From an archaeon GW2011_AR19 (GTDB lineage Archaea > Nanobdellota > Nanobdellia > Pacearchaeales > GW2011-AR1): 43,745 nt of DNA. Position numbers and translations under genes: made by a program. Of this stretch, positions 1 to 43,745 are shown piece by piece. The first letter of the stretch is position 1. Each line of letters opens with the position of its first letter. The notes beneath the pieces were generated by a model, which had not been told where the DNA came from, made no database searches, and saw only the letters and a list, made by a program, of their open reading frames with translations. The stretch spans positions 1 through 43,745 of the forward strand of contig JWKY01000011.1 of the NCBI GenBank assembly GCA_000806015.1, read 5' to 3'.

Positions 1-2
1 TA

Positions 3-116
3 TTAGCAGGTCAGGCATTTATAATTAATGGAGAAGTTATGACTCTGACAGAGATTAACCCTCCTGTAGGTCTAGGGGTTGGCAGTGTTAAATTTTGTTC
101 CTCTTCTAGTTATTAA
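3..116 (+). CDS. C-terminal end of an unknown gene (partial)
   Basis: An open frame enters from the left edge and ends at a TAA, giving 37 residues that close with the serine-rich tail KFCSSSSY. I do not recognise it. It is followed by a T-rich tract and then the same 61-bp leader that follows the secreted protein gene ending at 10607. Both upstream proteins end in a short Cys- and aromatic-containing tail, so this could be a second member of that secreted family, but the fragment is too short to say so firmly. Confidence 0.5.
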   Translation, partial: LAGQAFIINGEVMTLTEINPPVGLGVGSVKFCSSSSY

Positions 117-158
117 TTTAATCTTTTAATTTTTTTCTTTTTTTCTTTTTTTCTTTCT

Positions 159-219
159 TTTTTTATTTTTAAATTTCCAAAGAATTTTTAAACAACTAAA
201 GATTTAGTTCACCATGGCA
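159..219 (+). repeat. 61-bp duplicated leader/promoter, copy 1 (leuS)
   Basis: These 61 bases match 10637-10697 with one mismatch (C at 212, T at 10690) and include the start codon. The repeat holds a TATA-like TTTTTAAA at 185-192, centred about 25 nt before the ATG at 214, which fits a leaderless archaeal promoter. A poly-pyrimidine tract lies just upstream and probably ends the preceding transcript. Confidence 0.85.
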
Positions 220-2748
220 GAGGTGAATTTTAAAGCCATTGAAAAAAAATGGCAGGATAAATGGGAAGAAGAGGAAGTTTTTCATGTGCTGGACTTTGTA
301 AAAGATAAAAAAACGCCAAATGGCGTGACCTCTTCGAGGTCTAAATATTATGTTCTTGAAATGTTCCCTTATCCGTCGGGAGATGGATTACATATGGGGC
401 ACGCTTTAAATTATACTATCGGCGATATTTATGCAAGATTTAAGAGAATGCAGGGGTTTAATGTTCTTTATCCGATGGGCTATGATGCTTTAGGATTGCC
501 TGCAGAAAATGCTGCAATTAAAGTAAATATTCATCCGGAAAATTACACTAATAAATCAATTTCCAATTTTATAAAACAGCAAAAACTTCTTGGGCTGAGT
601 TATGATTGGAGCAGAATGATTAATACCGCGTCTCCTTCTTATTATCAATGGGACCAGTGGATTTTTCTTAAAATGCTTGAAAAAAAAATTGCTTACAGAA
701 AAAAAGCCCCTGTAAATTGGTGTTCAAAATGCAAAAGTGTTTTGGCAAATGAGCAGGTTCACGACGGAAAGTGCTGGAGACACGAAGATACAAAAGTTGA
801 AATTAAACATTTAGAGCAATGGTTTTTTAAAATCACAAATTATGCAGATGAATTGCTTGATAAAACCGATGAATTGGATTGGCCTCAAAGAACTAAAGTG
901 ATGCAAAAAAATTGGATTGGTAAATCTTATGGAACAGAAATTATCTTTAAGGTAAATGGCAAGAAATGGCCGATTTTCACGACGAGACCAGATACGATTT
1001 ATGGAGTAACTTTCATGGTTGTTTCTGCACAGCATCCAGAACTAAGAGAACTTGTTTCAAAAGAACAAAAACAAAAAGTAGAAGAATTTTTAAAAAAATT
1101 AAAAAGTGTTTCAGCATATAAAGGCGTATCCTCTAATGAAGAGGGCAAAAAAGAATTGGAATTTTTGGAGAAAGAAGGAGTTTTTACCGGGAATTATGCA
1201 ATAAATCCAGTTAATAATGAAAAAATCCCGATTTATGCCGGGAATTTTGTCGTCGCTGATTATGGTTCAGGCATGGTAATGGCTGTTCCTGCGCATGACC
1301 AGAGAGATTTTAAATTCGCTGAAAAATACGGGCTTAAAATTAAAGTTGTCATAGAGCCTAAAGAATATAAAATTTATGAGAGAAACGGACAAATTTCAGA
1401 AGCTTATACTGGTCAGGGAAATTTAATTGATTCCGGGGAATTTAGTGATTTAGAAAATGAGGATGCCCAGAAAAAAATTACAAAATTTTTGATAAAGAAA
1501 AAATTAGGCAGGGAAGTTGTTCAGTATAAATTAAGAGACTGGCTTATTTCAAGACAAAGATATTGGGGGGCTCCAATCCCAATTATTTATTGTGATAAAT
1601 GCGGAGCTGTTCCGGTTCCAGAAAAAGATTTGCCAATTATGCTTCCAAAAAAAGTTACATTTGGCGAGGGAAATCCGCTTGCTACAAATGAAGAGTGGAT
1701 AAGAACAAAATGTCCAAAATGCAAAAAAGAAGCCAGGAGAGAAACAGATACAATGGATACTTTTGTTAATTCTTCCTGGTATTTTTTAAGATATTGCGAC
1801 CCTGATAATGGAAAAGAAATTTTTGATAAGGAAAAAGTAAAATATTGGATGCCGATTGATCAGTATATTGGAGGAGCAGAACACGCGTGCATGCATTTGA
1901 TTTATTGCAGATTTTATACAAAATTTTTAAGAGATTTAGGATTATTGGATTTTGATGAACCTGTAAAAAAATTGTTTCATCAAGGGATGCTGCATGGCAG
2001 CGACGGTCATGTTATGGCAAAATCCAGAGGGAATGTCATCAATCCATTAGATGTTACCACCAAATACAGCACAGATTCTCTGAGGCTTGCATTAATGAGT
2101 TTTGCTTCTCCCAACAACGATGCAAATTGGGATGAAAAAGTTATGATTGGGAGCTATAAATTTTTAAATAAAGTGATTGAAATTTTTGATAATCTTAAAA
2201 TTGGAGATTCAGACGCAAAAACTGAAAGTAAATTAAACAAAATAATTAAAGAAGTTACAGCTCAAATTGAGAATTTTAAATATAATTTAGCAATAATTAA
2301 AATTCGCGAGTTGTTTAATTCTCTTCCTGAAAAAACTTCTAAAGAAGTCTTGGAAAAAAGCCTGAAATTATTGCATCCATTCTGCCCCCACATTACCGAA
2401 GAGCTTTGGGAAAAATTAGAACATAAAAAATTTATTAGTTTAGCTGAATGGCCAATTGCAGAAGAGAAAAAAATAAGCGAATTTTTTGACAAGCAAGATG
2501 GAGCATTAAATAAACTTGTTTTAGATATCACTAATGTTTTGAAAATCGTTGCAGAGAAAGGAAGAGATGCTTCTAAAGTTTATCTTTATGTTCTTCCCGG
2601 AGAAAAAGATTTTTATGATTTAGACGAATTAAATAAAAGGATTGGTAAAAAAGTTGAAATTTTTGAAGTGTCAGATAAAACCAAATATGATCCTAAGTAT
2701 GTTTCTAAAAAAGCAAAATCAAATCGACCAGCCATCTATATTGAATAG
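214..2748 (+). CDS. leuS: Leucyl-tRNA synthetase, bacterial type
   Basis: Class I aminoacyl-tRNA synthetase that charges tRNA-Leu in the cytoplasm. The HMGH signature is at residues 60-63, the CP1 editing domain occupies roughly 230-420, and the block WLISRQRYWGAPIPI typical of bacterial LeuRS follows near 450. The KMSKS loop reads VMAKS at 600-604, so the first Lys and the middle Ser are replaced while the second Lys is kept. The anticodon-binding segment contains FCPHITEELWE. At 844 residues it matches bacterial LeuRS (about 860) rather than the longer archaeal form, implying transfer from a bacterium. The ATG at 214 is placed by the TATA box 25 nt upstream. Residues 34-43 contain an insert encoded by two adjacent perfect hairpins (313-341). 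Confidence 0.95.
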   Translation: MAEVNFKAIEKKWQDKWEEEEVFHVLDFVKDKKTPNGVTSSRSKYYVLEMFPYPSGDGLHMGHALNYTIGDIYARFKRMQGFNVLYPMGYDALGLPAENAAIKVNIHPENYTNKSISNFIKQQKLLGLSYDWSRMINTASPSYYQWDQWIFLKMLEKKIAYRKKAPVNWCSKCKSVLANEQVHDGKCWRHEDTKVEIKHLEQWFFKITNYADELLDKTDELDWPQRTKVMQKNWIGKSYGTEIIFKVNGKKWPIFTTRPDTIYGVTFMVVSAQHPELRELVSKEQKQKVEEFLKKLKSVSAYKGVSSNEEGKKELEFLEKEGVFTGNYAINPVNNEKIPIYAGNFVVADYGSGMVMAVPAHDQRDFKFAEKYGLKIKVVIEPKEYKIYERNGQISEAYTGQGNLIDSGEFSDLENEDAQKKITKFLIKKKLGREVVQYKLRDWLISRQRYWGAPIPIIYCDKCGAVPVPEKDLPIMLPKKVTFGEGNPLATNEEWIRTKCPKCKKEARRETDTMDTFVNSSWYFLRYCDPDNGKEIFDKEKVKYWMPIDQYIGGAEHACMHLIYCRFYTKFLRDLGLLDFDEPVKKLFHQGMLHGSDGHVMAKSRGNVINPLDVTTKYSTDSLRLALMSFASPNNDANWDEKVMIGSYKFLNKVIEIFDNLKIGDSDAKTESKLNKIIKEVTAQIENFKYNLAIIKIRELFNSLPEKTSKEVLEKSLKLLHPFCPHITEELWEKLEHKKFISLAEWPIAEEKKISEFFDKQDGALNKLVLDITNVLKIVAEKGRDASKVYLYVLPGEKDFYDLDELNKRIGKKVEIFEVSDKTKYDPKYVSKKAKSNRPAIYIE
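313..341. repeat. Two adjacent perfect hairpins inside leuS
   Basis: ACGCCAAATGGCGT (313-326) is followed without a gap by GACCTCTTCGAGGTC (327-341). Each folds perfectly (5-bp and 6-bp stems). The GC content contrasts with the surrounding gene. The site lies just before the HMGH-containing strand, where bacterial LeuRS usually has a short surface segment, and the reading frame is kept. Confidence 0.6.
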
Positions 2749-2798
2749 TTATTTTCTAGAAGAGATTTATTTTTAAACTAATTTTATTTTTGCTTTTT

Positions 2799-3902
2799 AT
2801 GGGAATAGAATGTTTAAATCCTGCTTATGATAAAATTGTAAAATCTGGATTAGATAAAACAATTTTAGAAAAAGGGCATCTAATTGGTTCTGAAATACTT
2901 TTATTTAGAAATATTTATTTTGAAAATTGCGAAGAGTTTTTTAATAGAGAAAAAGACTTATTTTTAAATCCAAATAGAAAAATTTCTTCTCAAAGCGAAA
3001 CTTCTAAAAAAATTTTAGAGCTTGAAAAGGAATTTACTAACTCACATTCATGGATGCCAGAAGAATTTGAAAAATTATTAATAAAATATCCTTGTTTTTT
3101 AGGAAAAATTGTTTTAGGAGAGGAAATTTATAATTATGAAAAGTTCGGCTTTCCAACTCAAAAAAGTTTAGAAGAATCTATTAGTGCTTTTTGCATTGGA
3201 GAAAAAGAAATATTTTCCTCTTCAAGAACAGAAGATTTTTGGAGAACAGGAAATTTAAGAAATTGCATCTCTTTAAATATGCATGGAGATTTATACGTTT
3301 ATCAAACAAATGTTTACGGAAAAAGCAGAATAGAAAATACTTTGTTTGGAGATGTTGAAATTTTTGAGGTATATAAAGAAGATGTTGAAAGTTCTGGAAT
3401 TTATGCTCATCAGGATTGGTCTGAATTTTTATTAACTGCATTAAAATATGCGCAATTCATTGGGGAAAAAGAGATTCCTGAAATTAAAAATTGGAAAAAC
3501 TTTCTTGAAAGGTTGGGTGGAGGAAGAGGGACAGCCACCTCTGAAGCAATGTTTGGAACAAATTTTTCTGAATGGGAATTAGAAAGGTTGATGGAAACTC
3601 CTGTTTTAAATTATAAAATTGAGAAGTTGGAAAAATTTCCGTTAGCTATTTATGGTTCTCAAAATAATTGTTCTTATCCATACATACATAAAAAGAAACT
3701 TTTTTATTTAAGAGAAAATGAATCTGGAGATGTTTCACTTGAAAAATTTTCCCATATTTATAAAGATAGAAAATTTTCAAAAGTTTTAGAATATTCTGAA
3801 AAAGATTTAATCCCTTTGTTGTCAGCAATATACAAATATTTTGCAAGAGACAAGAGCAAGATGACAAAGATTTTAGATTATTTTAATCAAGAAAATAAAT
3901 AA
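2799..3902 (+). CDS. Hypothetical protein, 367 aa
   Basis: I do not recognise this protein. It is acidic to neutral, without a signal peptide or clear membrane segment, and rich in Glu, Lys and aromatic residues, suggesting a soluble globular protein. The ATG at 2799 is preferred over a TTG at 2790 because a TATA-like TTTTTAAAC at 2770-2778 would place the transcript start at this ATG. The sequence encoding LGGGRG near residue 240 (3512-3531) matches 19 of 20 bases of a GC-rich insert in the Hef nuclease gene. The gene converges on the next one, with only two bases between their stops. Confidence 0.75.
   Translation: MGIECLNPAYDKIVKSGLDKTILEKGHLIGSEILLFRNIYFENCEEFFNREKDLFLNPNRKISSQSETSKKILELEKEFTNSHSWMPEEFEKLLIKYPCFLGKIVLGEEIYNYEKFGFPTQKSLEESISAFCIGEKEIFSSSRTEDFWRTGNLRNCISLNMHGDLYVYQTNVYGKSRIENTLFGDVEIFEVYKEDVESSGIYAHQDWSEFLLTALKYAQFIGEKEIPEIKNWKNFLERLGGGRGTATSEAMFGTNFSEWELERLMETPVLNYKIEKLEKFPLAIYGSQNNCSYPYIHKKKLFYLRENESGDVSLEKFSHIYKDRKFSKVLEYSEKDLIPLLSAIYKYFARDKSKMTKILDYFNQENK
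3512..3531 (+). repeat. GC-rich 20-mer shared with the Hef nuclease gene
   Basis: GTTGGGTGGAGGAAGAGGGA matches the reverse complement of 33216-33235 at 19 of 20 positions. Both copies lie in coding sequence and both encode LGGGRG. The block stands out from the AT-rich surroundings. Confidence 0.6.
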
Positions 3903-3904
3903 AA

Positions 3905-4249
3905 TTATATTTTTGCTTCTTGTTTTTCCTTATAAAAAATTCCTGTTAATTTTTGAGAAATAAACATATTGTTGTCTACCAAATTTCTATTTCTAATATG
4001 TGCATTTGCAACATAAAATTTATTTTCTCTTAAAAAAGTATTTACCATTCGTATAAAATTATCAGTATATTTTTCATCAAGATAATGATTCATATAATTT
4101 GATTTTTCTATTGTTTTTTTATAAATCTTTAATTTAAGTCCAGAATTCATAGTTGGAATTATTTTTCCTTTTCCAAGATATTTTAATTTTTTTTCATCTT
4201 CTACAAGATTTTCAATTCCTGAAATTGAGATTCTATCTATCTTGTTCAT
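3905..4249 (-). CDS. Hypothetical protein, 114 aa
   Basis: A small, basic, soluble protein without a recognisable domain. It starts at an ATG with a TATA-like TTTTAAAC motif about 25 nt upstream on the minus strand, consistent with a leaderless transcript. It lies next to the duplicated alaS tail and the toxin-antitoxin-like pair and could belong to the same acquired block, but nothing in the sequence proves this. Base composition and lysine/asparagine-rich usage resemble the neighbours. Confidence 0.55.
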   Translation of the reverse strand: MNKIDRISISGIENLVEDEKKLKYLGKGKIIPTMNSGLKLKIYKKTIEKSNYMNHYLDEKYTDNFIRMVNTFLRENKFYVANAHIRNRNLVDNNMFISQKLTGIFYKEKQEAKI

Positions 4250-4308
4250 TTATTTTTTAGATAATTTTTGTTTAAAAGAATTATTATGATAGAAAATATA
4301 TTTAGTTT

Positions 4309-4373
4309 ATCCCAATATTGCTTTTATCCTTCTCACTCCGGCAGAACTGCTTTCTTCTTTTATAATTTTAAAT
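4309..4373 (-). pseudogene. Detached second copy of the alaS 3' end
   Basis: These 65 bases align without gaps to the last coding bases of alaS (4916-4980), 57 of 65 identical, with a perfect 33-bp block at the upstream end. Read on the minus strand the copy encodes KIIKEESSSAGVRRIKAILG and a stop; alaS has the same peptide ending in AVLE. Most differences are at third codon positions, so the copy diverged as coding DNA rather than as junk. It lies directly downstream of the DUF2283-like gene. Confidence 0.85.
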
Positions 4374-4377
4374 CAGT

Positions 4378-4596
4378 TTAAGAAAAAATCTTAAATTTTA
4401 AAGGCAGATTAATTTTTATTTCCTCAAGATTTTTAGAACGTTCTTTGAAACTATGAATAGAAATCCCCTTGATTTCTTTTGTGGTTTTATCAATTATCTT
4501 AAAGATGCCATTTCCAGCATTGTCAAAATAACAATTAGAAATATTTCCCAGAGTTATCTCTAAAAAGTCTCCTTCTTCATCATAATATACTTTCAT
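4378..4596 (-). CDS. DUF2283-like protein, probable antitoxin
   Basis: A 72-residue protein beginning MKVYYDEEGDFLEITLG, the typical opening of the DUF2283 family, which is usually found beside small RelE/EndoU-like toxins. The start chosen is the ATG that overlaps the TGA of the upstream gene by the ATGA pattern; an ATG four codons earlier is also possible. The tight overlap indicates translational coupling with the 103-residue gene before it. An antitoxin role is inferred from that partnership. Confidence 0.65.
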   Translation of the reverse strand: MKVYYDEEGDFLEITLGNISNCYFDNAGNGIFKIIDKTTKEIKGISIHSFKERSKNLEEIKINLPLKFKIFS

Positions 4597-4904
4597 TTCG
4601 TCTTCCATGTTTCTCCAGTTATTCTGTTTGTAAAAAATGATGTAACTACAAAGCCTTCTTCTTTTAAATATTTAACTGAAACCAATAAATATCTTTCTGA
4701 TTGCGGCATTTGTTTGAATTCTTTATAAAAGTATAAAACGCTTTCATCGTCTTCAATTCTGATAGTAAGAGGATTTTTTAACGCATCTTTAATATTTTCA
4801 ATTGGATCATGCATGCGCGGATGTCTTTGTATATGTTTTAGTCTTTCGGTTGTTAAGTGAATTTTTTTCTTATTTTTGTCAGTTATCTCAAAAATGTATG
4901 TCAT
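4593..4904 (-). CDS. PBECR/BrnT-like nuclease-fold protein, probable toxin
   Basis: A 103-residue protein with the pattern LTTERLKHIQRHP in the first third, a central YFYKEF and a C-terminal TSFFTNRITGETWKTK. This order (His-rich helix, beta strands, terminal strand with an Arg-Ile-x-Gly-Glu-x-Trp motif) is what I know from small phage-associated nuclease-fold proteins that pair with DUF2283. It is the first gene of a two-gene unit. The unit sits between the body of alaS and a spare copy of the alaS 3' end. Function as a toxin is inference from fold and context. Confidence 0.6.
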   Translation of the reverse strand: MTYIFEITDKNKKKIHLTTERLKHIQRHPRMHDPIENIKDALKNPLTIRIEDDESVLYFYKEFKQMPQSERYLLVSVKYLKEEGFVVTSFFTNRITGETWKTK

Positions 4905-4913
4905 GTTTATTTT

Positions 4914-6599
4914 TTATTCCAAAACCGCTTTTATTCTCCTCACGCCAGCAGAACTGCTTTCTTCTTTTATAATTTTAAATTTTCCAAGCTCTGAAGTATT
5001 TTTTATATGCGGACCAGTGCAGATTTCTTTTGAAAAATTTCCAATTGTATAAACTGAAACTTTTTCAGGATATTTTGCTCCAAATTCTCCCTGAGCTCCC
5101 GATTCAAAAGCTTTTTTTAAAGGCATTTCTTCTCTTATAACTTCAAGACTTTCTGAAATTTTTTTATTTACTAAATTTTCTATTTTTTTTATTTCTTCCT
5201 GAGTTAGTTTTCTATCAAATGTAAAATCAAACCTCAGCCTTTCAGGAGTTATGTTAGAACCTCGCTGTTTAACTTCTTGCCCAAGAATTTTTCTAAGGGC
5301 TTCATTTAATAAATGGGTTGCTGTATGTAATTTTGTTGTTTTTTCTGAAGTGTCTGCTAATCCTGATTTAAATCTTCCTGCCGAAGCTGTTTGCGAAAGC
5401 TGTTGGTGTTTTTTAAGTTCTTGTTCGAATTCTCTTTTTGAAAAATTTATTTTATTTTTTTTACATTCTTCTTCAATCATTTCAAGAGGAAAACCATAAC
5501 TTTGATAAAGAAGGAAACTGGATTTTTCATTTAATTTTTTTTTATCTTTTGTTAATTTATTAAACTCATTTAATCCTTTTTCAAGAGTTTGGCTGAATTT
5601 TCGTTCTTCTTTTTTTAATTCTTCTAAAGTTTTTATTTTCTTTTCTTTTAGATTTTGGTAATCATTATAAATTTCAAAAACTATTTCTGCAACTTGATTT
5701 GTAAAATTTTTTAATCCTAATTCTTTTCCATATCTTACTGCTCTTCTAATTAATTTTCTTAAAACATATCCTTGTTCTTTATTGCTCGGAATAATTCCAT
5801 CAGCGATAATAAATACGGACGCTTTTACATGGTCTGCAATTATTCTCATTGCTTTTTCATTTCCTTTGTATTTTTTTCCAGAAAGTTTTTCTATTTTATC
5901 TATTATTGGCTTCCAAACTTCTGTTTTGTAATTATCATTTAAATTATTTAAAACAGCAAGAGTTCTTTCAACGCCCATCCCAGTATCAATATTTTTTTGT
6001 TTTGCTTCAGAGTATCCCCCATTTTTATTTTTTTCATATTCCATAAAAACATCATTCCAGATTTCAACGTTGTTTACAAACATTTCTGTGTCAGGACCGC
6101 ACGGGCCTGTTTCTCCTGCAGGTCCCCACCAATTATCTTCTTTTCCTAAAAATTTTATTTTGCTAATTCCAAGAGACCCCCATATTTTTTCTGCTTCTAC
6201 ATCTTTAGGAGAATCTTTGTCTCCCTTAAAACAGCTGACTTCTAATTTTTCTTTTTTTATTTTTAAAATTTTTGTTAAGAATTCAAAGCTGTATTCAATT
6301 GCCTCTTTTTTCCAGTAATCTCCCAAGCTCCAGTTTCCAAGCATTTCAAAAAAGGTGTGATGTGTTTCATCTCCAACTTCGTCAATGTCCCCTGTTCTGA
6401 CGCATTTTTGAACTCCAACAAGTTTTTTCCCAAGAGGATGTTTTTGACCTAATAAATATGGGACAAGAGGATGCATTCCTGCGGTCGTAAATAAAACTGT
6501 CGGGTCTTCTTTTGGAACAAGTGAAGAATTAGGAATTTCTTTATGGTTTTTTGATTTGAAAAATTCAATATATTTTTGGATTAACTGTTTTCGGTTCAT
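4914..6599 (-). CDS. alaS: Alanyl-tRNA synthetase, short bacterial type
   Basis: Class II synthetase charging tRNA-Ala. The catalytic domain (about 1-240) opens with the bacterial-type segment FTTAGMHPLVPYL, followed by motif 2 around FFEMLGNWSLGDY and the glycine-rich WWGPAGETGPCGP. The editing domain carries the zinc-ligand pattern H425, H429, C527, H531. At 561 residues it ends right after the editing domain (SSSAGVRRIKAVLE), so the C-Ala oligomerisation domain of longer enzymes (about 870) is absent, and the linker before the editing domain is short. This compact architecture resembles what I recall from Patescibacteria and suggests bacterial origin. Its 3' end is duplicated at 4309-4373. 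Confidence 0.93.
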   Translation of the reverse strand: MNRKQLIQKYIEFFKSKNHKEIPNSSLVPKEDPTVLFTTAGMHPLVPYLLGQKHPLGKKLVGVQKCVRTGDIDEVGDETHHTFFEMLGNWSLGDYWKKEAIEYSFEFLTKILKIKKEKLEVSCFKGDKDSPKDVEAEKIWGSLGISKIKFLGKEDNWWGPAGETGPCGPDTEMFVNNVEIWNDVFMEYEKNKNGGYSEAKQKNIDTGMGVERTLAVLNNLNDNYKTEVWKPIIDKIEKLSGKKYKGNEKAMRIIADHVKASVFIIADGIIPSNKEQGYVLRKLIRRAVRYGKELGLKNFTNQVAEIVFEIYNDYQNLKEKKIKTLEELKKEERKFSQTLEKGLNEFNKLTKDKKKLNEKSSFLLYQSYGFPLEMIEEECKKNKINFSKREFEQELKKHQQLSQTASAGRFKSGLADTSEKTTKLHTATHLLNEALRKILGQEVKQRGSNITPERLRFDFTFDRKLTQEEIKKIENLVNKKISESLEVIREEMPLKKAFESGAQGEFGAKYPEKVSVYTIGNFSKEICTGPHIKNTSELGKFKIIKEESSSAGVRRIKAVLE

Positions 6600-6630
6600 G
6601 AATAAACTAAGAAACTGGGTTTTAAAAATT

Positions 6631-6978
6631 CTATTTTTCCAACTCTCTCAACTTTTTCTGTATCTCTTCCAACTGAGATTCTAAATTATCTTTTTTTGAA
6701 CTAATTTTAAATTCATCTTTTTTATTCCCTATTCCAAGCAGTATTTTTGGAATTTTTGGCTTTGGGAGAATTTCTTCAAGTTTTTTTATTTCAGCTTTTG
6801 TTTCTTTTAATTTTTTAAGCAATCTTGTTTTTAATTTTAATTCATTTGTTCTTAATAGCTGGTATTTCTTGATGGTTTGCAAAATTCTTATTAAATCTGC
6901 TTCTGTTGAAAGAATTTCTTTTTTTGAATTAATTAACTCCTCGCGATTAAGTCCTACATGAATTAAGTTTTCTGCCAT
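6631..6978 (-). CDS. Coiled-coil hypothetical protein, 115 aa
   Basis: A helical, lysine/glutamate-rich protein with two predicted coiled-coil stretches flanking a proline-rich linker (PKPKIPKILLG). The ATG chosen begins MAENLIHVGL, a few bases after the stop of the preceding gene; an upstream start would overlap that gene. It forms a pair with the 221-residue gene before it, and both resemble small conserved proteins that I associate with DPANN genomes, of unknown function. No catalytic motif is visible. Confidence 0.7.
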   Translation of the reverse strand: MAENLIHVGLNREELINSKKEILSTEADLIRILQTIKKYQLLRTNELKLKTRLLKKLKETKAEIKKLEEILPKPKIPKILLGIGNKKDEFKISSKKDNLESQLEEIQKKLRELEK

Positions 6979-6982
6979 TTTT

Positions 6983-7648
6983 TTATTCAAGTTTAGAAAA
7001 AATATCCCTTTCAACTTGCTCTGTTTGATTTTTTATTGTTTGTATTTCAGCCATCCAATAAGACAGTTCTCTCTCTTCTTTTTCTTTTAATTCCTTGATA
7101 TCTTTAAGTAATTTTTCCATTTCAGCAATTTTGTTTTTTGTCAGTTCAAAAATTTTTAAGCTTTCTTCAAACTTGTCAATTTTTATAAACACCTGACCGC
7201 TTTTTTTTGGTTTAGACTCCTGCCAATTCCTTAATTCTAAATCTTTTGACGGCCTCTCCATTTTATAAGGAAATTCAAAATTTCTGCTTGGTTTTATTCC
7301 CGAATGTTCCGGCATCGTTTGTTCTCTGACAAATTCATCTGCCCCAATCATTTCCTCTTTTTCCCCAGATACGGCTTCTTTAATTTTGTTTCCTGAAAAA
7401 TTTGTCAAAAAGTTTCCTTCATGCCCTTCCCTAGAGTATGTTTTTTGGCTGGTGACACCTGAGTCATCATCATTATTTGTGTTTTGAGAAAATCTGTCAT
7501 TTGAAGGAATTGTTGGATATCTTGGCAATTGCGGGAGTGTTTTTTTAAATTCAGTTTCATCTAGCAAATCAGGTAATCTTGGGAGTTTTGGAAGCTCTGT
7601 TAATTTTTTAAACTCCTTTTTTTCCTCTTTTTTTTTAAATAAACCCAT
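6983..7648 (-). CDS. Proline-rich/coiled-coil hypothetical protein, 221 aa
   Basis: The N-terminus is a basic stretch (MGLFKKKEEKKEFKKL) followed by Pro-Leu repeats (LPKLPRLPDLL), then a disordered middle and a long coiled coil from about residue 155 containing VFIKIDKFEESLKIFE. I recall the same architecture in other Pacearchaeota-like genomes without a known role; with its coiled-coil partner it may form a structural or membrane-associated assembly. The disordered middle holds GATGACTC on the coding strand (7461-7468), the same octamer found in the in-frame palindromic modules elsewhere in the window, possibly a decayed copy. Confidence 0.75.
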   Translation of the reverse strand: MGLFKKKEEKKEFKKLTELPKLPRLPDLLDETEFKKTLPQLPRYPTIPSNDRFSQNTNNDDDSGVTSQKTYSREGHEGNFLTNFSGNKIKEAVSGEKEEMIGADEFVREQTMPEHSGIKPSRNFEFPYKMERPSKDLELRNWQESKPKKSGQVFIKIDKFEESLKIFELTKNKIAEMEKLLKDIKELKEKEERELSYWMAEIQTIKNQTEQVERDIFSKLE

Positions 7649-7713
7649 TTTTAATATAATTCTTCTAATAAATGTAATATGTAATTTAAGTTTAAAAACC
7701 TTGTTTTTTTGTT

Positions 7714-7851
7714 GCTCTGTCCGGAATTAATTTTTTTTAGAGAAATTGGTTTTTAGAATTCCCACTCAACCTCGACTATCGTCGAGACCCGCCCTTAATT
7801 GTCTAATAGCCGAGCCAAGATTTTTGCTAAAAACCAAATTCCGGACAGAGC
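7714..7851. repeat. Long-stem palindromic element, copy 1
   Basis: Outer arms GCTCTGTCCGGAATT (7714-7728) and its perfect complement (7837-7851) enclose inner arms TTGGTTTTTAG (7746-7756) and its complement (7827-7837). The left side has an unpaired T-rich stretch of 17 nt between outer and inner arms; the right arms are contiguous. The loop contains CCCACT, a perfect hairpin CTCGACTATCGTCGAG (7771-7786), ACCCGCCCTTAATT and CCGAGCCAAG. The order and several of these blocks recur in the copies at 11541, 34918 and 40579. It lies between divergent genes, so it is not a simple shared terminator. Confidence 0.8.
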
Positions 7852-7896
7852 CTTTTTTGTTTTTATTTTTAAATTGGACGCGCAATCTTAAAGGTT

Positions 7897-8676
7897 GTGA
7901 ACCGAAAGATATTTAATAAAATTAATTTTAATAAAAAAATGATTAATGCTTTTCTTAAAGAGGTAATTGTTTATGTTGCAGGAAAACCTGCAGAAAACAT
8001 TACAGAAATCTTATCTACAAAAAAACATGTAAATGAATTTTTAATTGCTAAGAAGATCGATTTAACAATTAATCAAACCAGGAATATTCTTTACAAAATT
8101 TCTGATAATGGTTTGGTTTCTTCAATTAGAAAAAAAGATAATAAAAAAGGATGGTATACTTATTTCTGGAAAATTGAAAATTTAAAATCTTTGGAATTCT
8201 TAAAACAAGTTTTACTAAAACAAATTGAACAAATAAATAATCATATAAAAAGCAGAGAATCAAAACAATTTTATATTTGTGAGAGGTGCAATATTGAATT
8301 GACTGAAGAAAAAGCTCTGCTGCACAATTTTACCTGCGATGAATGCGGGGATGTTTTTAAGATTAAAGATAATTTTAAGTTACTTAGAGAATTTAAAAAA
8401 AATTTGGAAAAACTTAAAAATAAAATTTATTTAATTGATCAGGAAATTGAAAAAGAGAAAGGAAAAATAGAAAAACAAAAAGTTGTAGAAGGGAAAAAAT
8501 TGGATAAAGAAAAAGCTAAAGAAACAATAAAAAAGGGATTAGCAAGGAAAAAACTTGCAGAAATGAACCTTAAAAATAAAAAAGCTACTCTTAAAAAACC
8601 CAAGAAAAAGAAATCCTTTAAACAGAAAAAAAACCTCCCAAGCGTGGTCGGTTTAAAGAATAAAAAAAGGAGATGA
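7897..8676 (+). CDS. tfe: Transcription factor E alpha subunit
   Basis: Archaeal general transcription factor that helps open the promoter with TBP/TFB/RNA polymerase. Residues about 15-100 form the winged helix, and a four-cysteine zinc ribbon follows (C128, C131, C147, C150, in YICERCNIEL...FTCDECG). The start is a GTG; a TATA-like TTTTTAAATT centred near 7870 puts the transcript start right at it. After a coiled-coil segment the protein carries an unusual tail of about 80 residues, very rich in lysine (KKPKKKKSFKQKK), not part of the standard domain and perhaps nucleic-acid binding. The rhomboid gene follows after 9 nt. Confidence 0.9.
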   Translation: MNRKIFNKINFNKKMINAFLKEVIVYVAGKPAENITEILSTKKHVNEFLIAKKIDLTINQTRNILYKISDNGLVSSIRKKDNKKGWYTYFWKIENLKSLEFLKQVLLKQIEQINNHIKSRESKQFYICERCNIELTEEKALLHNFTCDECGDVFKIKDNFKLLREFKKNLEKLKNKIYLIDQEIEKEKGKIEKQKVVEGKKLDKEKAKETIKKGLARKKLAEMNLKNKKATLKKPKKKKSFKQKKNLPSVVGLKNKKRR

Positions 8677-8685
8677 ATGCTTTAA

Positions 8686-9366
8686 ATGAAGAATTATCAA
8701 TCTGATTTAGGCGGAAAAAAAGGTTTCTTTTCAAGTTTAAGCATTAACACGATTTTAATTTTACTTACGATTCTCATGTTTTTTGTATTTAGTCTTTTGA
8801 TTAAATTTAATCTTTTAACCATTGAAGATGTTGCCCTTAAACCTTCTAATATTTTTCAGGGAAAATATCTCTGGACATTTTTAACAAGCATGTTTATGCA
8901 TGGCGGATTTTTTCATCTTTTTGTTAACATGCTTTCTTTATTTTTTCTGGGAACTTTTCTTCAGAGAATTTTAGGTTCAAAAAGATATTTATGGTTTTAT
9001 TTAATTTCAGGAATTTTTGCCGGTTTATTTTTTGCATTTCTTAGTTTAATTCCTGTTCAATTTTTTTCCACTGGTTTTGATGCTCTTGCAGTTGGCGCTT
9101 CAGGAGCTCTTTTTGGATTAATTGGTTTAATGATGCTGTTGACCCCCAATCTTCCCGTTTACATTATGTTTATTCCAATTCCAATAAAAATTAAATATGC
9201 TGCTCCGGGAATGCTTGTTTTATTATGGTTTATTTCTGTTACAGGAAATATCCCAATAGGAAATACAGCCCATCTTGGAGGATTAATTGCAGGATTAGTT
9301 TACGGACTTTATTTAAGAAACAGATACAAAAATAAAATTAAAATGGTGGGGAAGTATTTTAGTTAA
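8686..9366 (+). CDS. Rhomboid intramembrane serine protease
   Basis: A six-to-seven-helix membrane protease that cleaves substrates within the membrane. The catalytic dyad is intact: GASGALFG places Ser139 and NTAHLGGL places His196, with Asn81 in the HLFVNMLSL segment as the usual oxyanion residue. Length 226 is normal for a minimal rhomboid. The gene follows tfe closely, with GGAG upstream of its ATG, so it is probably co-transcribed. Substrates cannot be told from the sequence. Confidence 0.92.
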   Translation: MKNYQSDLGGKKGFFSSLSINTILILLTILMFFVFSLLIKFNLLTIEDVALKPSNIFQGKYLWTFLTSMFMHGGFFHLFVNMLSLFFLGTFLQRILGSKRYLWFYLISGIFAGLFFAFLSLIPVQFFSTGFDALAVGASGALFGLIGLMMLLTPNLPVYIMFIPIPIKIKYAAPGMLVLLWFISVTGNIPIGNTAHLGGLIAGLVYGLYLRNRYKNKIKMVGKYFS

Positions 9367-9376
9367 ATGAAAAAAA

Positions 9377-9646
9377 TTAGTTTAATTTCAGAATTTCTTT
9401 TAATATTTCTTTTCCATAATTAGAAAGAAGATATAATTTGCCTTTATTTGCTTTTGGAGTTAAACAGATGATTGTTTTTTTAGATAATAGTTCTTTTAAT
9501 GTTTTACTTATATGTGTTTTGTTTATGTTTAGTTCTTTACTTATCTTTGTGGGTGTTTTTGGGTCTTTTAATGATTCTAAAACTCTTTTTCTATAACTGC
9601 TAGAAATAATGAAACTGACTTCTTCCCATTTAGTTGCCTTATTCAT
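9377..9646 (-). CDS. Winged-helix transcriptional regulator
   Basis: An 89-residue ArsR/MarR-like winged helix: SYRKRVLESLKD, then the helix-turn-helix KISKELNINKTHISKTLKEL and a wing (CLTPKANKGKLYLLS). It has no ligand domain. It is divergent from the secreted protein gene at 9735, and the 88-bp gap between them holds two copies of ATGGTTAC, so it probably controls that gene and itself. The target is inferred from position only. Confidence 0.85.
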   Translation of the reverse strand: MNKATKWEEVSFIISSSYRKRVLESLKDPKTPTKISKELNINKTHISKTLKELLSKKTIICLTPKANKGKLYLLSNYGKEILKEILKLN

Positions 9647-9651
9647 ACAAG

Positions 9652-9707
9652 ATGGTTACAGAAATTCTTATAAAGGGTTATTTACATTATAATTATAATA
9701 TGGTTAC
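9652..9707. promoter_or_regulatory. Paired ATGGTTAC repeats in a divergent promoter region
   Basis: ATGGTTAC occurs at 9652-9659 and again at 9700-9707 in the same orientation, one near each gene start of the divergent pair. TATA-like stretches (CTTATAAAGG, TTATAATTATAAT) lie between them. These are candidate binding sites for the adjacent winged-helix protein. A strong Shine-Dalgarno sequence AAGGAGGT sits just before the ATG at 9735, unlike the mostly leaderless neighbours. Confidence 0.45.
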
Positions 9708-9734
9708 CTTTTATACAAATGTAAGGAGGTAAAA

Positions 9735-10607
9735 ATGAAAAATAAAAATTTAATTTTTGGAATGTTGTTAGTTGGTGTTTTAATGATTTCATTAGTTAGC
9801 GCTGGGATTACTAGCTATGCCATAACTGATTTAAAAACAGGAAGAACTGCAGTCGCTGGAGATGTTAATGTTAAGATATTAGATGTTTCTCGTAGTGGAG
9901 TAGCAAGTGTTCAGGTTACAAATACTCAAACAGGAGCAACAGAGCGTGTTGCCGTAACCGAAGGCGGAACCGCATTAACCAAATTTGGAGAAGTTAGTGT
10001 AGGGGCAGTAACTCCCTCTAGTCTTTTTAGAAAAGCAAATGTTGAGAGTATTACAGTTACTCCAACAACAACTCAAATAGTTACTTCTCAAGATGCAGAA
10101 GAATGCTCTAATAACTGTCAAGCATTTACAGAAAGATATAGACTTGACGAAGGTGAAACTATTAACATACAAGGAAATATAATTGGCATTGATTTCATAG
10201 ATGCTGATAGTGTTAAATTAAATGTTAATGGTCAACCAACAGAGTTGTTCTCTGAAAATCAATGGTTTGAATTAAGCAATAGCCAAATTGTAGAAGTTGA
10301 AGATATTCATAGACTTGAAGTTGGTGGACAAATTGGATGGGTAGTTCTTGGTTTAAAAGGATATAAACTTGACGAGGGTGAGACAATTACTTTACAAGGA
10401 AATTCAGTCAGTATTGATTTTATTGATGCTGATGAGGTTAGACTTGATGTCAATAATCAACTTACCAATTTATTAATTAAAGATAATACATTTGAGTTAA
10501 ATAATAACCAAATTGCAGTTGTTGGAAAGATTGCTAAACTTGAAGTTGGTGGAACAACGGGATATGTTAGAATTGATTTAGCTTCTTGCTATTTCCCTTA
10601 TTTCTAA
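9735..10607 (+). CDS. Secreted protein with two tandem beta-rich repeats
   Basis: A signal peptide (LIFGMLLVGVLMISLVSAG, residues 6-24) directs the 290-residue product outside the membrane. After an N-terminal domain of about 110 residues come two homologous repeats of about 70 residues, each opening with Y(R/K)LDEGETI and containing DFIDAD, LNVN/LDVN and LEVGG. The tail ends in SCYFPYF. The repeats look like a beta-sandwich of surface proteins, but I cannot name the family. It is divergent from a HTH regulator, has a strong ribosome binding site, and is followed by a T-rich terminator and the duplicated 61-bp leader. Confidence 0.8.
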   Translation: MKNKNLIFGMLLVGVLMISLVSAGITSYAITDLKTGRTAVAGDVNVKILDVSRSGVASVQVTNTQTGATERVAVTEGGTALTKFGEVSVGAVTPSSLFRKANVESITVTPTTTQIVTSQDAEECSNNCQAFTERYRLDEGETINIQGNIIGIDFIDADSVKLNVNGQPTELFSENQWFELSNSQIVEVEDIHRLEVGGQIGWVVLGLKGYKLDEGETITLQGNSVSIDFIDADEVRLDVNNQLTNLLIKDNTFELNNNQIAVVGKIAKLEVGGTTGYVRIDLASCYFPYF

Positions 10608-10636
10608 CTTTAATTTTTTTTCTTTCTTTTTCTTTC

Positions 10637-10697
10637 TTTTTTATTTTTAAATTTCCAAAGAATTTTTAAACAACTAAAGATTTAGTTCATCATGGCA
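10637..10697 (+). repeat. 61-bp duplicated leader/promoter, copy 2
   Basis: Matches 159-219 at 60 of 61 positions and, like that copy, ends with the first two codons ATGGCA. The TATA-like TTTTTAAA is at 10663-10670, about 25 nt before the start codon at 10692. A similar T/C-rich tract precedes both copies. Confidence 0.85.
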
Positions 10698-11297
10698 AAG
10701 AGGAAAAAACCAAAGAAAAAATTTAGTTTAAAAAAAGAATATCAAAATAGTTTGAATTTTCTTAAAGAATCAAAAAAATTTATTTGGATAGTCATTGGAA
10801 TTTTTTTGGCTTTTGCGCTGATTGGTTTTTTTATTCCTGTTCCGGATGTTATTTCAAAACAAATTTTTGAATTTATAAAAGAGATATTTGGAAAAACCGA
10901 AAACATGTCGCAAGGGCAATTAATCAAATTCATCTTTTTGAATAATATTCAAGGCAGTTTTTTAGGAATGGTTTTTGGAGTTTTTCTGGGAATTTTTCCT
11001 GTAATTTCTACAATTGCAAACGGGTATCTTCTTGGTTTTGTTGCTAATTTTGCTATTCAGGAAAACGGAATTTTTTCTTTGTGGAGAATTCTTCCGCATG
11101 GAATTTTTGAACTCCCTGCCGTTTTCATTTCTTTTGCATTGGGATTAAGAATTGGAGCAAGCATTTTTAGTAAGAAAAAATTCAGGAAATTTAATGAAAC
11201 ATTTATTTCTTGTTTAAAAGTATTTGTTTTAATAATAATTCCTTTATTAATTATTGCAGCAATTATTGAAGGGACTTTAATCTTTTTAGGAGCTTGA
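10692..11297 (+). CDS. SpoIIM-family membrane protein
   Basis: A 201-residue polytopic protein with a lysine-rich N-terminus and four to five hydrophobic segments. The stretches FLNNIQGSFLGMVFG, GIFPVISTIANGYLLG and LPHGIFELPAVFISFALGLRIG are the signature of the SpoIIM/DUF95 family, common in archaea with unknown function. The last helix ends with IEGTLIFLGA, as in relatives. Its promoter and first codons are a copy of those of leuS. Confidence 0.85.
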   Translation: MAKRKKPKKKFSLKKEYQNSLNFLKESKKFIWIVIGIFLAFALIGFFIPVPDVISKQIFEFIKEIFGKTENMSQGQLIKFIFLNNIQGSFLGMVFGVFLGIFPVISTIANGYLLGFVANFAIQENGIFSLWRILPHGIFELPAVFISFALGLRIGASIFSKKKFRKFNETFISCLKVFVLIIIPLLIIAAIIEGTLIFLGA

Positions 11298-11310
11298 TTA
11301 TCTTTTTGGT

Positions 11311-11493
11311 TTAATCTTTCAAATCACTAAGTCCCAAGATCACAAGAAGCAACCCGATTAAAAGAATTCCCCAGACAATTCCACCTTTAAGGAGCTGTAA
11401 AGCTGCTTGGCCCCAACTAGGCGCAACTGCCCAACCGAAAATTCCTACAGCTAAAAGAATCAAACCAAATAAAATTGAAACGAATTTATTCAT
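11311..11493 (-). CDS. Small two-helix membrane protein, 60 aa
   Basis: Two hydrophobic helices (FVSILFGLILLAVGIFGWAV and GGIVWGILLIGLLLVILGL) joined by a short polar loop, with a charged SDLKD tail. I have no name for it; small proteins of this shape are frequent in DPANN genomes. A TATA-like TTTTAAAT lies about 25 nt upstream of the ATG on the minus strand. The gene converges with the SpoIIM-like gene. Confidence 0.65.
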   Translation of the reverse strand: MNKFVSILFGLILLAVGIFGWAVAPSWGQAALQLLKGGIVWGILLIGLLLVILGLSDLKD

Positions 11494-11540
11494 TGTATAA
11501 TTTTAAGATATTTTTAATTTAAAAGCTTTTTGCTTCTTTA

Positions 11541-12063
11541 GACCCTATTGAAAATCTTTTTTTTATATTTCGTTTTGAATTCAAATCTACTCCCGACCAA
11601 ACTCGCGCCCACGATTTGTATTGATATTAAATATTAAAAGTTTGTCAAATCGTAAACGCTCGCACTCATTGATTAATAAAAGATAAGTTACCTTCCGTGA
11701 AGTCGCTCTACTCCCGACCCCACTCAGTTATTAATTAGTTATTCATATAATTATTTTGTCTTCCGTGAAGTCGCTCGCCCACTAACAAACTCGTCTTTCA
11801 GACGAGACCCTACTCGCACCCTCGCTCGGGTTTTTCAAATTTGCCTTCGGGAGAATATCTCGCGAAAGTACTCGCCCTTTATCTTTATAATGGATTTCCA
11901 AAAAAATTACGAATTCAAAACCCCTCCCGACCTAACTCTCAAGACCACTCGTGATTTTTACTTTTCGCTTCGCAAATATTATCTCGTGAACTTGTTCGGC
12001 ACGGCTTATTTATTTTTCTTTTTAGTTACTGCCTACCACGAAGTCGCTCGTTTCAATAGAGCC
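11541..12063. repeat. Composite palindromic element, copy 2
   Basis: This fills the 615-bp gap before the deoxyhypusine synthase gene. The left part (CCCTATTGAAAATC, T-tract, GTTTTGAATTC at 11572-11582) and the right part (CGCCCTTTATCTTTATAAT, ACGAATTCAAAAC to 11921) parallel the two sides of the copy at 34918. A further 140 bp follows before TTTCAATAGAGCC (12051-12063), an imperfect complement of the left end. Inside are two exact copies of CTTCCGTGAAGTCGCTC (11692-11708, 11760-11776), a relative at 12037-12050, a perfect hairpin CTCGTCTTTCAGACGAG (11790-11806), and the pair ACGATTTG/CAAATCGT (11611-11618, 11646-11653). The open frame at 11890-12072 is made of this repeat and is not a gene. 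Confidence 0.7.
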
Positions 12064-12108
12064 ATTATTTGAGATATATTTTTATAATGGTTTTTTGTAG
12101 TTTAATTT

Positions 12109-13125
12109 ATGGAAATTAAAAAACTAAAAGATTCTGGAAAGGATAAGTCAAACATTGCAAGAAAAAATATTTTAAGAAAAAGCAAAGAAATTAAGGGAAT
12201 TCCAATCAGAGGTTATGACTTTGATAATGGAATTAATTATGAAGAAATTATAAAAAGCTATTCTTCAACAGGAGCGCAGGCAAGCAACTTGGGAAAAGCG
12301 ATAGAAATCATAAATGAAATGATTAAAGAAAATGCCTTTATCTTTTTTGGATATACTTCAAGCATGGTAAGTTCTGGGTTGAGGGAAATTTTTAGATGGC
12401 TTGTCAAACACAAAAAAATAAATGTAATTGTCACAACCGCAGGAGGAGTTGAAGAAGACATTATCAAATGCCTGGGGGATTTTTATCTTGGAGATTTCAG
12501 GGCTTCTGGAGCAGAGCTAAGAAAAAAAGGAATAAACAGAATTGGAAATATCTATGCTGCAAACAACCGCTATATAGAGTTTGAAGAATTTTTCCAGCCG
12601 TTATTAAAAGAATTATATGATGAACAAAAACAAACAGGAAAAATAATTTCTGCTTCTGAAATAGTTTGGAAGCTTGGAGAAAAAATTAATGACGAAAAAA
12701 GCATCTGCTATTGGGCTTGGAAAAACAAAATTAAAATCTACTGCCCTGCAATTACTGACGGAGCTTTAGGAGACAATATTTATTTTTTTAAATCAAAAAA
12801 TCCGGAATTCAAAATTGATATTACAGAGGATATAGTTGAACTTAATAATTCCACAATTGGATTAAAAAAATCAGGAGTTATTTTATTGGGAATCGGAGTC
12901 ATAAAACATTCTATTTTGAATGCAAATATGTTTAGAAATGGCGCAGATTATGCAGTTTATGTTAATGAAGCAGAAGAACATAATGCAAGTGATGCAGGCG
13001 CTTTGCCGGAAGAAGCGATTTCCTGGGGGAAAATTTTACCTAAAGCAAAACATGTAAAAGTTTTTGGGGACGCGACAATTATTTTTCCTCTTATTGTGGC
13101 GAGCACTTTCGCAAGACAAAATTAA
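12109..13125 (+). CDS. dys: Deoxyhypusine synthase
   Basis: Transfers the aminobutyl group of spermidine, with NAD, to a lysine of translation factor aIF5A, the first step of hypusine formation. NAD-binding blocks are visible (FFGYTSSMVSSGLRE, VTTAGGVEEDIIKCLG), and the C-terminal active site NASDAGALPEEAISWGK places the catalytic lysine at 308. Length 338 is normal. The ATG at 12109 has a TATA-like TTTATAATG about 24 nt upstream. The attC-like site of the gene cassette begins 16 bp after its stop. Confidence 0.93.
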   Translation: MEIKKLKDSGKDKSNIARKNILRKSKEIKGIPIRGYDFDNGINYEEIIKSYSSTGAQASNLGKAIEIINEMIKENAFIFFGYTSSMVSSGLREIFRWLVKHKKINVIVTTAGGVEEDIIKCLGDFYLGDFRASGAELRKKGINRIGNIYAANNRYIEFEEFFQPLLKELYDEQKQTGKIISASEIVWKLGEKINDEKSICYWAWKNKIKIYCPAITDGALGDNIYFFKSKNPEFKIDITEDIVELNNSTIGLKKSGVILLGIGVIKHSILNANMFRNGADYAVYVNEAEEHNASDAGALPEEAISWGKILPKAKHVKVFGDATIIFPLIVASTFARQN

Positions 13126-13141
13126 AAAAATAAATAAAAAA

Positions 13142-13275
13142 GCGCCCAACAGCACATTGCCGCAAGTGGCGGTGCAGTGAGTTATTGAATCTTTGTATAT
13201 TTAATTTATTTTTGTGCTGGCGATAATTAAGTAATTTTAATTCGCCACCAGCGGCAATCTGCAAATGTTAGCAGC
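13142..13275 (+). other. attC-like integron site A
   Basis: The left end GCGCCCAAC (13142-13150, containing RYYYAAC) opens a long imperfect palindrome: ATTGCCGC and TGGCG pair with CGCCA and GCGGCAAT on the right, around a loop of roughly 70 nt. The right end is GTTAGCAGC (13267-13275). The two ends of this site do not match each other; instead each is complementary to an end of site B, which is the pattern left by integron recombination. The loop contains AATCTTTG. Confidence 0.75.
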
Positions 13276-13513
13276 AATTTTTAGGACAATGAACGGGCTT
13301 CGGACAATTCTCATTTACGGTTTGACACGACAGAAACAAATTGACTTTATCAAACGTAGGGACAATTCTTTCTGCGGGACAAATTTTTCCAAACTTTCCG
13401 ACAAACAAGTAATAGAAATTGCCCTCTCCGTTGACAGAAAACTCCAAGCCGACAGACAAGCAAAAAAATTGCCTGCTTCGTTGACAACTTTTTCAACAGC
13501 GGACAGTGACTGA
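13265..13513 (+). CDS. Possible cassette ORF, 82 aa
   Basis: An open frame starts inside the end of attC-like site A and runs 82 codons. The central part (KLSDKQVIEIALSVDRKLQ) looks helical and protein-like, but the base composition and repeated GACA words also fit a non-coding spacer. It would converge with the two minus-strand genes. I do not recognise it and treat it as doubtful; a start at the ATG at 13289 is equally possible. Confidence 0.25.
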   Translation: MLAAIFRTMNGLRTILIYGLTRQKQIDFIKRRDNSFCGTNFSKLSDKQVIEIALSVDRKLQADRQAKKLPASLTTFSTADSD

Positions 13514-13540
13514 CACAGATAAGAAAATTATTTAGAAAAA

Positions 13541-13774
13541 TTAATTTTTAGAAACGGCTTTTTTTAGTTTGAACATCAAAGGAGGAAATTCTCGTGCAGC
13601 TCTCCCTGCCAAGCTGTTTTCAAGTTCTGCTATCTCTATGAGGGCTTTATATGCTTCATTATTTTTCCCTTCAAAATAATTCATCGCTTCGTTAATATCT
13701 GTATGGATGTTTCTCCACTCAAAAGTAACTTTCTGAACTTTCTGGACAATTTTCCAATCTTTTTTATCTATCAT
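13541..13774 (-). CDS. Cassette gene, small hypothetical protein, 77 aa
   Basis: A soluble helical protein beginning MIDKKDWKIVQKVQKVTFEW. I do not recognise the family. Its ATG lies one base after the stop of the upstream cassette gene, so the two form an operon. Codon use is less A/T-biased than that of the host genes. Small unknown proteins encoded in pairs are typical cargo of gene cassettes, often defence or toxin-antitoxin functions, but nothing here identifies one. Confidence 0.6.
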   Translation of the reverse strand: MIDKKDWKIVQKVQKVTFEWRNIHTDINEAMNYFEGKNNEAYKALIEIAELENSLAGRAAREFPPLMFKLKKAVSKN

Positions 13775-13775
13775 T

Positions 13776-13991
13776 CTACCCTTTCCACTCGAAAGGGATG
13801 TGATTATTTATAAGTATTGGTTTTGAACGAACTCCTTTGTCAAAAAGTATTTCATCATTTAGATGTTCGCCAATTCTGTTATCATCATCGGTTCTAACTC
13901 TAAATAACAATTTTACTTCATCCACCTTTAGAATATCGTGGACAAATCCTGGTCCAACATTAAATTCTTTACTGAATCCTGAGTTTTTCAT
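13776..13991 (-). CDS. Cassette gene, small hypothetical protein, 71 aa
   Basis: A soluble beta-rich protein (MKNSGFSKEFNVGPGFVHDI, then DEVKLLFRVRTDDDNRIGEH). No family is recognised. It is the first gene of the cassette operon; the upstream region carries a TTG-N19-TAnnTTTG promoter of Bacteroidetes type and no Shine-Dalgarno sequence, which is also usual in that phylum. No TATA box is evident where an archaeal promoter should be, so expression in this host is uncertain. Confidence 0.6.
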   Translation of the reverse strand: MKNSGFSKEFNVGPGFVHDILKVDEVKLLFRVRTDDDNRIGEHLNDEILFDKGVRSKPILINNHIPFEWKG

Positions 13992-14042
13992 AGTTTTTTG
14001 GTTTTAAATTGTTAAAAAACTAATTGGTTAATTATCACGGCA

Positions 14043-14072
14043 CAAAAATATAGATAAAAAACCAAATGGCAA
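14043..14072 (-). promoter_or_regulatory. Bacteroidetes-type promoter of the cassette genes
   Basis: On the minus strand TTG (14070-14072) is followed after 19 nt by TATTTTTG (14043-14050), matching the TTG-N19-TAnnTTTG pattern of Bacteroidetes. The predicted transcript start lies about 45 nt before the first cassette gene. The match is by eye and short motifs can arise by chance. Confidence 0.45.
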
Positions 14073-14157
14073 TAACATTCTTGACAAAGTTATTAACGAT
14101 TAACGGAAAGTTATTAACACATTATAGCTTACTGACACGGACAAAAAGAAAAAAACT

Positions 14158-14292
14158 GCTGCTAACAAGGGCTTGCTGCAATGGCTGGTGACGAGTAAAT
14201 TTGTATCTTTGCACTGTTCAATTATTTTTGTATGTAGGACAGAGACGAGCATTTAATACGCCACTGACAGCAAGCCCCAGAACGTTGGGTGC
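14158..14292 (+). other. attC-like integron site B
   Basis: Begins GCTGCTAAC (14158-14166) and ends GTTGGGTGC (14284-14292, a full GTTRRRY core). Inside, GGGCTTGCTG pairs perfectly with CAGCAAGCCC, and TGGC with GCCA. The loop contains TATCTTTG. The ends pair with the ends of site A rather than with each other. The layout also resembles the 30136 site. Confidence 0.75.
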
Positions 14293-14414
14293 ACATTTTG
14301 ACTTTAGACAGAAAAACAAATTCCTCAAATTGCAAATTATTAACTTTTATAAGCAACCGTTATAATATTATAACAGATGTTAGGAAAAAATAACGGACAT
14401 ATATAAATTATAAA

Positions 14415-14468
14415 ATGCTAACCGAAACCCAAATCAACCAAATTAAAGAAAATCAAAGATTTTCATGA
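14415..14468 (+). other. Duplicated first codons of the DHH gene (17-codon mini-ORF)
   Basis: ATG at 14415 opens MLTETQINQIKENQRFS and stops at 14466-14468. The first 12 codons closely copy those of the real gene at 14480 (MLNEIQISQIKE), and the DNA is nearly identical over about 39 bp. It is either a decayed tandem duplication or a small upstream ORF whose stop overlaps an ATG at 14465. Confidence 0.6.
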
Positions 14469-14479
14469 ATTCGTCTAAA

Positions 14480-15529
14480 ATGTTAAACGAAATCCAGATT
14501 AGCCAAATTAAAGAACATTTAAACAACGCTCAAAATCCCCTATTCTTTTTTGATAATGACCCCGATGGATTATGCAGTTTTATTTTATTGCAAAAGTATA
14601 TCGGGAGGGGAAAAGGATTTCCGGTAAAATCTTCTCCTTTAGATAAAAATTATCTTAGAAAAATTAATGAACTTAATCCAGATTACCTTTTTATCCTGGA
14701 TGTTCCGGTGGTTTTAGAAGAATTTTTTGAAGAAATTAAAAAGATAAATCTGCCTGTTGTTTGGATTGATCATCATAATACGGAAAAGAGTAAAATCCCG
14801 GATTTTGTTAATTATTATAATCCTTTTCTTGAAAAGGATTTTCCAAGTTCCACTACTTATTTGTGTTATGAAGCAACCAAAAAGAAAGAAGATTTATGGA
14901 TTACTATTGCAGGGAGTATCTCTGATAATTTTGTCCCGGAAGTTTATGAAGAATTTAAAAAAATTTATCCAGATTTATCTCTTGATTCCTCAGACGCCTT
15001 TGAAATTTTATATAATTCCAGAATAGGGGTTATAGCGAATCTTTTAAATTGCGGTTTAAAGGATAAAACTACAAATGTCATTAAAATGATAAAATTTTTA
15101 ATGAATGTTAAAAGTCCTTACGATGTTTTAGAAAAAACTCCGAAAAATAGGGAAATGCATGAGAAGTTTGAGATTATTAATAAGAAACTTAAAAAATTTT
15201 TAGAGAGAGCGCAAGAAGAAGCAAACGCATCTGATAAATTGGTCTTTTTTGAATATGGCGGAGATACAAGTATGAGCGCAGAAATTTCTAATCGCTTAAA
15301 ATATTTTTTCCCTGGAAGAATTATTTTTGTTGCTTATGTTTCTGAAGGATTTGTTAATATTTCGGGGCGGGGAGAGAATGTTAAAAGAATTTTAGAAAAG
15401 ACTTTAAAACAAGGAAATTTTGAAAATGCCCGAGGAGGAGGCCACGAAAATGCTGTTGGAGCAAGGATTATGAAAAAAGATTTGGATGCATTTAGAGAAA
15501 AAATTAAAGAATTTGTTAATAAAGGTTAA
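14480..15529 (+). CDS. DHH-family phosphoesterase (RecJ-like)
   Basis: A metal-dependent phosphodiesterase of the DHH/DHHA1 superfamily, acting on single-stranded DNA/RNA or small nucleotides. Visible motifs are FFDNDPDGLCSFILL, the DHH box VVWIDHHNTEKS, and the C-terminal DHHA1 block RGGGHENAVGA with GGGH. It is 349 residues from the ATG at 14480; that start is preferred because the duplicated copy upstream begins with the same residues. An in-frame ATG at 14465 would add five residues. Archaeal relatives include GAN/RecJ homologues; which activity applies is not evident. Confidence 0.85.
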   Translation: MLNEIQISQIKEHLNNAQNPLFFFDNDPDGLCSFILLQKYIGRGKGFPVKSSPLDKNYLRKINELNPDYLFILDVPVVLEEFFEEIKKINLPVVWIDHHNTEKSKIPDFVNYYNPFLEKDFPSSTTYLCYEATKKKEDLWITIAGSISDNFVPEVYEEFKKIYPDLSLDSSDAFEILYNSRIGVIANLLNCGLKDKTTNVIKMIKFLMNVKSPYDVLEKTPKNREMHEKFEIINKKLKKFLERAQEEANASDKLVFFEYGGDTSMSAEISNRLKYFFPGRIIFVAYVSEGFVNISGRGENVKRILEKTLKQGNFENARGGGHENAVGARIMKKDLDAFREKIKEFVNKG

Positions 15530-16078
15530 TTTTAAGGGGTTTTAAATTATAATAAAAATCTCTTTTACTCCTGAAGCAGAATTAATCTGTCAAAATTTAA
15601 TAAATAAAATTAGATGAAAATTACTTTTATCACTTTTAATTGAATAATGGGGTATAGAAAAATATAAAAAGAGAAATTTCTTATAGAATATATGGAAAGT
15701 AGACTAAATCATGCAACATGGAATTGTACATTTAATTTAGTTTACATTTCAATTAAAAAACTCTCAATTTAATTCACCTTTTTGGTCTGAATTAATTTTT
15801 TGAGGGAATAGTTCTAATTTAGATCAAGAAGAATTGGTTGAGGAATAACTAAAATGGCAATTTCAGAAGGAACAAAGGGACTTAAAATGGAACAAGAATT
15901 TGTAGAAAAAGAATTGGGAGCCCTCTATGAGTTTACTTTGAAACTCGAAGAAGAGCTTAATTCAATAGTTGTCCATAGCTGAGAAAACGAAAAGAAAGAA
16001 TTCTATATTGGATAGTATGTCTTATTTGATTTGGGTTTTTATGATTAAATTTAAATATAATTATTTATTAATTATTCT
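15530..16078. other. Gene-poor 549-bp stretch with decayed fragments
   Basis: There is no convincing gene here. At 15692-15772 a 26-codon frame (LNHATWNC then FNLVYISIKK) resembles the first strand of IS200-type TnpA proteins (HTxWNCKYHVVFxPKYR), with the catalytic His residues beyond the break missing, so it may be a relic. At 15854-15982 a 42-codon frame (MAISEGTKGLKMEQEF) is followed by nothing recognisable. The rest is AT-rich without clear repeats. Confidence 0.4.
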
Positions 16079-16707
16079 ATGTTAACTAAAAGAGGTCAAA
16101 TAACAATTTTCATAATAATTTCAATTCTTATCGTCGCTGTCGTTGTGTTGTTTTTTAGTTTGCGCGGAACTTTGCAAAAAGAAAAACCAGTTTCTCCTGA
16201 AACAGCTGAAATTCAAAATTTTGTGCAGGGATGTTTAGATGAAAGTTTAGAGAGCGTTGTTTTCAAAGTTGGCGAGAATGGAGGATATTATTTCCCGCCA
16301 AAAGTTTCAACTCCCGTTTTAGAAGTTCCTTATTATATCAAAGACAATAACAATTTAATGCCAAAAAAAGAAGATCAAAAATTGAACCGGAAAGAGTTTT
16401 GGTTGAGATGAATTATCCTTTGACAATAATTAAAGGCGATGCGAAATCCAAAATTGAAGATTTTAATTCAGAAGTTCCTGTGAGGTTGGGAATTGTTTAT
16501 GATGCTGTGGGGGAATTTATTGAAAAAAATTTAGAAACTCCGGGAGGATTTTGTGTTGATTGTTTGCTTGAAGTGTTAATGGAAAAAGGGCTTCATAGCA
16601 ATATTTTTTGGGAAGACGAAAAAACAGCGATATTCATAGTTAGGGATTTTAATTCAGCAGTCAATGAAAAGGAATTTATTTTGAATTTTGCCGGGAGATA
16701 TATTTAA
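16079..16707 (+). pseudogene. KRGQ-type membrane-anchored protein, broken by an internal deletion
   Basis: The first frame opens MLTKRGQITIFIIISILIVAVV, the usual N-terminal anchor of a family frequent in DPANN archaea, and runs to LMPKKEDQKLNRKEFWLR and a stop. The second frame resumes as KIEPERVLVEMNYPLTI and continues through GGFCVDCLLEVLMEKG to a normal-looking end. In relatives as I recall them, some 35-40 residues lie between LMPKKE and the VxxNYPLT strand. The join at about 16375-16395 therefore looks like a deletion plus frameshift, either real or an assembly error. Function unknown; possibly pilus or surface related. Confidence 0.65.
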
Positions 16708-16786
16708 TAAAATTACTCTATTTTGGTAGTTATTTTATAATTACAACAAAGATTATATTTATAAGCGGTGCTTTATAATTTATGTC

Positions 16787-18325
16787 ATGGCGGATGGAAA
16801 AATATCTAAATTAGCTAAGCTTGTTCTTGGAGGAGCTTTGGCTGGAGGATTATTTTTTGGATATAATCTTCTTGAAAAAGGATATATTAAACCAAATAAC
16901 GATATTTCAAATTTCTCTTTACAATATCAAGATAAAACTAAACAAATTGCCAAAATAAAAAATCTAGAAGATATAAAAAAGAAAGATGATTTAAAATTAA
17001 AAGATAATAATTATGAAGTGAAATCTAATTTAAATAAAAAAACAATTGTTCATAAAATAATTCAAATTCAGAATGGGGCTTCTCCAAATTTTTTAGTTTT
17101 AGGATCTTTAACAACTGCAAAGGTTGATTCAGCAATAAAAAGAATTGAAGATTTTATCCCTAAAAAGCCCGTCTCTGAAATTACAAAAAGGGAAGCAGGG
17201 GATTTATTTTTAAAAATAGACTCGGTTACAGAAAATCTTATTTTTAAAGGAACAGCTCAATGTTATCAAACAACATTAATTTATCATGCAATTGGAGAAA
17301 TTTATGATCTTCCAATTAAGATGGTTGTAGCTCCTCCTTTTACTAACGAGGAATATCATTCTTTTGCAAGGTGGGATCCTGATGGAAAACACGATGCCTC
17401 AAATCAAGACAATCCAATTAATCAAGGAGATTTTAATTGGGACAATGAATCTAAAGATTTTATAAAATATGGGTTTCAACAAAATGGTTTTCCACAAAAT
17501 GTGGATGACGAATATTTTATAAGAGAATTTTATGTCCCTAAGAAAACATTAGAAGAGAGAATTTACCTGAAAAATATGAATGAAAAAGAAATGCTTGCCT
17601 TTTTTGGTTATTGGATAAAGTCTGAAATATATCTTGCAAAGATGGGTCAAGCAGGAAATGAATTTGTTACAAGGCCCGAAAAACTAACAGAAAAAGAAGA
17701 AAACAAATATCTAGAAAGATATTACAAAAAAATAGACGAGAGCTATATGAGTGCTCTTAAATCTATAAATACTGCCTTAAAATTGGATCCTTCTCGTGTT
17801 CCATCCCTTTTTACAAAAGCAAGAATGTTGGGACAATATGCTAACAATAAAATAATTTGTGATTATAAAGAAGCAAGAAATTCTATTGATAAGGCTATAG
17901 GACTGAATAGTGAACAACCAGAATTATGGTGCCTTAAAGGAGTGATTTATCGAAATTCAGCAGATTTTGATGGGTCTTTTAGCAAAGAAGAACAAGATTC
18001 TTTATTTAAAGAAGCTATTAAAAGTTCTAATATTTCTCTCGGTTTAATCAAAAAACGCAAAGAAATAGAATTTCAAAAAAAAGATAATCCCGGAGGGATA
18101 AACTATAATAAATTGTATTATCTAGCAAAAGATGAACAGAATTACTTATTTTCTAAAGAAATGCTTTATTTTTCTTTAAAAAAAAAATGTGATAATAAAG
18201 AAGATAGTTTAAAATATGCAGCTGAAGAAAATAAAATCAATCAAGAATATAATGAATTATCTAAGGAAATTGAAATATACAAAAAAAAAGCCCATCAAAG
18301 AATTGAGAAAATAAACAACAACTAA
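16787..18325 (+). CDS. Membrane-anchored SirB1/transglutaminase-like protein with TPRs
   Basis: A 512-residue protein with one N-terminal membrane segment (LVLGGALAGGLFFGYNLL). Around residues 160-230 a transglutaminase-like core shows a Cys (GTAQCYQTTLIYHAIGE), a His (EYHSFARWD) and an acidic residue (FNWDNE), the arrangement of SirB1-type domains. From about 320 onward come TPR-like helices (SINTALKLDPSRVPSLFTKA, NSIDKAIGLNSEQPELWCLK). The catalytic residues appear present, but relatives are often not proven enzymes. A TATA-like TATTTATAAG lies about 25 nt before the ATG. It converges on the large secreted protein gene. Confidence 0.7.
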   Translation: MADGKISKLAKLVLGGALAGGLFFGYNLLEKGYIKPNNDISNFSLQYQDKTKQIAKIKNLEDIKKKDDLKLKDNNYEVKSNLNKKTIVHKIIQIQNGASPNFLVLGSLTTAKVDSAIKRIEDFIPKKPVSEITKREAGDLFLKIDSVTENLIFKGTAQCYQTTLIYHAIGEIYDLPIKMVVAPPFTNEEYHSFARWDPDGKHDASNQDNPINQGDFNWDNESKDFIKYGFQQNGFPQNVDDEYFIREFYVPKKTLEERIYLKNMNEKEMLAFFGYWIKSEIYLAKMGQAGNEFVTRPEKLTEKEENKYLERYYKKIDESYMSALKSINTALKLDPSRVPSLFTKARMLGQYANNKIICDYKEARNSIDKAIGLNSEQPELWCLKGVIYRNSADFDGSFSKEEQDSLFKEAIKSSNISLGLIKKRKEIEFQKKDNPGGINYNKLYYLAKDEQNYLFSKEMLYFSLKKKCDNKEDSLKYAAEENKINQEYNELSKEIEIYKKKAHQRIEKINNN

Positions 18326-18340
18326 AGTAAAAATAAAAAA

Positions 18341-20509
18341 TTATCTAAACATCCCCCACCACTCTTGTGCTGGAATGTATGGATCACTAAACATTACATT
18401 AGGACCGATTTTTAATACTTGTTTTATTGCATCTCCTTCGGACAATCCGCTTTTAATAAGATTTTCAACTTGTGTTTTTTCAGGAGGAGATAGAGAAAAT
18501 GCTGAGGATCCAGAAGGTAAATAACCTTTTTTTTCAGCTTCGTAATAAACTTCTGTAATAGCAGAAATTTGATTAACAAAAGCAGGGTCCGGCTCGTGAA
18601 AAGTTGGATAATAGTCTATTTTAAATTTTTCTTGATATAATTCAGTTAATTTAGTATTTCTTATTCTAAAGTCATCATATTTATTTACTATTTCTTTAGA
18701 TTGTTCATAAACATCTCTTGCCAGTTTTTCATCCCCCTTAGCTAGTCTTACATATTCTTCAAAATATTTATCTTCATTAGATCTTTGAGAAACTTTTAAG
18801 CCTTTGTAGTTTGATTTATAATCTTTAAACATCTCAATAAAATCTTTATCTTCTATCATTGCTACACTATCCATCGTCGCATGAACATCCTTAGCAAAAA
18901 CATCCTGCATAAAAGGAATTTTTTGTGTATTTGAGGGCTGAAAATTATCTTTATAAGATAACAAATTTGAAGCTTTTGCTAAACCTTCAGCTGTTTTGAT
19001 ATTGCTGGTGAAATAAACTTTTTCTTTAATATCTGAATATAATGAAGCAATTTGTATATTTACATCATCACTTTTTTTATCGAATTGATTTCTAACAAGC
19101 ATTGGAACTTGATCTTTATCTTTTAAATATTTGCCAACAGACATACCAAGTACTTTTCCTTTTTCTGTTCCAAGGTCACCAAACTCAAAATTAGATTTAG
19201 TATTATCGTTTAAAATCATAAATCCTTTGTTATCAACAACGCTCATTTCGTTTAATGCAGGATCGAATCTTCTAATCTTTATTTCAGAGCTAATTTCATT
19301 TGACCTTCCTCCTCCCAGAATACTGAAGTGTGTGTTTTCTCCGACGGGAACATACGAATTTTCTCTATTAAATAAAGTTTCAACAAGACCGGATTTAGAT
19401 GTGTCCCCTAAATGCGCGTCAAAATCCTGCCCAAAACTAACATAATTTTCAACACCCGATTTTTTTGCCTCTGCAAGATTTTTAAAAATATAAACTCCTT
19501 CCGTTTTAGATTTTTCTCCCCCGACGCTAAGGTCAATTCCATTATTGAATTTTATTTCTTTGCCGGCGGTGTGGCCAGCAAGCATGTTTCCATTGCTGTC
19601 AAAATTTATTGAAGCTCCCTCAGGAATTTCTGCAATTAAGCCATCCCCTAAATCAATATTTTTTCCTTCAAAAGAAATCATTTTATTTTCGTCAAATTTA
19701 AATCCGAGCTTCTCTGAAATGTCTTTTAAAAAATCTTTTTCAAGAGAAGAAAAACTTTTTACTTTTGTTCCTTCAGATAAAATAAGTTTTCCAGCAATAA
19801 TTTTTGTTGTGCTTCCTGAAGGAATTTCATATGAACTTCCAAGATATTCAAGATTTGAAATTCCTAAATTTTTTAAATAATTTGCATTAATGGGATAAAT
19901 TCCTCCTAAAGGAATTTGTGTAAAAGAAAGATCAACATCAAAACTTTCAAGGTTGTCTTGTTTTAAAATTGTAAGTCCAAGAAATTTTATTTTTAATTCA
20001 GAATTTATAGATTTATATTCAATTCTTGTTCCAGCTTTAATTTTTGCTTTTCCATTTTCAAAAAGGTAGTCTGAACTTACTTTGAATGGCAACGGACTAA
20101 AAGATCCTTCTAAAACTTTTCCAGATTCTGAATTTAAAACTGCTAAATCATTTTGTATTATTAGAAAATTGTAATTTTTGCTGTCTTTAGTTGAAATTTC
20201 AAATCCTCCCTCGCCGGTAGAGGAGAACTTCAAATAATTTTCAATTTTTTCTATTTGTATATTTGGAGTTCCTTGAATAGAATTGATATTTGAAGTTGGA
20301 AGAATCAAAGGATTATTCTCTGTGCTAAATTTTTTTATTAAATCTGCAGAAAGATCTAAAGAGGTTAATTTTTCAGTTATTCCATTTAAATTTTCTCTTT
20401 TTATTTCTGTTGTTTTTTGCTCATAAAAATTTTGAAAAGATGTTGAAAAAATTAAAGATAATATAAAAATTAAAATAAAAAAAATCCCCAAAAATTTAAA
20501 AGCTTTCAT
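18341..20509 (-). CDS. Large membrane-anchored extracytoplasmic protein, 722 aa
   Basis: An N-terminal hydrophobic segment (FLGIFFILIFILSLIFSTSF) anchors or exports a long protein. Residues about 60-450 are beta-rich with repeated short units containing I-x-x-G-x-x-I/L patterns (IIAGKLILSEG, IDLGDGLIAEIPEG), suggesting a solenoid or adhesin-like fold. The C-terminal 250 residues are helical (KLARDVYEQSKEIVNKYDDF) and end in AQEWWGMFR. I do not recognise the family. Its position next to another membrane-anchored protein on the opposite strand suggests surface roles for both. Confidence 0.7.
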   Translation of the reverse strand: MKAFKFLGIFFILIFILSLIFSTSFQNFYEQKTTEIKRENLNGITEKLTSLDLSADLIKKFSTENNPLILPTSNINSIQGTPNIQIEKIENYLKFSSTGEGGFEISTKDSKNYNFLIIQNDLAVLNSESGKVLEGSFSPLPFKVSSDYLFENGKAKIKAGTRIEYKSINSELKIKFLGLTILKQDNLESFDVDLSFTQIPLGGIYPINANYLKNLGISNLEYLGSSYEIPSGSTTKIIAGKLILSEGTKVKSFSSLEKDFLKDISEKLGFKFDENKMISFEGKNIDLGDGLIAEIPEGASINFDSNGNMLAGHTAGKEIKFNNGIDLSVGGEKSKTEGVYIFKNLAEAKKSGVENYVSFGQDFDAHLGDTSKSGLVETLFNRENSYVPVGENTHFSILGGGRSNEISSEIKIRRFDPALNEMSVVDNKGFMILNDNTKSNFEFGDLGTEKGKVLGMSVGKYLKDKDQVPMLVRNQFDKKSDDVNIQIASLYSDIKEKVYFTSNIKTAEGLAKASNLLSYKDNFQPSNTQKIPFMQDVFAKDVHATMDSVAMIEDKDFIEMFKDYKSNYKGLKVSQRSNEDKYFEEYVRLAKGDEKLARDVYEQSKEIVNKYDDFRIRNTKLTELYQEKFKIDYYPTFHEPDPAFVNQISAITEVYYEAEKKGYLPSGSSAFSLSPPEKTQVENLIKSGLSEGDAIKQVLKIGPNVMFSDPYIPAQEWWGMFR

Positions 20510-20581
20510 AGAAATTTAAGGAGTGTTCTATTTAAAAATTTATTTAATATCTTGTTTTTGGAATTATTTTAATTTAAAAAA

Positions 20582-22024
20582 TTAATAACTTCTCGCAAAA
20601 TATGTTTTTACTTTTGCGGATTTTCCGCAATTAGGGCATTTTCCAGAAACTTTTTCATTTTCCAAAGGAATGCACCTTGATGTTGCTCCATTTGTTTTTT
20701 CTTTTATTTCGTCCTCGCATTTTCTTTCATTGCACCAATTCATTTTAATCATTTTTTTGTTTTTTATTCCATTTGCAAATTCATTCCAGTTTTTTACTTC
20801 AATGATATTTGATTCCGAAAATTTTTTTGCAGAGAGAAAAAGCTCATTCTGAATTTCATCAAGGAGCTTTGGGATTTTTGTTTTTATTTCTTTAATTTTT
20901 AATTGAGATTTTTCTCCTGTATTTCTTTTTACGATTGTTACTGAGTTTTTTTCTAAATCTTTTGGACCGATTTCAATTCTTAATGGAATACCTTTAAGCT
21001 CCCATTCTGAAAATTTCCATCCAGGAGAATGCTCTTCTCTGTCGTCTAAAATCGGAGCAAATTCTTTAAGTTCTTCTTTAATTTTTTTAGATTGTTTTAA
21101 AATTTCTGATTTTGTTTTTTCAAAAATAATTGGAACAATTACAATTTTGTTTTTTGCTATTTTTGGAGGCAAAATTAATCCTTTATTATCTGAATGAGTC
21201 ATTACTGAAGCTCCAATTAATCTTGTAGAAATGCCCCAGGAATTTTGCCAAGGCAGATGTTTTTTTTCATCTTTTCCGAGAAATTCTATATTAAATGCTT
21301 TTGCAAATCCCTGTCCTAAATTGTGAGAAGTTCCGCACTGCAAAGCTTTTCCATCAGGCATAAATGATTCAATTGTAAAAGTATATTTTGCTCCAGCAAA
21401 TTTTTCTTTTTCTGTTTTTTTTCCAATTAAAACGGGCAGAGCTAAAAGCTCCTCGCATAATTTTTTGTAAAGTTCAATATACTGCAAAGTTTCTTTGTCA
21501 CATTCTTTTTCTGTTTCATAAACGCAATGCCCTTCCTGCCATAAAAATTCTCTTGACCTTAAAAAAAGTTTTGTTGCTTCTGTTTCCCATCTTACAACAT
21601 TGCACCACTGATTTATTCTTAAAGGAAGATCTTTATAAGAACGAATCCATTTTGAGTAAGAATCATAAATAATTGTTTCGCTCGTCGGGCGGATTGCGAG
21701 TCTTTCTCCCGGTTGGGTAAGTTTTGGGTCTATCCAGGCAACTTCCGGCTGAAAGCCTTTTGCATGTTCAGCTTCTTTTTTAAAAAATGATTCTGGAATA
21801 AATAAAGGAAAATAAGCATTTTCGCAGTTTGTTTTTTCTACAATATTTTTGTTAAAATATTCCTGAATTTTTTCCCAGATGAAATATCCCCGAGGGCGGA
21901 TTATCATTGTTCCCTTAACTTGTGAAAATTCTGCAAGTTCTGATTTAAGGCATACTTCTTCATACCATTTTGCAGTATCTTCCTCTTTTTTTGCTGTTAA
22001 GCCCTCTTTTGATTTTTTTTCCAT
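20582..22024 (-). CDS. proS: Prolyl-tRNA synthetase, archaeal/eukaryotic type
   Basis: Class II synthetase charging tRNA-Pro. The 480-residue length, the absence of the bacterial INS editing insertion, and the C-terminal zinc-binding extension place it in the archaeal/eukaryotic group. Motif 2 is around RINQWCNVVRWETEATKLFLRSREFLWQEG, the ATP/proline site around TSHNLGQGFA, and motif 3 near GISTRLIGA. The extension carries C-x4-C and CPNCGK zinc ligands and ends in YFARSY, with the terminal Tyr typical of this class. It is the only clearly archaeal-type tRNA synthetase of the three in the window. Confidence 0.95.
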   Translation of the reverse strand: MEKKSKEGLTAKKEEDTAKWYEEVCLKSELAEFSQVKGTMIIRPRGYFIWEKIQEYFNKNIVEKTNCENAYFPLFIPESFFKKEAEHAKGFQPEVAWIDPKLTQPGERLAIRPTSETIIYDSYSKWIRSYKDLPLRINQWCNVVRWETEATKLFLRSREFLWQEGHCVYETEKECDKETLQYIELYKKLCEELLALPVLIGKKTEKEKFAGAKYTFTIESFMPDGKALQCGTSHNLGQGFAKAFNIEFLGKDEKKHLPWQNSWGISTRLIGASVMTHSDNKGLILPPKIAKNKIVIVPIIFEKTKSEILKQSKKIKEELKEFAPILDDREEHSPGWKFSEWELKGIPLRIEIGPKDLEKNSVTIVKRNTGEKSQLKIKEIKTKIPKLLDEIQNELFLSAKKFSESNIIEVKNWNEFANGIKNKKMIKMNWCNERKCEDEIKEKTNGATSRCIPLENEKVSGKCPNCGKSAKVKTYFARSY

Positions 22025-22054
22025 TAATTATTGAATAAAATGAGATTTATTAAT

Positions 22055-22807
22055 TTAAGGTTTTGCTGTTTTCCATAATTCATCAAATAAATCCTCTGTG
22101 GATTTAGCTGTTTGCTTTGATTGAATTAGAAATGCAACTGGTTTACCAGACCAATTCAAAATAGCTAATTTATCTCCAAAAACTATTGTTCCAAAAGGAA
22201 TTTTGTTTTTCGTATATTTTATTGAAAGGTTTGGTTTTTTTCTGTATTCTTTGTCCAAGAACTTTTTTTGGGATTTTGTTCCAATCAGTTTGGTTTTTAT
22301 TTTTCTCTCTCTTCTTTTTGCATCATAATTATGAAAGAAAAGATTAATTTTTTCATCATTGTAATCTTCACCCATTGTAAATCCTTTAAAATATTCTTTT
22401 GATTTTGATAAATAATCTATTATTTCATCATATAGGGTTTTCATTCCATTGAAACCTTCATATATTCTTGAAGAGTATTCAGCCTCTTTTTTTTGTTGGT
22501 TAATTAAAGAAGGGATTATCTTTTTTATTCTTTCTTCTTCTTTATTTAGTTTTTTCTTTTTTTCTTTTATAAAATTTAATATGCTTTTTGGATTTAATGA
22601 TTGGAAATATCTTGATTTTTCTTTAATTACTTGAGTTATAAGACCTTTTTTGGATAATTTTTCTAATATGGGATATACTTTGGACATTGTAATTCCCGAT
22701 TTTTTTGATATTGGTCCAACTGTCGATCCTCCTAATTTTAAAAGAGAAAGATAAACTTTTGTTTCCCCTTTTGTGAATCCTATCTCTTCAAATATTTTTT
22801 CTTCCAT
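22055..22807 (-). CDS. TrmB-family transcriptional regulator
   Basis: A winged-helix N-terminus (FTKGETKVYLSLLKLGGSTVGPI, then SGITMSKVYPILEKLSKKGL) of the TrmB/sugar-specific regulator type, then a coiled coil and a C-terminal domain of about 140 residues with a PLD-like fold rather than the full sugar-binding domain. The ATG at 22807 is preferred to one at 22831 because the shared TATA box (22831-22840) lies 24-29 nt before it and would overlap the earlier codon. A perfect GC palindrome (22810-22822) sits at the predicted transcript start, suggesting autoregulation. The ligand and targets are unknown. Confidence 0.8.
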   Translation of the reverse strand: MEEKIFEEIGFTKGETKVYLSLLKLGGSTVGPISKKSGITMSKVYPILEKLSKKGLITQVIKEKSRYFQSLNPKSILNFIKEKKKKLNKEEERIKKIIPSLINQQKKEAEYSSRIYEGFNGMKTLYDEIIDYLSKSKEYFKGFTMGEDYNDEKINLFFHNYDAKRRERKIKTKLIGTKSQKKFLDKEYRKKPNLSIKYTKNKIPFGTIVFGDKLAILNWSGKPVAFLIQSKQTAKSTEDLFDELWKTAKP

Positions 22808-22809
22808 AT

Positions 22810-22840
22810 CCCCCTTAGGGGGAAATTTCATTTAAATATT
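22810..22840. promoter_or_regulatory. Shared TATA box and GC palindrome between trmB-like and methyltransferase genes
   Basis: CCCCCTTAGGGGG (22810-22822) is a perfect 5-bp stem in very AT-rich DNA. TTTAAATATT (22831-22840) lies about 24 nt before the plus-strand ATG at 22860 and about 29 nt before the minus-strand ATG at 22807, so a near-symmetric TATA box may serve both genes. The palindrome would then cover the minus-strand transcript start, where a bound repressor would block the regulator's own gene. Confidence 0.55.
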
Positions 22841-22859
22841 TTTCTGTAATTGTTTTTTT

Positions 22860-23552
22860 ATGAAAAATGCAAAAAAATATTATGAGTTAGATAAATCTTC
22901 ACAAGAGCTTAAGATTTATGCAGAGAGAACCATGTTAGAAAAATTAAAAAATAATAAGTTTAATTCTATCTTAGAAATTGGTTGTGGAGACGGGCATTTT
23001 TTAGAAAATTTTAATAATAAAGAAGTTTTGGGAATAGATCTTGATCTAGGGATGATTTCACAGGCTCAAACTGACATCAGAAATAATTTACTTTTCGCAG
23101 ATATTCTTGATAAAAAATTCGTAAAAAAACAAAAAAATTACTTTGATATTGTGAGTTCTAATTATGTTTTTATGGAGATGAAAGAAAAACAAGTACAAAA
23201 AGCATTTAGAAATATCTTTGAAATTTTAAAACCAAAAGGGGAGTTTTATTTTATAATAACTAATCCAAAAACAAGAGAAAAGAAATTTCCTGGCTATAAA
23301 CTTGTTTTTTCTGATGATTTTGATTATAATAAAAAAGATTTAGAGTTTAAAGTTCTTTTACAAACTAAAGAAGGAAATTATGTTGATGTAGGGATAAGAG
23401 ATTATCACATGCCTTTGGAAAATTACGATCGATTATTGGGGAAATCAGGTTTTAATAAAATTGAAAAGACAGAAATAAAAAAGAATTTACCCCATTCTTT
23501 TGCTGTTTTATATTCTTGTGAAAAAGGATTAGTTCAAAATCTCCCTCTTTAA
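22860..23552 (+). CDS. Class I SAM-dependent methyltransferase
   Basis: A 230-residue Rossmann methyltransferase: motif I is ILEIGCGDGHFLENF, the acidic loop is VLGIDLD, and motif IV is FDIVSSNYVFMEM. No accessory domain is visible, so the substrate (small molecule, lipid or other) cannot be named. It is divergent from a TrmB-like regulator with which it shares a promoter region. Its 3' end overlaps the end of the HtrA-like gene by 24 bp. Confidence 0.85.
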   Translation: MKNAKKYYELDKSSQELKIYAERTMLEKLKNNKFNSILEIGCGDGHFLENFNNKEVLGIDLDLGMISQAQTDIRNNLLFADILDKKFVKKQKNYFDIVSSNYVFMEMKEKQVQKAFRNIFEILKPKGEFYFIITNPKTREKKFPGYKLVFSDDFDYNKKDLEFKVLLQTKEGNYVDVGIRDYHMPLENYDRLLGKSGFNKIEKTEIKKNLPHSFAVLYSCEKGLVQNLPL

Positions 23553-24431
23553 TTTTTCCCCCGAAATTGCATTTACAGCGTCTTTAATGTAATTTGATTC
23601 TAATGCAAATCCCAAACTTTCCCCTGAACCGAGCTTGAAGTTATTTATTCCGATTACTTTTCCGTTTTTATTTATCAACGGCCCTCCTGAATTTCCAGGA
23701 TTTAGCGCAGCGTCAGTTTGGGTATATGCTTCTAATTCATTTATCCCCTGCCTGTGTATTCCAGATACAATTCCTTCTGAAACAGAAAATTGCAGACCAA
23801 GAGGATTTCCAATGGCGATTACTCTTTCTCCGACTTGAGTTTCATCTGAATTTCCGAGTTCTAAAAAATTATATTCTCCTCCTATTTTTAATAATGCAAT
23901 ATCTAATTCTGCATTATACCCTATCAATTCTGCAGAAATTTTATTTTCATCAAAAGTAGTAATTTGAACTTCGCTGGCTCCGGAAAGCATATGGGCATTT
24001 GTTACAATGTAACCATCGCTGGAAATAATAAAACCTGTTCCCTGCGCAATATTTGTTTTTATTGTGATCACTCCTTTTAATGATTCGTCTATTATTGAAG
24101 AAAAATCTTCTCCAGTCGACGCTTTCAGCAAATCAAATTCTTTTCTAATTGCTCCAATATCCGTTAAATTTTCTTTTGTTTGTTCTATATCTTTTTTTGT
24201 CAATAAAAGATTTTCTGTTAATTCGTTTAATTTATTTTGGGTGTCTGCTTGCAATTTATTAATTTCATCTGCGAGTTTATTATAATCTGAAGTTTGTTTA
24301 ACAGCCAGTCCGCTTATTAGAATAATTAAGACAATCATATAAATCACCACGACGGCGCTTATCCCTCCAATCATCCATTTATGATGTTTTCTTAAAACAA
24401 TATGGCGGCCTGCCTCTTCTTGAGATTTCAT
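23529..24431 (-). CDS. Membrane-anchored HtrA/DegP-like serine protease without PDZ
   Basis: A trypsin-fold protease tethered by one N-terminal membrane helix (residues 20-42) followed by a coiled coil (about 48-100). The triad is complete: His147 in TNAHML, Asp177 in AELDIALLKI, Ser248 in NPGNSGGPL. The protein ends soon after the protease domain, so the PDZ domains of classical DegP are missing. The fold and anchor indicate protein quality control or processing outside the cytoplasm. It is 300 residues long and converges with the methyltransferase gene. Confidence 0.9.
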   Translation of the reverse strand: MKSQEEAGRHIVLRKHHKWMIGGISAVVVIYMIVLIILISGLAVKQTSDYNKLADEINKLQADTQNKLNELTENLLLTKKDIEQTKENLTDIGAIRKEFDLLKASTGEDFSSIIDESLKGVITIKTNIAQGTGFIISSDGYIVTNAHMLSGASEVQITTFDENKISAELIGYNAELDIALLKIGGEYNFLELGNSDETQVGERVIAIGNPLGLQFSVSEGIVSGIHRQGINELEAYTQTDAALNPGNSGGPLINKNGKVIGINNFKLGSGESLGFALESNYIKDAVNAISGEKLKREILN

Positions 24432-24485
24432 TATTTAGAAAAACTTATCTTGTATTTAAAATTAACTTTCTTCAATTAGCTAAGA

Positions 24486-24821
24486 TTAATATCCAAAACG
24501 TCTTTCATAATTTTTATGATCAAAATATTCAATGATTACAGCAAGGATTTCTACATTGCTTGGAGTTACAATAGAATAAACAAGCCTCCAGGCATTTGCT
24601 AGGGGATACCACCAAAGGTTATCGATTTTATACTTTTGAATATATTCTTTAGGAATTAAATTTTTAGGGATATTTTCTCCTGCAAAAACATTTTTCTTTA
24701 AATTATCTATAGCTTTTCTTATTGACTTTTTCAAAGGGCTGTTTTCAGCAAGTTCATAAAATGTTTTTTCTAAAGAAATTTCTGCAAAAACAACGCCATT
24801 AGCAGGCTTAAATAATCCCAT
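24486..24821 (-). CDS. RelE/ParE-like toxin
   Basis: A 111-residue protein with the C-terminal beta-strand pattern of RelE-fold toxins: KIDNLWWYPLANAWRLVYSI, then EILAVIIEYFDHKNYERRFGY. Basic residues near the end (Arg, His, Tyr, Arg-Arg) are the kind that contact mRNA in this family. The preceding 95-residue gene ends 3 bp before its ATG and is the likely partner. An mRNA-cleaving role is inferred from the fold. Confidence 0.75.
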   Translation of the reverse strand: MGLFKPANGVVFAEISLEKTFYELAENSPLKKSIRKAIDNLKKNVFAGENIPKNLIPKEYIQKYKIDNLWWYPLANAWRLVYSIVTPSNVEILAVIIEYFDHKNYERRFGY

Positions 24822-24824
24822 AAT

Positions 24825-25112
24825 CTAATATCTTTTTTTATGTATAAATAGTTTTGCGACTTTTGGACTCCATACATAAACTACAAATCCTTTTCTATCA
24901 ATGCCTATTTTATTGTTATCCCAGAGGTATTTTAAAAGAAGGTTAAAAGTCCCCCACATCATTTTCTTTGGGAGTTTATTGAATAATTCTGTTTTCTTAA
25001 ATTCTCCACTATGCTCTTGGATGAATTGTTCAACCATAACGACAGTTTCTAATCTAGGGCTTCTAGTTATTATCTTTTCTATATTGAATTTCAATTGTTT
25101 TTGCAATTCCAT
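24825..25112 (-). CDS. Probable antitoxin/winged-helix partner of the RelE-like toxin
   Basis: A 95-residue helical protein with a wing-like hairpin near its end (NNKIGIDRKGFVVYVWSP) after SGEFKKTELFNKLPKKM. It looks like a small winged helix rather than a classical antitoxin, and I do not recognise its family. It leads the RelE-like gene closely. A TATA-like stretch and short TATCA/TTGATA inverted words upstream (about 25130-25150) could be an operator. Confidence 0.6.
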   Translation of the reverse strand: MELQKQLKFNIEKIITRSPRLETVVMVEQFIQEHSGEFKKTELFNKLPKKMMWGTFNLLLKYLWDNNKIGIDRKGFVVYVWSPKVAKLFIHKKRY

Positions 25113-25258
25113 TATTATTTATCAGATGATAATATTATCAATTGATAGTATTTAAATGTTTGCTTGAATTGTGATGTAAAGTTAGCATTCTTTAATTTCT
25201 CAAAAAGAAATTTTGCAGAAAACTAAACTATAAAAAGGTTTTTTATTTTTAAGATATA

Positions 25259-25330
25259 GAGCCCATAGTTTAACGGACAGAATAACAGGTTTCGGCCCTG
25301 TTGATGGGGGTTCGATTCCTCCTGGGCTCA
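25259..25330 (+). tRNA. tRNA-Arg (anticodon UCG)
   Basis: Acceptor arms GAGCCCA and TGGGCTC pair fully; the anticodon stem ACAGG/CCTGT encloses the loop TTTCGGC with anticodon TCG, reading CGA codons and, by wobble, others in the family. The T arm is GGGGG-TTCGATT-CCTCC. There is no intron and no encoded CCA. A TATA box TATAAAAA at 25229-25236 is 26 nt upstream. The discriminator A at 25330 is also the A of an ATG for the permease gene. Confidence 0.95.
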
Positions 25331-25338
25331 TGAAAAAG

Positions 25339-26469
25339 ATGGATGCTAAAAATAAAACTTTCCTTGCAGGAATATCAATTTTAATCGGCACTGCAATTGG
25401 CGCAGGAGTTTTAGGAATCCCCTATGTTGTTGCAAAATCAGGATTTTTAATAGGCGTAATTCACATACTTTTAATCGGCGCAATAATTCTTTTAGCTAAT
25501 CTTTATCTCGGAGAAATTGTTCTCAGAACAAAAGGGAAACATCAGTTGGGAGGATATGCTAAAAAATATCTCGGCAAAACAGGAAGTTTTTTCATGAGTT
25601 TTGCAATTTTTTTTTCTGTTTATTCTGCAATTCTCGCATATCTTATCGGAATAAGCGAGAGTTTTAGTTTTTTATTTTTCAGCAATTTTAATTATTCTAT
25701 TTTAATCGGAATTTTATTTGGAATTTTTATGTCTTATTTATTATGGAGAGGACTTAAAGCGCTAAAAACTTTTGAAAAATTTGGTGTCAGCGCAATATTT
25801 CTTTTATTTATTTTAATAACAATTTTTTTCTCAAAGAAAATTTCTTTTGCAAATTTAACAGCAATAAACACTAATTTTTTATTTTTGCCTTTTGGAGTTG
25901 TTTTATTTGCATTACTTTCTTTTTTTGCAATTCCTGAGATAAATCTTGTTTTAAAAAAAGATAAAATTTTAATGAAAAAGATTTTAGTTTTTGGAACTTT
26001 GATTACTATTCTCTTTTATGTTTTGTTTGCTTTTGTTGTTGTAGGATTTAAAGGAATTGAAACACCCGAGATTGCAACTATTGCTCTTGGACCAATTTTT
26101 ATTTTCCTCGGAATTTTTACAATGTTTACTTCGTATCTTGCTCTTGGTAATTCTCTGAAAGACCATTTAATTTATGATTTTAAATTTAAAAAAATCAATG
26201 CTTGGCTTTTGTCTTCTTTAATTCCAATTTTTATTTTTTTATTAGTAAAAATGTCAAAATATTTTACTTTTACAAAAATTCTTTCAATAGGCGGGGCTGT
26301 TTCAGGGGGGCTTGTTGCTGTTTTGATTTTTCTTATGGTTAAAAAAGCAAAAATAAAAGGAAATAGAAAACCAGAATATAAAATTCCTGTTAACTGGTTT
26401 ATTATAATCTTATTGAGCTTGATTTTTGCTGCGGGAATTGTAAGGGAGATTTTTGTTGCTGTTAGATAA
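25339..26469 (+). CDS. Amino-acid permease (aromatic amino acid/APC type)
   Basis: A 376-residue transporter with ten to eleven hydrophobic helices. The opening GISILIGTAIGAGVLGIPYV is the substrate-binding first helix of the APC superfamily, closest to the AAAP/TyrP-Mtr branch. Two start codons are possible: ATG at 25330, whose A is the tRNA-Arg discriminator base, and ATG at 25339. Because RNase Z cleavage after the tRNA would remove the first base of the earlier codon, I choose 25339, which would then lie 8 nt from the new 5' end. No separate promoter is visible. The substrate is inferred only at family level. Confidence 0.85.
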   Translation: MDAKNKTFLAGISILIGTAIGAGVLGIPYVVAKSGFLIGVIHILLIGAIILLANLYLGEIVLRTKGKHQLGGYAKKYLGKTGSFFMSFAIFFSVYSAILAYLIGISESFSFLFFSNFNYSILIGILFGIFMSYLLWRGLKALKTFEKFGVSAIFLLFILITIFFSKKISFANLTAINTNFLFLPFGVVLFALLSFFAIPEINLVLKKDKILMKKILVFGTLITILFYVLFAFVVVGFKGIETPEIATIALGPIFIFLGIFTMFTSYLALGNSLKDHLIYDFKFKKINAWLLSSLIPIFIFLLVKMSKYFTFTKILSIGGAVSGGLVAVLIFLMVKKAKIKGNRKPEYKIPVNWFIIILLSLIFAAGIVREIFVAVR

Positions 26470-26471
26470 AA

Positions 26472-27047
26472 TTATTTTAATTTAAATCTTTTATATTCTG
26501 ACCAACTTTCATTTGAATTTTCTTTAGCAAGTGCTATATGATTTATGGTTAATTCATCTTCGAATTTTTTATTTTTTAGAAATTTCTTTGCTTTTAAAAA
26601 TCCTTTGTAGTCTAAATCTTTAAAGGCAAGAGTTATGTGGGGATTATAGTTAGAAATTGGTCCATAAAAAATTTCTCTTTTATCAGTAATATTCCTCTTT
26701 AGGATATTAAATAATTTCTGTAATTCTTTATTCTTCATTATATTAAGATAAACAACATATTTTGTGAAACCTTTTAATTTTCCTGACATCCAATTATTCA
26801 TAAAACCATAATCTTTTATTTTTATTTTAAATTGTTTAATTTCTTTTAAATTTTCTTTTATTTCTTTGTAAAGAGAATTTAGTTTTTTGTCTTCTACTCC
26901 AACTCCCGCACCTATTGTGAAATGCGGTTTCCATAAATCTAAACATGCTTTTGAACCAGTTAAATTAGATAATTCTTCTTGGATATTTCTAACTTTCTGA
27001 TTTAACTTTTTATCAAGATAAATTATAATTGAAAAGTTGTTTTTCAT
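26472..27047 (-). CDS. 2H phosphoesterase (2'-5' RNA ligase-like)
   Basis: A 191-residue member of the 2H family, with both His-x-Thr motifs intact: KPHFTIGAG (about residue 42) and NPHITLAFK (about residue 150). The family acts on 2'-5' or cyclic phosphodiester bonds in RNA. It is a distant relative of the ThpR-type protein at 31898 but lacks that protein's in-frame repeat modules. It converges with the permease gene, with stops 2 bp apart. Confidence 0.85.
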   Translation of the reverse strand: MKNNFSIIIYLDKKLNQKVRNIQEELSNLTGSKACLDLWKPHFTIGAGVGVEDKKLNSLYKEIKENLKEIKQFKIKIKDYGFMNNWMSGKLKGFTKYVVYLNIMKNKELQKLFNILKRNITDKREIFYGPISNYNPHITLAFKDLDYKGFLKAKKFLKNKKFEDELTINHIALAKENSNESWSEYKRFKLK

Positions 27048-27088
27048 TCTCCCAAAAACCTTTTAATCCTTTTATTCTTTTCTAATTC

Positions 27089-28384
27089 ATGGCATCCCCA
27101 GGCGACTTAGTAGAAATTCATTTTGGAAAAATTATTTATGAAGGAATTTTGCTTGAAGCTCCGGAAGATGAAAAAGGAATTATTCTTTTGAAATTAGGAA
27201 CAGGTTATAATATCGGCTTTAATAAAAAAGATATTTTAGAAATTAAAGTTTTGAAAAAAGCAAGTTTGAAAATAGAAAAATTAGAAATAAAAAAATCTTC
27301 TGAAAAACCAAAGATTGCTATGATAATTACTGGTGGAACTATTGCTTCAAAATATGATTCCCGCACCGGCGGAGTTCATCCTTTAACAAATCCTGAAGAA
27401 TTATTTAAATTTTATCCTGAAATTTTTGAAATTGCTAATGTTTCTAAAGTTGAAGTTCCTTTTATGAAAGCCAGCGAAGATATGGATTATAAAGATTGGC
27501 AAAAAATTGCAAAAGTTGCTGAAAAAAATCTTAATGATCAAAACATTAAGGGAATTATTATCACTCACGGTACAGATACTTTGCATTACACCTCCGCTGC
27601 TTTAAACTTTTTTCTTGGAAAAGTAAATAAACCGATTGTTTTGACTTACAGTCAAAGAAGTGTTGATCGCGCTTCAAGCGACGCTAATTTGAATTTAAAG
27701 TGCGCCGCTTTGATGGCTATTTCCGATGCTGCAGAGGTAATGTTAGTTGGACATGCCACTGAAAATGATAATTTTTGTTATGCAATGCCCGGAACTAAAG
27801 TAAGAAAAATGCATTCTTCAAGAAGAGACGCATTTAAAGTTGTGAATGCCAAGTCCTTTGCAAAAATTTATTCTGCACCGCTCGGTGTGCCTCCAAACAC
27901 TGAATCGGGGGGCAACAGAATTGAAATTTTAAGGGATTATAACAGGCGAAATAATAAAAAAGTTAAACTTGATTTAAAATTTGAAGAAAAAGTTGCTTTA
28001 GTTAAATTTTATCCGGGACAATCTCCAGATATTTTAAATTATTATTTGAAAAATAAATACAAAGGAATTATTATTGAAGCGACGGGGCTTGGACATGTTG
28101 CAACCGGTGAATCTAAAAATAGCTGGATTAAGAAATTAAAAGAAATTATTAATAAGGGGATTGTTGTTTGCGCAGCTTCACAAACTATTTACGGCAGACT
28201 TAATCCATTAGTTTATTCCACTGGAAGAGAGCTGATTAAAACCGGAGTTATTTATTTAGAAGACATGCTTTCAGAAACAGCTTTAGTTAAATTGGGATGG
28301 GTTTTGGGGCATAAAGAATGGAATGTCAAGGAAAAAATGCTGGAGAATATTTCAGATGAGTTGAATGATAGGTTGGAGAAATGA
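27089..28384 (+). CDS. gatD: Glu-tRNA(Gln) amidotransferase subunit D
   Basis: Asparaginase-like subunit of the archaeal GatDE complex, which makes Gln-tRNA(Gln) by amidating Glu-tRNA(Gln) with ammonia from glutamine or asparagine. An N-terminal beta-barrel domain precedes the amidase domain; the catalytic threonines lie in TGGTIAS (81-87) and THGTDTLHYT (from 159), followed by KFYPGQSPDIL. Length 431 is standard. GatE is not in this window. The ATG has TTTTAA about 25 nt upstream, consistent with a leaderless mRNA. Confidence 0.95.
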   Translation: MASPGDLVEIHFGKIIYEGILLEAPEDEKGIILLKLGTGYNIGFNKKDILEIKVLKKASLKIEKLEIKKSSEKPKIAMIITGGTIASKYDSRTGGVHPLTNPEELFKFYPEIFEIANVSKVEVPFMKASEDMDYKDWQKIAKVAEKNLNDQNIKGIIITHGTDTLHYTSAALNFFLGKVNKPIVLTYSQRSVDRASSDANLNLKCAALMAISDAAEVMLVGHATENDNFCYAMPGTKVRKMHSSRRDAFKVVNAKSFAKIYSAPLGVPPNTESGGNRIEILRDYNRRNNKKVKLDLKFEEKVALVKFYPGQSPDILNYYLKNKYKGIIIEATGLGHVATGESKNSWIKKLKEIINKGIVVCAASQTIYGRLNPLVYSTGRELIKTGVIYLEDMLSETALVKLGWVLGHKEWNVKEKMLENISDELNDRLEK

Positions 28385-28452
28385 TGTATGACCAATTTTT
28401 AGGAAAAAAACTTTAAGCATATTTTTATAAATTCCAGTATTCTTTTATTTTT

Positions 28453-29691
28453 ATGAAATTTGATTTCCAAAAAAAAATTTTACCTAACGGCATGACAATT
28501 GTTTTTGAGAAAAGAAATGTACCTGTTGTCAGCGTTGTTTTTGCTGTCAGAGCAGGAGGAATTAATGAAGAAGTTTCAGAAAAAGGAATTTCCCATTTTA
28601 TTGAGCACATGTTGTATAAAGGAACCAAAACAAGAACATCAAAACAGATTGCAGAAGAAATAGAAAAAAATGGCGGAGAGTTAAACGGGTTTACTTCAGA
28701 AGAAATTACAGCATATTATTGCAAAATGCCTTCTAAACATTTGGAGATTGCTTTAAATGTTCTGACGGACATAATTAAAAATTCAGTGTTTGATGAAAAA
28801 GAGCTTGAAAAAGAGAGAAAAGTTATTTTTGAAGAAATTAAAATGTATAAAGACAATCCTCAAATGCACAGCCTTTCAGAAACTCAGAAACTGCTTTATA
28901 CAGGAACTCTTGGAATTAATCTTGCCGGAACATTTGAGAGTATGAATAGCATTGACAGAAAAAAAATTACGAAAAAATTCAAGCAAATTTATGAGCCAAA
29001 TAATTTTATTTTGTGTGTGGTTGGAGATGCTAATTTTGAGCAAATAATAAAATTTGCTGAAAAAAATTTTGGAAATGGAAAATCTCAGGTTCCAAAGCAA
29101 AAGTTTGAATTAAAAAATGAATCTAAAACAGAAGAAAGAGAAGGAGTAGACCAAGCAAATTTGGTTTTTGCATATCATATTCCTACAGCAAGCGATGACG
29201 GATGTTATGCCGCAAAAGTTTTAAGCAGTTTAATGACTGGAGGAATGTCTTCAAGATTGTTTGAAGAGATAAGAGAAAAAAGAAATTTAGCTTATGCTAT
29301 TTCAGGAGATTCAAATATTAACCGAGATTTTGCGTATAATCTCATTTATGTCGGAACAATGAAAGAAAATGTTGATAAAGTTAAGGAATTAATTTTAAAA
29401 GAATTTGAAAAAGTATCTAAGGAATTAACAGAAAAAGAATTGAATCAAACTAAAGAACAGCTTATTGGAAATTACCAGATTTCCATGGAAGATTCCCAGA
29501 CACAGATGATAAATCTTTTGGTTTCAGAAATTCAGGGAGACGCAAAAGATTTTTATGAATACGAAAAAAATATTTCTAAAGTTAAATTAAAGGATGTTAA
29601 GGAACTTGCTAAAAAAACAATTAAGGAGTATAGCTTTTTTGCGCTTGTGCCGAAGGAGAAAAAGAATTTAAAATTGAAGAAGAATTTATAA
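28453..29691 (+). CDS. M16-family zinc metallopeptidase
   Basis: A 412-residue pitrilysin/processing-peptidase-type protease. The inverted zinc motif HFIEH gives His48, Glu51 and His52, with the third ligand Glu128 in KVIFEEIKMYKD at the expected distance. The C-terminal half contains GGMSSRLFEEIREKRNLAY, which closes the chamber in this family. M16 enzymes are common in bacteria and rarer in archaea, so this may be a transferred gene. No signal peptide is visible. A TATA-like TTTTTATAAATT precedes the ATG. Confidence 0.93.
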   Translation: MKFDFQKKILPNGMTIVFEKRNVPVVSVVFAVRAGGINEEVSEKGISHFIEHMLYKGTKTRTSKQIAEEIEKNGGELNGFTSEEITAYYCKMPSKHLEIALNVLTDIIKNSVFDEKELEKERKVIFEEIKMYKDNPQMHSLSETQKLLYTGTLGINLAGTFESMNSIDRKKITKKFKQIYEPNNFILCVVGDANFEQIIKFAEKNFGNGKSQVPKQKFELKNESKTEEREGVDQANLVFAYHIPTASDDGCYAAKVLSSLMTGGMSSRLFEEIREKRNLAYAISGDSNINRDFAYNLIYVGTMKENVDKVKELILKEFEKVSKELTEKELNQTKEQLIGNYQISMEDSQTQMINLLVSEIQGDAKDFYEYEKNISKVKLKDVKELAKKTIKEYSFFALVPKEKKNLKLKKNL

Positions 29692-29780
29692 ACAAAAATA
29701 AAGAGATTCTTTTTTTAGGACGAATAATTTATGGAGACAAATTAGTGATTGAAAAAAGTTTCGTTTTAATGATTAAAATT

Positions 29781-30074
29781 TTAATTTTCAGAGCAGGGCG
29801 ATTCCTTACTTTTTTCCATTTCAATTTCTAAATGGTTTATGGGGGGGCGTCCAGATTTTAAATCTTGAGAGTATATCTTTTTAAAAGAAGAAGTTGCATA
29901 TGGAATCATCTCTTTTGCTAATTCTTTCTTTTTGGAATTTTCATCTACGGTTATAGCATAAAGATTTCCATCCACTTCTACCGAACCAAAATAATTTCCA
30001 TTCTTTTTGATTTTATCAAGATTTCCCACTTTATCAAAACAAATTCTATATTCTAAATTTTTATTTAATTCCAT
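29781..30074 (-). CDS. Small hypothetical protein beside an attC-like site, 97 aa
   Basis: A small soluble protein (MELNKNLEYRICFDKVGNLD, then NYFGSVEVDGNLYAITVDEN). I do not recognise it. The longer open frame that begins near 30251 runs through the attC-like site and is not likely real; TTTATAAAT about 25-30 nt upstream of the ATG at 30074 supports the shorter start. As in the 13268 cassette, the gene is on the minus strand with the attC-like site at its 5' side, so it may be cassette cargo, but a left boundary was not found. Confidence 0.55.
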   Translation of the reverse strand: MELNKNLEYRICFDKVGNLDKIKKNGNYFGSVEVDGNLYAITVDENSKKKELAKEMIPYATSSFKKIYSQDLKSGRPPINHLEIEMEKSKESPCSEN

Positions 30075-30135
30075 AATTAAAAAAATGAGAGATAATTTAT
30101 AAACTTTTAGGTGACAGCAAGAATTACAGAAAACA

Positions 30136-30269
30136 GTCGCCAACAAGGGCTTTAATGTAAGCGGGTTGACAAGCAAGTTTTTAGGGTTGTATATTTCATT
30201 ATCTTTGTGCTGGGCGACAGAGACGGGGTTTTTATTCCCGCACGCACGCAAACCCGCAAAACGTTATAC
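30136..30269 (+). other. attC-like integron site C
   Basis: Starts GTCGCCAACAAGGGCTT and ends GCAAAACGTTATAC. Inside, GCGGGTT pairs with AACCCGC around a loop with TATCTTTG and GTGCTGGGCGACAGAGACG, both also close to segments of sites A and B. The ends GTCGCCAAC and GTTATAC are not complementary, which in sites A and B marks a junction between different cassettes. The RYYYAAC/GTTRRRY cores are less perfect here. Confidence 0.6.
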
Positions 30270-30286
30270 TAAATAGAACAGAAAAG

Positions 30287-30316
30287 TTTAAATACTAAAT
30301 TACTCATATGAGTAAT
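30287..30316. promoter_or_regulatory. TATA box and 18-bp perfect palindrome before the MNT gene
   Basis: TTTAAATA (30287-30294) is followed by ATTACTCATATGAGTAAT (30299-30316), a perfect 18-bp palindrome that ends right before the ATG at 30317. The predicted transcript start falls inside or at the end of the palindrome. This is where a dimeric HTH repressor such as the encoded protein would bind. Confidence 0.6.
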
Positions 30317-30874
30317 ATGTTACTAAATACTAAAGCATTGCAAATTTTAGAGGAATTTTCTTCTGATTATCACAAACGAATTTATGGAAGAAATATTGCC
30401 AAACAACTTAAAATGAATCAAAAAACTGTTTCAAATATTTTAAATAAGCTGGAAAAAGAAAATATCTTGAAATTTTCTTATGAGGGAAAAAATAAGTATT
30501 ATTATCTAAATATGTTTAATTCCATTATAAAAGAAGTTATTAAACTTGCAGAGATAGATAGAAAGATTAGGTTTATTGCGCGAAATAAAAACTTAAAAGA
30601 ATTATTTGATAAGCTTGAAGAAAAAACTCAGGGAATATTAGTTGTATTTGGAAGTTATGCTAAAGGCATTAATGCTAAAAAATCTGATTTAGATATTTTT
30701 ATAATAGGAAAGATTTCTGATGTCAGCGATTTGGAAGATTTATATAACATAAAAATAAATTTGATAAAGTCAGATAAAAATAAATTTGATAAAAGGGAGT
30801 CGCTGATTGCAGAAATAATTAAGAATCATATTGTCTTGAAAGGAGTAGAGGAATTTATTAAACTGCTATGGTAA
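30317..30874 (+). CDS. HTH-MNT nucleotidyltransferase, antitoxin of a MNT/HEPN pair
   Basis: An N-terminal winged helix (KRIYGRNIAKQLKMNQKTVSN) joined to a minimal nucleotidyltransferase domain with GSYAKG and SDLDIFI, the metal-binding core. In MntA/HepT-type systems the MNT protein neutralises the HEPN ribonuclease, in studied cases by adding AMP to it. The start at 30317 is preferred to 30308 because the latter lies in the middle of a perfect palindrome and the TATA spacing favours 30317. The stop overlaps the HEPN start by 7 bp. Confidence 0.85.
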   Translation: MLLNTKALQILEEFSSDYHKRIYGRNIAKQLKMNQKTVSNILNKLEKENILKFSYEGKNKYYYLNMFNSIIKEVIKLAEIDRKIRFIARNKNLKELFDKLEEKTQGILVVFGSYAKGINAKKSDLDIFIIGKISDVSDLEDLYNIKINLIKSDKNKFDKRESLIAEIIKNHIVLKGVEEFIKLLW

Positions 30875-31347
30875 GCTTGAATTGGTGCTGCAGACAAAAA
30901 GATGGAATTAAGATTGTTGAGCCAAATGATAATCTTGCATTTGGATATTTAAAAATGGCTGAAGAGGCGCTTGGGACAATGAATAGAGAAAAAAATTATA
31001 ATTTTTTGTTTGCTATATCTGCTTGTTATTATTCTATGTATTACTCGCTTTATGCTGTTTTGAGAAAAATAGGAGTTAAATGTGAAATTCATTCTTGCAC
31101 ATTGGAGTTTATGAAAATTGCGCTTTCTAAATTTTATTCTTTAGAAGATATAAAAATTATTAAGATGGCTTTTAATTCTCGGGATATAGCGCAGTATCAT
31201 CCGGATAAAATTATTGCAAAAGAGGATTCTAATTTTATAATAGAGAAAGCGCCATTCTTTTTTAACAAATCAAAAGAAATATTGGCAAAACTAAATGAGA
31301 AAGATATAAAAGAAATAAGAGATAGAATAAGTTCTGAAAATAAATAA
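30868..31347 (+). CDS. HEPN-domain ribonuclease toxin
   Basis: A 159-residue helical HEPN protein. The R-x(4-6)-H RNase motif is present as RDIAQYH (Arg105 to His111), after a helix with CYYSMYYSLYAVLRKIG. It follows and overlaps the MNT gene, so the two are co-translated as a toxin-antitoxin unit. The N-terminal MVSLNWCCRQKDG may be an extension read from the overlap; the domain itself starts near residue 17. Confidence 0.8.
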   Translation: MVSLNWCCRQKDGIKIVEPNDNLAFGYLKMAEEALGTMNREKNYNFLFAISACYYSMYYSLYAVLRKIGVKCEIHSCTLEFMKIALSKFYSLEDIKIIKMAFNSRDIAQYHPDKIIAKEDSNFIIEKAPFFFNKSKEILAKLNEKDIKEIRDRISSENK

Positions 31348-31348
31348 A

Positions 31349-31896
31349 ATGAACCTAAAATTAAATAAAATAATCAAGTATCTTGTTTTGTCTGATTTGA
31401 TATTTTATACCGGCTGGGGTTTGATTTCCCCGATATTTGCGATATTTATTCTTGATTTAATAGTCGGCGGAAATGCATTTGTTGTTGGATTGGCTGCTGG
31501 AATAAATCTTATTGTGCGCTCTGCTTTAAGAGTTCCTTTTGGAATGTACGCTGATAAAGGTCAAAAAATTTCTTATCATTTAATGTTTTATGGATTATTT
31601 ATTTCAGCGCTTGTTCCAATAGGATATATTTATTCAAGTTTGCCCTGGCATATTTATATTTTGATGCTGTTGCAGTCGGCATAGGACCAGGAATTGCAGC
31701 AATTTTAGGAGGGGCAGCGCTTCTTTATTTCAGTTTTGATAAAGTTTTTATTGGAACAACCATTCTTGGATTGATTGGAGTTTTTACACTTTTAATTGTA
31801 AAAAAAGATATTTTGAAAAAAAAGCACCTGCTTTCTACATTTATTTTAAGAAGAGCTTTTAAAAAATATGTTAATCATAATCATAGAGTAAATTAA
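31349..31896 (+). pseudogene. Half-size MFS-type membrane protein, broken by an internal deletion
   Basis: The first frame encodes three to four membrane helices (SDLIFYTGWGLISPIFAIFI, LRVPFGMYADKG) and stops after LPWHIYILMLLQSA. Reading on in the -1 frame gives AVGIGPGIAAILGG and two more helices to a stop at 31894-31896. Half-size MFS-like proteins of about 210 residues occur in DPANN and Patescibacteria; in them, as I recall, 35-45 residues lie between these two parts. The join near 31680 thus looks like a loss of roughly 110-130 bp. The gene follows the HEPN gene by 1 bp and precedes thpR by 1 bp. Confidence 0.7.
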
Positions 31897-31897
31897 A

Positions 31898-32560
31898 ATG
31901 AGAGCTTTTATTTCCTTGGATCTGCCGGCTGAAATTATTAAAGAGATTAAAAAAATTCAGAATGCTCTTCCGAAATTTGTTGGCAAGAAAACAGAAAGTG
32001 AAAATCTGCATCTGACTTTAAAATTTTTAGGGGAAGTTTCTGAAGAAAAAATAGAACAAATAAGAGAGAATTTAAAAAAAATAAAACTTTCCCCAAGGGA
32101 TGACTCCTCCAAGGATATCCAAGGAGGGCACGAGAACCTGCAAGCAGGTGACACTGCTGTGCCTTCTGGTGAGCCTCAAAAATTTCAGGTTTCTATTGAT
32201 TCAATAGGAGTTTTTTCTAAAAAAGTTATTAGAATTGTCTGGCTTCATCTAACAAATTGCGACGCGCTTCAAAGAGAAATTGATGAAAAACTTTCCGATT
32301 TATTTGGAAAAGAACAAAGATTTATGGGCCATTTAACAATCGCACGAGTTAAAAATATAAAAAATTCCCCAAGGGATGACTCCTCAAAGGATGACACTGC
32401 TGTGCCTTCTGGTGAGCCTAAAAAAGAATTTTTAGAAAAATTAAAAAAAATAAAAATTCCAAAAATTAATTTTATGGTTGAGAATTTTAAATTAAAAAGT
32501 TCAACGTTTAAATCAGAAGGTCCTGTTTATGAAGATATTGAAATATATAATCTAAAGTAA
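31898..32560 (+). CDS. thpR: RNA 2',3'-cyclic phosphodiesterase (ThpR-like) with two in-frame inserts
   Basis: A 2H phosphoesterase that opens 2',3'-cyclic phosphates in RNA. The start MRAFISLDLP and the two motifs HLTL (His38) and HLTI (His145) are intact. Two inserts interrupt the fold at residues about 65-93 and 157-174, encoded by repeat modules at 32091-32176 and 32367-32419; both read SPRDDSS...TAVPSGEP. Without them the protein would be about 175 residues, the normal family size. The inserts lie in loops outside the motifs and are likely disordered, so activity may be kept. Confidence 0.88.
   Translation: MRAFISLDLPAEIIKEIKKIQNALPKFVGKKTESENLHLTLKFLGEVSEEKIEQIRENLKKIKLSPRDDSSKDIQGGHENLQAGDTAVPSGEPQKFQVSIDSIGVFSKKVIRIVWLHLTNCDALQREIDEKLSDLFGKEQRFMGHLTIARVKNIKNSPRDDSSKDDTAVPSGEPKKEFLEKLKKIKIPKINFMVENFKLKSSTFKSEGPVYEDIEIYNLK
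32091..32176 (+). repeat. In-frame palindromic module, 86-bp form
   Basis: Begins CCCCAAGGGATGACTC and ends TGGTGAGCCT, like the 53-bp and 26-bp forms. Relative to the 53-bp form it has an additional 33 bp that contains the perfect hairpin ACCTGCAAGCAGGT; the palindrome GGATATCC lies across its left join. It adds residues without breaking the frame. Confidence 0.85.
32367..32419 (+). repeat. In-frame palindromic module, 53-bp form
   Basis: Same ends as the 86-bp copy, with a 27-bp middle (10 + 17 bp) that matches the two flanks of the 33-bp insert in that copy except for one base. It lies 190 bp downstream in the same gene. Confidence 0.85.
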
Positions 32561-32562
32561 AT

Positions 32563-33345
32563 TTAAAACTTTCTGCTTATAATTTCAATGAAATTTTCCG
32601 CTCTTTTTCCAAGTATTTTTTTTAAATCTTCAATTGGAGCATTAATTATGTTTTGAATTGAGCCAAATTTTTTTAAAAGTTCTTTTGAGCTTTTTGGTCC
32701 AATACCCGGAAAGCCTTCAATTATAAATTGCATCTGCTCTTTTTTATTAAGTGTTTTTTTTCCTGAATTAAGTTTAACATCTTTTGCTTTTTTTCTTGAC
32801 AGGACATCAATAAATTTTGCAGTATCTTCTGAATCTTTTGTAAACATTATAGGTATTTTGTGTTTTAAGAGTATTGAAAGCAAAAACCCCCTTATTGCAT
32901 TTGCATTTACTCCGGAATTTTCGTCTGCATAAATTTCCTGTTTAGAAATCCCTTCAATAATTAATAATTTGTTTTCAAATTGTTTTAACTCTTCTAATTG
33001 TTTTAGCAATCTTCCATTTATCATTGAAGAGATAAAATCTGAAATAGTTTTTCTCTCAATTATTGTATCTTTCACTGCATAATCTCCGATTTTTAATTCT
33101 TTAAATATAATTTCAAAACCGAGGGATATTAAATAAGAAGCTACAAGTGAATTTTTTTCTCGGTAATCAATTATTATTTTTATTTTTTGTTTTGCCCCAC
33201 CCCCCAGCGCTTCGCTCCCCCTTCCTCCACCCAACTCTATTCGCCCACCCTTCCCAGAAGAAAAGTTATTAGCTGAAGAATCTTTTTTATCTTTTTTTCT
33301 TGAAGAGAAAATATCAAATATTGGTTTTTGCGTGATGATTTTCAT
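32563..33345 (-). CDS. Hef/XPF-type ERCC4 nuclease with HhH domain
   Basis: The nuclease half of Hef, which cuts branched DNA such as forks and flaps. The metal site reads IIDYREKN and IERKTISDF (ERK-x3-D) between about residues 57 and 105; a helix-hairpin-helix pair (EGFPGIGPKSSKELLKKFG) closes the protein. It is 260 residues, and starts one base after the end of the helicase remnant, so the usual single Hef polypeptide is split. Residues 25-50 form a Gly-rich insert (KGGRIELGGGRGSEALGGG) encoded by a GC-rich block that shares a 20-mer with the gene at 2799. Confidence 0.88.
   Translation of the reverse strand: MKIITQKPIFDIFSSRKKDKKDSSANNFSSGKGGRIELGGGRGSEALGGGAKQKIKIIIDYREKNSLVASYLISLGFEIIFKELKIGDYAVKDTIIERKTISDFISSMINGRLLKQLEELKQFENKLLIIEGISKQEIYADENSGVNANAIRGFLLSILLKHKIPIMFTKDSEDTAKFIDVLSRKKAKDVKLNSGKKTLNKKEQMQFIIEGFPGIGPKSSKELLKKFGSIQNIINAPIEDLKKILGKRAENFIEIISRKF
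33194..33262. repeat. GC-rich insert in the Hef nuclease gene
   Basis: About 70 bp of C-rich DNA on the plus strand (CCCCACCCCCCAGCGC, then TTCGCTCCCCCTTCC), with the mini-hairpin AGCGCTTCGCT, in an otherwise AT-rich gene. It encodes the Gly-rich stretch before the nuclease domain. Positions 33216-33235 match 3512-3531 in the other orientation. Confidence 0.6.
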
Positions 33346-33346
33346 T

Positions 33347-34783
33347 TTAAATTAACCTCTTCTGCAATTCCGGCTGAGCATCATTTTTAATAAATTCTCT
33401 GACTTCTTCAATCGCTTTTTTCATTTTTCTTTCCCTCATTTTTGAAATATAAAATGAAGATTCATCTCTTGTTTTTTTTGTGATTAACATAATTATTTTT
33501 CCTTTGTTTAATCATAAAATATTTATTTCGCCGTCTGAAAATTCTTGAATTATTTTTTTTTGCTCTTTTTGATTTAATCCTTTTTCTCCTGCTCTGCTTG
33601 TCTGACCAATAAAAACTTTTGCATTTATTCCACTTATTTCATTTAGATTTTTTGAAAGGATATTAGCAGTGTCTCTGAATTGTGTAAAGACAATTATTTT
33701 TGCAGATGGGTTAAGCTCTATTTCTTTTTTTATTATTTTATTTGCCTCTCTTAATTTTGGATGCTCATGATTTTTTTCCAATAGTTCATTAGATTGCATA
33801 AAAATAAAATTAAATTCAGGTCTTGCAGTAAGTTTCATCACTCCTTTGCTTTGTTTTTTTGCTGATTGCTCTAAAAGGTTCTTTAAATATTTGTTAAAAC
33901 CGGTTAAAGTTTGTGTTTCTAAAAGCTCTAATGCATGCTGGATTTTTATTGCCTGCGCGCATGCGCTTGCTCCGAGCATATAATTATAATTTTTATTTCC
34001 TCTTGCGAGAGTTCCGGAAATTTTTTTCTGCAGTTCTAATAATCTTGTTTTATTTGCAGGACCAAAAAGCACACTTCTATATCTTAGTTCTTCAATATAT
34101 TCATTCAGCAGTTTATTTAATAAGTGTTTTATTTCATCAAACTCCGCAGGAAGATCTACAAGTATTTTTTCAAATTCAAGCTCCTGCAAATATTTCTTTA
34201 CATCTTCACTTTCTCTGGTTCTTAATTCCACTTCTTCAATTGAAAGATTTTTGCATATTTCTTTTATTCTTGATACATCGTTTCCGGGACTTGCTGTCAA
34301 TCCAAGTATTCTTGGATGCAGCGATTGTTCTTGATATTCTTGGGAAACATAATTATAATCATAATTTTTAATGCATCTATGGGCTTCATCTTCAATCAGC
34401 AGACAAACATCTTTTAAATCATATAACTTTTTTTTAATGTCATTGGCGACGCATTGCGGGGTTGAAAAAATTATATCTGCTGTGTGCCAAATTTTTTTTC
34501 TTTCTGAAGGTTTTATTTCTCCGGTGAATAATTGCATATCTCCAAAGAGTTCAGGAAGCTGTTTTTTAAAGCTGGCTAAATGCTGTTCTGCAAGAGGTTT
34601 TGTCGGCGCGAGAAAAACCGCTCTTTCGCCGGGAAATTCTTTCATTCTCTTAATAACCAGCATTAATGCAATCAGGGTTTTTCCCAAACCCGTCGGAAGA
34701 ACAACCAAACAATTTTTTTTAACGCAGGTTTCAAGAATTTTAAGTTGATATTCCCGCGGTGTAATATTTTGGAGGAAGTTCAT
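33347..34783 (-). pseudogene. Hef helicase domain lacking motifs V and VI
   Basis: An SF2 helicase start: Q-like motif ITPREYQLKIL, Walker A LPTGLGKTLIA, DEAH box IEDEAH, motif III TASPG, the Hef-specific insertion, and motif IV region KIIVFTQFRDTA. The frame stops (TGA, 33512-33514) after FSDGEINIL. The same frame then continues as [20 protein letters not shown] to a TAA at 33347, clearly the end of the helicase domain. The roughly 40-50 residues that should lie between, including motifs V and VI with the arginine finger, are missing. The helicase should be inactive unless this is an assembly error. The nuclease gene follows after 1 bp. Confidence 0.75.
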
Positions 34784-34917
34784 TTTAAATTAAATTTAAT
34801 AATGTTTATAAAATATTGTTACTATTTTAAAAAAATTTATCCTGGTCTTTTATTTTTTTGAATAAATAAAAATGTAAAAGATTATATTGACGAAGGAATA
34901 ATTTTTATGACGAGGTT

Positions 34918-35058
34918 GGCTTTGTTGAAAATCTTTTTTTTGTTTCTGTTTTGAATTCAAATTCCCGCTAAAGCTTGCCTAAAGGCAAGCACCCACTCTT
35001 TAATCTTTAATATCCGAGCCAAAGAAAGTTACGAATTCAAAACATTTTCAACAAAGCC
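34918..35058. repeat. Long-stem palindromic element, copy 3
   Basis: Outer arms GGCTTTGTTGAAAAT (34918-34932) and a perfect complement (35044-35058); inner arms GTTTTGAATTC (34948-34958) and a perfect complement (35033-35043). The left side has 15 unpaired T-rich nt, the right arms are contiguous. The loop contains ATTCCCGCTAAAG, the hairpin GCTTGCCTAAAGGCAAGC, CACCCACTCTTTAAT and CCGAGCCAAAG. It fills the 280-bp gap between the Hef helicase start and the M50-like gene; no other content is seen there. Confidence 0.85.
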
Positions 35059-35065
35059 GATGAAG

Positions 35066-35698
35066 TTACACTACCAAAAAACTATATCCGAGAGCAATTA
35101 AGGTTATTATTGCCAAAAAAGCCCATAAGGTTTTGCTTCCAAAGAAGATTTTATTTCCGTCGAGGTTTGAAATTGGAATCAAATTAAAGAATGCAAACCA
35201 GATGCTGAATTTTGCAAATTCTGAAAACCCAATTAAATAACCAAGCGCAGCTGCAAGAAGATTAATCAGGATTCCTGCTCCGGCAATATAAGCTAAATGG
35301 TCTTCGCTTACATCTGAAAAAGAATATATTCCGTGCCTTTTTGCCGTCCTGTAAATTTTTGCCCGAACATCAAACACCAGTGAAGCCATCCAAACAAAAC
35401 CTTTTAGCGGAAAAAAGATTATTCTTGAAACTATTGGAAAAATCGCTCCTGCTGGAATCTCTTTTTTAAATGATTGATAAGGTTCGTACCCCCATCTTTT
35501 AAATTCCCATAATTTTATTTCAGTTTTTAATTCAAAAAATTCTCCGGTTAATTTTTTTGCGAAAACATTAATTATAATTACTGCAAACACCGAGAGCAAT
35601 GCAACTAAGAAAGCAGCAAAACCCGATAACAGAGTAATTGAAAAAGCAATAATTATTGAAACACTTACTATTGTTAGAATTTCCCTGTGATTTATCAT
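35066..35698 (-). CDS. M50-like membrane protein with degenerate zinc motif
   Basis: A 210-residue polytopic protein resembling site-2 proteases. The second signature NLIPISNLDG, which carries the third zinc ligand, is intact. Where HExxH should be, near residues 45-50, the sequence reads IINVFAKKLTG, so both histidines and the catalytic Glu are absent. It is therefore probably a non-catalytic relative, although the alignment is by eye. It borders the long-stem element on its 3' side. Confidence 0.65.
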   Translation of the reverse strand: MINHREILTIVSVSIIIAFSITLLSGFAAFLVALLSVFAVIIINVFAKKLTGEFFELKTEIKLWEFKRWGYEPYQSFKKEIPAGAIFPIVSRIIFFPLKGFVWMASLVFDVRAKIYRTAKRHGIYSFSDVSEDHLAYIAGAGILINLLAAALGYLIGFSEFAKFSIWFAFFNLIPISNLDGNKIFFGSKTLWAFLAIITLIALGYSFLVV

Positions 35699-35801
35699 GC
35701 TGATTTTTAGCTTGGGATTTTTATAAAGGTTGCTGTTAGGTGTTTTGAAATATCTAATAGAAAATGGAAAAGTATTTAAATGATTTTGAGTAAATTTTAA
35801 T

Positions 35802-36083
35802 ATGAAAGTTAGGAAAATAAGCGAGGTCCTTGGTATGAGGGTTTATACTGATTCGGGAGATTATTTTGGAGAGATTGAAGAAGTTAATTTATCTGAGAAT
35901 AAAATTGACGGATGGAGAATCAGAGTCGGCGGAAGTGTTTTGCCCTTGATTGGAGGCGCAAGAGGGGTAATTATTCCGCATAATTTTGTAAAAGCAATTA
36001 GTGATGTTGTAATAATAAGCAAATCTGCTTTGCCAAGCCAGCCAACTCATTCAGATGAATTAGAAATAGATGCGAGTGAGTAA
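35802..36083 (+). CDS. PRC-barrel domain protein
   Basis: A 93-residue single PRC-barrel: RKISEVLGMRVYTDSGDYFGEIEEV, then GWRIRVGG and a hydrophobic GVIIPHNFVKAISDVVIIS. Archaeal stand-alone PRC-barrel proteins include CdpB-like cell-division factors as well as RNA-related proteins; the sequence does not decide. A TATA-like TATTTAAATG lies about 26 nt before the ATG, implying a leaderless transcript. Confidence 0.85.
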   Translation: MKVRKISEVLGMRVYTDSGDYFGEIEEVNLSENKIDGWRIRVGGSVLPLIGGARGVIIPHNFVKAISDVVIISKSALPSQPTHSDELEIDASE

Positions 36084-36119
36084 AAATTGAGAGAGATTTC
36101 TGAAAAACAAAAAGACTAT

Positions 36120-36521
36120 TTATTCTAAAACCCTAAATATTTCTTCAGGCTTAACGATTTTTATTCCCTGAAATTCTTTAAGTTTCAAAAGATGTTTGTC
36201 ATAAGAAAGAATATATTCTGATTTTGTTTCAACCGCGCATTCTATAATCTTGTTGTCATCAGCATCCTCTTTAACAACATCAATTTTCTTGCTTGGATTT
36301 ACTAAAGTTAGAAATTGAAGAACTTTTTCAAGCAAGTTTTGAACTTCTTTTTCAGCATATAAAAAATCTCTTTTTAAAACTTCTGAAAATTCCTCTAATA
36401 TTTCTTTTGTTGTAAATATTTCCACATTGTTTCTTATCAGCTTTTGCAATAATTTATGGCTAACACTATAAGCCCATTGAGTCGCTGATATAAGAAAATT
36501 AGTATCAACCGCAATTTTCAT
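36120..36521 (-). CDS. PIN-domain toxin (VapC-like)
   Basis: A 133-residue PIN-domain ribonuclease. Acidic residues of the active site are visible in AVDTNFLIS, in the EEFSEVL helix, in DADDNKIIECA and in SYDKHLLKL. It overlaps the end of the AbrB-type gene by 4 bp (ATGA), so both are translated together as a toxin-antitoxin pair. All expected acidic residues appear present. Confidence 0.85.
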   Translation of the reverse strand: MKIAVDTNFLISATQWAYSVSHKLLQKLIRNNVEIFTTKEILEEFSEVLKRDFLYAEKEVQNLLEKVLQFLTLVNPSKKIDVVKEDADDNKIIECAVETKSEYILSYDKHLLKLKEFQGIKIVKPEEIFRVLE

Positions 36522-36796
36522 TTTTTCTTAGAATTTCTTAACTTATGAACTAAATCAGGAACATTTGCTTCTTTAATTCCAAGTTTTTTAGCTCTCTTTG
36601 CTCCTTCTTTTGCTATTTTTTGAAGTTCGCCGATTAAATCTTCTTTGGATGGTGTTGCAACTTTCTTTAAAACTATGCTGTTTTTTCCACTAACTACTGC
36701 AAACATAGTTCCCTCTGAAGCGTGCATTTCTACTCGTATATCTTGAGGAATTACTATCTGTCCTTTTGAAGACATTTTTATTATTTCAACTGTCAT
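36518..36796 (-). CDS. AbrB/MazE-type antitoxin
   Basis: A 92-residue protein whose first 50 residues are a swapped-hairpin AbrB DNA-binding domain (MSSKGQIVIPQDIRVEM, then GKNSIVLKKV). The remaining helical tail would wrap the PIN toxin. An inverted repeat at its predicted transcript start suggests autoregulation. It is the first gene of the pair. Confidence 0.88.
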   Translation of the reverse strand: MTVEIIKMSSKGQIVIPQDIRVEMHASEGTMFAVVSGKNSIVLKKVATPSKEDLIGELQKIAKEGAKRAKKLGIKEANVPDLVHKLRNSKKK

Positions 36797-36812
36797 TTTG
36801 TTTTTTCCTATT

Positions 36813-36848
36813 TCTTACTCTCTTATTGTAAGATATGCTTATTTATAA
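36813..36848 (-). promoter_or_regulatory. Promoter and inverted repeat of the AbrB/PIN pair
   Basis: A TATA-like TTTATAAAT lies near 36840-36848. TCTTAC (36813-36818) and GTAAGA (36828-36833) form an inverted repeat with a 9-nt spacer that covers the expected transcript start. This is a plausible operator for the AbrB-type protein. Confidence 0.45.
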
Positions 36849-36900
36849 ACTTTTCGGTAAAAAGCAAAAAGATTAAATAGTTATTTTTTGTTAAAGAAAT

Positions 36901-37416
36901 ATGAATTGGTTAAAGAAATTATTTAAGAAAAAACTTGATTTAGATGATTTAATTCCTTTATTAAAAGAATTAGGAAAATCAAAAGGGTTTATCAGTAATT
37001 TATATGCTCATCAAAGAAAAGAATATACTCATGGGGCTTATGGAAAATTAGATGTTAAAAAAGTTTCTCCTGAAAAAATAAGATTTGATTTAGACATACA
37101 AGAATATCAATTTCATAGAGGTCTTCCGCATGAAGAAAACACTGAATATAATACTGGAAAAACAAATGTCACAAAAACATTTTCATATCAAGAAATAGAG
37201 AAAAATCCTGTTCTCAAAAAATATGTTAAAAAGAGGAATTTAGAAAGCTCCCTTTCAATTCTCTCAATTGCTTTAATTTTAGCAAGTACTTTTTTTATTT
37301 CAAATAATATAACAGGAAACGCAATTCTTACAGCAACGCCAAATTCTTCCGGCATTATTGGGGCAGGGCTTTTTGTTTTAGGAGTAATTAGTTTTATTCT
37401 TGCGAGAAATATTTAA
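36901..37416 (+). CDS. Tail-anchored membrane protein, 171 aa
   Basis: A soluble N-terminal part (MNWLKKLFKKKLDLDDLIPL, with HQRKEYTHGAYGKLDV) followed by two hydrophobic segments near the end (LSILSIALILASTFFIS and SGIIGAGLFVLGVISFILA), separated by NNITGNAILTATP. The ITGNAI motif after a helix is common in DPANN membrane proteins as far as I recall. No enzymatic motif is visible. Confidence 0.7.
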   Translation: MNWLKKLFKKKLDLDDLIPLLKELGKSKGFISNLYAHQRKEYTHGAYGKLDVKKVSPEKIRFDLDIQEYQFHRGLPHEENTEYNTGKTNVTKTFSYQEIEKNPVLKKYVKKRNLESSLSILSIALILASTFFISNNITGNAILTATPNSSGIIGAGLFVLGVISFILARNI

Positions 37417-37507
37417 ATTGTTTGCAGTATTTGTTTATAATTTCTATCTAAACAAATTTGTAATGGATAACCGAAACCTTTAAATATTTGTAATGAATAA
37501 CTTTTTT

Positions 37508-38416
37508 ATGGTTTTTGAAAGGAAAATTAAAAGCAAGGGCAAAGAATATTGGATTTTAGCTCATTCAATAAGAAAAAATGGAAGAATAATCCAAAAGAGC
37601 AAATATCTTGGCAAGGAATTGCCTTCTAAAAAAAGATTAGAACAATTGAAAAAAGAGTTTATTAGGGAAATGGGGGGCAAAAAATATAAATATTTTTCTG
37701 AAAAAGAAATTAGCGAGATAGAAGATAAAAAAAATAAATATAAAAAAGAGCTGAAAAAATTAAGCTCTTTAGAGAAAAAGAAAGCTCTTGAAGAATTTGC
37801 AATCAGGTTTACTTATGACAGCAGTAAATTAGCAGGCGTTGATGTTACTTTAAGGCAGACTTTTTTAATACTTAAAGACGGAATTATTCCAAAGAATTTT
37901 AAAAATTTGAAAACTGTTAAAGAGTTGGAAAACCATGAAAAAGGTTTTGCAGCAATCACAAAATATAAGGGGTCTTTGAATATGGGTTTTATTAAAAAAC
38001 TTCATAAAATTTTATTTTTAGGAATTGACGATGCTGTTTCTGGAAAACTTAGAAGCGAATTAAGAAGAAATGTCAATATTGCGGGAACTATTTATATTCC
38101 GCCAAAATGGAATGAAATTAATAAGCAGCTTAAATCTCTTTTTGAATGGCGCAAGGCAGAAAACCGAAAAATGCACCCCTTGGAGCTTGCAGCATTAGTT
38201 CATCTGAAATTAGTTTCTTTACAGCCTTTTGTTGACGGGAATTCAAGGCTTTCAAGACTATTAATGAACTGGGTTTTATGGAAAAAAAATTACCCTTTGA
38301 TTGACATTCCCGCAAATGATTTAGAGAATTATTATAATGTTTTGGATAAATATCAAATAGAAAAAGACGAAAAACCATTTATTCAATATATAAAACAGAA
38401 ATATCTTGGCGGTTAA
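37508..38416 (+). CDS. Fic-family protein with altered catalytic and inhibitory motifs
   Basis: Fic enzymes transfer AMP or similar groups using HPFx(D/E)GNGRxxR. Here the motif is QPFVDGNSRLSR at residues 239-250: the catalytic His is Gln and the second Gly is Ser, with Asp, Asn and both Arg kept. The N-terminal inhibitory motif (S/T)xxxE(G/N) aligns with SSKLAG at 105-110, where the Glu is Ala. The fold is otherwise clear (302 residues, LHKILFLGIDDAVSGKLR). Standard AMP transfer is unlikely. ATG 37508 (MVFERK) is chosen from the TATA-like TTTAAATAT at 37479; ATG at 37493 is also possible. Confidence 0.85.
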   Translation: MVFERKIKSKGKEYWILAHSIRKNGRIIQKSKYLGKELPSKKRLEQLKKEFIREMGGKKYKYFSEKEISEIEDKKNKYKKELKKLSSLEKKKALEEFAIRFTYDSSKLAGVDVTLRQTFLILKDGIIPKNFKNLKTVKELENHEKGFAAITKYKGSLNMGFIKKLHKILFLGIDDAVSGKLRSELRRNVNIAGTIYIPPKWNEINKQLKSLFEWRKAENRKMHPLELAALVHLKLVSLQPFVDGNSRLSRLLMNWVLWKKNYPLIDIPANDLENYYNVLDKYQIEKDEKPFIQYIKQKYLGG

Positions 38417-38494
38417 AAATATTTAATTTTATAAAAAATCTACATATAAATAATCATCATAAACATTTATAAATATTGCAAATCTTATAAGAAA

Positions 38495-38986
38495 ATGGCA
38501 GAGACACTTTTACAGCATCCTGTTTTGACTAATTTTGTATATCCCTTTTTAATTGTGTTTTTTATAGTTTTTGCAGTTTTGGAGAAGACAAAACTTTTTG
38601 GAGAGGAAAAAAAACAGCTTAATGCCCTTACCGCATTTGTAATCGGCTTGATTTTTGTTTCAGCAGTTTTTCCAAAAATGGTTGTTTCAAATATGATTTT
38701 ATTTTTATCAGTTGCGATTGTAATTGTATTTGTAGTTTTAATGCTGTGGGGGTTTGTTTTTTCAACTAAAGACGGGTTTGTAATGACCAACGCAATGAAG
38801 GTGGGGCTATTTGTTGTTATTACTATTTCTTTAATTATTGGGATTTTGTGGGCGGCAGGCGTCAGTGGAAAAGCTTATGATTTTTTGTTTAACCAGTCAT
38901 GGAGCGAGGCATTTTGGACAAATTTAATTTTTGTTGTTTTAATTGGAGTTGCTCTCGCTGCAGTTATTAGAGGTTCTGGGAAATAG
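38495..38986 (+). CDS. Polytopic membrane protein of the pilus/secretion cluster
   Basis: A 163-residue protein with four hydrophobic helices, starting MAETLLQHPVLTNFVYPFLI and ending AVIRGSGK. It shares helix pattern and size with the next gene (both have FVYPFLIVFF/FSYVLPFLLIFA, LNALTAFVIGL/INAIIALSVAL), so they are probable paralogues. I associate such pairs with the archaeal pilus ATPase cluster in DPANN genomes; the role is unknown. TTTATAAAT is about 25 nt upstream of the ATG. Confidence 0.75.
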   Translation: MAETLLQHPVLTNFVYPFLIVFFIVFAVLEKTKLFGEEKKQLNALTAFVIGLIFVSAVFPKMVVSNMILFLSVAIVIVFVVLMLWGFVFSTKDGFVMTNAMKVGLFVVITISLIIGILWAAGVSGKAYDFLFNQSWSEAFWTNLIFVVLIGVALAAVIRGSGK

Positions 38987-39158
38987 TTTGGTTTTTGTTT
39001 AATTACATTTGATTTTTTAAGTTTTTCCTGTGAAATTTTTTGCCCCGCCCGCCAAAGACGATTTCGGAGCAAATTAATTTTTGCGAACAGAGTGAGCAGA
39101 TTTTATCTATATCTCATAATTAAGAAATATTTATAAATAACATTTAATATTTTATATT

Positions 39159-39761
39159 ATGATAGAGGTGATGAGCTTATTAGCTTCTTATGGTTTTTTT
39201 AGAGGAGGAGATATTGGAAATATTCTTGCGCAATGGCAGGCTGCAGGAGTTTTTAGTTATGTTTTGCCTTTTTTATTAATTTTTGCCCTTACATTCGGGC
39301 TTTTAATTAGAATTGGTTTGTTTACAACTAAAACTAAAGAAGGAATAGAGGGACCAAATAAATCAATAAATGCAATTATTGCCCTTTCTGTCGCTTTAAT
39401 GGCTTTGCAATTTGATTTTGTTTCTGTCTTTTTTTCTGAGATATTTCCAAGATTTGGAGTTGCATTATCTATTATTCTGGTAATTATAATTCTCGGAGGA
39501 TTGTTTATGCCTTTAAATGCCAAAGGTTTTAATTGGGTCTTGATATTAGTTGTAATGGTTATTATAGGAATAGTTGTTTTCCAGTCATTAGAATCTTTTG
39601 GATATAATGCAGGTTATTGGTGGAGAAATAATCTTGGAAGTTTGCTTGGCTGGGCAGTTTTAATTGGATTAATTATTGCAGTTGTTGCAGGGAGCACAAG
39701 CAGTTCTCCAGATTCCAGCAATTTGTTGAGTAAAATTTTGCTTGGACCTCCATCAAAATAA
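39159..39761 (+). CDS. Polytopic membrane protein, paralogue of the previous gene
   Basis: A 200-residue protein with about five hydrophobic segments, beginning MIEVMSLLASYGFFRGG and ending with a polar Ser/Pro tail. The middle (GPNKSINAIIALSVALMALQ) parallels the preceding gene. A TATA-like ATTTATAAATA at 39127-39138 lies about 25 nt before the ATG at 39159; an ATG at 39171 is a less likely start. The 170 bp between the two genes include a GC-rich patch near 39042-39070 of unknown meaning. Confidence 0.75.
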   Translation: MIEVMSLLASYGFFRGGDIGNILAQWQAAGVFSYVLPFLLIFALTFGLLIRIGLFTTKTKEGIEGPNKSINAIIALSVALMALQFDFVSVFFSEIFPRFGVALSIILVIIILGGLFMPLNAKGFNWVLILVVMVIIGIVVFQSLESFGYNAGYWWRNNLGSLLGWAVLIGLIIAVVAGSTSSSPDSSNLLSKILLGPPSK

Positions 39762-39814
39762 TTTTTTAGATTAATTTTATTTTAGAACAAATGCTTGCAA
39801 CAAGTTGCCCGAAT

Positions 39815-40543
39815 TTATTTATCTTTTTTTGGCGTTGTTGTTTTTTTCACTGCCCTTTCTGCATGAGATTTTACAAGAATTGGGAGAGTTTTGCTAAATG
39901 AATCCTGCATCATATTCATTTCTTTTTTTATGCTTTCAAGACCCTGCCCATAAGAACCAATTTTTTCAAGTATTTTGATTTGCAAGTTTTCTATGATTGA
40001 TTCAACTTTTTTTAATCTGTTTTCAAAATTAGAAAATTTTGTCTCAGCAATTGCTGAAAATTCTTTAAAATTTGAAATTTGTAGGGAGAGTTTTTTTACT
40101 TTTTCTTCAAAAACTTGTTCTGCAATTTCTATTATAGTGTCTGTTCCAAATCCTTTATCATAATTTTCAGATTCTTGTCCATATCCTTCTTGAGGATAAT
40201 ATGCTTCTGTCTCTTGCAGCGGGGGATAAGAAGGTTCTTGAGGAGGGTAGTATTGAGCAGGCGGCATTTCCTGAGGAGCATATGTTTCAGGGTTTGAAAA
40301 CGGCGAAGGTGTTTCTGGTCCCAAAGGGATTTCCCCAAGGGATGACTCTGGTGAGCCTTCCCCCGGAGTGAAATCATTTTCCTGCATTTCATTTTCTCCT
40401 TCAACAGCTTCTTTTATTTTTGCCTGGGAAAATGCATCTGTTATTGCTTTTGGAGTAATTCCCTGTTCAAATAATCTATTTGAGATTTCTTGTTCAGATA
40501 AACCCATTTGTTTCATTTGTTTGACTTGATCTAATGCGCCCAT
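39815..40543 (-). CDS. Proline-rich, coiled-coil protein, 242 aa
   Basis: The N-terminus (MGALDQVKQMKQMGLSEQEI, then NRLFEQGITPKAITDAFSQA) is a small helical domain seen in DPANN proteins next to pilus genes. The middle is Pro/Glu/Tyr-rich and likely disordered, and a coiled coil spans about 130-230 (IIEIAEQVFEEKVKKLSLQI). A 26-bp palindromic module at 40333-40358 is read here in the opposite orientation to thpR and encodes GSPESSLGE without breaking the frame. It faces the ATPase gene together with the next minus-strand gene. Confidence 0.75.
   Translation of the reverse strand: MGALDQVKQMKQMGLSEQEISNRLFEQGITPKAITDAFSQAKIKEAVEGENEMQENDFTPGEGSPESSLGEIPLGPETPSPFSNPETYAPQEMPPAQYYPPQEPSYPPLQETEAYYPQEGYGQESENYDKGFGTDTIIEIAEQVFEEKVKKLSLQISNFKEFSAIAETKFSNFENRLKKVESIIENLQIKILEKIGSYGQGLESIKKEMNMMQDSFSKTLPILVKSHAERAVKKTTTPKKDK
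40333..40358 (+). repeat. Palindromic module, 26-bp minimal form, inside a minus-strand gene
   Basis: CCCCAAGGGATGACTC joined directly to TGGTGAGCCT: exactly the two ends of the thpR modules with the middle absent. The host gene lies on the minus strand, so the module is tolerated in both orientations. Confidence 0.85.
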
Positions 40544-40578
40544 TTTTTTGATTTTTAGTTTTTTTTACATTGCTATTT

Positions 40579-40680
40579 AAGTTTTGGGTTTTTCAAATTC
40601 CCACTAAAGCTTGCCTAAAGGCAAGCACCCGCCCTTTATTTTTTTGTGATTTTCCAAAGTTTAATAAAAACCCCAAACTT
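40579..40680. repeat. Long-stem palindromic element, copy 4 (short form)
   Basis: Arms AAGTTTTGGGTTTTT (40579-40593) and AAAAACCCCAAACTT (40666-40680) pair at 14 of 15 positions. The loop carries AAATTCCCACTAAAG, the hairpin GCTTGCCTAAAGGCAAGC and CACCCGCCCTTTATT, almost the same as in the copy at 34918, while the arms differ completely. It lies between two minus-strand genes of the pilus cluster. Confidence 0.8.
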
Positions 40681-40693
40681 TTAATTGAGTTGA

Positions 40694-41020
40694 TTATTCA
40701 GCATTTTCTTTTAAATACCTTAATGGCTGAAACATTTTTGCTTGTTTGATTAAAATATCTAAATCATCTTTTCTTGCAAATTTAGAGAATTCAGTTGAAA
40801 CGCTTTCTATAAATCGCCTTATTTTTTCCAGATTGTCTTTTATTTTTTCTAAATCTTTTTTTATTTCAAGGATGTCCTCTGTTGTTTTTTCTTTTGAATC
40901 AATTAAATTTTGTCCGATAAGCAAAACTCTGTCTTTGAGAATTCTTTGTTTTTCTTCCAAATCTCTTATTTTTAGATTATTCTCTTCCGGAACCTGCTCC
41001 TGATAATTCACCTCTTCCAT
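40694..41020 (-). CDS. Coiled-coil protein of the pilus/secretion cluster, 108 aa
   Basis: An almost wholly helical protein (MEEVNYQEQVPEENNLKIRD, then ILEIKKDLEKIKDNLEKIRR) ending FARKDDLDILIKQAKMFQPL. The ATG at 41020 is chosen because a TATA-like AAATTTAAAG lies about 25 nt upstream; longer frames would start inside that promoter. It is divergent from the ATPase gene. Its helical shape and position suggest a partner of the secretion machinery; no enzyme motif is present. Confidence 0.75.
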   Translation of the reverse strand: MEEVNYQEQVPEENNLKIRDLEEKQRILKDRVLLIGQNLIDSKEKTTEDILEIKKDLEKIKDNLEKIRRFIESVSTEFSKFARKDDLDILIKQAKMFQPLRYLKENAE

Positions 41021-41138
41021 AAATAAAGAAAGGAGAATGGCTTTAAATTTGTTTTTATTTTGGTTTTTCAAACTTTGCTTTTTGTTTTAGTTGTTAAATT
41101 GTATTTGCATTTTCCAATAAATTGTGTCATACAAAATA

Positions 41139-41202
41139 ATTTAAATCTATTTAAACCTCTATATTTATGCAATTTGAAAAACTCAGAGCATCATCTGGTT
41201 AA
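41139..41202 (+). promoter_or_regulatory. ATPase promoter and 11-codon upstream frame
   Basis: TATA-like ATTTAAAT (about 41139-41146) is 25 nt before an ATG at 41167 that encodes MQFEKLRASSG and stops at 41200-41202. The true ATPase frame has its own ATG at 41225, which again reads MQFEK. Either a small upstream ORF exists or a one-base shift separates the original start from the gene; the stretch LVKFKLPKLK between them in the ATPase frame is compatible with the second reading. Confidence 0.5.
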
Positions 41203-41224
41203 GTTCAAATTGCCAAAACTGAAA

Positions 41225-43516
41225 ATGCAATTTGAAAAAGAGGCGAAACTATATTCTTATGAAGCTGTAAGAGAGGGCGGCGAGGATATTCTTTATGTTA
41301 ATTATTTTGGGGCACCTTATGTTCCAAGCATCTCTGAAAATCCGGAAGTTATGGAGAGAACCATAAACAGTTTAATTGAAAATCCTAATGTTTCCAGAAT
41401 CATTCTTTCCCAGCAAAAAAATTATAATTATGATTTTGTTGAAACTTCTCTGCTTTTAGAGATTGCCCAATTTTATGTTTATTTATTAAAACAAGAAAAT
41501 ATTTTATCTCAAAGAAAACTAATAACAAATCAAACATCGCTTTTTTCACATAGATATAATAAAATATTTTCTTTTCTTTTACTTTTAAAAAGAGACCCTG
41601 TTGCAGCTTATTTTGAATTAAAAAAAATAATCATTGAAGAGAAAATTAGGATAGATAAAATTGAAGACGAGACAATTAAGCTTGATTATCTTAATTACAT
41701 TTATTTTCTTGAAAAAATTTTCAGGCTGTTTGAGAAAACAAGACTGATTCAGTCTATTCAGAAATATTTAAAAGATTATCAAAAAGGGAGTCGTGAAATT
41801 TATTATAAAATTTTTAAGCCGGATATAATTCCTAATTTTACTTTTACGAGATTAATCAGTGATTTGCCCGAGGGCGCAGAAATTGTCGATCAATATAAAA
41901 TTTCAGGAGAAGAGCATGATGAATCTTTAGTTACAATATTAAAAATGAAAGATGAATCTAAACTAATGTACCATCTTCATCCTCCGGAACACTCGTTAAA
42001 TGAAGATCATAATTTACTTTTAAATCTTGCAAGAACAGTTTTAATTGAACACCAGCCTAAAGCAGAAGAGCTTACAGATACTGAGAGAATTAGAAGTGTT
42101 TTTTTTAATATTTCAAGAGATTTGCTGAGAGATTTAGCAAGCACTAAAGGAATTAATCTGAGTTATCCCGATTTAAATAAACTGGCAATTATTTTAGTCA
42201 GGAATACTCTCGGGTTTGGATTGATAGAAGTTTTACTTCAGGATAAAAATATTCAGGATATTTCGCTGAACTCGCCAATTGCAAGAGTTCCCATTTTTAT
42301 TAAGCATGGAGAGTACGACGAGTGTTTGTCAAATATTCGTCCAAGTCAGGAAGATGCAGATTCTTGGGCTGCTAAATTTAGAATGATTTCCGGACGGCCT
42401 TTGGACGAAGCTAATCCAATTTTAGACACACAATTAGAAATAGGAAAATTAAGAGCGAGAATTGCAATTATTCAGAGGCCTTTGTCAGTAGATGGAATGT
42501 CTTATTCAATTAGGCGTCATCGTGAAAGTCCGTGGACACTGCCTCTTTTTGTTCAAAATAAAATGCTGAATCCATTTGCTGCAGGATTGTTAAGTTTTTT
42601 AATTGACGGCTCGCGAACACTTCTCGTTGCTGGAACAAGGTCTTCTGGAAAAACTTCTCTTCTTGGAAGTTTAATGCTGGAAATCATTCCAAAATATAGA
42701 ATTATCGTTATTGAGGACACTTTAGAACTTCCGGTTGAATCTTTGAGAAATCTCCAATATAATATTATCAGGATGAAAGTTCGTTCTGCTTTATTAAAAT
42801 CAGGAATAGAAGTTTCTGCCGACGATGGAATTAGAACAAGTTTAAGACTTGGAGATTCAAGTTTAATTGTTGGTGAAATTAGATCAACAGAAGCTCAAGC
42901 TCTTTATGAAGCAATGAGAGTCGGGGCTTTGGCAAATGTTGTTGCAGGAACTATTCACGGAGCGAGCCCTTACGGAGTTTTTGACAGAGTTGTCAATGAT
43001 TTGAAAGTTCCGACGACGAGTTTTAAAGCAACAGATATTATTGCTGTCTGCAATCCAATAAAATCTGCTGATGGTCTGCATTCCTGGAAAAGGATGACAC
43101 AACTTTCAGAAGTAAGAAAACACTGGAAAAATGACCCTTTGGTTGAAAAGGGTTTTGTTGATTTATTAAAATATAATGTAAAAAAAGATGAGTTAGAACC
43201 GACAGACGATATTATCAATGGAGACAGCGAAATTTTGAAAGACATCGCTTCTAATGTCAGGGGATGGGCTGGAAATTGGGACGCAATTTATGATAATATT
43301 TTGTTGAGGGCAAAAATAAAAAAAGAAATTGTTGATGTCGCTGAAAAAACAGAAAATGCAGAAATTTTAGAAGCAAAATTTAATACTTTGTCTAATCATG
43401 CTTTTCACAGAATTTCAGACGGAGTTATTCAGGAAATTGGTCTGCCGTTGGGAGATAAAGTTTTTCCGTTGTGGCAGCGCTGGCTGAATCAGGAAATTAA
43501 AAAGTTTAGGATTTAG
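41225..43516 (+). CDS. Type II/IV secretion ATPase (GspE/FlaI family), archaeal pilus motor
   Basis: Hexameric ATPase that powers assembly of archaeal type IV pili or related secretion. The N-terminal half (about 400 residues) binds the platform; the motor domain has Walker A GTRSSGKTSLL, an Asp box IVIEDTLELP, Walker B SLIVGEIRSTEA and the His box GTIHGASPYGV. At 763 residues from ATG 41225 it is on the long side, as in DPANN relatives. The start may truly be 41167 with a frameshift. Neighbouring membrane and coiled-coil proteins and the secreted protein downstream are likely parts of the same system; no platform protein is seen before the window ends. Confidence 0.9.
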   Translation: MQFEKEAKLYSYEAVREGGEDILYVNYFGAPYVPSISENPEVMERTINSLIENPNVSRIILSQQKNYNYDFVETSLLLEIAQFYVYLLKQENILSQRKLITNQTSLFSHRYNKIFSFLLLLKRDPVAAYFELKKIIIEEKIRIDKIEDETIKLDYLNYIYFLEKIFRLFEKTRLIQSIQKYLKDYQKGSREIYYKIFKPDIIPNFTFTRLISDLPEGAEIVDQYKISGEEHDESLVTILKMKDESKLMYHLHPPEHSLNEDHNLLLNLARTVLIEHQPKAEELTDTERIRSVFFNISRDLLRDLASTKGINLSYPDLNKLAIILVRNTLGFGLIEVLLQDKNIQDISLNSPIARVPIFIKHGEYDECLSNIRPSQEDADSWAAKFRMISGRPLDEANPILDTQLEIGKLRARIAIIQRPLSVDGMSYSIRRHRESPWTLPLFVQNKMLNPFAAGLLSFLIDGSRTLLVAGTRSSGKTSLLGSLMLEIIPKYRIIVIEDTLELPVESLRNLQYNIIRMKVRSALLKSGIEVSADDGIRTSLRLGDSSLIVGEIRSTEAQALYEAMRVGALANVVAGTIHGASPYGVFDRVVNDLKVPTTSFKATDIIAVCNPIKSADGLHSWKRMTQLSEVRKHWKNDPLVEKGFVDLLKYNVKKDELEPTDDIINGDSEILKDIASNVRGWAGNWDAIYDNILLRAKIKKEIVDVAEKTENAEILEAKFNTLSNHAFHRISDGVIQEIGLPLGDKVFPLWQRWLNQEIKKFRI

Positions 43517-43550
43517 ATAATTTTATTAATTATGTTTATTAAATAGCTTT

Positions 43551-43745
43551 ATGAAAAAACAAATTATTTTTTTATTCTTTGGAATTATTTTGATTTTTTT
43601 AGCTTTTACTTTTGCTGGAAAAAGTTTTTTATCAGCCCAGCTTGTAGAAATTGAAGGAATTAGTTCAGAAGATTATTCTTACGAAGGTGAAAATGTAGAA
43701 ATTCAAGGAGAGGTAATGGCGTGTAAAGAAGGATTTGAAAATTGC
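43551..43745 (+). CDS. Secreted or membrane-anchored protein (partial, runs off the window)
   Basis: A signal-like N-terminus (IIFLFFGIILIFLAFTFAG) precedes LVEIEGISSEDYSYEGENVE. The first 65 residues are visible. It starts 34 bp after the ATPase stop, so it is likely in the same operon and may be a pilus or surface component. No domain can be named from this part. Confidence 0.75.
   Translation, partial: MKKQIIFLFFGIILIFLAFTFAGKSFLSAQLVEIEGISSEDYSYEGENVEIQGEVMACKEGFENC

Follow-up and report, generated by a model that had tools for sequence, protein, structure and literature searches.

The window analysed here is the whole stretch of 43,745 nucleotides of contig JWKY01000011.1 from the archaeon GW2011_AR19, and it carries three copies of a short repeat with shared ends, two of them within thpR and the third within the gene of a 242-residue protein on the opposite strand. 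The features are as follows.

28453-29691, with 29076..29077, + strand: M16 peptidase gene and, within it, an unoccupied site that is filled by a 27-mer in genome G001
31898..32560, + strand: host gene thpR, RNA 2',3'-cyclic phosphodiesterase of the LigT family (Pfam LigT_PEase, 4.1e-20)
32090..32176, + strand: 87-nt composite in thpR, 29 codons, SPRDDSSKDIQGGHENLQAGDTAVPSGEP, its outer 27-mer split at 15|16
32105..32164, + strand: inner 60-nt element (a hairpin chain) of the composite at 32090, with 60-nt forms elsewhere
32366..32419, + strand: 54-nt composite in thpR, 18 codons, SPRDDSSKDDTAVPSGEP, with a second 27-mer after base 15
32381..32407, + strand: inner 27-mer, variant B, TCCTCAAAGGATGACACTGCTGTGCCT (covariance-model match, E 3.3e-10)
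39815..40543, - strand: gene of the 242-residue protein that carries the third copy
40317..40370, + strand: probable degraded type II 27-nt element, in parts 40317-40331 and 40359-40370, with a 27-mer after base 15
40332..40358, + strand: 27-mer of the commonest sequence (covariance model, E 9.6e-12)

A motif search of the window recovered exact left ends at 32091, 32367 and 40333 and exact right ends at 32167, 32410 and 40349. With up to three mismatches the left end has four window matches, where shuffled sequence gives 0.04 +/- 0.20, and 20 in the GW2011_AR19 genome, where the reversed control gives 0; the right end alone, with one mismatch, gives three window matches where 1.0 is expected, which is not above chance. 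The shared-end copies that a preliminary description of this DNA had placed at these three positions are therefore real. The repeat unit itself is 27 nt, TCCN(3)N'GGA-T-GACNC(4)GN'GCC-T, and consists of two mini-hairpins. Since the unit is of this length, and the T that precedes CCCC belongs to it, the window copies are 27, 54 and 87 nt long rather than the 26, 53 and 86 bp first given. The 27 bp that had been taken as a spacer between the ends at 32367 is itself a second, variant copy of the unit (TCCTCAAAGGATGACACTGCTGTGCCT), picked up independently by the covariance model. The longest copy is nested, as had been proposed, although not as 27 bp interrupted by 33 more; it is best read as a 27-mer containing a 60-nt relative, since elsewhere 60-nt copies occur by themselves (singly in the genomes L055 and L203; a tandem row is found in L056). 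The longest chain form measured is 87 nt. The copy at 40333, which had been thought to consist of bare ends, probably interrupts a degraded type II 27-nt element, the halves of which, GGTCCCAAAGGGATT|TCCCCCGGAGTG, lie around the 27-mer; this is the weakest of 15 nesting calls, with a score of 0.79 against a shuffled maximum of 0.70.

Relatives of ThpR are present in the PDB (1vdx, 2fyh), and the 242-residue protein gives no Pfam match at E 0.001. The reading frames and translations reported earlier agree with our reanalysis, as does the presence of in-frame, hairpin-forming inserts in both orientations, the copy at 40332 being read on the opposite strand, in the 242-residue gene, as GSPESSLGE. 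Of 73 sampled copies, 66 lie within clear reading frames, and the measured unit lengths of 27, 54, 60, 63, 78 and 87 nt are all multiples of three. Two of the five open frames account for 41 of the 48 single copies (P 1e-10, taking frames as equally likely and copies as independent), or for 29 of 34 when counted by host-protein group (P 7e-8). Both of the favoured frames are hydrophilic, SPRDDSGEP or, on the other strand, GSPESSLGE. Because most single copies keep to these frames, the copies look translated. The placement of the inserts in surface loops, as first suggested, gains indirect support from orthologues that have nothing or only a few residues at these places; it gains none from structure prediction, since single-sequence prediction of ThpR reached a mean pLDDT of only 31.8.

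The repeat extends well beyond the window. The GW2011_AR19 genome (G000) has 17 sites, with 17 full-length covariance-model matches at E<1e-8, and the element occurs in 26 of the 181 genomes, and 17 of the 87 genera, of the archaeal family, the other 155 genomes giving no match. A scan of 84,980 species with the exact type A/B pattern found 24 stretches, the record titles of which are all Pacearchaeota, Nanoarchaeota or just archaeon, with no bacterial record among those listed; the same pattern gave 0 stretches in viral contigs, and its carriage by viruses was set aside. The copies are scattered over unrelated genes and their occupancy differs among species of one genus. By Pfam, the hosts in G000 include ThpR/LigT, TsaD, a class II tRNA synthetase (LysS), SecD/F, L31e, a P-type ATPase and GATase, while those in relatives include M16 peptidase, T2SSE ATPase, SRP54-type GTPase, diphthamide synthase, HIT and PIN proteins, PolB, ProRS, deoxyhypusine synthase and a wyosine enzyme. 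Three units stand in a tandem row in L145, and extra 12-nt half-units are found in L004 and L017.

Comparison with orthologues shows what these sites look like when empty. Both thpR inserts are absent from all 29 aligned ThpR orthologues, such that neither is an ordinary conserved segment of the protein. A gap-free empty site was obtained at four of the seven sites tried, with exact net insertions of 27, 27, 54 and 87 nt relative to unoccupied orthologues; the three without one were the 242-residue gene, the T2SSE ATPase and the tandem pair in L060. At the 87-nt and the 54-nt thpR sites the joined flanks are gap-free at the junction against three of four relatives tried in each case (L132, L133 and L134; L089, L133 and L134). 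The M16 peptidase site holds a 27-mer in G001 and is empty in GW2011_AR19 and G002, and G001 is also without the 40332 segment in the 242-residue gene, in a gapped alignment. In L31e a single unit in G000 corresponds to a nested unit at the aligned place in G001, the two being a 27-nt gap apart. At 40 single sites there is no firm target motif or constant duplication, the position +2 being C or A in 35 and TC following in 11 (by eye), and the two ends of the element are, also by eye, not inverted repeats of each other. An assignment as a MITE was rejected, there being neither terminal inverted repeats nor a constant target-site duplication at these 40 sites.

The two hairpins are kept by paired changes while the encoded peptide varies. 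Compensatory changes occur in six of the eight pairs, in an alignment of 33 rows that we chose from matches of a model already holding seven of those pairs, with kinship uncorrected. In this alignment, cells changed on both sides number 27 as against 5.0 +/- 1.8 when shuffled, pairing stands at 97.6% as against 30.9-61.3% when the pattern is slid, and 17 of 500 shuffles had at least as many further pair types as observed. The pair 13-26 was added to the pair structure once the TCA...CGT subtype appeared. The 27-mer does not fold more stably than its shuffles (z -0.13 as DNA, +0.20 as RNA), and folding energy was dropped as a proof of structure; the hairpins are weak and the structural case therefore stands on the covariation.

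Nesting takes place at one fixed point. In all 15 well-scored nested cases, each above the shuffled maximum, the new unit stands after base 15 of the outer unit, although seven of the 15 are the identical A[B] pairing and may stem from one composite; moreover, the point is common to type I and type II outer elements. The stepwise nesting noted at the outset stands, although what enters at the one internal point is a whole 27-nt or 60-nt unit and not an arbitrary increment.

It could be argued that the inserts are ordinary fast-evolving protein segments, alike by chance or convergence, since their Ser/Pro/Gly/Asp-rich peptides fit loops. This is almost certainly wrong, given that identical 27-mers occur in unrelated genes, in both orientations and with different peptides, that model E-values extend to 1e-11 (by a rough calibration) with a reversed-pattern control of 0, and that the hairpins covary. 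A further proposal is that the inserts are transcribed but missing from the protein, either through ribosome skipping, as reported for inserts in Magnusiomyces mitochondria, or through RNA removal, for which bulge-helix-bulge splicing is the archaeal route. A hairpin pair within coding genes would suit such a process, and bypassing of short palindromic inserts is described in yeast mitochondria (PMC6649704, PMC5009743), but removal or skipping would impose neither the restriction to two of five open frames (41 of 48 single copies, 29 of 34 groups) nor unit lengths that are all multiples of three, and we regard it as very improbable.

Movement as REP or IS200-IS605-type sequences, by a Y1 (HUH) transposase with hairpins in single-stranded form as its substrate, would account for short hairpin pairs, for dispersed copies and for a position fixed relative to the hairpin. 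Y1_Tnp was found, however, in only one of five carrier genomes and in none of the genus's three genomes, and the reverse transcriptase RVT_1 in three of 11 and again in none of those three, the genomes searched being 68-93% complete; neither enzyme is tied to the carriers and both were set aside as the linked enzyme. REPs are, moreover, extragenic, whereas the 27-nt copies are mostly intragenic, and the unit is without the GTAG or CGTC tag described for REPs (PMC3733652), all of which makes this explanation quite unlikely. More weight, although still on the unlikely side, is given to quasi-palindromes being spread and 'corrected' by replication template switching and gene conversion, with no dedicated mobile element, whereby an arm copied from its partner yields compensatory changes that need no selection, and a short hairpin is now and then pasted at another place. 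Template switching would account for the paired changes, the tandem rows (L145, three units) and the 12-nt half-units (L004, L017), and fits the absence of a linked enzyme; exact full-unit insertions at unrelated loci and a single fixed nesting point, on the other hand, look enzyme-directed.

The 27-nt double-hairpin unit is, with good probability, a small mobile element that spreads through Pacearchaeota-type genomes. Insertion into genes would be close to random, with selection purging those insertions that break the frame, are hydrophobic or disrupt structure, such that copies are left in tolerant loops. The copying machinery may recognise a single strand, whether DNA or RNA, and cutting or priming of a resident copy may take place at the fixed point within hairpin 2. 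That copying takes place in trans, by a putative enzyme from the host or from another element, is a guess and a doubtful one. Somewhat better placed, if still short of even, is the tentative proposal that the nine-codon double hairpin is the full mobile unit and its own second hairpin the preferred landing site, recursive insertion by a putative copying enzyme building X-X-X...Y-Y-Y chains and lengthening essential proteins in nine-residue steps. The element offers a readable example of how a very small DNA invades genes without breaking them, at nine amino acids per insertion. It shows how small selfish-looking in-frame DNA can be, in archaea of reduced genome, and provides a natural experiment in which essential enzymes gain nine-residue loops. 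The copies, empty sites and nested cases are numerous enough for insertion rules to be read from them, and the mobility of coding palindromes becomes testable, since an enzyme has a defined target in the fixed 15|16 point.

The nearest known kinds are the Rickettsia palindromic elements (RPEs), the coding palindromes of M. jannaschii and the mitochondrial double-hairpin elements; a literature search, mainly of freely accessible papers, gave none on such elements in DPANN archaea among the matches listed. REP sequences and REPtrons are extragenic and tied to a Y1 (RAYT) transposase. REPs are described as dispersed palindromic repeats of 20-40 bp, and dispersed palindromes are common to both, whereas the copies here are intragenic and four of five carriers are without Y1. 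Mitochondrial double-hairpin elements and GC clusters are organellar and lie mostly outside protein-coding sequence, in contrast to the 66 of 73 sampled copies in clear frames, and the nine-codon unit, seen here. The accounts of Allomyces double-hairpin elements and yeast GC clusters, as short, GC-rich, mobile by presence and absence, and with units merged and shuffled (PMC4478555, PMC7218506), nevertheless provide a working likeness, namely two consecutive short GC-rich hairpins in an AT-rich genome, with presence/absence and merged units. In M. jannaschii, palindromes in protein genes were reported by Suyama et al. 2005, as cited in PMC2229807 and PMC2996958; by the description in these citing papers they are likewise archaeal, palindromic and fused into protein genes, and M. 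jannaschii was not among the species listed in the type A/B pattern scan. On those accounts the present archaeon is not the first with coding palindromes, such that the likeness to RPEs drawn in the preliminary description stands for behaviour but not for archaeal novelty. Indeed, in broad terms the element is RPE-like, being a dispersed in-frame palindromic repeat in unrelated genes with orthologues that lack the insert. Like the RPEs of Rickettsia and their Wolbachia relatives, it is palindromic DNA that sits in frame at tolerated places of many unrelated genes and falls into more than one sequence family. RPEs proper are, however, long stem-loops of about 105-150 bp (PMC2229807, PMC10969869), whereas the unit described here packs two short hairpins into 27 nt, has archaeal hosts, and is nested as whole units at one fixed base.

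The module ends named in the preliminary description were found where it placed them in the window, the left end far above chance (four matches with at most three mismatches, 0.04 expected) and the right end alone not above it. In the window's own genome (G000), 678,285 bases on 20 contigs at 74.5% completeness, the 16-base left end has 20 matches at up to three mismatches, against none for the reversed control. Side-by-side copies set the length of the unit at 27 nt, the commonest form being TCCCCAAGGGATGACTCTGGTGAGCCT. A covariance model, with roughly calibrated E-values, recovers 17 full-length units at E<1e-8; the separate sites also number 17, the tandem pair on contig C14 being counted once and the 87-nt composite, in which the outer unit is interrupted, being added separately. 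All but one of these sites (16/17) lie inside open reading frames, the remaining one standing directly behind a gene which reads by eye as uracil-DNA glycosylase. The window holds three copies:

32090–32176: 87-nt copy in thpR
32366–32419: 54-nt copy in thpR
40332–40358: 27-nt copy in the 242-residue gene

Two other repeats were noticed. One, around the palindrome AAGCTTGCCTAAAGGCAAGC (family D17), has window copies at 34918–35058 and 40575–40679, the former with 15 full or partial matches at 74–96% identity in G001, which with G002 belongs to the genus of G000. Another GC-rich, hairpin-bearing repeat, around GCCGCTTCCCACGGGATGACC, occurs at loci L081, L083 and partly L085 of a further archaeal genome, G005.

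Judged from sequence comparison, the inserts are insertions and not ancient protein segments. A ThpR search at E<=0.001 gave matches in 34 of 37 genomes, including the own genome, but the match listed for G002 and for G005 is only to the insert in another gene. The comparison of thpR orthologues proposed at the outset bears the description out, in that both inserts are absent from all 29 aligned orthologous reading frames, a few of which have 2–5 residues of their own at these places. When the flanks of seven filled sites were joined and aligned to relatives, a gap-free empty site appeared at the junction in four and not in the other three.

Empty-site alignments of seven filled sites
thpR insert 1: net insertion 87 nt; gap-free in 3/4 relatives tried, gapped against G001
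thpR insert 2: net insertion 54 nt; gap-free in 3/4 relatives tried, gapped against locus L132
M16 peptidase: net insertion 27 nt; filled in G001, empty in the window and G002
Diphthamide synthase: net insertion 27 nt; filled in G001, empty in G000
242-residue gene: joined flanks gapped against both G001 and G002
T2SSE ATPase: joined flanks with a 3-nt gap against the window and G001
L060 tandem pair: joined flanks gapped against the window

At the M16 site the sequence is TCAAAA in the filled gene and GG(A/G)AAA in both empty relatives. The string TCAAAATCTAAA follows the unit both in the G001 M16 gene and in an unrelated G002 gene (L044, L057); this may be chance, since the empty M16 sites already contain AAATCT. 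A unit in SecD is common to G000 and G002 and one in GATase to G000 and G001, and some insertions therefore seem to predate the species. In L31e, the aligned place holds a plain unit in G000 and a nested form in G001, a difference of 27 nt; within this tail of the gene, G002 carries a unit in the opposite orientation. In Kae1/TsaD, identified by Pfam on the G000 protein alone and in other genomes by likeness of the flanks, one same loop apparently carries inserts in five genomes (L025, L047, L151, L162, L203), in 27-nt, nested and one 60-nt form.

The proposed search of related genomes likewise succeeded: of the archaeal family's 181 genomes and 87 genera, 26 and 17 respectively carry the unit at E<=1e-4, as do 4 of the 17 best-quality genomes. 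A degenerate pattern for sequence variants A and B, covering only part of the subtypes, found 24 stretches among 84,980 species (records of the window's own genome possibly left out), all in records whose titles give Pacearchaeota, Nanoarchaeota or simply archaeon, and none in viral contigs. Such a scattered distribution is consistent with gain and loss, and possibly with transfer.

The 27-mer is a double hairpin. Hairpin 1 pairs T1-C2-C3-N4 with N8-G9-G10-A11 across a 3-base loop; T12 is a linker; hairpin 2 pairs G13-A14-C15-N16-C17 with G22-N23-G24-C25-C26 across a 4-base loop, with one A-C mismatch, and T27 is the last base. By folding energy, neither the 27-mer nor the 54-mer outdoes its shuffles, and thermodynamics alone give no signal. 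The covariation alignment was built from 33 copies picked by hand, 31 of them distinct, which came from the genus's three genomes and, in one case, from G005. Drawn with a model already containing seven of the eight pairs, and including relatives uncorrected for ancestry, it has both sides changed in at least one copy at six of the eight pairs, with 27 both-side-changed cells against 5.0 +/- 1.8 shuffled; 97.6% of cells are paired, against 30.9–61.3% with partners slid. Further pair types are less striking (11 against 8.5, and 17 of 500 shuffles get as far). At 16-23 the pairs seen are T-A, C-G, A-T, G-C and a single G-T; at 13-26 they are G-C and C-G. Most paired changes alter amino acids in the SPRDDSGEP frame, read by eye, and it therefore seems to be the nucleic acid, not the peptide, that is conserved; at L057, pair 15-24 is changed on both sides without altering an amino acid. 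Arm-to-arm correction via template switching could also have made the paired changes.

Frame usage was taken from a sample of 73 distinct copies, which a structure-and-consensus descriptor picked out in 182 loci; the loci were chosen for carrying the element and are not a census. Of the copies, 66 are in a clear reading frame, meaning one of 100 codons or more that exceeds the next frame 1.4-fold, and seven are not; by left flank only, 50 copies are single, 14 nested and nine tandem. Clear frames contain 48 of the single copies: 32 read SPRDDSGEP-like, nine GSPESSLGE-like on the opposite strand, and the other seven are spread over three further frames (5, 1 and 1). That two of five open frames hold 41 of 48 has P of about 1e-10, assuming equal frames and independent copies; with hosts grouped by similarity it is 29 of 34 groups (P about 7e-8), the grouping being coarse and the insert itself possibly joining proteins. 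Translation with selection on the peptide accounts for this bias, which excision from RNA or bypass by the ribosome does not.

Nesting was sought in the same 73 copies by splicing together the 27-base flanks and looking for a second element across the junction. Fifteen score at least 0.79 (shuffled maximum 0.70), and in all fifteen the junction follows outer base 15, as it does for the next two scores (0.70, 0.68); lower scores scatter, some again at 15. The outer element is type I in 12 cases and type II, likewise 27 nt (GGCCCCNNNGGGGTCTCCTCTGGAGAA), in three. The type II pattern matches three times in G000, five in G001, four in G002 and not in G005 or G015; nine type II copies have a clear reading frame and two are ambiguous (11 of 12 examined, one row repeating its neighbour). 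Variant B within variant A makes up seven of the fifteen, which may be one composite element that has spread, and therefore independent nestings may number only about 4–6. L164 can be read as a run of three left halves and then three right ones. In the window, the 87-nt copy is a 27-mer that holds a chain relative of 60 nt at the base-15 point, and long forms elsewhere measure 60, 63, 78 and 87 nt (the 87 of L167 including a nested 27-mer). GGTCACGAGAACCTGCAAGCAGGCGA and its variants, related to the central part of the 60-nt chain, are repeated in loci L208 and L212–L215 of genome G131 and in L202 of G005, and suggest a further hairpin family.

The strict insertion point inside resident elements contrasts with the single sites, which give no firm target motif. 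A Y1 transposase is found in just one of five carriers and RVT_1 in three of eleven, with none in G000–G002. The best guess is that a hairpin-forming single strand would serve as the template for copying in trans, with the hairpin-2 stem of a resident copy as the favoured place of entry and with selection on frame and peptide presumably acting after insertion.

Length and architecture rule out membership of the Rickettsia palindromic element families proper. Coding palindromes in an archaeon, M. jannaschii, are cited as earlier reported in passages of PMC2229807 and PMC2996958. In its behaviour, the unit resembles Rickettsia palindromic elements as well as the double-hairpin elements of mitochondria and GC clusters.
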